Of a stretch of 39,020 nt of DNA, positions 1 through 39,020 are shown in pieces. The notes below the pieces were generated by a model. The model made no database searches. It saw only the letters and a program-made list of their open reading frames with translations, and had not been told where the DNA came from. Origin of the DNA: a virus; IMG/VR virus record IMGVR_UViG_3300027582_000007, positions 1 to 39,020 of that record; one strand, 5' to 3'. The position numbers and the translations under genes were made by a program. Position 1 is the first letter of the stretch. Every line of letters starts with the position of its first letter.

Positions 1-752
1 GTAAGAAAGAAAAGCTAGGCGCGGCTATTGGTGCGGCAGAAGGCGCGTTGACTCAGAAAGACGTTGAAATACCCTCAAACAAACTATTTACCTATGTCGA
101 TGAGGTGGAAAGAGATTTCGTTCCTCTCAACCCTAACGCTAAAAGCAACATGGCAAAAATTGATAAAGTTGTCGAGGATATGATGGACGGCATTTTCTTT
201 GCCGGTGGTCGGCTTACGCCTCAAGACGTAGCAAAAATAAAACGAAACATCTATCAGACTGTGAGCTACGACAAAAAGCTGGGCGACAACAGAAAAATAG
301 ACGATGTACAAGAAGCCACTTTAAAAGCCATAGCGAAGGCAGCTAAAGAGCAGTTAGAAATACTCGACCCCGAACTAGCTAAAATTAACGCCGCCTATGG
401 GAAGGTTTCTGAAGTGCAACGGAAAATACAAAACCCAGCCGCCTCCAGAATTGGGAACAGAGACTTAGTTGGAATCGGCGCTCCAATCAAAACAGCCGCA
501 GGCGCGGCGAGTGGGGGTGGTGTAGGGGCGGCAATCGGTTTAGCTCAAGGAATTATAGATGCGCCAACTGTAAAATCTAATTTAGCAATACTTACAAACC
601 GAACAGGAAAACTTCTTCGCGACCCAACGTACCAAAAGTTGGAAATTGCTGCGGGGCAGGGCGGACGGCTTGAAGAAGAAGCGTTGAGCCAGTTTGATAA
701 AGATATGAACGCCTTGATGGGCGGCGTGTTAGACACAAGGAAGGTCAAGTAA
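1..752 (+). CDS. Putative internal virion/ejection protein, C-terminal part (cut by left edge)
   Basis: The frame is open from base 3, so the start lies outside the window; the first ATG or alternative start inside is not the true one. The visible part of about 250 residues is mostly charged helix, followed by a Gly/Ala-rich segment (GAASGGGVGAAIGLAQG, around bases 505-555) that could insert into or cross a membrane. I recognise the overall pattern from large proteins encoded beside stabilisation and internal-protein genes in aquatic podoviruses; I infer a virion/DNA-ejection role. The open frame at the right edge (38221-39020) looks like the N-terminal half of the same protein. It ends ...GVLDTRKVK, a tail repeated in the next gene. 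The stop overlaps the next start (TAATG). Confidence 0.6.
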   Translation, partial: KKEKLGAAIGAAEGALTQKDVEIPSNKLFTYVDEVERDFVPLNPNAKSNMAKIDKVVEDMMDGIFFAGGRLTPQDVAKIKRNIYQTVSYDKKLGDNRKIDDVQEATLKAIAKAAKEQLEILDPELAKINAAYGKVSEVQRKIQNPAASRIGNRDLVGIGAPIKTAAGAASGGGVGAAIGLAQGIIDAPTVKSNLAILTNRTGKLLRDPTYQKLEIAAGQGGRLEEEALSQFDKDMNALMGGVLDTRKVK

Positions 753-1234
753 TGGGACTACTAGATAGCGTAATGGGCAGGGCATCTAAGGCTTTTAGCG
801 TTTTAGGTGGCGGTGAGCAGGGCGGCACTGCAAACATGCTAAGTGATTTAGATAAGCAGTACGGAACCAGCGTGCTAGGTTTTATCAACAACCCAGCAGC
901 AGCTACGCCTACTGGCATGGTTGACAGCGGGTCATTGCTAAAGCAGATCAATCAGTCGGCGGGTGTGCAGGACGCATCCGGTATGTTATCTGGCGGTCTG
1001 CCTTCTCTGGCTACGCCGCCACCTCCCCAATCTATGACTAGTGTTGACCCCAGAAAGGCAATGGGCGGCGGCTCTTTAGAAGAAGAACCGCAACCTTTTT
1101 ACGGGGAGCTAGGGCGGCAAATGTTGGAGGACTATGCCAACTTAGCAGACCCCAATGACTCTAACTTGAGCCAATACGAAAGAGACATGAGAGCAATCAA
1201 TAGTGGTCTGCTCGACACTAGGATTATTAGATAG
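752..1234 (+). CDS. Small virion-associated protein candidate sharing a C-terminal tail with its upstream neighbour
   Basis: 160 residues with no recognised domain. The ATG overlaps the stop of the upstream gene (TAATG) and an AAGGAAGG ribosome site lies at 737-744, so the pair is translationally coupled. The middle is low complexity, rich in Gly, Ser and Pro (a PPPP run near residue 90). The last 22 residues, from LSQ to the end, match the C-terminus of the upstream protein at 11 positions, with conservative changes at most others (SGLLDTRIIR here, GGVLDTRKVK there). Position beside ejection-type proteins suggests a minor capsid or ejection component; that role is inference. Its 3' end is followed within 5 bases by the next start. 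Confidence 0.65.
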   Translation: MGLLDSVMGRASKAFSVLGGGEQGGTANMLSDLDKQYGTSVLGFINNPAAATPTGMVDSGSLLKQINQSAGVQDASGMLSGGLPSLATPPPPQSMTSVDPRKAMGGGSLEEEPQPFYGELGRQMLEDYANLADPNDSNLSQYERDMRAINSGLLDTRIIR

Positions 1235-1238
1235 CCGC

Positions 1239-1682
1239 ATGATACTCGAAGCGGTAGCGGCGGTTACAGCAGCCTGCAAGACTTTGGAAATGGCGGCAGG
1301 CGCGGCTAATAACATTGAGAGCCTTGGTGCTTTCATAGGACGCATGGGCGCTGCTGAGTTCGATCTGCAAAAAGCCAAGAACTCTACCCGCACGATGAGC
1401 GAGGCAGAGGCTGCTAAGGCTGTAATGGCTGAAGAGATGGTTCGTCAGTCCCGACAAAGAATGAAGGATCTATTCTTGTCTTTGAACCGGACTGACCTCT
1501 GGAATGACATGCAGCAGAAGATGGCTGACGCTAGAAAAAACCGTCAAGAAGAAGTAAAGCGCCTTGAGGCTTTGAGGCGTAAAAAGCGAAAACAAATGAT
1601 TGAAATGTTAACAATTGCGGCCTTGTGCCTTGGCTTAGTCCCTCTGGCTGTCGCCTTGGTTCTTTGGTGGGCCGTAAGCTAG
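1239..1682 (+). CDS. Phage coiled-coil protein with C-terminal membrane segment
   Basis: 147 residues. I chose the ATG at 1239, which begins MILEAVAAVTAAC, a start seen in a widespread uncharacterised family of aquatic phages; an upstream GTG-type start at 1203 would overlap the preceding gene more deeply. An N-terminal Ala-rich hydrophobic helix (residues 1-25) leads into a long charged helical region rich in Lys, Arg and Glu (about 40-120). A hydrophobic stretch then spans about 122-145 (LTIAALCLGLVPLAVALVLW), probably one transmembrane helix. It sits at the end of the virion block. Function unknown; a membrane-anchored ejection or lysis accessory role is possible but unproven. Confidence 0.7.
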   Translation: MILEAVAAVTAACKTLEMAAGAANNIESLGAFIGRMGAAEFDLQKAKNSTRTMSEAEAAKAVMAEEMVRQSRQRMKDLFLSLNRTDLWNDMQQKMADARKNRQEEVKRLEALRRKKRKQMIEMLTIAALCLGLVPLAVALVLWWAVS

Positions 1683-1691
1683 GAGAAAATA

Positions 1692-1859
1692 ATGCCTGCA
1701 AAGCGAAAGGGACTTTATGCTAACATCGCTGCAAAGAAGAAAAGAATTTCAGCGGGTTCAAAAGAAAAGATGCGCAAAAAAGGCAGTAAAGGCGCACCCT
1801 CTGACTCTGACTTCAAAGCTGCCGCAAAGACAGCAAAGAAGAAAAAATCAAAAAAATGA
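1692..1859 (+). CDS. Small Lys-rich phage protein
   Basis: 55 residues with an AGGAG ribosome site at 1681-1685. It begins MPAKRKGLYANIAAKKKRI and contains KEKMRKKGSKGAPSDSDF followed by a Lys-rich tail. I recognise this pattern as a small conserved protein found near the ends of structural blocks in many aquatic phages (usual form KRKGLYANI...AGS.EKMRK.G.KGAP). The high positive charge suggests nucleic-acid or DNA-packaging association, but no function is established. It is the last gene of the rightward structural unit before the integrase. Confidence 0.8.
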   Translation: MPAKRKGLYANIAAKKKRISAGSKEKMRKKGSKGAPSDSDFKAAAKTAKKKKSKK

Positions 1860-2060
1860 ACCAAAAACGAACCAATCGGCTCTAAGTCATTGATTTGTAA
1901 GACCTATCATTTTATCCATCATCCCCCACAATACATAATAAATGATAATAATCAATAACTTAACGTAACAGTGGGGTTGTACCAGTGGTGCAATTCGCGT
2001 TGTCAATTAACGATTGACCATTTACACTAATGCTCAACATGTACCAAAGGGTGTACCAAT
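1860..2060 (+). promoter_or_regulatory. Integrase upstream region with candidate arm-type sites and attP
   Basis: Non-coding stretch before the integrase. GTACCA occurs at 1979-1984, 2041-2046 and 2053-2058, the latter two in TGTACCAAAGGGTGTACCAA directly before the ATG. Short direct repeats of this kind upstream of tyrosine integrases often act as arm-type or autoregulatory sites. The region also holds an AT-rich segment (1930-1965) and the motif TAAGTCATTGATTTGTAAG (1883-1901), which recurs elsewhere in the window. The attachment core cannot be identified without a host genome; this is the best candidate region. Confidence 0.4.
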
Positions 2061-3119
2061 ATGGGTAGCATTAACAAGCACGGAAAAGGCTACAGGGTTC
2101 TGATTCGCAGAGTTGGAATAGACACAATCTCAGAGAGTGGTTTTCTCAAAAAGTCTGAGGCTGAAGCTAGGATGAAAGAGATAGAATTAGCACTATATAA
2201 CGGCACTTGGTTTGAGGACACTTCAAACCTTGGGGTGTTGATCACTACTTATTTAGAAGAGTACGGACCTTTCCGTAGAGATAAGGTGGGTCACCTTAAA
2301 GGTGTAAAGGAGGAACTGGGGCATCTAAACCTTAGCGAGTTAACGTCTCCAATAATAATTAAGTTTGCCAAAAAGCGCGGGGAGAAAGTTCATCCCAGCA
2401 CAGTGCAAAAAGACATGCTTTATTTAGGTAGCCTGCTAAAAGCGGCTGAAGCAGCATACGACTGCACACCTAAGCTGGACGAATTCAGAAAGGCTTCGCA
2501 CTTCCTGAGATCGATGCGGATCGTGTCAGAAAGTGATGAGCGAGAAGTCAGGATGACTGATGCAGAAATTGACAAGGTAATCAGCAGCGTCAGCACTAAG
2601 ATGCCGTTTGCGGATATTGTTAAGTTTGCGGTTTTGTCGGCTATGCGCCGTGGCGAGATACTGAACATGACTTGGGATGAGTTAGGTGAGGATGGTCGAA
2701 CAATCGGTTTGTGGAGAAAGTGTCCAAAAAAAGGTAAGAGGTATGTGCGCGTACCGTTGCAAGAGGAAGCAGCTAAGATTGTTCAAAGGCAAGAGAGAAC
2801 CAGTTCTAAGATATTTCCCTACCGCGATGAGACACTGAGCAACCGTTGGAGAGCAGCGGCTAAGAAGGCCGGTCTACGGGTGCGCTTCCACGATTTGCGG
2901 CATGAGGGTATTAGCCGCTTGTTTGAGCTTGGTTACGACATAATGCGCGTACAACTTTTCTCAGGTCACAGAGACTTGAACATGCTCAAGAGATACACGC
3001 ACCTAAACGCCGACAAGGTGGTGGCGGCTATGGATGCTGAATCGAACAGTGATCTATCAGTCGAGCTAGATACCATTGCGCCTTCTGAAGATCCTGCACC
3101 GCTTGGCCTTTATGCCTGA
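2061..3119 (+). CDS. int: Tyrosine recombinase / phage integrase
   Basis: 352 residues, normal length for a phage integrase. The catalytic set is complete: Arg196 (AMRRGEI), a Lys in the beta-hairpin near 223 (KCPKKGKRYVRV), His277-x-x-Arg280 (HDLRHEG), His303 (SGHRDL) and the nucleophile Tyr312 (RYTH). The N-terminal 60 residues resemble an arm-binding domain and residues about 60-155 a core-binding SAM-like domain. It catalyses site-specific integration of the phage into the host chromosome and, with an excisionase, excision. It is oriented away from the structural genes and converges on the leftward lysogeny genes, overlapping the DUF3310 gene by 92 bases on the opposite strand. Confidence 0.95.
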   Translation: MGSINKHGKGYRVLIRRVGIDTISESGFLKKSEAEARMKEIELALYNGTWFEDTSNLGVLITTYLEEYGPFRRDKVGHLKGVKEELGHLNLSELTSPIIIKFAKKRGEKVHPSTVQKDMLYLGSLLKAAEAAYDCTPKLDEFRKASHFLRSMRIVSESDEREVRMTDAEIDKVISSVSTKMPFADIVKFAVLSAMRRGEILNMTWDELGEDGRTIGLWRKCPKKGKRYVRVPLQEEAAKIVQRQERTSSKIFPYRDETLSNRWRAAAKKAGLRVRFHDLRHEGISRLFELGYDIMRVQLFSGHRDLNMLKRYTHLNADKVVAAMDAESNSDLSVELDTIAPSEDPAPLGLYA

Positions 3120-3285
3120 AGCGGTGCATGTACTTCTTCACGTTACCTTCGAGGTAAAAAGAATACCCGTCACCTAAATTGTCTTCTAAATAATCGATGC
3201 ATTCGATCTCCCCGTGGTTATAGTGCGGAGGTCGATTTACGTTGTCTTGCTTTGCGTTCGCCCATTCAGTCATATCATCTACCAT
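3028..3285 (-). CDS. DUF3310 family protein
   Basis: 85 residues. The core NRPPHYNHGEIECIDYLED, then the segment YSFYLEGNVKKYMHRFRHKG and QDLQKAQWYLARL, are the hallmarks of DUF3310, a small family common in phages and sometimes annotated as a nucleotide-kinase-like protein without biochemical proof. An internal start at Met5 is possible because no strong ribosome site precedes either Met. It is the last gene of the leftward immunity unit and its 3' end overlaps the convergent integrase gene by 92 bases. A GTTGT/ACAAC/GTTGT array lies just upstream (3303-3326). Confidence 0.85.
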   Translation of the reverse strand: MVDDMTEWANAKQDNVNRPPHYNHGEIECIDYLEDNLGDGYSFYLEGNVKKYMHRFRHKGQAVQDLQKAQWYLARLIDHCSIQHP

Positions 3286-3302
3286 AAATAACTCGATTTA
3301 AT

Positions 3303-3326
3303 GTTGTGTAAACAACTTCATGTTGT
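3303..3326. promoter_or_regulatory. Operator-like palindrome upstream of the DUF3310 gene
   Basis: Three alternating half-sites occur here: GTTGT (3303-3307), ACAAC (3312-3316) and GTTGT (3322-3326). They form ACAACTTCATGTTGT (3312-3326), a CAAC-N5-GTTG site like those at the other phage promoters, and a second hairpin GTTGTGTAAACAAC (3303-3316). The site overlaps the end of the excisionase-like gene and lies 18-41 bases before the DUF3310 start, consistent with local repression. Which protein binds is not known. Confidence 0.5.
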
Positions 3327-3518
3327 AATATTTTGAAGTCCTTCAAGCCGTCGAGCTTCAAAAAATGTCTCCACAACAATTTTGTCAGCGACTCTTTGTC
3401 TGCCAAGTCGGTAAGTCGGCACAGGAAACTCAGCGCGTGAAATCGAGTTCATCAAAGCGCCTTTGCTGATACCGAAAAGATCGGCTAACTCGACGGATGT
3501 TAGGTACGGTTTGTCCAT
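3318..3518 (-). CDS. Excisionase-like helix-turn-helix protein
   Basis: 66 residues. YLTSVELADLFGISKGALMN looks like the winged helix-turn-helix of AlpA/Xis-type and MerR-like small regulators, followed by a basic wing (PTYRLGRQRVADK) and a helix (ETFFEARRLEG). It starts 3 bases after the repressor stop and is probably co-transcribed with it. Between repressor and integrase, the obvious role is an excisionase or directionality factor. A pyocin-activator-like (PrtN-type) regulator is an alternative. Function assigned from size, fold and context only. Confidence 0.6.
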   Translation of the reverse strand: MDKPYLTSVELADLFGISKGALMNSISRAEFPVPTYRLGRQRVADKIVVETFFEARRLEGLQNITT

Positions 3519-3520
3519 TG

Positions 3521-4171
3521 TTACTCCAAATAAAACGGTATTTTGGTGTCGCCAACAAGATACTTTCTTTTTGACGGGTTGGTTATTTTCAGCACAGACA
3601 TACTGCCTTTCTTTTTAGATTCAGATTTCCACATTTCAGGTTTAACAATCAAAAAATCAAACGACAAACTACTGCTTTGTGTCTTTACCGCAACAATGGG
3701 GGTGCTTAAAGAAAGGCTGCTTGACGGAAACCGCACAAACATACCCTCTTCAGCAGACTCGACTGCGCGTACTGTAAACTGGTTCTGCTCTCCACTGTGA
3801 ATACTAACTACGTCTGTGTCGCTGTCGCTTTGTTCAAAAGCTGCGCTGTATCCTTGTTCTAGCATAAAAGCCATAAAAGCGTAGACGGCGGAGTCCTGCC
3901 GCTGCGCAGCTACTTTTTTTATTTCTATCTCGCCGTGTTCTGTTCCCATCATTAACCAGAGGTAATCAACCTTCAGCAGCTTCGCTAACTTTCGAGCAGT
4001 CGGGCTTTTTGGCTTACTCTCTCCGTAAAACCATTTTCTGACAGCTTCTTGGCTAACCCCAAGATTTTGCGCCAAAAAAGTTTGTTGCCCTCTGTTAAAA
4101 GGGGGGATGTCTGGGTTGTCCAAACACGCTTTCGCAAATCTATCTTTAAATTCTTTCAAAACGCTACCCAA
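3521..4171 (-). CDS. CI-like phage repressor without a visible S24 protease motif
   Basis: 216 residues. Residues about 25-70 form a Cro/CI-type HTH (QTFLAQNLGVSQEAVRKWFYGES... TARKLAKLLKV) followed by YLWLMMGTE, the usual end of such domains. The C-terminal half (about 95-216) is beta-rich but shows neither the Ala-Gly cleavage site nor the Ser/Lys dyad of LexA/CI proteins, so RecA-stimulated self-cleavage is not predicted. The start is TTG; no ATG fits and the frame stays open upstream, so the start is uncertain. A strong promoter with an embedded operator lies just upstream (4193-4231). It is encoded downstream of, and on the same strand as, the early replication operon. Confidence 0.8.
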   Translation of the reverse strand: MGSVLKEFKDRFAKACLDNPDIPPFNRGQQTFLAQNLGVSQEAVRKWFYGESKPKSPTARKLAKLLKVDYLWLMMGTEHGEIEIKKVAAQRQDSAVYAFMAFMLEQGYSAAFEQSDSDTDVVSIHSGEQNQFTVRAVESAEEGMFVRFPSSSLSLSTPIVAVKTQSSSLSFDFLIVKPEMWKSESKKKGSMSVLKITNPSKRKYLVGDTKIPFYLE

Positions 4172-4192
4172 GGCAAAATATCTAATCAGGAA

Positions 4193-4231
4193 TGTATCAT
4201 AGTATTAAAGAGATTTGTCAACTTTTTGTTG
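4193..4231 (-). promoter_or_regulatory. Repressor promoter with CAAC-N5-GTTG operator
   Basis: On the minus strand a perfect -35 TTGACA (4221-4216) is followed by a 17-base spacer and GATACA (4198-4193) as -10. The operator CAACAAAAAGTTG (4231-4219) overlaps the -35 by three bases, so its ligand would act on repressor transcription. The site lies inside the last codons of the SNF2-like helicase gene, showing that the repressor has its own promoter although it also follows the replication operon on the same strand. Confidence 0.6.
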
Positions 4232-5563
4232 TCTTTGTTTCATTAAATGTACAACTTTGAACAAAGCGTTCTGCTCTGTTTCTTTACTTTCTAAAACGTT
4301 TTTCACCATCCAATCTGCGCTTGTGTCCGCCAGTATGTGAACGACACGAACTGGTTTCTTTTGACCTTGCCGGTGCAAACGCGCATTGAACTGCTGGTAG
4401 AGTTCCAACGACCACGAAAGCCCGAACCATACAACCAGTGACCCACCTTGCTGTAAGTTCAAACCATGCCCAGCACTTGCGGGGTGCGCAAGCATCAACG
4501 GAACGCCACCTTGGTTCCATTTGTCGATCAACCGATTGTCTTTCCCTAACACTTTTGCGCCTTTAATAGCTTTGCAGATCCTTTCAGCGTCAGCTTTGAA
4601 GTTATAAGCCACCAGCACAGGTTCATTTGAGGCTTCTACAATTTCTTTCAACGCTTCAATTTTTGCGTCATGCAAAACCGTGAACCCGTCTTCGGTGTAA
4701 ACGGAACCAGAGGAAACTTGCAGTAGTTTGTTTACTTTTACCGCAGCGTTACTCGCCAAAACCTCACCGTCATCAAGATCTATCAAGAAATCTTTTTCCA
4801 TTTGTTGGTAAGCCTTTTTTGCTTTGGGCGGTAACTGCACAACTACGTTGCTGTCAATGCGGTCTGGCAACTCCAAGTAATCTTTTGCCGCCATTCGCAG
4901 AACTAAGTCAGCAACTCGACGCTGCAAAACTTCTTTCATGTCTGCGCGTACTTGGTATTGGCTCCACTGCGGGTTGCCGACCTGTTTGCAAAAAGTGTCA
5001 ATAAATTTGCCACGGGTGTCGCCTAACCTTTTACCACCGTCAAGAAGATAAATCTGAGGCCACAACTCCATTAAGGTGTTGGGTGACGGCGTTCCGGTTA
5101 ACTGCACCATCCGTTTGATCTTGCCCGTCTTCACCACCTGACGCAGCGCCTTCCACCTCTGGCTGCTGTGACTTTTGAAGCTGCTGGACTCGTCGATTAC
5201 TACGCTGTCGTAGTGCCAATTGCGCCCTAAATTTTCTACGAGCCAAGGTAGGTTCTCCCTGTTTATGATGTGGATGTTTGACGAAGAGTGCATCGCCTCT
5301 TCTCTTTTGGCAGGACTTAACCCCGCCAACACAGAAAACCGTAAGGCTTTAAGGTGCGACCAGTTTTGAATCTCTTGAGGCCAAGTGTGTTGTGCCACGC
5401 GCAATGGCGCGATAATAAGAACTTTTTTCACCTCTTTGGTCGCAATCAAATCGACTAATGCGGTCAAGGTGCTAACAGTCTTGCCCAGCCCCATATCCAC
5501 CCAAAGGGCGGACGCTCGATTGTCTTTTATAAACTGGGCTGCGCGTAGCTGATACTGATGCAA
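4205..5563 (-). CDS. SNF2-like DEAD/DEAH-box helicase
   Basis: 452 residues from the TTG at 5563. Motif I MGLGKT (residues 24-29), motif II VIDESS (D124-E125, the usual DEAH replaced by DESS), motif III LTGTPSPN (about 155-162) and C-terminal motifs V/VI (AGHGLNLQ and QQFNARLHRQGQ) define a superfamily 2 SNF2-type ATPase, as found in phages beside VRR-NUC and PolA genes. It presumably translocates on DNA during replication or recombination. The frame is open for about a dozen codons upstream, including ATT codons near an AGGA, so translation could begin earlier from a rare start. It overlaps or nearly abuts the VRR-NUC gene. Confidence 0.9.
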   Translation of the reverse strand: MHQYQLRAAQFIKDNRASALWVDMGLGKTVSTLTALVDLIATKEVKKVLIIAPLRVAQHTWPQEIQNWSHLKALRFSVLAGLSPAKREEAMHSSSNIHIINRENLPWLVENLGRNWHYDSVVIDESSSFKSHSSQRWKALRQVVKTGKIKRMVQLTGTPSPNTLMELWPQIYLLDGGKRLGDTRGKFIDTFCKQVGNPQWSQYQVRADMKEVLQRRVADLVLRMAAKDYLELPDRIDSNVVVQLPPKAKKAYQQMEKDFLIDLDDGEVLASNAAVKVNKLLQVSSGSVYTEDGFTVLHDAKIEALKEIVEASNEPVLVAYNFKADAERICKAIKGAKVLGKDNRLIDKWNQGGVPLMLAHPASAGHGLNLQQGGSLVVWFGLSWSLELYQQFNARLHRQGQKKPVRVVHILADTSADWMVKNVLESKETEQNALFKVVHLMKQRQQKVDKSL

Positions 5564-5574
5564 GTCTCTGTGAT

Positions 5575-5835
5575 CTAAAATAGTAATTTTCCTTGAGCTA
5601 CGTTATCTACGACATAAACGTGAAAGCCATGTGCTTTTAATCGTTTATGAATAGCGTGTTGGTATACAGTGGGTTTTTTGCCTGGGGCTTTGAACTCGAT
5701 CATCAAACATTCACCATCGCGGAAATAGATCATGTCTGGCACACCGCGCTGGCTGGGGGAGGTCCATTTGAAGGCCAGCCAGCCTCGCTCTCTGGCGTAG
5801 CTATTTACGATATGCTCGACGCGAGACTCTCTCAC
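5575..5835 (-). CDS. VRR-NUC domain nuclease
   Basis: 86 residues, the usual size of stand-alone phage VRR-NUC proteins. The PD-(D/E)XK core is visible: Glu7 in the first helix, Asp34 in GVPDMIYF, Glu47-x-Lys49 in LMIEFKAPGKKP and Gln59 in VYQH. VRR-NUC enzymes are structure-selective nucleases (FAN1 and Holliday-junction-type activities in the wider family). Start overlaps the stop of the polymerase gene by 4 bases (ATGA). Next to the SNF2-like helicase it probably works in recombination-dependent replication or branch processing. Confidence 0.92.
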   Translation of the reverse strand: MRESRVEHIVNSYARERGWLAFKWTSPSQRGVPDMIYFRDGECLMIEFKAPGKKPTVYQHAIHKRLKAHGFHVYVVDNVAQGKLLF

Positions 5836-7301
5836 TTCCGGTATCTCGTCGATTCGTAGCCTTCAACGTCCACGGGTAAACCTTTGGCCCACGAAGGCAG
5901 CTTGCACATTAAGGAGTTAAATTCGTCTAACGATCCAAAATCTTTGGGTACGTCCGCGACAATTTCGTCATGGACAGTCAAAACCACGGGGTATCCAGCG
6001 GCCTCTATGTTCAACACTGACTGAGCTAACAGATCTCTAGCGACAGCCTGTGTGATAGACTGCACAAGCGAACCGCCGTAGCTGTCTATCTGGCCCCAGC
6101 GGTGGGTGTGATTGTTGATGCCTTCGTAAATTAGCTTTTCACCGTATGCACCGTCAGTCAGTGAGGCTCTGGGGAATGAAAGTATTCGTTTCGATGGCAG
6201 CTTGAAGAGAAGGTCACGTTCAACAAATTTGAACGATCCGCAACGGGTATCTTGCTCAGTCCCATAACGCACAGCGTTCATTGCTGCGCGTTCAACTTCG
6301 TTCCATAACTTTACTATCGGCTTGTTGGCTGCACGCCATTCGTCTCTGATCTTGATAGCGGTGGGTTCATCAACATTAGTGCCGTAATTCTCTGACATTT
6401 TCTGGAAGGCGCGAACTCCACCCTGATAGGCAAGTGCTAGGCTTGCTACTTTCCCTCGAAATCGTTGATCCTTGTCCACATCGTCGTAGTCGCAACCCTC
6501 CATCGCCGCCGCAGTAACTTTGTACAGATCAAGCCCATCACGGAATGACTGCAACACCGTGTCATGCCCTGAAAGCCAAGCAATGACACGCGCTTCGATG
6601 GCGCTGTAGTCGCTGACGATTAGCCTGTTACCTTCGCTGGCGATAAGCATTCCCCGCAGACAACTGGAAAGTGCCTCCATCGGTTCGCATGGAAAGAGTG
6701 ACGGATCTCTGTGTTTGAATAGTTCGATGACTGCGTCAACGTCATCAACTGTTGGGCGCGGTAAGTTTTGAGGTTGGAAGTGACGGCCCGTCCACCGCCC
6801 CGTGGCAGCGCCGCAGTAAATCATGCTGCCATGTGCTCTGCCATCGCGCCCCAAACAAGACAACATAGCTTGATACTTCTTCGTGCTACTGCGCGACAGC
6901 GCCTGTCTTATTTGCAGGAATCGCTCAACTTTTGGTGGGCAAACACCTTCTAATGCACAAACAACGGCAGCTTTGTCGTAGCTGTCCATCGACACGCCTT
7001 GGCGATTGATCCAATCCAGAGCCTTGGCACGGCTGCTGGTTGATGACATCTCGCCATCGGTAAGCTTGAACACTTCGGCGTTTAAGTTTTTCTCTACGTC
7101 CGCGATGATCGCCAACGCATGTTCAATGTTCTCTTTATCTAAGCGCACGCCCCTCCAGTTAATCTTCTGGTCAAGCTCCCATATTTGGCGCTCAGTCCCG
7201 CGCAGATCGCGCAGGCGTTTTCGTATTTCGCTCTCTGCAACAACGTCCTGTTCACAGTAGTCGTACATTTCCTTCAGCAGTTCTGGATCTCTATTTCGCA
7301 C
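5832..7301 (-). CDS. Family A DNA polymerase, polymerase domain with exonuclease motif III
   Basis: 489 residues from a GTG start. Polymerase motif A is VSDYSAIEAR (Asp231), motif B is RGKVASLALAYQGG (Lys284, Tyr292, Gly294) and motif C is VHDEIV (His444-Asp445-Glu446). The first 25 residues carry YCEQD (Tyr15, Asp19), which is the exonuclease III motif and belongs to the domain begun in the upstream gene. In relatives both parts form one chain of roughly 650 residues. The GTG is preceded by TAAGGG with 6-base spacing, so independent initiation is possible; a +1 frameshift from the upstream gene is the alternative. It replicates phage DNA. Confidence 0.9.
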   Translation of the reverse strand: MRNRDPELLKEMYDYCEQDVVAESEIRKRLRDLRGTERQIWELDQKINWRGVRLDKENIEHALAIIADVEKNLNAEVFKLTDGEMSSTSSRAKALDWINRQGVSMDSYDKAAVVCALEGVCPPKVERFLQIRQALSRSSTKKYQAMLSCLGRDGRAHGSMIYCGAATGRWTGRHFQPQNLPRPTVDDVDAVIELFKHRDPSLFPCEPMEALSSCLRGMLIASEGNRLIVSDYSAIEARVIAWLSGHDTVLQSFRDGLDLYKVTAAAMEGCDYDDVDKDQRFRGKVASLALAYQGGVRAFQKMSENYGTNVDEPTAIKIRDEWRAANKPIVKLWNEVERAAMNAVRYGTEQDTRCGSFKFVERDLLFKLPSKRILSFPRASLTDGAYGEKLIYEGINNHTHRWGQIDSYGGSLVQSITQAVARDLLAQSVLNIEAAGYPVVLTVHDEIVADVPKDFGSLDEFNSLMCKLPSWAKGLPVDVEGYESTRYRK

Positions 7302-7731
7302 GCTTGGCCCTTACTTTTTGTGGTTTACACAACCGCTGGATTAGCAGCTTGCCGCGCTTATCTTTAGCTTGGTCACCTTCCAGCCCCAAAAACGCGCCAC
7401 AATTACCCAGCGCACGGGGATAAGCCTGTACAGAGCTAAGGGCTGCGGTGTCATTCCACTGCCCAAAGGGGATGCGAGGCCAATCCAAAACTAAATTCCA
7501 AATACACATCTCAAAGAAACTGTTCCATGCCCAAATCTGAGCGCCTTTCTCTATGTAATTAAAAAGCTGAATGGGAAGCGGATCTCCCCAAAGCCAAAGC
7601 TCTGGGGGTTCCTCGTTGACGCGCCACGCCAAGCAGATCACTTCCGTGCTCGGATGATCTGCGTAGGCGTAAGCGCCAGCGGAGCGAATGTCAGACTCGC
7701 TGTAAGTCTCAAAGTCGATTGAGATGATCAC
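7291..7731 (-). CDS. 3'-5' exonuclease segment of the phage DNA polymerase (split)
   Basis: 146 residues. ISIDFETY gives exonuclease motif I (Asp6, Glu8) and WAWNSFFE gives motif II (Asn70, Glu74); motif III is missing here and is found at the start of the next gene. The protein ends in a basic segment (KPQKVRAKRAK) exactly where intact polymerases continue. The two frames overlap by 11 bases (7291-7301), and stops in both frames confine the shift to 7291-7310. It may be a real split enzyme, a programmed +1 frameshift or a sequence error. The start overlaps the SSB stop by 4 bases. Confidence 0.8.
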   Translation of the reverse strand: MIISIDFETYSESDIRSAGAYAYADHPSTEVICLAWRVNEEPPELWLWGDPLPIQLFNYIEKGAQIWAWNSFFEMCIWNLVLDWPRIPFGQWNDTAALSSVQAYPRALGNCGAFLGLEGDQAKDKRGKLLIQRLCKPQKVRAKRAK

Positions 7732-8288
7732 TCGAAAAACGAGTCCTCTGCTTCTGCAACGACATCCGCAGCGGCTTCGTCCCCTATGTCATCCAACAGG
7801 TTGGCTTTGCTACCGCCACCACCACCAAACCGATCACCTTCTTTAACGAACTGAATCAAGTCCAGATTAGCGTTCACTCGCTTACCGTACTGGTTGTCCT
7901 GCACCCACAAACCTATGACCGCGTTGACGTAGCAACCAGAGTAGGGCTTGTCATCCAACTCCACTAACTCCATTTTGTCGCGATCAATAATTTCTGGTTT
8001 TCTGACAGTGCTTGCGCTCAGAAACATCTGGCCTTCGTAACCTTCATAGGATTTTTCTTCGCCATCGCCCAAGCACCGCTTGATGCCCTTGGGCGGTTTG
8101 CCGTTGAAAAAGTCCAAGGCCATTTCTGACATTTTCTTTTCTAACGCTTTAATTTGATCACCCTGTGTCTCTTTATCTAATAAAAAGTTGCAAGAGTATT
8201 TTAGCGGTGAGCCTGGGTTAAACGCTTTTGGTTGCCAAATGTCTGCAAATGACAAACGCACGTTTTTCAAAACTACTGTCTTATCCAT
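7728..8288 (-). CDS. DUF2815 single-stranded DNA-binding protein
   Basis: 186 residues. VLKNVRLSFADIWQPKAF at the N-terminus, KYSCNFLLDKETQ and SGCYVNAVIGLWVQDNQYGKRVNANLD are diagnostic of DUF2815, an OB-fold ssDNA-binding family common in phage replication modules. A flexible Gly stretch (near 153-160) leads to an acidic C-terminal tail ending DSFFE, like the protein-interaction tail of bacterial SSB. It would coat single-stranded DNA and recruit the polymerase and nucleases encoded around it. Lies between the DUF2800 and polymerase-exonuclease genes. Confidence 0.9.
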   Translation of the reverse strand: MDKTVVLKNVRLSFADIWQPKAFNPGSPLKYSCNFLLDKETQGDQIKALEKKMSEMALDFFNGKPPKGIKRCLGDGEEKSYEGYEGQMFLSASTVRKPEIIDRDKMELVELDDKPYSGCYVNAVIGLWVQDNQYGKRVNANLDLIQFVKEGDRFGGGGGSKANLLDDIGDEAAADVVAEAEDSFFE

Positions 8289-8301
8289 TTCTATTACCTA
8301 T

Positions 8302-9444
8302 TTAGTCCAATTTATCTAGCAGATCTGCCGGTTTACTTAATGCCTGTCTCTTATCTGATACAGGAACCAGTGTCGGTTTTCCCGCTGGTTTGACGATGAT
8401 CGAATTTACGTCATCGCATTTCGCTCCAAGCAAGCCAATGGCTTGGGTTGGCGAAATTGGTTTAGCCGAATACACCGGCTCATTCGTTAGTCGCTGCATC
8501 ACTCGGATAGCTTCTTGATCGTCCGACCAGCGTCTGTTTGTTCGTGATTCGACAAGCTTGTAGCCAGCGATCTCTTGACCGTCCCGCGCCAGTTCAGATG
8601 CGTGGGCCGAAACTTTGTCGCACCAAGATTTAATTAGTCCAAGCTCTGGTAACAGCTTTGAGATTTCTTCTACAGATAATGTTTCAGGCGTAGGCGGTGT
8701 AACCGGCTCATCGATGGCGGCTTCAAGCAGTTCCATGTTGTGGTTTGCGATAGCTCTACACGTTGGCGCGGCTTTGCAGAAGCGGCATTGGCTCTCGCCG
8801 ACTTTATATTTGGGGCTGTCGCCCAGTGCGGCGGTGGCGGCAGGTTGCAACACATTCTTCGCCCACTTCAGCAACTCTGTCACGCGCATTGTGTGCGTGT
8901 CTGTGTGATGTAGACGCGGTTGCACTATCGTCATATTGACAATGTCGATCTGAGCGTCGAAACCAAACGCGCTTATTACGCCTAGCGCGTAAACTTTTAG
9001 CTGGTCGCAGTCCGCGTAAACTATGTTGCGCCCAAATTTGAGATCGACTACCCAAGCTTCGCCTTCTCGGATCGACACAAAATCAGCCGTCCCAAATCCG
9101 TCTGGCACCCACATAGAGAAATCTAATCGATGTTCTATGTAGCTTCTGCGCTGTGGCAACGCACGGCAGAAATCAACGTAACCTTGTACGCCATCCGCCA
9201 TCTCTTTGCTGACTAAGTAACCGTTAAACGTTTCACCTAAAAAGTCGTGGGGCTGCGAACTAGTCAACAAGCAGCGTTCAGCCAGTTCGTGAGCGGCTGT
9301 TCCTTCAGCGGCTGCGGGACTAGAACTGTCAGGTATCCCTCTGCTGGCTTGAACGCTTGCAGGGCAGGCTATCCAACGGTGCGCAGAGCTTGCGCTTAAC
9401 TCAGCATGAGCAGGGCCGTCCAGTTCTAAATCAAATTGCTGCAT
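8302..9444 (-). CDS. DUF2800 RecB-like exonuclease
   Basis: 380 residues. LSASSAHRWIACPASVQ at the N-terminus, EGTAAHELAERCL, GTADFVSIREGEAWVVDLKFG (Asp and Glu/Asp-x-Lys of a PD-(D/E)XK nuclease core) and a C-terminal cysteine cluster (CRFCKAAPTC) match DUF2800, a RecB-family nuclease common in phages with this replication module. The four-cysteine set probably binds an Fe-S cluster or zinc. It is the first gene of the leftward early operon, with GGAGG five bases before the ATG, and is under the divergent control region at 9445-9558. Probable role: end resection for phage recombination. Confidence 0.9.
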   Translation of the reverse strand: MQQFDLELDGPAHAELSASSAHRWIACPASVQASRGIPDSSSPAAAEGTAAHELAERCLLTSSQPHDFLGETFNGYLVSKEMADGVQGYVDFCRALPQRRSYIEHRLDFSMWVPDGFGTADFVSIREGEAWVVDLKFGRNIVYADCDQLKVYALGVISAFGFDAQIDIVNMTIVQPRLHHTDTHTMRVTELLKWAKNVLQPAATAALGDSPKYKVGESQCRFCKAAPTCRAIANHNMELLEAAIDEPVTPPTPETLSVEEISKLLPELGLIKSWCDKVSAHASELARDGQEIAGYKLVESRTNRRWSDDQEAIRVMQRLTNEPVYSAKPISPTQAIGLLGAKCDDVNSIIVKPAGKPTLVPVSDKRQALSKPADLLDKLD

Positions 9445-9558
9445 TGACCCTCCGTAAATCTCAACAAAATGTTGAAAGTGATAATTTAGGTTGCAAAGCG
9501 TATTTCCCCTCGTTTATCTTGTCAACATGAAATCGCAACTAAAAGGAGATTTTGCGAA
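9445..9558. promoter_or_regulatory. Divergent early control region
   Basis: Leftward: TTGCAA (9496-9491), 17 bases, then AACATT (9473-9468) as a weak -10, overlapped by the operator CAACATTTTGTTG (9474-9462). Rightward: the same self-complementary TTGCAA (9491-9496), 17 bases, then TTATCT (9514-9519), and an AAAGGAG ribosome site (9541-9547) before the Cro-like gene. The shared -35 hexamer means the two promoters are face to back on the same DNA and probably compete. The operator can switch the leftward replication operon directly. Confidence 0.5.
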
Positions 9559-9834
9559 ATGCGTTATCAAAGTGATCCGAATCGAAGAAAAGCTATCGAG
9601 CAACTTGACTTTGCTTGTCATCTTTTAGCCAACGATTCTTTTAATAGACTCGCTGGACGGCTTGACGTTACGAAGCAAGCCATCAGCAAGTGGCGGACAA
9701 GTGGTGTGTTGCCAGCGTCTAGAGCTTGTCAAATCGAACTTCTCACCAAGGGTGAAGTGACATGGCAGTCTTTGTGTCCCGATCTGGTCGCCTCAACCGA
9801 ACAGTTAGCTACTGAGTGGAAGAAAGGGTTGTGA
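9559..9834 (+). CDS. Cro/YdaS-like HTH regulator
   Basis: 91 residues. DSFNRLAGRLDVTKQAISKWRTSGVLPASRACQIE is a helix-turn-helix in the style of YdaS/Cro proteins, in which the protein starts with a short helix and ends just after the HTH (here TWQSLCPDL). An AAAGGAG site lies 11 bases before the ATG. It is divergent from the early leftward operon and is the first rightward early gene, the position of cro. It probably opposes the CI-like repressor, perhaps at the same CAAC-N5-GTTG sites. Unlike lambda, it is separated from cI by the whole replication operon. Confidence 0.8.
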   Translation: MRYQSDPNRRKAIEQLDFACHLLANDSFNRLAGRLDVTKQAISKWRTSGVLPASRACQIELLTKGEVTWQSLCPDLVASTEQLATEWKKGL

Positions 9835-9977
9835 CAAAATATCTATATAAAACGTTGGGTTACACGGTCAAAGTTTTTGAAATCGTGTTTTTCTTTCTTG
9901 CTGCTCTTTTTGAAATGGTTGGAGAGAGATGCCGCGAATGCGCTGATTGGTGCGATCAAGTGACCGGCAAGATTTAG
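9831..9977 (+). CDS. Small membrane protein
   Basis: 48 residues from a GTG that overlaps the stop of the Cro-like gene (GTGA), with AAAGGG just upstream. One hydrophobic helix spans about residues 13-30 (VKVFEIVFFFLAALFEMV) and is followed by a short segment with three cysteines (CRECADWC). It is too short for confident homology. Coupling to the Cro-like gene and tight spacing to the primase gene support a real gene. Its role is unknown; small membrane proteins in early phage regions sometimes act in exclusion or host modulation. Confidence 0.6.
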   Translation: MTKYLYKTLGYTVKVFEIVFFFLAALFEMVGERCRECADWCDQVTGKI

Positions 9978-9992
9978 TTCAAAGGGGGAGTT

Positions 9993-12257
9993 ATGTTGCA
10001 AGAAATCGGAACGCGGTTAATAGATCGTGGCTATAAAGTCATCCCTATTAAAAAGGGTAAAAAGTTTCCATGCATAGATGAGTGGCAGAAAGCTAACGCC
10101 ACGCATGAGGATTTAGCGCGGTGGTCAAAAGAATTTCCAGAGAGCGGAATTGGCGTGCTGTGCAAAAACACAATAGCAGTCGATGTCGATTGCAGAAACG
10201 TAAGTTTAGTTAAGCTATGCGCTAAATGGCTGGAAGAGAATGTCGGGATCGCCGCTGCGCGGATCGGCAACCAGCCAAAGATGCTGTTCGCCTATCGCGG
10301 AAACCCGCGCAAAAAGATCAAGTCCGTTGAGTTTGAGTGTCAGGAAGGCAACAAGCACGCCGTAGAGGTCTTAGGTGACGGGCAGCAGTTTGTCGCCTTC
10401 GGAGTGCACCCAGATACGCAGAAGCCATACCGCTGGCTCAAGTCCTACGCCTCGTTAGACTCTGTAAATCACGAAGAACTACCTGAGTTAACAGAGGATA
10501 TGGCGCGGAGGTTCGTTGAGTTCTTTGAACGCAAGGCACGCGAGGCCGGTTGGCAGGAAAGCCGAAAAGGTATGGACAGCAACCTCAGTGAGTACGACGA
10601 ACTGCTTGCGCTGCGTCCGAAGTTTGAAGCGGAAGCCGAAGATGTGAGCGAGATGCTTTGCAAGGTTGATCCAGACATTGATCACGATCACTGGTTCCGA
10701 GTCGGCATGGCTCTACACCACCACTTTGATGGTGATGACGAAGGTCTACAGCTTTGGGCGGAGTGGTCTGCTGATGGTGAGAAGTTCAAAGACGGGGAGT
10801 GCGAAAAGCGTTGGGAGAGCTTCGACAGCAACGGCAAGGTGCCGGTGACGCTGGCCTATGTAGCATCCCTCGCTAAGAAAGAAGAGGCTGAAGAGGTCAT
10901 GCGGGAAAAGGTCGAGGGGGTTTTACCGCACATGCTGGAGAACTGGTCGCTAGTGCTGGTTGAAGGCCATGCACGGGTGGTGCGCGACGATATCTTCCAA
11001 GACCGCACAGTTTTGTACGGCCTAGAAGATGTAAGAAAAGAGTTTCAGAACCAACGGGTTATGAGCTATGAGGGCAAAACGCCAAGGCTAGTCAATCTAG
11101 TCGATATGTGGCTAGAGCATGAAGAGCGCAAGACATACCCAGCCGGTTTAGCGTTCAGCCCTGACGGTGAATCCATCAACCAGTATAACCTGTGGCGCGG
11201 CTGGTCAGTCGAGCCAGTGCAAGGTGATGTGCAGCCGTGGATCGACTTCATAACGTACGTTATTGCGGACGGGAATGTCGCAAACGCAAACTGGATAATC
11301 GCATGGGCAGCGCAGATGGTTCAGCAGCCGCAAGTTAAAATCGGCATCGGTCTAGTGCTTAGAGGGCTGAAGGGTACAGGCAAGACTAAGTTTGCCGAAC
11401 TGCTGGGCTGGCTCGTCAAAAGCCACTTCACCAGCGCAAGCAAGGCAGAGCACATTACCGGCAACTTTAATAAGCATCTGCAAGAGACTTTGCTGCTGTG
11501 CGGGGAAGAGGCGTACTGGGCAGGTGCTAAGGCTGCAGAGTCGGCACTTAAAGACCTACTTACTGCCAGCCAGATTTTCGTTGAGAAGAAAGGTGTGGAC
11601 GGTTATATGGCACCAAATTACACACGCATTGTGTTTACAAGTAACGATGACTTCGTTGTGCCAGCTACGCTGGATGAGCGGCGGTTTGCCGTCTTCGATA
11701 TCAGCGACTGCCGCAAAGAAGACAGCAAATATTTCGAGTCTTTAGATTCTTGGTTTCACAACGGTGGCGGCTCTGCTCTGCTTTATTACCTCAAGCACTT
11801 TGACTTATCGTCAGTTAACGTGCGAAAGGCACCGCAGACTGCTGCCCTGGACGAGCAGAAGTTAGAAAACCTGAGTGGAGTAGATGCGTTTTTGTTAGCC
11901 AGTTTGCAGAACGCAGAATTCAGAGAGCATAAAATTGCTGGAGAATCGCTTCAGTTCGGTGAGGAGGTGAGCAAGACACAGTTGTACGCCATCTACACTT
12001 CAAGCGTGAAGGGAAGGTACGAGGCCATAACCCGCGAGAACAGTTTCTGGAAGGCGCTGCGCAAGACCGGCATATACACAGAGGAAGTTCACAAGCGTGC
12101 CGGTGGTGCGCGGTTCAGAGCGGTGCAGTTAGAAACTTTAAAGAAAGCGCGGAAAAGCTTTGAAGAGTATCTGGGCATAACGGTTGAGTGGACCGAAGAC
12201 GATAAACTCGACCCGTTAGACCCAAGCAACTGGGGCGACGATTCAGTGCCGTTCTAG
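9993..12257 (+). CDS. Prim-pol primase fused to DUF5906/SF3-like helicase
   Basis: 754 residues. Residues about 1-180 are a bifunctional primase/polymerase domain, with IAVDVDC giving the catalytic Asp64/Asp66 and QQFVAFGVHP the His139 motif. A PriCT-like segment follows (about 205-305, VDPDIDHDHWFRVGMALH). The C-terminal ATPase has Walker A GLKGTGKT (458-465), an acidic Walker B region LLLCGEEAYW (500-509) and FTSNDDFVVPATLDERRF with a sensor Asn and arginine finger. It would prime and unwind phage DNA and is the natural initiator for an origin. A GGGGGAG ribosome site precedes the ATG. The polymerase, SSB and nucleases it needs are on the opposite operon. Confidence 0.92.
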   Translation: MLQEIGTRLIDRGYKVIPIKKGKKFPCIDEWQKANATHEDLARWSKEFPESGIGVLCKNTIAVDVDCRNVSLVKLCAKWLEENVGIAAARIGNQPKMLFAYRGNPRKKIKSVEFECQEGNKHAVEVLGDGQQFVAFGVHPDTQKPYRWLKSYASLDSVNHEELPELTEDMARRFVEFFERKAREAGWQESRKGMDSNLSEYDELLALRPKFEAEAEDVSEMLCKVDPDIDHDHWFRVGMALHHHFDGDDEGLQLWAEWSADGEKFKDGECEKRWESFDSNGKVPVTLAYVASLAKKEEAEEVMREKVEGVLPHMLENWSLVLVEGHARVVRDDIFQDRTVLYGLEDVRKEFQNQRVMSYEGKTPRLVNLVDMWLEHEERKTYPAGLAFSPDGESINQYNLWRGWSVEPVQGDVQPWIDFITYVIADGNVANANWIIAWAAQMVQQPQVKIGIGLVLRGLKGTGKTKFAELLGWLVKSHFTSASKAEHITGNFNKHLQETLLLCGEEAYWAGAKAAESALKDLLTASQIFVEKKGVDGYMAPNYTRIVFTSNDDFVVPATLDERRFAVFDISDCRKEDSKYFESLDSWFHNGGGSALLYYLKHFDLSSVNVRKAPQTAALDEQKLENLSGVDAFLLASLQNAEFREHKIAGESLQFGEEVSKTQLYAIYTSSVKGRYEAITRENSFWKALRKTGIYTEEVHKRAGGARFRAVQLETLKKARKSFEEYLGITVEWTEDDKLDPLDPSNWGDDSVPF

Positions 12258-12263
12258 TATAAT
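12235..12263 (+). promoter_or_regulatory. Candidate promoter for the HNH gene
   Basis: A perfect TATAAT (12258-12263) lies 6 bases before the HNH ATG at 12270, with a weak -35 GCGACG (12235-12240) at 17-base spacing, inside the end of the primase gene. The predicted transcript would begin at or next to the ATG, so it could be leaderless; indeed no ribosome site is visible. The -35 match is poor, so this is a suggestion only. Confidence 0.3.
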
Positions 12264-12269
12264 TATGTA

Positions 12270-12749
12270 ATGAAATCAAAAACTTGCGTTGTCTGTGGGG
12301 AGGACAAGCAAAACAGTCTGTTCTATAAGCGTCCAGACGGTTCCATTGAAAACACATGCCGAAAATGCAGAACCCAAGCTGAGTTCCGCACCCAAAATAA
12401 CAGCCCACGGGACTACCTACGGAACACCGTGGCGAAAGCCAAGCACGGTGCGAAGAAGCGTGGTCTAGAGTGGGACATAAATATTGATCAGGTAATGCAG
12501 ATCTGGCAGGAGCAGGACGGGCGTTGCGCCTTGTCCGATGTGCGGATGCAAGCAGCCAAGGATGGTAAGGGGCGCAAGGGCAAAGACATGAACGTGTCTC
12601 TTGACCGAATAGATCAAGATAAGGGTTATATTTTTGCTCCGCGCAACGTTCAGCTTGTATGTTTGCGCGTAAATCTGATAAAACATGACATGAATGAGCA
12701 CGATCTGTTCTGGTGGTGTCACAACATTGTCGATAAAAATGTAATGTAA
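12270..12749 (+). CDS. HNH endonuclease-like protein with N-terminal zinc ribbon
   Basis: 159 residues. CVVCGEDK and CRKCR (residues 5-34) form a four-cysteine zinc ribbon. The C-terminal half, with WQEQDGRCALSDVRM, NVSLDRIDQDKGYIFAPRNVQLVC and VNLIKHDM, matches phage HNH endonucleases of the recombination-endonuclease-VII-like type. The usual first His position is not clear, so activity is uncertain. It stands alone between the primase and the next promoter, with no ribosome site but a TATAAT close upstream, which fits a mobile homing-type gene. Alternatively it could serve in packaging or genome processing. Confidence 0.8.
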   Translation: MKSKTCVVCGEDKQNSLFYKRPDGSIENTCRKCRTQAEFRTQNNSPRDYLRNTVAKAKHGAKKRGLEWDINIDQVMQIWQEQDGRCALSDVRMQAAKDGKGRKGKDMNVSLDRIDQDKGYIFAPRNVQLVCLRVNLIKHDMNEHDLFWWCHNIVDKNVM

Positions 12750-12800
12750 TGTGATGCATTAGTCATTTCGCAATTAAATGTATCTCGCCGGTTGATAAGT

Positions 12801-12837
12801 TAACTTTTTGTTGTTAGATTCTTCTTCAAGCTATAAT
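12801..12837 (+). promoter_or_regulatory. Promoter with overlapping operator-like site
   Basis: A perfect -10 TATAAT (12832-12837) lies 18 bases after TTGTTG (12808-12813). The sequence TAACTTTTTGTTG (12801-12813) is the CAAC-N5-GTTG operator with one mismatch and covers the -35, so the promoter is probably repressed in the lysogen. The predicted start near 12844 fits the ribosome site at 12856-12862. Confidence 0.6.
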
Positions 12838-12867
12838 GCTGTTATGGTTTTCTTCAAGGAGGATGAT

Positions 12868-13413
12868 GTGCCATATGTGAGCAAGGCTGCGCAAATAGTC
12901 AATTTGACGGAAATAGCGCAGGAAAGACTTAAAGAAGTAAATGAACTGCAAAGGGAGAATGACAAACTGATAGAGGATCGAAACGAGAGGCAGGAAATTA
13001 CTGCTGCCGCTTTCGACAGAGAAAACACTTACCGTTCGCAGCGTGAAGAATTAAATAGTCTTAGTCAGCTAAAGTTTAAAGCTGGAGACATTTGGGACTT
13101 ATCCGCGCAGTTAACAATCGAAGATATTAGCGACCTGCTGAATATTTTCCGAGATCGCATCGTCGTTGAAGACTGCGACTCGCCTTTCACCCACGAAACT
13201 GATTTCAGCGAATCGTTCTGCCATAGAGATAAGAGTGCGGCGGTAATTGCTCAAACTTTGAGCGCAGCCTATCGTAGTAATGATCTTAAAAAGGGCAGCA
13301 CTTTTGCGGAGTGGCTACAGTACGTCCCGCAGAACGTTAAGCACGATTACGACGAAGAAAACGTTTACACAGACGGCGTGAAAATAAAATTCCATTTGGA
13401 CAACACAGATTAG
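12868..13413 (+). CDS. Unknown protein with N-terminal coiled coil
   Basis: 181 residues. I chose the GTG at 12868, which lies 5 bases after AAGGAGG (12856-12862); the ATG at 12844 falls at the predicted transcription start. Residues about 10-65 are a long charged helix likely to form a coiled coil (QERLKEVNELQRENDKLIED). The rest contains ISDLLNIFRDRIVVEDCDS and an acidic C-terminus, with no domain I recognise. It is the first gene of the 12.8-14.4 kb unit and sits behind an operator-like promoter, so it may be kept off in the lysogen. Confidence 0.7.
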   Translation: MPYVSKAAQIVNLTEIAQERLKEVNELQRENDKLIEDRNERQEITAAAFDRENTYRSQREELNSLSQLKFKAGDIWDLSAQLTIEDISDLLNIFRDRIVVEDCDSPFTHETDFSESFCHRDKSAAVIAQTLSAAYRSNDLKKGSTFAEWLQYVPQNVKHDYDEENVYTDGVKIKFHLDNTD

Positions 13414-13598
13414 GGGGCGCACTTCCTCAACAGGCGAGTAGCAGCGTCAGTTTGTGCGCAAAAAAAAGCTTTTCATAGGCTGGTTTCCTGCGACGAGAAA
13501 CAGAGTAGATGTACGATGGTGGCCCCCGAAACATCATATACGCCATCAATCTGCTCAACTGCTACATTTTATTTCAACAAGAAGTGGTGTATACAACA

Positions 13599-13853
13599 AT
13601 GAGTGATATATTTTACCAAGCGACGAGGGTCGTTATTGATGGTCGTTTGCTACGAATTTTTAACGGCCCACGTTCTAAGGGAGCTACGGCTTTAAGGCTT
13701 GACCAAGACGAAGAAATCGTAAGCACGATTGTCGGTGACACGCGAAAAGGCAATAGCGCAAAACAAATAGCGCAAAAACTAGGTATAGCGCCCAGCACAG
13801 TAACCAAAATTAAAGACATTTTCCGCGAACGCTGGGAAGGTTTTAAGGAGTAA
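13599..13853 (+). CDS. Small HTH protein
   Basis: 84 residues from the ATG at 13599 (an ATG at 13509 in the same frame would add 30 residues of atypical composition). NSAKQIAQKLGIAPSTVTKIKDIFRERW near the C-terminus is a resolvase-type helix-turn-helix. The N-terminus (IFYQATRVVIDGRLLRIFNGPRSKG) resembles small phage proteins with the same plan. Probably a DNA-binding regulator of the late or accessory genes. A one-mismatch operator-like sequence CAACAAGAAGTGG lies upstream (13575-13587). The next gene follows after 2 bases, with GGAG in the overlap region. Confidence 0.65.
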   Translation: MSDIFYQATRVVIDGRLLRIFNGPRSKGATALRLDQDEEIVSTIVGDTRKGNSAKQIAQKLGIAPSTVTKIKDIFRERWEGFKE

Positions 13854-13855
13854 GT

Positions 13856-14032
13856 ATGAACGTTGCGACAAGTGCCGCTTTAGCGGCTCTATTTTTCGTT
13901 CTTTTAGGATTTGTAGGAGAGCAAGATTATCAGGACGCACTCGCTTCAGAAGCCGCCTACTGCTCTCGTTTGGCGGACGGAGCGCACACCGACTATTTAA
14001 AAATAGAGGGGGTGTGCAATGACCGACTATAG
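13856..14032 (+). CDS. Small phage membrane protein
   Basis: 58 residues. A signal-anchor-like hydrophobic helix covers residues 7-20 (ALAALFFVLLGFVG), followed by DYQDALASEAAYCSRLADGAHTDYL...GVC. The pattern of one membrane helix, then DYQDAL..E..YC and a second Cys resembles a small family frequently found in aquatic phages; the two cysteines might form a disulfide in the periplasm. Ribosome site AAGGAG lies at 13846-13851. Function unknown. It overlaps the next gene by 14 bases. Confidence 0.7.
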   Translation: MNVATSAALAALFFVLLGFVGEQDYQDALASEAAYCSRLADGAHTDYLKIEGVCNDRL

Positions 14033-14192
14033 GTGCTGCGAGTGCCAGAAACTTTGCGATGTCATAGAAGAAATCTGCATCGATATGGAGCCTTATGGTG
14101 ACCAGCGGGTTGAGAGGTGGACTTACGAGTACTGGTCAACCTGCTGCCGGTGTGAAGTTGATTTTTTAGAGATTGAGGAGACGATCCATTGA
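14019..14192 (+). CDS. Small cysteine-rich, probable zinc-binding protein
   Basis: 57 residues. CCECQKLC at residues 6-13 and CCRC near residues 43-46 give two cysteine pairs spaced like a small zinc knuckle or ribbon. The rest is acidic. The start overlaps the previous gene by 14 bases with GAGGGGG just upstream (14007-14012), and the next gene begins at its stop, so the three genes are translated as a coupled set. Function unknown; a protein-binding adaptor acting on a host target is one possibility. Confidence 0.65.
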   Translation: MTDYRCCECQKLCDVIEEICIDMEPYGDQRVERWTYEYWSTCCRCEVDFLEIEETIH

Positions 14193-14401
14193 GGCCATCT
14201 ACTGATCCAAAGAGAGAAGCTGAAAGGCAAAAAACTGCTGACGCGGTCCAGAAATTTCTTGATGAGGGCGGTGAGATTCAAGTCGCTGACTCGACCATGT
14301 ACAAGCGTGAGCGGGGTATATTGACCAGGGAACAGATCGCAAAGACGTTTGCTTATCAGAGTCAAATAGGCAAAATAAAGAAACAGCATCAAGGCTTGTA
14401 A
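14189..14401 (+). CDS. Small conserved phage protein (FLDEGGEI type)
   Basis: 70 residues from a TTG start that overlaps the previous stop, with GAGGAG at 14175-14180 at good spacing. The core AVQKFLDEGGEIQVAD corresponds to a short pattern (xFLxxGGxI) found in many small phage proteins of unknown role; the C-terminus is Lys-rich. It is the last gene of its unit and a strong intrinsic terminator follows 43 bases downstream. Confidence 0.65.
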   Translation: MRPSTDPKREAERQKTADAVQKFLDEGGEIQVADSTMYKRERGILTREQIAKTFAYQSQIGKIKKQHQGL

Positions 14402-14444
14402 GGAGGTGATATCTCTTTCGCGTTCGACCCCCACCCCCACCTAG

Positions 14445-14472
14445 ACCCCTCTACTCAGAGGGGTTTTTTTTT
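14445..14472 (+). terminator. Intrinsic terminator of the 12.8-14.4 kb operon
   Basis: A perfect 8-bp stem, ACCCCTCT (14445-14452) and AGAGGGGT (14457-14464), with a 4-base loop ACTC, is followed by a run of nine T (14464-14472). It lies just after the last small rightward gene. Confidence 0.9.
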
Positions 14473-14602
14473 GAAATCAAACATCAATATCAAAACCGTT
14501 CAAGATTTTTGACCTTTCAGGTTTGGTTTTCAAAAACGACCCCAAAACACCTCTGAAGCAGATTTGCCAGAAAAAACGGGTGGAAAGCGGCGCAGTGTCG
14601 GT

Positions 14603-14945
14603 AGGCACGGGTTAGGCCAAAAGGCACGGGTTAGGCACGGGTTGGTTTTTTGCACCCTGTGCCAAGAAATCCCGCTGCGTTGCGGCTTTGCAGGTAAGGA
14701 ACGGGTGGTACAGGTTATTACTCTTTATTTTAAGAGAGAAATATAAGAGTAGTACGTTTAGCCGTTCCGCCGTGCCTACTGGCCCCGTGCTTGCACGCGC
14801 ACACCCGCCCCCCAGCAAACCGGAAAGTTACCCGTGCCACCCGTGCCACCCGTGCCTAGTGACTTAACTCATTGATTTATAAGCAAAAAAAAGGCACGGG
14901 TTAGCGAAAACCAACCCGTGCCTAAACCGCTCTAACCCGTGCCTA
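14603..14945. repeat. Iteron array, candidate replication origin
   Basis: The 9-mer GGCACGGGT occurs nine times without mismatch: forward at 14604, 14623, 14634 and 14893; as its complement ACCCGTGCC at 14830, 14839, 14848, 14914 and 14935. Most forward copies continue as GGCACGGGTTAG; copies 14830-14856 are three direct tandem 9-mers. Degenerate copies lie at 14653-14663 and 14770-14778. Between the two clusters is an AT-rich segment (14712-14757). The 475-base region 14473-14947 has no gene and lies between convergent operons. This plan resembles iteron origins such as that of P4. No replication data support it, and the array could instead bind a regulator. Confidence 0.55.
14883..14923 (-). 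terminator. Intrinsic terminator of the leftward 17.6-14.9 kb operon, built from two iterons
   Basis: Two iterons form a perfect 11-bp inverted repeat, AGGCACGGGTT (14892-14902) and AACCCGTGCCT (14913-14923), with a 10-base loop. On the minus strand the stem is followed by eight T (14892-14885). It is well placed to stop leftward transcription after the gene ending at 14948. Confidence 0.75.
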
Positions 14946-14947
14946 GC

Positions 14948-15349
14948 CTAACTGAGCGCCGTAACGTCTAAATCTTCACTTGTGAGGTGTTTCAAATCAG
15001 TTTGTCGGGTGACGTTAGCCAAAAGCATAGCGCGGCCCTCTTTGTTCACCGCAAACGAAAAAGCGATAGTATCGCCCACGACTGCTTGTGCGCGAAGGTC
15101 AGCGGCGGGGATGCTGTAACGCTTATCTTTGCGCCCACCTTTGCCGGTAACCCGATAAAAGCGGATAACGCTCACACTCCCATCGGTAAACGCCAGCGGC
15201 ACCTCTATGCGCTGCCCGTTTTCGAGCGCGTCAAAATCGACACCAAACAAACGGGCGAAAGTTGCCAGTTCCGCCCAACAGTCGGGGTTGCCTTTTTCAA
15301 TCATGGTTTTGGTTAACTTTTTATAAATCGGCGGTATTACTTTTTGCAT
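14948..15349 (-). CDS. Unknown protein next to the iteron array
   Basis: 133 residues, with GAAGGTGA shortly before the ATG. The N-terminal half has a helix (NPDCWAELATFARLFGVDFDAL). The C-terminal half is beta-rich, with RYSIPAADLRAQAVVGDTIAFSF followed by NKEGRAMLLANV, which looks like a small beta-barrel DNA- or RNA-binding fold (AbrB- or B3-like phrasing, IP..LR...VGD). That reading is weak. It is the last gene of the leftward operon and its stop lies 3 bases from the final iteron, so an iteron-binding role is possible but speculative. Overlaps the upstream gene by 13 bases. Confidence 0.65.
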   Translation of the reverse strand: MQKVIPPIYKKLTKTMIEKGNPDCWAELATFARLFGVDFDALENGQRIEVPLAFTDGSVSVIRFYRVTGKGGRKDKRYSIPAADLRAQAVVGDTIAFSFAVNKEGRAMLLANVTRQTDLKHLTSEDLDVTALS

Positions 15350-15645
15350 TTCGTCACCTTCTTTTCGGTTTTCTTGGTTTTTGTTTCTTCAGCAACCCAG
15401 CGGCTCCAAATGGCTTTGGCCTCTTTTTCTGCGCACACTTCAACGCCTTTGATCGCGTGGTATTTCATCAACGAATCACTATCACCCCAAATGGGCTTAT
15501 CCTTGCCCACCCAAACGCTAATGCTTTCAAAATCACCCAGAATAACGGTTTCTGAATTCGTGCTCTCATGTTCGCAATTCAAATCCGCCGCAATGGTGAC
15601 CCCAAATAGCAACGCGGCTAATTCTCTTTCGCTTTGTATTTCCAT
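15337..15645 (-). CDS. Unknown small protein
   Basis: 102 residues, with AAGGAAG 7 bases before the ATG. No domain recognised. The N-terminal 75 residues are acidic and contain SVWVGKDKPIWGDSDSLMKYHAIKGVEV; the C-terminus is very Lys- and Thr-rich (EETKTKKTEKKVTKCKK), likely disordered and able to bind nucleic acid or an acidic partner. It is coupled to the downstream gene by a 13-base overlap. Member of the leftward accessory operon 17619-14948. Confidence 0.65.
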   Translation of the reverse strand: MEIQSERELAALLFGVTIAADLNCEHESTNSETVILGDFESISVWVGKDKPIWGDSDSLMKYHAIKGVEVCAEKEAKAIWSRWVAEETKTKKTEKKVTKCKK

Positions 15646-15733
15646 TTTTTACTTCCTTAATTTTCTGAATGACACCGGAGCGGCATCGCGGAGCGCACCA
15701 CCGAGGCTATGCGCTCGACGCTACCGCTTTCAG

Positions 15734-16408
15734 CTATCGGATAGCGGAGCGGCTGGTGCCGCCAATTTGGGAAGTTAAAGACACCTTCTTGCCCGCTGCC
15801 AAACCTGCGCGGTAACTGGTAAGACTCGAAACGTTAACCCGCTTGGCTTTGCTATAGCGTAGGTTGAAGGTGCTTTCGATCAGAGCGCCCTTTGCCTCGA
15901 CTAAATCGGTGCCGGTGGTGTTGGCTTGCGCGAAAGCTTCACGCCGTTCCTGTTGGATTTTTCTAGCGGAGCCGCCGATTCCCATCACCGCGCCCATCTT
16001 AAAAGCGTTTCGTTCGGAACGGGTTCCCGCATAGTTTTTGGCTAATCGTTCAACAACGTTTGTCAGGTAATCGAAAAACATCAATGCAATTTGAACATCT
16101 TCAGTAACCCCGACAAATTGTACTAGCCCTTGCCGCTTGGTGGGCTTGGTGTCGGTAACGTTAGCCGCCGCCCACGCCAAATACCAAACCCACAAACTAT
16201 TTCGGCTTTCGTTAGTGTCGCCGCGCATCATATCGTCCGCTTTAAGCTTGCTGGCCTCTAATTCGGAGTGAGCGATGTCATACCTGCGCATTAAGGACTC
16301 TGCTTGCCGCAGAGCCGTTGCCGCTTCGTTTTCATTGCTGGCGTTGTGCTGCGCCATGCTTAACAGCTTGCGCACCTTGTCGATGTGTTTTTGTCGGTTA
16401 TCGGTCAT
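15734..16408 (-). CDS. DUF2786 family protein
   Basis: 224 residues. The N-terminus HIDKVRKLLSMAQ followed by NENEAATALRQAESLMRRYDI is the DUF2786 signature, a family of unknown biochemical function found in phages and bacterial defence or transfer regions. The middle (about 70-150) has LWVWYLAWAAANV and ERNAFKMGAVMGIG. A GAGGGG ribosome site precedes the ATG and the 5' end overlaps the upstream gene by 11 bases. The 88 bases downstream hold only the next ribosome site and no obvious gene. Confidence 0.85.
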   Translation of the reverse strand: MTDNRQKHIDKVRKLLSMAQHNASNENEAATALRQAESLMRRYDIAHSELEASKLKADDMMRGDTNESRNSLWVWYLAWAAANVTDTKPTKRQGLVQFVGVTEDVQIALMFFDYLTNVVERLAKNYAGTRSERNAFKMGAVMGIGGSARKIQQERREAFAQANTTGTDLVEAKGALIESTFNLRYSKAKRVNVSSLTSYRAGLAAGKKVSLTSQIGGTSRSAIR

Positions 16409-16589
16409 TTTGAACCCCTCGGCTGGATGTGAGAATCGCGTACTCGTTCACTAATTTTTGAAGCTGCTTAATGTGACATTCGTTTTTGTTGGGCATTTGG
16501 TGAAGATGCTGAATCCCTCGACGAACGAAACGAAGGCGCAAGCCGATATCGTGTAACTGCTTTGCTTTGGTGTTGGGTGATATGTTCAC
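16398..16589 (-). CDS. Small helical protein of unknown function
   Basis: 63 residues, mostly helical and basic (IGLRLRFVRRGIQHLHQMP, then HIKQLQKLVNEYAIL). It overlaps the upstream gene by 4 bases (ATGA) and the downstream DUF2786 gene by 11 bases, which is the main support for its being real. No family recognised. Confidence 0.55.
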   Translation of the reverse strand: MNISPNTKAKQLHDIGLRLRFVRRGIQHLHQMPNKNECHIKQLQKLVNEYAILTSSRGVQNDR

Positions 16590-16999
16590 TTCTCCACCTC
16601 CATATCGACCAAATTTGCGTAATTCATTTCGCGGATTTGCATTGCTTGATAGTGTGGGACAGCTTCTTGTATTTCTCCAAAGTAAGCCGCCGCAATCGCT
16701 GCCGCTTCTATATATGTATCTTTTAAGAAAAGCGCGTCTTCGATATTCGGAATTGGGACAAGGTCATGGACAAAACCGATAATGTGATTAGCCGCCATGA
16801 ACTCACCGGCAATTTTTGGGCCGAAATTGCGCGGGTACTCTCTACCGGCACACCATCCATTGCGGAACTGTCTTTCCCCCTTGGATTCTTTACGAATTAA
16901 ATCTGATATATATGGCCTCGACCCTCTATGGTCGATTGCGTGCCGCATTTTTGAGACAACATCTTTAATAAGTTGCATTTGCTGCGTTGTGATTGTCAT
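16586..16999 (-). CDS. Unknown protein of the leftward accessory operon
   Basis: 137 residues. AAGGGAA lies 7 bases before the ATG. Helical N-terminus (QLIKDVVSKMRHAI), a Gly/Arg-rich middle (GERQFRNGWCAGREYPRNFGPKI) and a helical C-terminus (YIEAAAIAAAYFGEIQEA). I do not recognise the family. It is coupled by a 4-base overlap to the small gene downstream. A hairpin-forming spacer (about 17028-17059) separates it from the zinc-finger gene upstream. Confidence 0.65.
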   Translation of the reverse strand: MTITTQQMQLIKDVVSKMRHAIDHRGSRPYISDLIRKESKGERQFRNGWCAGREYPRNFGPKIAGEFMAANHIIGFVHDLVPIPNIEDALFLKDTYIEAAAIAAAYFGEIQEAVPHYQAMQIREMNYANLVDMEVEK

Positions 17000-17077
17000 T
17001 TTTGGTTCCCTTGTTTGGTTTTCTAATACGCCTCGCGGCGTTTCGGTTGGTTACCAACCAACGCTCGTCAGTTAGAA

Positions 17078-17416
17078 CTAGCAGCCAAGGCCCATTTCAG
17101 CGCGGTAAGTTATGTAGTCGGCGTGCCGATCTTCAGCTTCTTGGCGGCGCTCGATCTCATAACTGCTAAATTGTTCTGGCGTTAACGAGGAAAGGTCATC
17201 TACTTTTACAGTCGTTCTCCCACCGCATTCAGCGCAGGAAACGTCAAAGTCCCCAGAAAAATAGCCGTCTAGGAATTCTTCATCGAAATTAGATATAGGA
17301 GCGCCATCAAAAGCGGGGTTGCCGTGGCTACCCGCACCCGCGCAGCGTGGGCAAACCTCCCAGCGAGTGCCTATCTGAACGGCTTCACCATCGATATAAA
17401 TTGTTTGTAGTTCCAT
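17078..17416 (-). CDS. Zinc-finger phage protein
   Basis: 112 residues. VCPRCAGAGSHGNP (first CxxC, residues 22-25) and VSCAECGGRTTV (second CxxC, about 60-63) bracket a linker with FDEEFLDGYFSGDFD. This CxxC...DYFsG.yDV.C..C arrangement, with DnaJ-like CxxCxGxG features, is one I know from small uncharacterised proteins in proteobacterial phages. The C-terminal half is an acidic helix. Probably a zinc-binding adaptor; function unknown. GGGGGCG precedes the ATG and the upstream gene ends 2 bases away. Confidence 0.75.
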   Translation of the reverse strand: MELQTIYIDGEAVQIGTRWEVCPRCAGAGSHGNPAFDGAPISNFDEEFLDGYFSGDFDVSCAECGGRTTVKVDDLSSLTPEQFSSYEIERRQEAEDRHADYITYRAEMGLGC

Positions 17417-17418
17417 TG

Positions 17419-17619
17419 TTACGCCCCCAACGCTTGTGCAAGCTTCGATTGGTTTTGCAAGGCCACGCTGTAGCCCAGACGCTTCACATTGCTGATCGTT
17501 TCAAGAGTTAGCGTTTTGGTTCCTGCGATTTGCGCAAAGGTGTGCGCGTCACTGCAAACCGGATAGACAGTCTCGACCCCGTAGACCGTTTTTATTGTCA
17601 CTGTTATTGATTTAGTCAT
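17419..17619 (-). CDS. Small conserved phage protein, first gene of leftward operon
   Basis: 66 residues. It begins KSITVTIKTVYGVETVYPVCSDAHTFAQIAGTKTLTLETISNVKRLGY; the phrases TIKTVYG...YP and FA.IAGTKTL recur in small proteins of other proteobacterial phages, usually beside the zinc-finger protein encoded here next door. Function unknown. AAGGTAG precedes the ATG by 8 bases. Expression probably starts at the operator-controlled promoter 17655-17683. Confidence 0.7.
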   Translation of the reverse strand: MTKSITVTIKTVYGVETVYPVCSDAHTFAQIAGTKTLTLETISNVKRLGYSVALQNQSKLAQALGA

Positions 17620-17654
17620 TTATCCACTACCTTGTTTTGTTATTGATGGGGCCA

Positions 17655-17704
17655 ACGATATCAACCGGCGGTTGACATATCAACTAAACATCAACAAAAA
17701 GTTG
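17655..17704. promoter_or_regulatory. Late/accessory divergent control region with two operators
   Basis: Two perfect CAAC-N5-GTTG sites occur 30 bases apart: CAACCGGCGGTTG (17662-17674, within the 15-base palindrome 17661-17675) and CAACAAAAAGTTG (17692-17704). On the minus strand, TTGATA (17683-17678), 17 bases, and TATCGT (17660-17655) form a promoter for the leftward operon with the first operator between -35 and -10. The region also separates that operon from the rightward terminase genes, so binding here could silence both in the lysogen. Confidence 0.6.
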
Positions 17705-17756
17705 AAATAAATACAAAAGGTAGATAAATCAATAGGTTACATAAGCTATCCGGTGG

Positions 17757-17762
17757 CATAAT
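17757..17762 (+). promoter_or_regulatory. Candidate -10 of the late (terminase) promoter
   Basis: CATAAT matches the -10 consensus at five of six positions and lies 32 bases before the small terminase ATG. No convincing -35 is seen (the region 17734-17741 reads AGGTTACA), so an activator may be needed, which would fit late genes. Confidence 0.3.
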
Positions 17763-17793
17763 TGCGGCACATTTACACGCTTACGAGGCATAG

Positions 17794-18189
17794 ATGGCGC
17801 GACTACCTGTAGACATAGACATAAACCAAGTGCGACAGCTTGCTGCGCAGGGAATGAGCGAAATCCAAATAGCTCAATCGTTGGGCGTTAGCCCGTCAAC
17901 CATCGATAGACGAAAGCGTGGTGATCCTGATGGTTTTGGGTGCGCCATTAAAGAAGGGCGTGCCGCTGGTATCAAAGCGGTCACATCGAGCCTGTTCCAA
18001 GCCGCTACTGATCCTGACCGCCCAAACGTGGCGGCGGCTCAGTTCTATCTAAAGAACCGTGATCGGGCTAATTGGAGCGACCGACAAGAACATGACGTTA
18101 CGGGCCACATAAGCCACGACCACGACCATAACGTGCAGCGTGCAATGCAGACACTCATCGACAACGGGGTTGATCCTGCAAGCCTTTGA
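17794..18189 (+). CDS. terS: Small terminase subunit
   Basis: 131 residues. The N-terminal HTH (VRQLAAQGMSEIQIAQSLGVSPSTIDRRK, about 12-40) recognises packaging DNA; residues about 45-95, with FGCAIKEGRAAGIKAVTSSLFQAAT and AAAQFYLKNRDRANWSDR, are the oligomerisation region typical of phage small terminases. The C-terminus is His-rich (HISHDHDHN). It lies immediately before the large subunit gene, separated by a 225-base spacer with repeats that may be part of the packaging site. Confidence 0.9.
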   Translation: MARLPVDIDINQVRQLAAQGMSEIQIAQSLGVSPSTIDRRKRGDPDGFGCAIKEGRAAGIKAVTSSLFQAATDPDRPNVAAAQFYLKNRDRANWSDRQEHDVTGHISHDHDHNVQRAMQTLIDNGVDPASL

Positions 18190-18414
18190 GGTTGTGTCGG
18201 ATGCGGCATCAACCGCAACGATAGGCGCGGTAGGGGCTAGAGTTGCGGCTGGTGCAACTATCGGCGCACCGGCGACCTTGAACGGGCGCGGCTACACCCC
18301 TCGGCACCCCTCTATCCCTCTGTGCCTTAAAGGAGTCGTTAGGCTTCGCAAAAATGGGACTCCGGTGGGGCGGGTACGGGGCCATATGCTGAGATACATA
18401 CTTGGGGCGATTTT
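18190..18414 (+). other. Spacer between terminase genes with a possible small ORF
   Basis: 225 bases between the terminase genes. A frame from GTG 18194 to 18427 could encode 77 residues (an Ala/Gly-rich start, then a basic segment), but no ribosome site or family supports it and it would overlap the large terminase start. The first copy of the TTCGCAAAAA repeat (18345-18354) lies here. The stretch may carry the packaging signal rather than a gene. Confidence 0.35.
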
Positions 18415-18464
18415 ATGGCGGAAGTGACTTCGCAAAAAGAGGGTTCGCAAAAAGGGACTCCGGT
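18345..18464 (+). repeat. Short direct repeats at the terS-terL junction, candidate pac element
   Basis: Copy 1 (18345-18366) reads TTCGCAAAAA, T, GGGACTCCGGT; copy 2 (18444-18464) is identical except that the single T is absent. A partial third copy, TTCGCAAAAAG, lies at 18429-18439, so the large terminase begins inside the repeats. Pac sites of headful phages often lie in or next to the small terminase gene, which makes this a candidate recognition site; nothing else proves it. Confidence 0.4.
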
Positions 18465-19905
18465 ATTAACAGAGGCCCAGCAAGAGAAAGCGGAAGAACT
18501 GGCGCAAGCGATTGAACTGGTAAAACAGCACAGACGCGAGAACCGCATGTCGTTTTTCAAACCGTACCCGTGGCAAGCTGATTTCTACAAATCCGGTAAG
18601 ACTAACAAGCAGCGTCTTCTCATGGCTGCAAACCGTGTCGGCAAAACTGCGTCTATGGCGTTGGAGGTTGCGTTTCACCTCACAGGTGAATATCCAGAAT
18701 GGTGGGAAGGCGTAGAGTTCAAACGCCCCGTAAACCTTTGGAGCTTGGGAGTTTCTGGAGAGCAGTTACGCGATGTGTTGGTCAAAGAGCTATTCGGTGC
18801 CTACCTCGGAGACGGAAAGTTTGACGGCTCTGGATTGATTCCGCAAAAGCTTGTGTACCAAGTGACCCCTGCTATGGGAACTCCACGATTGCCCAGGGAC
18901 GTTGCAGTGAGACATGCCAGAGGCAACACAAGCACGGTCAGTTTTAAAAGTTACACGCAGGGGCAACACGTTTTGATGGGGTCGAGCCAAGACTTCATCT
19001 GGATCGACGAAGAGCCTGTTGACCCCACTATTTATCCGCAGTGCCTAACTCGCACAGCCACTGGCAACGATGGCAAGGGTGGATATGTGGTGATGACGTT
19101 CACGCCAGAGAATGGTGTGACTGAGTTAGTGTCCCAGTTTATGGACAACCGTGCTAAGGGGCAGCATCTGGCAAACGCCACATGGGAAGATGCGAAGCAC
19201 TTGGACAAGGATACAAAGGAGCAGTTACTGGCTGCAATTCCTGAATATCAACGGGATATGCGGAGTAAGGGCATACCCGTTTTGGGCGAAGGTATGGTGT
19301 TCCCGATAGCGGAAGAGGCTGTGAAGTGCGAACCGTTTGAGATACCGCCTCACTATAAGAAATTAGCTGCAATTGACTTTGGTATCACGCACCCAACCAC
19401 TGTTGTTTGGACTGCTTACAACGCGGACACGGATACGATATACGTCTATGACGTTTACAAGAAAGCCGACGAGGTTCCAGCGATACATGCAGCGGTAATC
19501 AAGTCCAGAGGTAAAGATATCCCCGTCATCTACCCCCATGACGGAGATTCGACGGAGAAGGGCAGTGGCAAGACCTTGGCTGAAATGTATTTAGAGTCGG
19601 GGGTGCTGATGATTGGCAAATTTACCAACCCAGATGGCACAAACTACGTCGAACCCGCCCTTATGGAAATGTTAGAACGTTTTCGCACAGGCCGATTGAA
19701 GGTTTTCAATAACTTGTTACCTTGGTTTGAAGAATTTAGAAGGTATCACCGCAAAAAAGGCAAGATCCACAAAGAGTTCGATGACTTGATGGACGCGACA
19801 CGCTATTCCGCAATAAGTGTGACTCGTTTCGGTCAAAATCGAGCAGAGCGTGAGAATGTCGGCACACGAACAGGAGCTTATACAAGCCATGATTACGACT
19901 ATTGA
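18415..19905 (+). CDS. terL: Large terminase subunit
   Basis: 496 residues, typical length. The ATPase has Walker A AANRVGKT (71-78) and Walker B FIWIDEEP (Asp198, Glu199). The C-terminal nuclease begins with KLAAIDFGITHPTT (Asp321) and continues with further acidic residues (IPVIYPHDGDS and the late EFDDLMDATRYS). It drives ATP-dependent DNA packaging through the portal and cuts the concatemer. The first 15 residues are encoded by the repeat region 18429-18464. The 3' end overlaps the portal start. Confidence 0.95.
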   Translation: MAEVTSQKEGSQKGTPVLTEAQQEKAEELAQAIELVKQHRRENRMSFFKPYPWQADFYKSGKTNKQRLLMAANRVGKTASMALEVAFHLTGEYPEWWEGVEFKRPVNLWSLGVSGEQLRDVLVKELFGAYLGDGKFDGSGLIPQKLVYQVTPAMGTPRLPRDVAVRHARGNTSTVSFKSYTQGQHVLMGSSQDFIWIDEEPVDPTIYPQCLTRTATGNDGKGGYVVMTFTPENGVTELVSQFMDNRAKGQHLANATWEDAKHLDKDTKEQLLAAIPEYQRDMRSKGIPVLGEGMVFPIAEEAVKCEPFEIPPHYKKLAAIDFGITHPTTVVWTAYNADTDTIYVYDVYKKADEVPAIHAAVIKSRGKDIPVIYPHDGDSTEKGSGKTLAEMYLESGVLMIGKFTNPDGTNYVEPALMEMLERFRTGRLKVFNNLLPWFEEFRRYHRKKGKIHKEFDDLMDATRYSAISVTRFGQNRAERENVGTRTGAYTSHDYDY

Positions 19906-21979
19906 TGAAAACGAACTGCTGAGTACGCTTGAGCAGAATATTGACAGTGCAGACACCTACGCTAACAGCGAGGTTGGTGAGCAAAGGGATAAAGGTCATC
20001 GATACTACTACGGTGAACCTATGGGTAACGAGATCCGTGGTAGGAGCCAGCACGTTTCGATGGATGTGTTCGACGCAGTCGAAGGGGTTAAAGCGTTATT
20101 GCTAGAAACTTTCTCCAGCGATAAAAACATTTGTCGCTTTGAGGCTCAATCGCCCGAAGATGTAATGGGCGCACGCATGGCAACATCGTGGGTCAATTAT
20201 AATTTCTACAGACAAAATGACGGGATGAGAATTCTTTCGTCAGTTATCCACGATGCGCTCATTGCGAAAACGGGGATCGTTAAAAGGTACTACAAGGACG
20301 ATTATCGTTACGAAACGATGGAGTTTGAGGGCATCAGTGAGGCTGAGTTCAATGTGATGATGTCCGACCCCTCTATGACACCTTTGGAAGTTGTTGAGGA
20401 GATGGTTTCTACAATAGACCAGCAAACAGGTGTTGAGTACGCGGAGATGTCTATCTCAGGCACCGCTCACAAACGCATAGACACCAGTAAGGTGTGCGTT
20501 GAGACGGTAGAGCCAGAAGACTTCTTGATTAGCCCACGGGCCAAGGACATAGAGACAAGCGACTTTTGCAGCCATCGCATGGCTAGGACTCGCGGTGAGC
20601 TTCTAGCGGAAGGGTTTGAACAGTCTATTGTAGATCGTCTTGATGAAGAAGAAATGTTGAAGGAGGACGGCTCGTTAGGGCGGGACTCTGTAGACAGTTT
20701 CCGAAAAGACTCAACAGGGATAAACGACTCTAAGGACAGAGAGTACGTCACGCTATACGAGTCCTACATTAAGAAGTACGACGAAGAGATCAACGCCTGT
20801 GTCTACTATAAGGTCATACACAGCCGACGAGTAATGCTAGACGTTGAGTTGGTCAGTGAGATGCCGTTCCGCAGCTTCTGCCCATTCCCGTTACCGCATC
20901 GCTTCTACGGCATGAGCCTTGCTGACGTTCTATGCGACTTGCAGAAAACGCAGTCATCGTTGAAGCGTGGGGTGGTCGATCATTTGTTCTTAACTACAAC
21001 AAGCCGTTGGGTAGCCAACTTATCGTTGGTTAAGAACCCACGCGACTTGTTAGACAACAGAGTTGGCGCGGTGATTGACGTTAACTCGCCAAACCCCGAA
21101 TCAGTGGTTAGACCTCTTCCAACTCCGCAGCTAAACGGAAACGTTTATACAGCTATAGAGAATTTTGAGAAAGAGAAGGAGGCGCGTTCGGGGTCTAGCC
21201 GCATGAGCAGGGGCATGGACTCTACTGCTGTCAGCAAGCAAAACTCCAGTGATTTGATTAACACGTTTATGAACGCAAGTAATCGGCGTGTGATGATCAT
21301 GGCGCGTAACTTGGCTGAGAACTTCCTAAAACCTTTAATGCATGACCTGTACAGGCTTGCAGTTGAGTACGAAAAAGAAGAGAAGCTGTTACAGCTAGAC
21401 GGGCAGTTTGTTCCGGTAAATCCTGCGTTCCTTGGTGATCGAACTGAGATGACCGTTGCAGTTGCGCTAACGCCAGATGAGCAATCACAAGAAGCTCAGA
21501 TGCTGTTGAGCTTGGACACCCAGTTCACATCAAACCCACAAGACCCAACTCTTGGCGGTTTGTATGGTCAGCAGCAGCGGCACGCGATGCTCAGTAGAGC
21601 GTTTGATCTTCTAAACATCAAAGACGCGGCTGCGTATCTAGCAGATCCAAATTCGCCAGAGTTTCAGCAGATGCAGCAACAGCAACAGCAGCAGCAGCAG
21701 GAAGAGGCGCAGCGCCAAGAGCAGATGCAGATGGAGCAAGTTGAGTTTCAAGCAGAAATGCTGCAACGGCAGGTTAGCGTTCAAGAAGGCCAGTTAGAGC
21801 TAGACATCTTGAAGGAGCAAAACCGTAGCGTAATAGAACGCGACAAGCAGGAGCATCAAGAAGAGAACGAGGACTCTCGTTTGCTCATGGATGCAGAAAA
21901 GATGAAGCATCAGATGAAAATGGACGAAGCTGAACTGGTTCTTGAAAAAACGCAAAACCGCAACGTGAGTATCGGCTAA
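19889..21979 (+). CDS. Portal protein, P22-type
   Basis: 696 residues from the ATG at 19889, which follows AGGAG (19872-19876) and overlaps the terminase by 17 bases; GTG 19850 and ATG 19856 in the same frame are alternatives that would overlap by over 50 bases. NEIRGRSQHVSMDVFDAVEG and ATSWVNYNFYRQNDG with DALIAKTGIVKRYY are the portal core seen in P22-type families. The C-terminus carries a poly-Gln stretch (QQQQQQQQQ) and a long charged coiled coil (about 590-690), which would match the barrel of the P22 portal. It forms the dodecameric vertex through which DNA enters and leaves. Confidence 0.9.
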   Translation: MITTIDENELLSTLEQNIDSADTYANSEVGEQRDKGHRYYYGEPMGNEIRGRSQHVSMDVFDAVEGVKALLLETFSSDKNICRFEAQSPEDVMGARMATSWVNYNFYRQNDGMRILSSVIHDALIAKTGIVKRYYKDDYRYETMEFEGISEAEFNVMMSDPSMTPLEVVEEMVSTIDQQTGVEYAEMSISGTAHKRIDTSKVCVETVEPEDFLISPRAKDIETSDFCSHRMARTRGELLAEGFEQSIVDRLDEEEMLKEDGSLGRDSVDSFRKDSTGINDSKDREYVTLYESYIKKYDEEINACVYYKVIHSRRVMLDVELVSEMPFRSFCPFPLPHRFYGMSLADVLCDLQKTQSSLKRGVVDHLFLTTTSRWVANLSLVKNPRDLLDNRVGAVIDVNSPNPESVVRPLPTPQLNGNVYTAIENFEKEKEARSGSSRMSRGMDSTAVSKQNSSDLINTFMNASNRRVMIMARNLAENFLKPLMHDLYRLAVEYEKEEKLLQLDGQFVPVNPAFLGDRTEMTVAVALTPDEQSQEAQMLLSLDTQFTSNPQDPTLGGLYGQQQRHAMLSRAFDLLNIKDAAAYLADPNSPEFQQMQQQQQQQQQEEAQRQEQMQMEQVEFQAEMLQRQVSVQEGQLELDILKEQNRSVIERDKQEHQEENEDSRLLMDAEKMKHQMKMDEAELVLEKTQNRNVSIG

Positions 21980-22215
21980 TGAGTGACGTTTCTCGATTCA
22001 ACAGCTTTATTAAGAAGGCCACTGACCAGAAGAAGTCTTCCCACAAGAACGTCAAGCAAGCCTTCAAAGAGTTTTCGGAGTACAGGGAGCAGCAGTCTGC
22101 TGCGACCCCTCCAGAAAAGAAACCTCGCAAGAGGAAACCTAAGCCAAAGCAACCCGTAAAGGACTTTAATGATGAGCGACCTAGAAACGATGGAACTGAA
22201 CGAAATACAAACTAA
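21979..22215 (+). CDS. Small basic protein of the head module
   Basis: 78 residues; its ATG overlaps the portal stop (TAATG). N-terminal charged helix (VSRFNSFIKKATDQ ... KQAFKEFSEYREQQ), then a Pro/Lys/Arg-rich tail (PEKKPRKRKPKPKQP), likely disordered and nucleic-acid or scaffold binding. No family recognised. It overlaps the next gene by 47 bases. Confidence 0.6.
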   Translation: MSDVSRFNSFIKKATDQKKSSHKNVKQAFKEFSEYREQQSAATPPEKKPRKRKPKPKQPVKDFNDERPRNDGTERNTN

Positions 22216-22435
22216 AGCAGATCAGGCTCAAAACCTGATGAACTCGCAAGTTTTTAACGAAGCGTTCCAGATGATGAACCAGGGGATAGTAGATCAGATA
22301 TTGCAAACTCCGGCTGAAGCACAAGAAGAGCGCGAAAGACTCTACTCAATGTTTAAGTCTGGGCAGATGTTCGTTCAGCAATTTGCTCAACTAATCAACA
22401 ACTTAGAGTTGCGTAAGCAACAAGATGGTGAGTAA
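22169..22435 (+). CDS. Small helical protein of the head module
   Basis: 88 residues (ATG at 22169, or at 22172, after AAAGGA at 22158-22163). NSQVFNEAFQMMNQGIVDQILQTPAEAQEERERLYSMFKSGQMF is a helical pattern I know from short proteins between portal and scaffold genes in aquatic podo- and siphophages (usual phrasing: ...FxxA.......E.W..T...D...RE.L......). Function unknown; a head-assembly partner is inferred. Confidence 0.7.
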   Translation: MMSDLETMELNEIQTKADQAQNLMNSQVFNEAFQMMNQGIVDQILQTPAEAQEERERLYSMFKSGQMFVQQFAQLINNLELRKQQDGE

Positions 22436-22436
22436 A

Positions 22437-23402
22437 ATGGCAGAAGTAGAAAACGAATTAGGAGAACAGACCCTAGAGGACTCTTCTGGTTCAAGCGAGA
22501 TCGACAGATTAACCGCGCTCTTGGAATCCGAGTTGGAACAACCCGAAGGTGAGGAAGAATCCGGTCAAGAGGCTGACGAAGCCGAAACGGTAGACGCAGA
22601 GTTTGAAGAGGCACCAGAAGAAGAAGCCCCCGAAGAGGAGGAGGTCGATAACGACCCAACCGATGATTCTGACGAGGAAAAATCTGAAGAGATGAAGTTT
22701 GAGGTTGATGGCGAAAGCTTAACAGCCGAAGAACTGAAACTTGGTTACCTCAGACAAAGCGACTACACAAAGAAGACGCAATTGGTAGCCGAGCAGCGGA
22801 AGGCTTTTGAAGCCCAAACCGAGCAGACCGAAGCAACCATGAACGCCCTTCTATCTGCCGCTAACGCAGACATTTCACGCTTTCAAGGTGTGAATTGGGA
22901 AGCTGTAGCCGTAGAAAATCCTGATCAGTATAAGCAAGCTAAAGCTGCTTTTGAGCAAACTCAGTCCACCTACAACTATATACAGGCGCAGGCGACTCAG
23001 TTTCAGGAACAACAACAGCAACAGAACGAGAACGCCCACAAAGAAGCTGCGGCTGAAAGTCTGACTGTTTTGAAAACGAATATCCCCAACTGGAATAACG
23101 ATCTGTACTACAAGATCGGGGATTTTGCTCAAAAAGATTTAGGTGTGACAGGTGAGGAGTTTAATCAAATCACCGACCACCGAGTCATAACAGCGTTGTG
23201 GAAAGCGATGCAGTTCGATCAGGCAAAACAGGTTACGGCTAAAAAGAAAATTAAGCCGTCACCAACTAAAACTTTGTCAGGTGGCAAAGCGGATTCTAGC
23301 AAAGCGGTTCAGTCCGAAAGCTCTCGTAAAACGCGAGAACGATTAAGAAAGTCCGGTACGTTAGACGATGCGGCTGCTGCCCTTTTGAATAGGATTAAAT
23401 AA
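22437..23402 (+). CDS. Scaffolding protein
   Basis: 321 residues from ATG 22437 (an upstream in-frame ATG at 22425 lacks a ribosome site). The first 95 residues are extremely acidic (runs of Glu, EEAPEEEEVDN), then FEVDGESLTAEELKLGYLRQSDYTKKTQ, a long Gln-rich helix (QEQQQQQNEN) and a basic C-terminus (KKKIKPSPTKTLSGGK, SRKTRERLRK) that would contact the capsid protein. Acidic, helical and directly before the capsid gene, it fits phage scaffolding proteins; the basic C-terminus resembles the P22 scaffold arrangement. Confidence 0.85.
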   Translation: MAEVENELGEQTLEDSSGSSEIDRLTALLESELEQPEGEEESGQEADEAETVDAEFEEAPEEEAPEEEEVDNDPTDDSDEEKSEEMKFEVDGESLTAEELKLGYLRQSDYTKKTQLVAEQRKAFEAQTEQTEATMNALLSAANADISRFQGVNWEAVAVENPDQYKQAKAAFEQTQSTYNYIQAQATQFQEQQQQQNENAHKEAAAESLTVLKTNIPNWNNDLYYKIGDFAQKDLGVTGEEFNQITDHRVITALWKAMQFDQAKQVTAKKKIKPSPTKTLSGGKADSSKAVQSESSRKTRERLRKSGTLDDAAAALLNRIK

Positions 23403-23403
23403 A

Positions 23404-24303
23404 ATGCCAACAGTATCAGGCACCCTCAAAACTTTTGATCAGGTCGGAAAGCGCGAAGACGTAGAAGACATCATTTACGATATCTCGCCAACAAACACAC
23501 CAATGCTTTCTAGCATCGGCTCTTCAACTGCGTCAGCTACTCTGCACCAATGGCTCCAAGACGAATTGGCTGCTGTGGCGGCGAATGCAAAAGTCGAAGG
23601 TTCCGATGCGGGTACAGCCTCTACGATCACTCAGACCGTAAAGACTGCTAACACGCAAATCTTTGACAAGGTAGTTCAGGTTTCTGGCACCGCAGAAGCA
23701 GTAGGCACCTATGGTCGCACCAGCGATCTAGCATACGCTATCGCTAAAGCCGGTAAGGAAATCAAGCGCGACATCGAGCACAGCTTCGTAGGCGCTGGAC
23801 AAGCTGGAACCGCTGGTAACGGCACAACTGCGCGTCAGTTAACTTCTGCTGCGAACCAGATCGCTTCTGCAACGACTAACACCGCTGGCTCGAATCGAGC
23901 ACTCAGCGAAGCATTGCTGTTAGACGTTTTGCAAAAGTGTTATGAGGAAGGTGGTGAGCCTAATCAGGTTCAAGTAACTCCTTCGCACTCTGTAACAGTT
24001 GCAGGTTTCGCGACAGCATCAGGCCGTCAGCGTGATTTCGCTACCGGAACTACTCTGGTGAACTCTGTGGACATAATTATAAGTCCATTCGGACAGGTAT
24101 CAGTCGTTCCTAACAGATTCCTCAATGCGAACACCGTGTTGGTTCTGGATACTGAGTATTGGTCACGCGCTGTACTTCGTCCGATGCAGACTGTTGTACT
24201 GGCTAAAACTGGTGACTCAGATCGAAGACAGATGCTTACCGAACTAACCTTGGTTTGTGAAAACGACAAGGCAAGCGGCAAGATCGACGCGCTAACTGCG
24301 TAA
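23404..24303 (+). CDS. Major capsid protein, DUF5309 (SU10-like)
   Basis: 299 residues. TFDQVGKREDVEDIIYDISPTNTPMLS at the start and KVVQVSGTAEAVGTYGRTSDLAYAIAKAGKEIKRDIEHSFVG in the middle are the signatures of DUF5309, the HK97-fold capsid family of SU10-like phages. The C-terminus ends at about residue 299 with DKASGKIDALTA. It starts 2 bases after the scaffold stop and is followed by a strong terminator at 24330-24359, which would set capsid mRNA apart from the tail genes. Confidence 0.9.
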   Translation: MPTVSGTLKTFDQVGKREDVEDIIYDISPTNTPMLSSIGSSTASATLHQWLQDELAAVAANAKVEGSDAGTASTITQTVKTANTQIFDKVVQVSGTAEAVGTYGRTSDLAYAIAKAGKEIKRDIEHSFVGAGQAGTAGNGTTARQLTSAANQIASATTNTAGSNRALSEALLLDVLQKCYEEGGEPNQVQVTPSHSVTVAGFATASGRQRDFATGTTLVNSVDIIISPFGQVSVVPNRFLNANTVLVLDTEYWSRAVLRPMQTVVLAKTGDSDRRQMLTELTLVCENDKASGKIDALTA

Positions 24304-24329
24304 AGTTTGCTCACTCCTCCCCTGAGCAA

Positions 24330-24359
24330 GTCTCCCCCTTCGGGGGGAGGCACCTTTTT
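24330..24359 (+). terminator. Intrinsic terminator after the capsid gene
   Basis: CTCCCCC (24332-24338), a TTCG tetraloop (24339-24342) and GGGGGAG (24343-24349) form a 7-bp GC-rich stem, extendable by a U-G and a G-C pair, followed by T5 (24355-24359) after four bases. Placed just after the capsid gene, it probably limits read-through into the tail genes, as in other phages with high capsid expression. Confidence 0.85.
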
Positions 24360-24409
24360 CTACGCCTGAGATTACAACTAACAAAGGTCAAAACTACACA
24401 GGGTTATAT

Positions 24410-24709
24410 ATGTCTGATTTAAAATCCCACATAGTTCACGACGAGATGGAAGACAAGTTGCATGTAGCGCATACGCAAGATGTCTCACCGATTATTTCCC
24501 AAAACATTCGGGACGCAAACGAAGTAGATAAGCACGCTAAGTGGGGGGACACAGCTAGAGTAGCGTCTATACCCGCCGTGGTTGTTATGGAGTGGATGAA
24601 AGAAGGGATCAATATGATGGCCCCAACTTACGAAGACCAGCAGAAAATAAAGAAAAAGCTGAACTCGCCTGAGTACGCATATTTAAGAACTAGAGGCGGT
24701 AGACTATGA
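24410..24709 (+). CDS. Conserved phage protein upstream of the adaptor gene
   Basis: 99 residues. SPIISQNIRDANEVDKHAKWGDTARVASIPAVVVMEWMKEGINMM and SPEYAYLRTRGGRL follow the pattern of small proteins next to capsid and adaptor genes in proteobacterial podoviruses (phrases RHVASIP.V...W and YAWLRT..G.L). Likely a head-completion or connector-associated protein by position. Its stop overlaps the next start by 4 bases (ATGA). Confidence 0.7.
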   Translation: MSDLKSHIVHDEMEDKLHVAHTQDVSPIISQNIRDANEVDKHAKWGDTARVASIPAVVVMEWMKEGINMMAPTYEDQQKIKKKLNSPEYAYLRTRGGRL

Positions 24710-25308
24710 GTCTTACAACTTATGACGGCCTGAAACTTTCAGTAGCCGACTGGCTTAACAGAGAAGACTTAACAAGCGTCATACCAGATTTCATAGAGCT
24801 TGCGGAGAATCGTATCTTCCATGAGCTTAGAGCGCCCATTAACGAGAAGACTGCGGACCTAACGCTAGGCGAGGACGGTTACGCTTCGGTTCCCTCTGAC
24901 TATTTAGAGGTCAAAGATCTCTTCTGGAACTACAACCCGTTGTCTCGCGTATCACTCACGCAGTTGCACAGTTACATAGATCGCAGCGGTGTTGCCCCAG
25001 AAGTTTTTGCAAGAGAGCAGTCTAAATTTCTTGTTTACCCAAACCCAACTCAAGTGGCGGGTGACACTTTGCGAATTATTTACTATTTCACCCCAGACAA
25101 TCTCTCCGCGACTTCAAGCACTAATTCTATATTCCAGACAGCGCCCGAACTCTATCTTTACGGCACATTAGTGGAAGCTGCTAATTACCTGGGCAGCGAC
25201 AGTTCTCGTTGGGAAGGAGCCTATCAGACGGCTATGGGCAGGGCGTTACAGCACGCCAAGACTTCAGAATACTCAGGAGCCTCGTCTCAGGTTCAACTAG
25301 GATATTAA
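24706..25308 (+). CDS. Head-tail adaptor protein (SU10/T7 gp11-like)
   Basis: 200 residues. TYDGLKLSVADWLNREDLTSVIPDFIELAENRIFHELR at the N-terminus is characteristic of phage adaptor proteins that dock beneath the portal, as does the beta-rich middle (DGYASVPSDYLEVKDLF, FLVYPNPTQVAGDTLRIIYYFTP) and the helical C-terminus (ELYLYGTLVEAANYLG ... GRALQHAKTSE). In podoviruses this ring joins portal and tail nozzle. Immediately precedes the main tail-fibre gene. Confidence 0.88.
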   Translation: MSLTTYDGLKLSVADWLNREDLTSVIPDFIELAENRIFHELRAPINEKTADLTLGEDGYASVPSDYLEVKDLFWNYNPLSRVSLTQLHSYIDRSGVAPEVFAREQSKFLVYPNPTQVAGDTLRIIYYFTPDNLSATSSTNSIFQTAPELYLYGTLVEAANYLGSDSSRWEGAYQTAMGRALQHAKTSEYSGASSQVQLGY

Positions 25309-25311
25309 GAT

Positions 25312-28053
25312 ATGGCCTCATTTTTCGAGCACATCGGTAGCGAAGTCGAGAGTGTAGCTGACGCTGCTGCACTGGCATCCAAGATTGCGGCAGAGGCAGC
25401 TCAAGTAGCAGCCGAAGCAGCGCGAGATTCTGCCGCTTCCAGCGCGTCTGATGCCTCAAATTCTGAGGCTACGGTAACCGCCTCGCAGAACGCAGCCGCC
25501 GCATCTGCAACTTCATCTGCAAGCTCCGCTGCGACCAGTACAACAAAGGCCGCAGAGAGCGCGTCATCTTCAGCCACAAGCTCAACAAAAGCCGCTGAAA
25601 GCGCGGCTTCCGCCGCTACCGCGACAACTAAAGCGTCAGAGGCATCTGCTTCTGCGGCTACAGCGACAACTAAGGCGGCAGAGGCCACCTCCGCACGCGA
25701 CGACATAACCGGACTGACCGCATCAACCGGCGCGGCGGGTTCATCCGCTTCATACAACAGCAGCACTGGTGTATTGAGCGTTCCGCGAGGCGACACCGGC
25801 GCTCAAGGTCCACAGGGTATACAAGGGCCAGCGGGTCAGGACTCTACCGTTGCAGGTCCGCAAGGGCCAGCGGGTCAGGACTCAACCGTTGCAGGTCCGC
25901 AGGGACCAGCAGGTCAGGACTCAACCGTTGCGGGTCCGCAAGGAAATCAGGGCATACAAGGCGTACAAGGCCTAGCCGGTAGCGATGGTAGCGATGGTAC
26001 ACAGTTCGACACTAACGTACTGAAGGTAGACGGCACCAATAATCGCGTAGGCATCAACGACACAACCCCATCCGTTAGCCTCGACGCTGCATCTAACACT
26101 GACGCTATTGCGGTGCCGGTTGGCACCACGGCGCAGCGACCCGCAGACGGCGCTGGTCGATTCCGATACAACAGCACCACACAAGCATTTGAGGGCTACA
26201 CCACCGAGTGGGGTTCAATCGCTGGAGGTGGCGGGACTAACACATTCACCACGGACAGCTTCACAGCGAACGGCTCGACCACGGGGTATGCGCTAAGTCA
26301 GGTTGTCTCTTCTGAAGGCTCTTTGTTGGTTTTCATCGACGGTGTTTTTCAAACGCAAGATGCCTATTCCATCGCAACCGCAAGCGGCGCTACCACGCTG
26401 ACATTTAGCGCGGCACCCGCCAACAACCGCAAGATTGTTGTCTACTCGGTAGCGGCAGCGGTGTCGGGATCAAATTTAAACATCGACAGCATGACGGGTG
26501 ATGGCTCTGACGTAACTCTTACGCTGTCTATAGCGCCGGTCAATTTGAACAACACAATAGTTACAATAGACGGCGTTTATCAAAGCAAGTCGAACTACAG
26601 TGTCTCTGGCACCACCCTGACCTTCTCAACCGCGCCGCCTTCTGGGTCTGCTGTTGAGGTTATGACGTTCACTCAGACAGAGATCAACGTGCCTGTTGAT
26701 AACACGGTCACCTCCGCTAAGTTGTCTGGTGCTTTGACTACCCCCAGTGACTTGACGGTTACTGGAGCACTGACAGTAGACACGAACACGCTGGTGGTTG
26801 ATGCGACGAATAACCGAGTGGGTATCAATAACTCGTCCCCAGTAGAGATGCTGACTGTGGGCAGCACTTCAGACACCAATGTCCGTGTACAGTTTTTAAG
26901 CAGTACGACAGGTGGTAACACAATACAATTTGGGGACGGCACTGGAGCAGGAGCTTACAGTGGTTATATAAATTACACGCACTCAGATGATGTTTTAGCG
27001 TTTGCAACAGGCGGCTCAGAACGTATGCGCATTTTAGGTGGCAGCGTGGGCATCGGGACTAGTTCACCAGATACGGGGCTTGATTGTGCCATAACAAATT
27101 ACACTTTTTCAGGCACAAACTACGATGTCTACGGTTTATTTGGTGCTACAAGCGGCGGAATACGATTGGGCGCGGACAGTAGTAATGGTGATTCTGTTAT
27201 AGGCACTACGGGAACAAACGACTTACAGTTTGTTACCTATAACGGTTCTAGCTGGGGCAGTAGAATGACCCTCAACAATACAGGCAACGTGGGGATTGGC
27301 ATGACTCCAAGTGCTTGGCACGCAAATTGGACTGCGTTGCAATTGGGGGCTACTGGTTTTGTAGGTCAATATCAAGCGGGAGCAACTGATATCACTGCAC
27401 TGGGCAGCAATGTGTTTTCTGACGGCGCATATAAATATCTTGAAACCGATGAGGCTGTTATTTACAAGCAGCAAAATGGAGAACATATATTTGATGTAGC
27501 AGCATCAGGTTCAGCAAACGCAGCAATAAGCTGGACAACGGCTTTGACAATAAACAATTCAGGCAGCGTGAATATTGGCAGCGGTGCGTCAATCTCTTCA
27601 GACGCAGATGCAGACAATCTTGTTATTCAAGAAAATGGCGCGGCTGGAATCACCATCGGATCGTCTGCTTCTTCGGTGGGTTCAATCAGATTTGCTGACA
27701 GCGGCAGCCCAAGAGCAGGGATGATTTATTATAATCATGTCGGCAACGAAATGCGCTTCTATACAAATGCAACAGAACACCTCCGCATATCCGCAGTCGG
27801 TGGTATCAGTGGCACAATGTTGAACGCTGATAATGGCGAGTATGTCGGCAACCTGAACGATCTGAAAAAAACCGGCTTTTACCGCAGCAGAAACACCAAC
27901 AGCAACAACCCCTCTGTCGCCTACTACTCAGTAATCGTATATGGCAATCAAAGCAACGTCACAGCCCAGATTGCAACTCTGTTGTCAGGGCCAGCAACGT
28001 ACGTTCGCAGCTTTAATACTTCATGGACTTCATGGGTGAGGATTGACGACTAA
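25312..28053 (+). CDS. Tail fibre protein with collagen-like repeats and C-terminal knob
   Basis: 913 residues. Residues about 1-130 are Ala/Ser/Thr-rich heptads (AAESASSSAT, AATTKAAEA) likely to form a trimeric coiled coil. Residues about 162-228 are collagen-like Gly-X-Y repeats (GAQGPQGIQGPAGQDSTVAG), including a 13-residue unit three times. Two related beta domains follow (VFIDGVFQTQDAYSI, VTIDGVYQSKSNYSV), then shaft repeats with NNRVGIN phrases, and the C-terminal GFYRSRN ... TYVRSFNTSWTSWVRIDD resembles the pyocin-knob tip of receptor-binding fibres. It probably mediates host recognition. Start overlaps no gene; the stop overlaps the next start. Confidence 0.9.
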   Translation: MASFFEHIGSEVESVADAAALASKIAAEAAQVAAEAARDSAASSASDASNSEATVTASQNAAAASATSSASSAATSTTKAAESASSSATSSTKAAESAASAATATTKASEASASAATATTKAAEATSARDDITGLTASTGAAGSSASYNSSTGVLSVPRGDTGAQGPQGIQGPAGQDSTVAGPQGPAGQDSTVAGPQGPAGQDSTVAGPQGNQGIQGVQGLAGSDGSDGTQFDTNVLKVDGTNNRVGINDTTPSVSLDAASNTDAIAVPVGTTAQRPADGAGRFRYNSTTQAFEGYTTEWGSIAGGGGTNTFTTDSFTANGSTTGYALSQVVSSEGSLLVFIDGVFQTQDAYSIATASGATTLTFSAAPANNRKIVVYSVAAAVSGSNLNIDSMTGDGSDVTLTLSIAPVNLNNTIVTIDGVYQSKSNYSVSGTTLTFSTAPPSGSAVEVMTFTQTEINVPVDNTVTSAKLSGALTTPSDLTVTGALTVDTNTLVVDATNNRVGINNSSPVEMLTVGSTSDTNVRVQFLSSTTGGNTIQFGDGTGAGAYSGYINYTHSDDVLAFATGGSERMRILGGSVGIGTSSPDTGLDCAITNYTFSGTNYDVYGLFGATSGGIRLGADSSNGDSVIGTTGTNDLQFVTYNGSSWGSRMTLNNTGNVGIGMTPSAWHANWTALQLGATGFVGQYQAGATDITALGSNVFSDGAYKYLETDEAVIYKQQNGEHIFDVAASGSANAAISWTTALTINNSGSVNIGSGASISSDADADNLVIQENGAAGITIGSSASSVGSIRFADSGSPRAGMIYYNHVGNEMRFYTNATEHLRISAVGGISGTMLNADNGEYVGNLNDLKKTGFYRSRNTNSNNPSVAYYSVIVYGNQSNVTAQIATLLSGPATYVRSFNTSWTSWVRIDD
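25825..25941 (+). repeat. 39-base tandem repeats encoding a collagen-like segment
   Basis: Three 39-base units (25825-25863, 25864-25902, 25903-25941) encode the 13-residue GPAGQDSTVAGPQ with a few synonymous differences. Tandem repeats of this kind can change copy number by recombination and so alter fibre length. Confidence 0.85.
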
Positions 28054-28388
28054 TGAAATACCTATTTTTCAAAGATGACGGGACTCTCCATATTCAGGCT
28101 AGAAAGCTCCACGCTGACCTAGTTTCTGAATTTCCGAACCCTATAGCTGTTGCTGACAATTATGTAACCACCGTTGCTGACGGCGAGGCAGACGAGGAAG
28201 GTATGCCTGCGCCCGTGCGAGAAAAAACTAAATCTGAAGTTGAGGCTGATATCACCTACTCAGAACGAAGAGCGGCTGCATACCCAAGCATCGAGGATCA
28301 GTTAGACAACATCTACCACAACGGCGTTGATGCTTGGAAGTCAGAGATAAAAGCAATCAAAGAAGCCAACCCAAAGGCTGGAGAATAA
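28053..28388 (+). CDS. Tail fibre assembly/chaperone-like protein
   Basis: 111 residues; start overlaps the fibre stop by one base. KYLFFKDDGTLHIQA at the N-terminus, then YPSIEDQLDNIYHNGVDAWKSEIKAIKEANPK, a phrase common in small proteins downstream of phage tail-fibre genes (YP.I.DQLD.L.H.G....... I..VK..YP). Some such proteins act as assembly factors of the preceding fibre. Role inferred from position and pattern. Confidence 0.7.
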   Translation: MKYLFFKDDGTLHIQARKLHADLVSEFPNPIAVADNYVTTVADGEADEEGMPAPVREKTKSEVEADITYSERRAAAYPSIEDQLDNIYHNGVDAWKSEIKAIKEANPKAGE

Positions 28389-28392
28389 TTAA

Positions 28393-29208
28393 ATGGCGCT
28401 AACAGAAATACCAAGTGAGCTGTCAAGTACTCCAAGTATTGTGGACGGAGGTAATGCCACTGCTATAACTATTGATAGTTCAGAAAATATTGGCTTAGGT
28501 GTCACAAATCCCGCTGACTACTACGCTGAAAACCTTGTAGTTGCTGCGGCAGACGAAGGGGGTATTACTATTGAATCCGCCACTACTGAAAAAACCTATT
28601 TGATGTTTGCTGATGGTACGTCTGGATCAGCAGCGTATCGTGGATTTATTGGGTATGACCACGGTGCTTCCCCTGAAATTATGAATATTGCTTGCTCAGG
28701 AGACATGAATTTTCTAACAGGTTCAAGTCAATCGGAAAAAGTACGCATTAAAGAAGCAGGTCAACTTATTGTTCCTGCTGGTGTGACGCTAGGAACAGGC
28801 GCGGGTGTTTATGCTGCGGGTAATACGCTGGATGACTATGAGGAAGGCGCATGGACACCTACTTTAGTTGGGTGTGACTCTGTAAATTTCTCTGGCGCAC
28901 CAGCACTGTATATCAAAATTGGTGCAATGGTTCATATTCAGTGGTACAGCAGCGGTTTCACGGTTGCAAATGCCGTTAGCGGCAATGCCAGAATCGCGAG
29001 CCTGCCTTTTACGCCAAAGTCCGGAAAATACTCTACAGCCTCTTTTGCTCACACACAGGCATTTACTAACAATAATGTACAAGCTTTCACAAATAGCAGT
29101 AATCCGGAATTATATTGCAGTACTAACGGTAACACTAGCGGCAATACTTGGTTAAATGGATTTCCCAGATACGTTATGGTTTCTTGCACTTACTATACGG
29201 ACGACTAA
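28393..29208 (+). CDS. Tail fibre or spike paralogue
   Basis: 271 residues. The N-terminus (MALTEIPSELSSTPSIVDGG, then NATAITIDSSENIGLG) matches that of the fibre encoded at 29537, suggesting a common virion anchor. The middle has SEKVRIKEAGQLIVPAGVTLG, typical of phage fibre shafts, and DDYEEGAWTPTLVGC is a widespread phage fibre phrase before a compact C-terminal beta domain (residues about 155-271). It probably forms a receptor-binding or adaptor fibre. Follows the assembly protein with a 4-base gap. Confidence 0.8.
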   Translation: MALTEIPSELSSTPSIVDGGNATAITIDSSENIGLGVTNPADYYAENLVVAAADEGGITIESATTEKTYLMFADGTSGSAAYRGFIGYDHGASPEIMNIACSGDMNFLTGSSQSEKVRIKEAGQLIVPAGVTLGTGAGVYAAGNTLDDYEEGAWTPTLVGCDSVNFSGAPALYIKIGAMVHIQWYSSGFTVANAVSGNARIASLPFTPKSGKYSTASFAHTQAFTNNNVQAFTNSSNPELYCSTNGNTSGNTWLNGFPRYVMVSCTYYTDD

Positions 29209-29269
29209 TTACAACCATAACCCTAGTGGACTCTAGGCACAGACAGTCCATACCAACAGGAGATAAAAA

Positions 29270-29533
29270 ATGGCACTTACAGAAGCAACAATAGAAGACA
29301 AGATTGAAGTAGTAGACTGCCAAGGCTGGAAAGCCATTCAAGTGCGAACTGCTACAGTAATTAGCAAAGATGACGTAGAGGTCAGTAGATCCTTTCATCG
29401 CCATGTCGTGATGCCTACAGACGATTGGTCTGGTGAATCCACAGAGGTAAAAGCCATGTGCGATACTTTCCATACATCAGATGCTATTGCGGCTTGCAAG
29501 GCTGCACAAGCCGCTAATGCTTTACCGGAGTAA
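29270..29533 (+). CDS. Small conserved protein within the fibre cluster
   Basis: 87 residues; ribosome site AGGAG (29260-29264). DKIEVVDCQGWKAIQVRTATVISKDDVEVSRSFHRHVVMP is a phrase I know from small phage proteins encoded among tail-fibre genes of aquatic phages; the C-terminus is Ala-rich (DAIAACKAAQAANAL). Function unknown. The 61 bases before it contain two small overlapping hairpins and no gene. Confidence 0.75.
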   Translation: MALTEATIEDKIEVVDCQGWKAIQVRTATVISKDDVEVSRSFHRHVVMPTDDWSGESTEVKAMCDTFHTSDAIAACKAAQAANALPE

Positions 29534-29536
29534 AAT

Positions 29537-30886
29537 ATGGCGCTAACAAAAGTTTCCAGAGGGCTGCTGTCAACCGGCATTGTTGACAACTCCAACGCCA
29601 CGGCGATTACTATTGATGCTAGTGAAAATGTTACGTTCTCTGGCACTCTTTCCCTACCAAACGCTAATGCCACAAATGAAATAAGCTTTACTGGCACTGA
29701 GTTTACCAACGTCCTATCCGCAACAACCAGTGGGTTTCAGTTTGGTACTACTGGCGCTGGTTATTTATCATTCTTGACTAACAACACAGAGAGCATGCGA
29801 ATAAACAGCGCAGGTAACGTGGGTATTGGCACTGATACTCCCACTTTAGCAGGGACTGGATATAGAGGTTTATCTATATCGGGGCCAACTGGTCAAGGAG
29901 CATCAATAACTCTCAAGAACTCTGCCGGCCACACTGCATACCTTTACTCCGAGAGGACAGGAGATGATTTCCTAATAGAAGCTACCGGCGATATAGTCCT
30001 TAGAGCAGGAGGCCCAGAACGCCTCCGAATACCTGCCGCTGGTGGTATTGATATCACTAATGGCAGCGTGGCTACTTCTGGCGACAATTATATTTATTCT
30101 TACTCTGGTGGCTCTAGCGGCGATGTGCGTTCAGGATTCAAGTTAGAAGGCTCTACTAATACGTTGGAGTTTTACTCTGGCGGCGCAGAACGCATAAGAC
30201 TGACAGCAGGAGGATCATTTCAGGCAAAAGGCAATAATAGCGGCTATATATCAAGTAGCGAATACCATCAGTTTTCAACAGACATAGCATCTGTCGCTAT
30301 GTATGTGTACAACCCAAATTCAGGCGGCGCTGGAATCATCATCAATGTTGGCAATGAAAGGAATAATTCAAATGGTTATTTCCTACGAGGCTATAGCAAT
30401 TCAGCAGCTAGAGATAACTTTTACGTCTACTCAAACGGTAATGTAGTAAACCGGAATAACAGCTTCGGTCCTTTATCTGATCAAAAACTAAAGCAAGACA
30501 TTGCAGACGCTAATAATCAGTGGGAAGACTTCAAAGCAATTAAATTCAGGAAGTTTAGGTTCAAGGATGACGTTATTGCTGACCCGAATACTCCCTATCA
30601 ACTCGGTGTGGTAGCTCAAGAGTTGGAAGCGGCGGGGCTAAATGGTCTTGTAAGTGAGTCCCCTGACAAAGAGTTTTACCAAAAAACTGTAACCGATGAT
30701 GATGGCAATGATGTTTTAGACGAAGATGGTAATGCTGTCACAGAGCAAAAAGAAAGATTGACAGGTGAGACTACTAAGTCTGTGAAGATGTCCATTCTTT
30801 ACGCAAAAGGCATGGTTGCGTTGCAAGAAGCAATGGAACGCATTGAAACCTTAGAGGCTAAAGTACAACAACTGGAGAACAATTAG
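29537..30886 (+). CDS. Tail fibre with S74 autoproteolytic chaperone domain
   Basis: 449 residues. N-terminal anchor related to the fibre at 28393 (SNATAITIDASENVT), shaft with NVGIGTDTPT and ERLRIPAAGGI, then the C-terminal intramolecular chaperone: GPLSDQKLKQDIADANN, VVAQELEAAG and a terminal coiled coil (ALQEAMERIETLEAKVQQLE). Ser314 and Lys319 correspond to the Ser-Lys dyad of peptidase S74 domains, which trimerise the fibre and then cleave themselves off. Cleavage before Ser314 would release about 136 residues. The mature fibre would then end in the shaft. Confidence 0.9.
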   Translation: MALTKVSRGLLSTGIVDNSNATAITIDASENVTFSGTLSLPNANATNEISFTGTEFTNVLSATTSGFQFGTTGAGYLSFLTNNTESMRINSAGNVGIGTDTPTLAGTGYRGLSISGPTGQGASITLKNSAGHTAYLYSERTGDDFLIEATGDIVLRAGGPERLRIPAAGGIDITNGSVATSGDNYIYSYSGGSSGDVRSGFKLEGSTNTLEFYSGGAERIRLTAGGSFQAKGNNSGYISSSEYHQFSTDIASVAMYVYNPNSGGAGIIINVGNERNNSNGYFLRGYSNSAARDNFYVYSNGNVVNRNNSFGPLSDQKLKQDIADANNQWEDFKAIKFRKFRFKDDVIADPNTPYQLGVVAQELEAAGLNGLVSESPDKEFYQKTVTDDDGNDVLDEDGNAVTEQKERLTGETTKSVKMSILYAKGMVALQEAMERIETLEAKVQQLENN

Positions 30887-31216
30887 ATGACTACATTCAA
30901 CTGGGCAATTCCTGAATGTGACAGAGAACTAAGTGATGGTGGTATTACCACAGCACACTGGCGCGTTAACGCCTCACAGACTGTAGGTACTGGCGATGAC
31001 GCTGTGACTTATACAGCAACTAGCTATGGAACCTGCGGCTTTACTCCAGATCCTTCAGCAAGCGACTGGACAGCCTACGACAGCGTTACAGAGCAACAAT
31101 GCCTCGATTGGTGCTTTGCCAATGGTGTAGACAAGGATCAAATTCAAACGTCATTGCAAGCAAACATAGACCTCCAGATTACGCCCACTAATGCATCAGG
31201 AGTTCCTTGGACTTAA
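30887..31216 (+). CDS. DUF7936-like small protein
   Basis: 109 residues; begins one base after the fibre stop. FNWAIPECDRELSDGGITTAHWRVNASQ, YGTCGFTPDP and CLDWCFANG..KDQIQTSLQANID are the phrases of a small conserved family found among fibre genes of aquatic phages (DUF7936). The C-terminal helix ends ASGVPW. Probably a fibre-associated protein; function unproven. A spacer of 93 bases without obvious terminator follows. Confidence 0.7.
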   Translation: MTTFNWAIPECDRELSDGGITTAHWRVNASQTVGTGDDAVTYTATSYGTCGFTPDPSASDWTAYDSVTEQQCLDWCFANGVDKDQIQTSLQANIDLQITPTNASGVPWT

Positions 31217-31309
31217 GCCTTTGATTTAATTACAACTTTGAGTAGAATCAACAACAACTAACCTGCTATACCGCGTCCGCGACAGCACACAACCCCCTTT
31301 TGGAGCTTT

Positions 31310-31657
31310 ATGGATTTTCGATACTTTGACATCGAGGACTTTGCGTGCAGCGAAACCGGCGAGAACGGCATTAAGCCAGAGTTCGTTGCGGCTCTGGACG
31401 ATCTGCGCCATGAGTGCGGGTTCCCGTTTGTTGTGACATCAGGGTTCAGATCTAAGGACCACAGCATCGAGAAAACGAAGAAAGTCGGTGGACGGCATAC
31501 ACGCGGAGATGCCGCCGACATCCAAGTAACAAACGGATTGCAAAGGATGGCACTAGTCAGCAAGGCGCTTGAGCATGGATTCAAAGGCATCGGTGTGGCG
31601 AAAAGTTTTGTGCATCTAGACACAAGAGACTCCGAGCCAGTGATGTGGACTTACTAA
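31310..31657 (+). CDS. Peptidase M15-type endolysin
   Basis: 115 residues. VTSGFRSKDH, GGRHTRGDAADIQ and FVHLDTR give the zinc site of the M15 family (His63, Asp70, His102) with Asp104 near the catalytic position. M15 phage enzymes are D,D- or L,D-peptidases that cleave peptidoglycan cross-links or stem peptides. TTTTGGAGC precedes the ATG. It is followed by a coiled-coil membrane protein and a holin in an overlapping set, which makes this the lysis cassette. It has no signal peptide, so export through the holin is expected. Confidence 0.9.
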   Translation: MDFRYFDIEDFACSETGENGIKPEFVAALDDLRHECGFPFVVTSGFRSKDHSIEKTKKVGGRHTRGDAADIQVTNGLQRMALVSKALEHGFKGIGVAKSFVHLDTRDSEPVMWTY

Positions 31658-31932
31658 TGGATCGGGAGCAAAGGCTGGACAGATTCGAGCAGAAGCTCGA
31701 CGCAATCAACGAGTCACTGATTTCGTTGGCCCGTATCGAAGAGCGCGTGACCACCATACTCAAAAACAACGACACCTTGGCTGCGCAGGTCAAAGAACTA
31801 GACAGTCGAGTTGACGATCTAGAGGGGCAGACGCAGGTTCATCACTTTACGCTCGATAAAGGTGAGCGAATGTTTTGGATCGGGATGACAATTTTCGCTG
31901 GGATACTCGCGACAGGAGCGATCAACGTATGA
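31657..31932 (+). CDS. Coiled-coil membrane protein of the lysis cassette
   Basis: 91 residues from the ATG that overlaps the endolysin stop (TAATG). Residues 5-60 form a coiled coil (DRFEQKLDAINESLISLARIEERV ... ELDSRVDDLEG) and a single membrane helix lies at the C-terminus (MFWIGMTIFAGILATGAI). Placed between endolysin and holin. It could be an antiholin-like or holin-like protein or a regulator of lysis timing; it lacks a lipobox and the outer-membrane partner expected for a spanin pair. Confidence 0.7.
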   Translation: MDREQRLDRFEQKLDAINESLISLARIEERVTTILKNNDTLAAQVKELDSRVDDLEGQTQVHHFTLDKGERMFWIGMTIFAGILATGAINV

Positions 31933-32327
31933 GTATAGTCGCAAGTTTAGTTGGCCCAGTCACAGGACTGCTGGATAAGTTCATCGAAGATAAGGATCAG
32001 AAGAACGCTCTGGCCCACGAGATAGCCACGATGTCTGAACAACATCATCAAGAGCTTATGAAGGGTCAGTTAGAAATAAATAAAATAGAAGCAGCGCACA
32101 CTAGTATATTTGTTAGCGGCTGGAGGCCAGCATTGGGCTGGGTTTGTACGCTGGGCATGTTTGGGAACTTTATCACAATACCATTCTCTAACTTTGTATT
32201 GGCTCTGATAGAGGTTGACGTTGTTATACCGCTAGTGCCGCTAGAAACCATGATGCCTGTTTTGATGGGAATGCTCGGTTTGGGCGCGATGAGAACTTAC
32301 GAAAAGAAAACAGGAGTGAGCCGATAA
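31929..32327 (+). CDS. Three-transmembrane holin (GTA/phage 3TM type)
   Basis: 132 residues from the ATG at 31929, overlapping the previous stop by 4 bases; an upstream frame extension from 31875 has no support. An amphipathic N-terminus (KFIEDKDQKNALAHEIATM) precedes hydrophobic segments at about 60-80 (GWRPALGWVCTLGMFGNF), 85-103 and 106-122 (MMPVLMGMLGLGAM). SGWRPALGW...MFGNF is a hallmark of the 3TM holin family. It would permeabilise the inner membrane for the endolysin. Confidence 0.9.
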   Translation: MSIVASLVGPVTGLLDKFIEDKDQKNALAHEIATMSEQHHQELMKGQLEINKIEAAHTSIFVSGWRPALGWVCTLGMFGNFITIPFSNFVLALIEVDVVIPLVPLETMMPVLMGMLGLGAMRTYEKKTGVSR

Positions 32328-33094
32328 TGGCACTTGAGTCAACGACATACATAAGCGGCTTGGTGGTAACCAACCCAACAAGCTCCGACAACATATCAGA
32401 TGGCGATAACCACATTCGTTTGCTCAAGTCCACGGTGAAGGCGACCTTCCCGAACGTGGCTGGCGCAGTCACTGGAACGCACAGCGCGATCAACAGCGCG
32501 GTGACCGCAGCTAACGCAGCCACTAACGCCAACACCGCCTCACAGATCGTGAAGCGCGATGGCTCTGGCAACTTCAGCGCAGGCACCATTTCAGCCGCTT
32601 TGACCGGAAACGTGACAGGAAATGTAAGCGGCAGCGCGGGGACGGCCTCCACCGCAGGCCGCTGGACTACGGCGAGAACCATATCACTAACCGGCGATGT
32701 GTCAGGCAGCGGGTCAATCCGAGGCGATGCCAACGCAAGCATTTCCGTGGCTATTGCAGACGACAGTCACAACCACACGATTGCTAATGTTGACGGGCTG
32801 CAAACAGCATTGAATGATAAATCTCCTTTGAGTCGGGTTCAGACACCCGTCCCCGCTAATGCTGTATTCACAGACACAATCACAACGTACAGCGTTGGCA
32901 ACGGTGGGCTTACGGAGCAGAACTTCACAAACGCAGATCATACAAAACTTAACGGTATTGAAGCTGGCGCAACGGCGGACCAGACAGCCTCTCAAATCAG
33001 CGCGATGGGCATTAACGCGGGGTCGGTCGATGGTTTCAGCATAAGCAGATCCCAATCTGGCTCGGATGCCAACACTATTTATTTTAGGACTTAA
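32327..33094 (+). CDS. Tail fibre/appendage protein
   Basis: 255 residues; start overlaps the holin stop by one base. GLVVTNPTSSDNISDGDNHIRLLKSTVKATFPNV at the start is a phage fibre anchor phrase, and GNVTGNVSGSAGTA, RVQTPVPANAVFTDT and DHTKLNGIEAGATADQTASQI are recurrent fibre repeats. The middle is low complexity (Gly, Thr, Ser, Ala). Probably a side fibre or appendage. With the next gene it separates the lysis cassette from the stabilisation protein. Confidence 0.8.
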   Translation: MALESTTYISGLVVTNPTSSDNISDGDNHIRLLKSTVKATFPNVAGAVTGTHSAINSAVTAANAATNANTASQIVKRDGSGNFSAGTISAALTGNVTGNVSGSAGTASTAGRWTTARTISLTGDVSGSGSIRGDANASISVAIADDSHNHTIANVDGLQTALNDKSPLSRVQTPVPANAVFTDTITTYSVGNGGLTEQNFTNADHTKLNGIEAGATADQTASQISAMGINAGSVDGFSISRSQSGSDANTIYFRT

Positions 33095-33097
33095 GCG

Positions 33098-33529
33098 ATG
33101 CCCATTGCTGTAGGCGGGACTAACATCACAGACATTCGCATTGGCAGCACGGTCATCAACTCCGTCTGGGTCGGCGGCACGCAGGTCTGGTCGCGGCTAT
33201 CGCTCTCCACCTCCCCCGCCAACGGCTCTAGCACCGCTTATTCGTCTAACGGTAACGCATCGGCTCAGGTGAACGTGCTTACGAGTCCAAGTACAAGCGT
33301 TTCTTGGACCTTCACCGTTAACTCCCAGAGCGGCAGCGGCACGTTGAGCTACGGAGCATCTAGCGGGACATCGACCTTTGTCCGACTTTTCCAAACCTAT
33401 AACGCCCCACAATCGCAATCATCTCTCGCAAACGTCACGGTTAACGCCGTGGTCGGCGGAACGGTTGTGGCAAGCACTGTTTGCAGCCTAAGCGCGAACA
33501 CCGTATTTATTAACGAGGGAGGTGGCTGA
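33098..33529 (+). CDS. Small virion appendage protein
   Basis: 143 residues. Beta-rich with IAVGGTNITDIRIGSTVINSVWVGGTQVW near the N-terminus, a phrase (IG...V..VWVG..QVW) common in minor phage tail or decoration proteins. The rest is Ser/Thr-rich (SSTAYSSNGNASAQV) and looks like an immunoglobulin-like or beta-sandwich fold. Stop overlaps the next start by one base. Function inferred from context. Confidence 0.65.
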   Translation: MPIAVGGTNITDIRIGSTVINSVWVGGTQVWSRLSLSTSPANGSSTAYSSNGNASAQVNVLTSPSTSVSWTFTVNSQSGSGTLSYGASSGTSTFVRLFQTYNAPQSQSSLANVTVNAVVGGTVVASTVCSLSANTVFINEGGG

Positions 33530-35085
33530 TGCCTTATATACCCCTTAGAAAAATCGGCGCTGGCGGCATTGTCACAGACCAAGATCCGTATGATCTGGAA
33601 CTCACGCAATTTCCTGACGGTAATAATGTCACGTTCCACAGTGGACGCATTGGGAAGGCGCTGGGTCACAGCGTGCGAGAGTCGCTAAGTTTCTCCCCCA
33701 CCGCCGTTCAGGGTTGGCTTTACGGCGGCAACAACACGCTTGTCATTGGAAGCCTCAACAAGCTGTACCGCTTTGATGGAACCACGGTCAGCAACGTGAC
33801 CAAGACATCTGACGCGACCAACTACAGCAACTCACCGCGATGGCAGTCTGCGCAACTTGGTACGGCGATGATGATGAACAACGGGTCTGAGCCTCCGCAG
33901 TATATGCTCCCATCCGGAACTCGTTTTGCCGACCTACCCTCGTGGCCCAGCAACTTGGTCACGCAGTGCCTAAAGCCATTTAACAGCTTCTTAGTTATGA
34001 CTGGCTACGAGCTTGGCAGCAGCAAGCGGCCCTTCACCGTCCGCTGGTCCGATGAGTATGACCCGTCTGGAATACCCAGCAGCTACGACATTACAAGCAC
34101 AACCAACTTGTCGGGTGAGACAACACTAGGCGGCTCCAACGGCGAGTTGGTCGATCAATTAACATTAAACAACTCGAACATAATCTACGCCGAGCGCGGC
34201 GTGTTCGCTATGGACTTTATAGGGTTCCCGCTAGTGTTTAGCTTCAGGGATGTCTTTAACGACGATGGCATCATCAACAGAGGCGCTGTTGCATCCATTC
34301 CTAACGGTCACGTTGTGGTCGGCCAGAACGACATTTACTTACACGATGGGTCGCAGAAGCGCAGCATCGTAGACAACAAGGTCAGGCGCACCTTCTTTAA
34401 CGACTTATCCGACACGCGCTCTGTTTTCTGTCAGGCAATACCGGACAGCACTGAGGTCTATATTTGTTACGCAGATCAGGACGCAACGGACTCGCAGTCT
34501 GCGAATCGTGCGCTGGTGTACAACTGGACACAAGACGCATTTACCTTTGTTGATCTCCCAAACGTCAGGGGTTTGACGGTAGCTGACCGAATGGACACAA
34601 GCGGCAACTACACAAACTCTAGCGCGACTTGGAATGAATCCACAGACTATTGGTCAAACGTGAGCCTTGGGACGCAGGCCAACAACATCAAGGTTTTTGG
34701 TGCCGACTCGGTTGGGAATAAGATCAGATTGATGAACGACACTAACGGTCTATCTGGTGCCACCATGTCCGCCTACCTTGAGGCGACGAAGATCGACTTA
34801 GATCAAGTGCTGGGTAAATCGACACGAAACATAAAGCAGCTAAACGGGATAATGCCTCAGATGGAAGGCACTGGAACCGTCCGAGTACAAGTTGGCATAT
34901 CTGACGCGCCGCAAGATGGTATCCGTTGGCAGGTAGATAAGACGTTCAACGTCGAGTCGGATCACAAGATTGACTTCCGAACCAGCGGCAGGTACTTCGC
35001 TTTGCGAATCGAGTCAACATCAGCGTCTGATTACTGGCGACTGACGGGGTTGGACATCGACGTTCAGGAGGTTGCAGGTAGATGA
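33529..35085 (+). CDS. Tail stabilisation/nozzle protein (P22 gp10-like)
   Basis: 518 residues. MPYIPLRKIGAGGIVTDQDPYDLELTQFPDGNNVTF and the following GYEL...FTVRWSDEYDPSGIPSSYDI are typical of phage stabilisation proteins, the beta-rich tail component that forms the hub or nozzle under the adaptor ring. WTQDAFTFVDLPN and the late FRTSGRYFALRIES support a beta-propeller fold. Directly followed by a short overlapping gene and the ejection-type proteins, as in short-tailed phages. Ribosome site GAGGGAGG lies at 33514-33521. Confidence 0.88.
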   Translation: MPYIPLRKIGAGGIVTDQDPYDLELTQFPDGNNVTFHSGRIGKALGHSVRESLSFSPTAVQGWLYGGNNTLVIGSLNKLYRFDGTTVSNVTKTSDATNYSNSPRWQSAQLGTAMMMNNGSEPPQYMLPSGTRFADLPSWPSNLVTQCLKPFNSFLVMTGYELGSSKRPFTVRWSDEYDPSGIPSSYDITSTTNLSGETTLGGSNGELVDQLTLNNSNIIYAERGVFAMDFIGFPLVFSFRDVFNDDGIINRGAVASIPNGHVVVGQNDIYLHDGSQKRSIVDNKVRRTFFNDLSDTRSVFCQAIPDSTEVYICYADQDATDSQSANRALVYNWTQDAFTFVDLPNVRGLTVADRMDTSGNYTNSSATWNESTDYWSNVSLGTQANNIKVFGADSVGNKIRLMNDTNGLSGATMSAYLEATKIDLDQVLGKSTRNIKQLNGIMPQMEGTGTVRVQVGISDAPQDGIRWQVDKTFNVESDHKIDFRTSGRYFALRIESTSASDYWRLTGLDIDVQEVAGR

Positions 35086-35333
35086 GCTACATACCCTCTT
35101 CTACATCTGCCAACACAACAAACGGCCTGCGAAGCTGGCTGGTTCAAGAGCTTAACCGGATCGCCAACGGGTTTACCGTTGCGGGGCAAACAACAACGCT
35201 GCCGGTTCTGAGCGCGGAGCCACCAAAGCCAGAAACTGGTCAGGTGGTGTTCGCGGACGGAACGGCTTGGAACCCTGGCTCTGGAAGGGGTTTGTACTAT
35301 TACGACACGAATGCTTGGACGCATATAGCATAG
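35082..35333 (+). CDS. Small protein downstream of the stabilisation gene
   Basis: 83 residues, overlapping the upstream stop by 4 bases (ATGA) with CAGGAGG in the upstream coding end. SWLVQELNRIANGFTVAGQTTTLPVLSAEPPKPETGQVVFADGTAWNPG is a phrase found in small proteins after tail genes of podoviruses; WNPG...YYYDTNAW suggests a beta motif. Probably a minor tail component. Confidence 0.7.
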   Translation: MSYIPSSTSANTTNGLRSWLVQELNRIANGFTVAGQTTTLPVLSAEPPKPETGQVVFADGTAWNPGSGRGLYYYDTNAWTHIA

Positions 35334-35342
35334 GAAAAAAAG

Positions 35343-36641
35343 ATGGGTTTATTTAGTTTCGGAAAAAACAAATCAAAGAGCAGTTCAAATAGCTCCTCAA
35401 ATACATATGTTGATCCGACTCAACAGCCGTACCGTCAAGACTTGATGCGGCAAGCGCAAGATCTTAACTCTGGCGGTATGCCTGTCGAGGGTGTGGCGGG
35501 TATTAACAACAACCTGAGCAACACGCTCAATGACCAGTACGCTGGCGGCAACATGATAGCCAACGCCGGTGGCGCGATGGGTCAATTTGGTAATGGCATG
35601 GCGACTGTAGGGTACGGCGGTGCTATGGACTACGCCAACCGCGCTATGGGCAGTGGGCCAATGCAAGGAGCGGGATTCGCATTTGGTGCGGGTAACCAAT
35701 ACGCCAACGGCGCTCAAGGTTTTGATGCCGCGCAGGGCGGCGGCGCAAACTTTGGAATGGCTAACAACATGGGCAACAGCGCGTCTACCGCTGGCCCAGC
35801 CAGCATGAACTCCGCCGTAAACCAAGGTTTTGATCAAAGCAACTTGAGCAACTACATCAACAACGATGTGTTGCAGGGGCAGATCGATGCCTCAACAAGA
35901 GATATCACGCGCAACCTTAACGAAAACCAGTTAACAGGTAATGCGTCAACCGCTGCCGCGTCAGGCAACAGCGGTTCAAGCCGAAGGGCTGTGATGGATG
36001 CGATAGCAACCCGTGGCGCTAACGACAGATCGGCGGACATCGCCTCCAACATGCGCGGCAATGCATATAACCAAGCGTTGGGAATTGAGGCTGGGCGTGC
36101 AAGCCAGAACGCTGGATTCCAGCAAGGGGCAAATCAGGCTAACGCTAATTTTATGCAAAACGCTAATCAGTTCAACGCTGGGCAGCAGAACCAGTTGAGG
36201 TCGCAGGGTTTCACGATGGGTGGAAACCAGTTGCAGAACAACCTTAGTCGGCAGCAGCAAGCTGATCAGTTTAACGCAGGGCAATTCAATCAAGCCCGTC
36301 AGTTCGGAACCGGCGTAGGTCAAGGGGCGTTCAACGCTAACACCTCAAACAACCAGTTTGGCGCGGACATGGCCTTCAGAGGTGGCGCAGCGGGTGTGGG
36401 TATGCAGCAAACAGGGGCCAACATGATTGGCTCTGGGTTAGATAGAGCGCAAGCGTCAGGCCAGTATGGTCGCGACTACGAGCAGCAGCTTTTAAATCAG
36501 CAATACCGTCAACAGATGGCACCATACAATTCGTTGAACTTCTACAACCAAATTGTGGGTGCGCCTAATAACCTGTCATCAGCAACCAGCAGTAGCACGG
36601 GTAAGAGCAGCGGTATGAATGTCGGCTTCGGCTTTAAATAG
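35343..36641 (+). CDS. Phage internal/tail-associated protein, Asn/Gly/Gln-rich
   Basis: 432 residues. A basic Ser-rich start (FSFGKNKSKSSSNSSSNT), then PTQQPYRQDLMRQAQDL, low-complexity stretches of Gly, Asn and Gln and a conserved middle: LQGQIDASTRDITRNLNENQL, SGNSGSSRRAVMDAIATRG and RSADIASNMRGNAYN (about residues 180-240). I know this middle from structural proteins in several tailed phages, where the role is unclear. Next to the internal proteins it is probably a virion protein that is packaged or ejected. Confidence 0.75.
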   Translation: MGLFSFGKNKSKSSSNSSSNTYVDPTQQPYRQDLMRQAQDLNSGGMPVEGVAGINNNLSNTLNDQYAGGNMIANAGGAMGQFGNGMATVGYGGAMDYANRAMGSGPMQGAGFAFGAGNQYANGAQGFDAAQGGGANFGMANNMGNSASTAGPASMNSAVNQGFDQSNLSNYINNDVLQGQIDASTRDITRNLNENQLTGNASTAAASGNSGSSRRAVMDAIATRGANDRSADIASNMRGNAYNQALGIEAGRASQNAGFQQGANQANANFMQNANQFNAGQQNQLRSQGFTMGGNQLQNNLSRQQQADQFNAGQFNQARQFGTGVGQGAFNANTSNNQFGADMAFRGGAAGVGMQQTGANMIGSGLDRAQASGQYGRDYEQQLLNQQYRQQMAPYNSLNFYNQIVGAPNNLSSATSSSTGKSSGMNVGFGFK

Positions 36642-36652
36642 AGAGAAAAATA

Positions 36653-38221
36653 ATGGGAATATTTAGCTACATAGCTGACAGCTTCACTAACCGTGGCGCG
36701 TTGGATCTTGTTTCCTCGAAAGATGCTGAGAACATTGCCAACTCTCAGTTCTTGGCGGAGAACAAGCCAATAACGCAGGCGTATACGCCGCAGGCTAAAA
36801 ACTTGGTGGCGCAAGAGTTTGCGGAACAAACTATGACGGCTTTGCCCCGCACGCCTCAAGAACTGGCTATAGGTGAGATGGGACCGCCTTTGCCTAACCC
36901 CCAAACATATCGCGATCCAGCGGCTGCAACCCGTCAGTATAATGAAAGATTGATTGCTCAAGAGCGTGCTAGAGAGACAGCGAGAGCGCAGGAGCAATTA
37001 AGAGATCCAATGTTCCGCTTCAGAGACACCGTGACCGATGTGGCTCGAAACACCATCGGCTTGCCATTCAATATTCTGTCAGGGGGGCAGGCTTTTAACA
37101 ACGACCCTAGCCGCGAAGTGCAATCACGCCATCAACAACGTCTAAAAGAACTCGATTCGCTTAACGGAGAAAACGCGAATTTGTATGACGCGGCGAAGGA
37201 TAGTCGGTTTACGGCTTTAGAGGCTGCTCGAAATCAAAGATATGTGGCTTCTACTAACCGTACTAATGCAAACGCGCAAACCAACCTGTTCAAAAGCAAC
37301 AATCCTGATTTTTACACTGTTGAATCACAAGCTGCGGCACAGCGACTTGCCGAGCAAGGTGCTCCTCTGTCAGAGCAACGCGCTGCGCTAGTGACTAGAG
37401 ATAAATATAGAGAAGTAACAGATACTAATGGTCGTGTGGCTTTGTATAACAAAGAAACCGGAGAGTTTGTTGGTTACAAGTTTGATTTCAACGATGAGCT
37501 AAAGCAAAAGGAAATTCTGGCTGTATCTGAAAACTTCACACAAGCGCAAGGTGTGTACCACGCAGACAGACCTCGTATGCAAAGAACAATACGAAGTTTT
37601 TCTAGCAAAAGAGATGATATTGAAAGAGAAGTGAAAGAGGTTATGAGCCTGTTGGAAGGATCAACCCGCGCAATCGACGGTGTTTTGCAGTACATCCCAG
37701 GAACTGATGAAAAGACAATACAAGGCAAGTTGGAAATGCTTGTGGCAAACATCGGTTTTGCCGAAATACAGAAGATGCGAGAGCAATCCAAAAGTGGCGG
37801 TGCTTTAGGTCAGGTGACTGAAAAAGAACTTGCTTTTTTACAAGCAGTTTTGAATAGACTTTCACTGTTCGATAAGCCAGAAATTTTGCGAGAGAATCTA
37901 GGAATTGTTTTAGAAAGTTATGACGAATCTGTCTCTTCTTTGGAATATAACCTCGAAGAACTGGACGGTTTATACGGAAGTAGCTCGACCAATCGTAAGG
38001 TATTCAACCCGAACATAGCCTATGACGGAAACACTGCGTTTGAAGCTTTGTTAGGAGATCCTAAACCCCTAGAAGTTTCTAGCAACAATGCAGGGCCGCA
38101 AAGCGGTGCGCTCACCGAACAACCACAAACGAATCTGACAGCACCGCCTTTAAGTTCTAAAGAGCAAGCTGAGTTAGATGAGCTAAGGCGTAAACGCGAC
38201 GAAAGACGGGCAGGTAACTGA
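36653..38221 (+). CDS. Putative internal virion protein
   Basis: 522 residues, almost entirely helical and charged, with GAGAGAAAAAT just upstream of the ATG. N-terminal FSYIADSFTNRG, then PLPNPQTYRDPAAATRQYNERLI; residues about 290-400 are long helices (RTIRSFSSKRDDIEREVKEVMSLLEG ... AFLQAVLNRLSLFDKPEILREN). The C-terminus is a Lys/Arg/Glu-rich helix (QAELDELRRKRDERR). Helical proteins in this position in short-tailed phages are ejected with the DNA; I infer the same here without a family assignment. Stop overlaps the next start. Confidence 0.7.
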   Translation: MGIFSYIADSFTNRGALDLVSSKDAENIANSQFLAENKPITQAYTPQAKNLVAQEFAEQTMTALPRTPQELAIGEMGPPLPNPQTYRDPAAATRQYNERLIAQERARETARAQEQLRDPMFRFRDTVTDVARNTIGLPFNILSGGQAFNNDPSREVQSRHQQRLKELDSLNGENANLYDAAKDSRFTALEAARNQRYVASTNRTNANAQTNLFKSNNPDFYTVESQAAAQRLAEQGAPLSEQRAALVTRDKYREVTDTNGRVALYNKETGEFVGYKFDFNDELKQKEILAVSENFTQAQGVYHADRPRMQRTIRSFSSKRDDIEREVKEVMSLLEGSTRAIDGVLQYIPGTDEKTIQGKLEMLVANIGFAEIQKMREQSKSGGALGQVTEKELAFLQAVLNRLSLFDKPEILRENLGIVLESYDESVSSLEYNLEELDGLYGSSSTNRKVFNPNIAYDGNTAFEALLGDPKPLEVSSNNAGPQSGALTEQPQTNLTAPPLSSKEQAELDELRRKRDERRAGN

Positions 38222-39020
38222 TGGATATATCTGAAATAAGAGACAACATCCGAATAGCGGAGCTAGAACGAAACCCTTCTGACGAGCTAAAGTTTCGTCG
38301 GATGCTGAGAGACGCGGAAGAAACTGCCGCGTCCGCTAACGAAGGCGTGGACTTCGACTTTGGCACTATGGTCAGCAACATACCGTCAAGCCTCTACAAT
38401 GTAGCTTCTGATACGGCTCAAGCTGTAATGAATCCAATAGACACACTTTATGCTGCGGGTTCTTTGGCTAAAAGCGGTTTGCACAATGCTGCTCAAGAAG
38501 TTAACGAGTTTATTGGGCCAGAAACAACGGCTGCTATAAACAGATTTGGCAATGCTATTGGTTTGCAAGAAAGGCCCACTACCGTAGAAGGGTTAGAGGG
38601 TTATCAAATTGAAGGGCAAGGCGAAGGTGAAGCGTTTGCCGGTGCGCTTGATGACCGATACGGTTCTGTTGATAGCGCCAAAACAACATTGATGGAAGAC
38701 CCTGCGGGAATGCTGCTTGATGTAGCCAGTTTGGTTTCAGGAGCCGGTGCGGGAGTTAAAGCTGGCTTAAAATCCGCTGGATTAGACACACAATTAGCAG
38801 ACTCTGTTATGAATGCCGGTGCCAGTTTATCCCCGTTAAGCGGTTCAGTCCGAAGACCAACAGCGGTTGTGGAGGAGCTTATGGGTCAGCCTTTGTCGCG
38901 TAAGCTATACCAAAGCGCGATGAAGCCAAGCACGACTTTGCCTGAAGCAGAAAGGGCTAGACTGCTTGACGCTGGATTAGACGTTGGTGCCACGCCAACA
39001 AAAAGAAGTTTAGAAAAAAT
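38221..39020 (+). CDS. Putative ejection protein, N-terminal part (cut by right edge)
   Basis: At least 266 residues, open through the right edge; its ATG overlaps the previous stop (TGATGG). Charged helical N-terminus (RIAELERNPSDELKFRRMLRDAE), an Ala-rich middle (SLVSGAGAGVKAGLKSAG) and ARLLDAGLDVGATPTKRSLEK at the edge. The phrase G.TPT.R...K followed by a coiled coil is what precedes the segment found at bases 3-752, so both edges probably cut one gene of about 515 residues. Joined directly, the frames are off by one, so the join lacks or gains a base or two, or a few residues are missing. Confidence 0.7.
   Translation, partial: MDISEIRDNIRIAELERNPSDELKFRRMLRDAEETAASANEGVDFDFGTMVSNIPSSLYNVASDTAQAVMNPIDTLYAAGSLAKSGLHNAAQEVNEFIGPETTAAINRFGNAIGLQERPTTVEGLEGYQIEGQGEGEAFAGALDDRYGSVDSAKTTLMEDPAGMLLDVASLVSGAGAGVKAGLKSAGLDTQLADSVMNAGASLSPLSGSVRRPTAVVEELMGQPLSRKLYQSAMKPSTTLPEAERARLLDAGLDVGATPTKRSLEK

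Follow-up and report, generated by a model that had tools for sequence, protein, structure and literature searches.

A mirrored iteron array around an AT-rich core as the probable replication origin of marine prim-pol/SF3 phages

A gene-free interval crowded with short repeats in a phage genome raises two questions: what the repeats are for, and which protein reads them. The window analysed here is the whole IMG/VR virus record IMGVR_UViG_3300027582_000007 (39,020 bases), whose gene content is that of a temperate tailed phage; its left part holds a phage DNA helicase, PolA and an exonuclease, and terminase, portal and tail genes lie to the right of the prim-pol/SF3 gene (Table 1). A nucleotide search of the phage collection returned no near relative of the record. 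From the letters alone, the interval had been described as a gene-free region of 475 bases between two convergent operons, each ended by a terminator. The gene-free region is borne out and proves slightly larger, about 546 bases (14402-14947, between the end of a + strand ORF at 14401 and the stop of a - strand ORF at 14948). Terminators are indeed predicted for both operons, but the one on the - strand lies inside the repeat array and is formed by the repeats themselves. At 14892-14923, sites of the putative origin thus double as a predicted transcription stop, the A-tract of which is kept in the close clade only; as a general explanation of the inverted iterons a terminator role was rejected, being restricted to the clade of the window. 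GC skew switches sign at the array but tracks gene orientation, and because it follows gene direction it is uninformative on the origin.

The iteron GGCACGGGT occurs exactly nine times in the 39,020 bases, both strands counted, and always inside 14604-14943. Only 0.16 copies are expected and the maximum in 100 shuffled sequences was two, so a chance origin of the cluster is excluded. The nine perfect 9-mers of the sequence-only reading are therefore all where it had placed them, none lies elsewhere in the record, and exact copies are confined to one array. That reading missed the degenerate copies, namely CCTGTGCC, GGAACGGGT, GGTACAGG and three weaker ones at 14761-14791; the three named variants complete a core array of 6 + 6 iterons. 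Between the two halves lies the AT-rich segment that had also been claimed, and it is real: by nearest-neighbour energy, no 40-mer in the record is less stable than 14714-14753.

Table 1. Features of the array and of the surrounding genome (positions in the window)
Feature	Position	Strand	Remarks
Integrase	2061		
Repressor	3521		
Cro/YdaS-like protein	9559-9834		
Prim-pol + PriCT-2 + SF3 helicase (DUF5906), proposed initiator	9993-12257	+	Pfam, PHROGs
C-terminal winged-helix domain, residues 632-726, proposed iteron reader	11886-12170	+	AlphaFold2
HTH protein (HTH13509)	13509-13853		
Predicted intrinsic terminator, rightward operon	14443-14466	+	10-pair stem + T run
Iteron GGCACGGGT, outer left	14604-14612	+	exact
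Iteron GGCACGGGT, outer left, 19 bp on	14623-14631	+	exact
Iteron GGCACGGGT, outer left, 11 bp on	14634-14642	+	exact
Variant iteron CCTGTGCC (read on + strand), reversed copy of left half	14656-14663	-	one mismatch
Variant iteron GGAACGGGT, inner left pair	14698-14706	+	one mismatch; exact in L004, L009
Variant iteron GGTACAGG, inner left pair, tandem at 9 bp	14707-14714	+	two mismatches
AT-rich core, putative duplex unwinding element	14714-14753		77.5% A+T; between array halves
Three degenerate copies between core and right half	14761-14791	-	one to two mismatches
Iteron, inner right triplet	14830-14838	-	exact
Iteron, inner right triplet, tandem at 9 bp	14839-14847	-	exact
Iteron, inner right triplet, tandem at 9 bp	14848-14856	-	exact
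Predicted intrinsic terminator, leftward operon	14892-14923	-	two inverted iterons, 14-pair stem + T run
Iteron, reversed copy of right half; arm of - strand terminator	14893-14901	+	exact
Iteron, outer right; other terminator arm	14914-14922	-	exact
Iteron, outer right	14935-14943	-	exact
Small terminase	17794-18189		

Absence of the repeats from close relatives would count against an origin. Eleven IMG/VR contigs carry a full-length prim-pol at 89-98% identity, and the array is kept in all six that reach the region (L001, L002, L004, L009, L010 and L011); L003 and L005-L008 end short of it and stand outside this count. When the close relatives are aligned, the iterons and the AT core are kept while the intervening DNA varies. 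In L001 (7705-7860) and L010 (13952-14110) the outer left block of four sites is duplicated, about 100 bp apart.

The comparison was extended to several dozen contigs with a prim-pol at 49-53% identity, and to more obtained through other queries, in which the DNA downstream of the prim-pol was scanned for clustered 8-mers without bias towards any word. Arrays were found in more than 30 further contigs (some near-identical to each other, which makes the independent cases fewer), most of them with a prim-pol about 50% identical, at 0.5-3.8 kb downstream of the gene. At least ten other iteron words are used there, nearly all words starting with CC and a pyrimidine: CCCGTGCG, CCYYGTAC, CCTTGACC, CCTGACAC, CYTGAACG, CCTGTGCG, CCTGTGCA, CCTGTGAG, CCCTGAGT and CCTGTAGC, and also CCTGAACG. 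Orientation, spacing and the AT-rich gap are largely kept across the word changes. With the arrays set in one orientation, the shared left pattern has sites at 0, 19 and 30, a reversed site at about 52 and inner sites at about 95-105; after the gap, inner sites 8-9 bp apart are followed by a reversed site about 44 bp on and then by the outer sites. The outer left spacing of the window (0/19/30) is common to L013, L014, L041 and L066 within 1 bp, the reversed copy at 14656-14663 has the same offset (about 52) and orientation in the relatives, and the counterpart there of the tandem copy at 14707-14714 is exact or has one mismatch.

In L041, L066, L078 and L179 a gap some 100 bp wide separates two sets of exactly six sites. 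Mirror symmetry reaches p = 0.001 in L066, L078 and L179 and p = 0.01-0.03 in L004, L009, L041 and L052, and in its strict form it is not significant for the array of the window (p = 0.33, 3 bp tolerance). Of 22 loci, 19 have their least stable 40-mer within the array. No clear array was found downstream of the prim-pol in a sister group (L022, L053, L079, L099 and L071), for which about 5 kb or more of downstream sequence was available (4.9 kb in L071). As a separate observation, 14 bp tandem repeats with a ACCGCGACAAA core adjoin the array in L016 (5316-5500), L014 (from 7965), L018 (from 4776) and L077, in 5-13 copies, the number of which differs between near-identical contigs.

The gene that accompanies these arrays lies, in the window, 2.3 kb upstream of the array, and its product unites a Prim-Pol, a helical PriCT-type domain and an SF3 helicase in one chain (Pfam: AEP Prim-Pol, E 5.5e-15; PriCT_2; DUF5906, E 5.5e-21). 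DUF5906 is the SF3 core of the P4 family. The only PDB sequence match of the protein is the NrS-1 primase helicase domain. At its C-terminus AlphaFold2 (51 sequences) predicts a winged helix with a pLDDT of 79.7; in model numbering its helices span 66-77 and 87-97, and the wing lies at 100-118. VIA-align places this domain near many winged helices, among them the RFX DNA-binding domain (1dp7) at Z 6.0 and, over 72 residues, the P4 origin-binding domain (1ka8) at Z 4.6. The latter is a weak match, level with unrelated winged helices, and these Z values show a common fold only. A Foldseek search of the PDB gave no match below E 0.001. RFX reads DNA with its wing.

The best explanation is that this temperate phage starts its replication at 14604-14943 and that the iterons there are recognised by the winged helix at the C-terminus of its prim-pol/SF3 protein; judged from sequence, we give this a probability of about 0.8. 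It is favoured because six-iteron sets flank the least stable DNA in a layout that is kept even where the word has changed, and the iteron origin that had been proposed at the outset thus gains support from layout conservation and from the melting core. We infer ring loading, melting and priming along the following lines. The winged helix would read the iterons, each of the two half-sites would nucleate an SF3 helicase ring, the two rings would face one another over the AT-rich core and melt it, the N-terminal prim-pol would prime on the exposed strands, and the phage PolA and helicases would extend. The match between twelve sites and two hexamers is suggestive only.

The only origin proposal found for this class of proteins is of a different kind, a stem-loop suggested for the AEP prim-pol/SF3/winged-helix proteins of pRN1 and of Bordetella phage BIP-1 (PMC4234260). 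Applied to this locus, the prim-pol would assemble on a hairpin and the repeats would be secondary. A hairpin can indeed be folded from the AT core of the window (z = -1.73; 8 of 200 shuffles do as well), and it is mostly kept in the close clade. The covariation term speaks against it (+0.29), however, and in ten loci of other words, where the iteron geometry persists, none is predicted. The stem-loop finds no support outside the close clade and is very improbable as the origin.

With regard to the reader of the iterons, 13 proteins of the window were searched for in the distant array-bearing loci, and only the prim-pol, Cro, the small terminase and TerL are generally shared. The protein at 14948-15349, which had been offered as a possible binding partner, is not supported, since it is found only in the close clade of the window and in none of the distant iteron-bearing relatives; together with HTH13509, it is rejected as a reader because both are absent from the distant array-bearing loci. 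Cro is rejected as well, because its HTH reading helix is identical in L013/L058 and L014/L018/L077 despite their different words. These results bear on the notion that the array is an operator or a partition-type array for the Cro-like protein, HTH13509, the 14948-15349 protein or an unfound protein, with no direct role in initiation. Iteron arrays do act as operators and centromeres too, and the Cro-like protein occurs in nearly all array-bearing loci; against this, besides the two missing proteins and the unchanged Cro helix, stand the lack of a recognisable promoter within the array and the presence of the weakest duplex of the genome in its middle. An operator or partition role is accordingly considered unlikely.

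Less likely still is a packaging start (pac/cos) recognised by the small terminase, even if that protein is conserved in the array-bearing loci with enough sequence. Its gene lies about 2.8 kb from the array in the window, and an AT-rich melting core between mirrored iterons is, to our knowledge, not a known pac feature. Between L013 and L018, whose words are entirely different, the small terminase is 81% identical; this argument is weak, since the HTH regions of the two proteins also differ.

The prim-pol/SF3 protein, already named as a possible binder, is supported as the likely reader: its gene is shared by the distant array loci, and its winged helix varies with the word. The prim-pols of L013 and L014, whose words differ, are 92.4% identical over residues 1-619 and 54.2% identical over residues 632-726. 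In partial Mantel tests, word distance is associated with distance in residues 680-714 (recognition helix and wing, a stretch picked late, after sliding-window and model results) once the remainder of the chain is controlled for (r = 0.34, p = 0.0006, 18 types); with the winged helix controlled for instead, the remainder shows no association (p = 0.65). Column-wise word association is not concentrated in the winged helix (p about 0.5). As this test was negative and the 680-714 stretch was chosen after earlier looks, the claim that the C-terminal winged helix reads the iterons counts as probable only. Residue 700 is Q, H, M or N where the word contains GT and Y or R where it contains GA, which fits nearly all word types; this single-residue code was picked post hoc and is only a lead. 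Between L041 and L045 the whole prim-pol differs at 16 amino acids, 11 of them in residues 657-703, a clustering that points to recombination in the recent past or to selection on specificity.

A SaPI origin, too, has two sets of iterons with AT-rich DNA between them, and it is by this layout, downstream of the initiator gene, that the present array is likened to it. In SaPIs the C-terminal domain of the Rep helicase recognises iterons downstream of its own gene, apparently as two hexamers (PMC7581432). The differences are that the array does not follow directly after the gene here and that, set against the published description, the host group and the initiator architecture are others; for SaPIs, no published report of word switching on a fixed layout was found. 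P4 alpha is an SF3-helicase initiator whose C-terminal winged helix binds origin repeats and whose primase is of the Toprim type (PMC4234260). It shares with the present protein the SF3 core; the winged helix predicted here aligns to its origin-binding domain 1ka8 no better than to other winged helices. AEP Prim-Pol and PriCT-2 replace Toprim here, and the mirrored 6+6 array belongs to a phage and not to a satellite. A P4-type replicon also has a second cis element, crr; in the window, exact iterons form a single array. The combination of AEP prim-pol, helical domain and SF3 helicase recurs in pRN1 ORF904, BPP-1/BIP-1 and NrS-1, the protein of which forms hexameric rings (PMC7102993). Unlike the window, pRN1 and BIP-1 have a proposed stem-loop and BPP-1 has no clear array near its prim-pol, nor was one found near that of Bradleyvirinae and related phages (AAT-1, Mallos, DLP4, VBv52). 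An iteron plasmid origin (RepA/RepE/pi), with a Rep initiator of tandem winged helices encoded close by, was also considered, and no Rep family occurs among ten proteins around the array. Read as an origin, the array would work like those of P4 and SaPI, is assigned to neither, and belongs to the AEP class.

In the PLE satellites of Vibrio cholerae, the DNA-binding domain of RepA and the origin covary and only cognate pairs replicate (PMC8263062). The likeness is that the DNA-binding domain of the initiator and the origin vary as a module; in contrast, RepA is of the RepA_N type, unrelated to prim-pol/SF3, and its iterons are semi-palindromic and about 30 bp long. As the word and the winged helix probably change together, related phages would keep origins that do not cross-react. 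A more tentative proposal, with chances slightly below even, is that of a modular origin address: a fixed mirror-image 2 x 6 scaffold would offer one site per subunit of two SF3 hexamers, and the eight-letter word would be replaced at all sites in concert with the wing of the winged helix, giving many incompatible origin types in one lineage.

Marine viral contigs readily yield prim-pol/SF3 phages, and a literature search found no paper describing such an array. Its word types, at least ten in number, allow initiators to be matched to their origins from sequence, which provides a natural experiment in the switching of initiator specificity, for which L013 versus L014 and L041 versus L045 are ready-made test pairs. 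The origin can also be mapped in isolated phages. In Rhizobium phage RHph_X2_30 (L179; prim-pol 31% identical), CCTTGGACC forms a mirrored 6+6 array at 13148-13443, 2.9 kb downstream of the prim-pol, and in a Paracoccus MAG contig (L101) a mirrored 6+6 array comes just after that gene. If the modular origin address is true, its occurrence in these two would make it the general origin of a large branch of the AEP prim-pol phages. Roseobacter phage RDJL6 carries an array of CCGGACCA at L181 13863-14146; the gene-free stretch around it, about 970 bases long, contains the least stable 40-mer of the examined region. The prim-pol/SF3 protein of RDJL6 (L181 7875-10286, UFK26729.1) is publicly annotated as an integrase, and AAT-1 carries a similar note.
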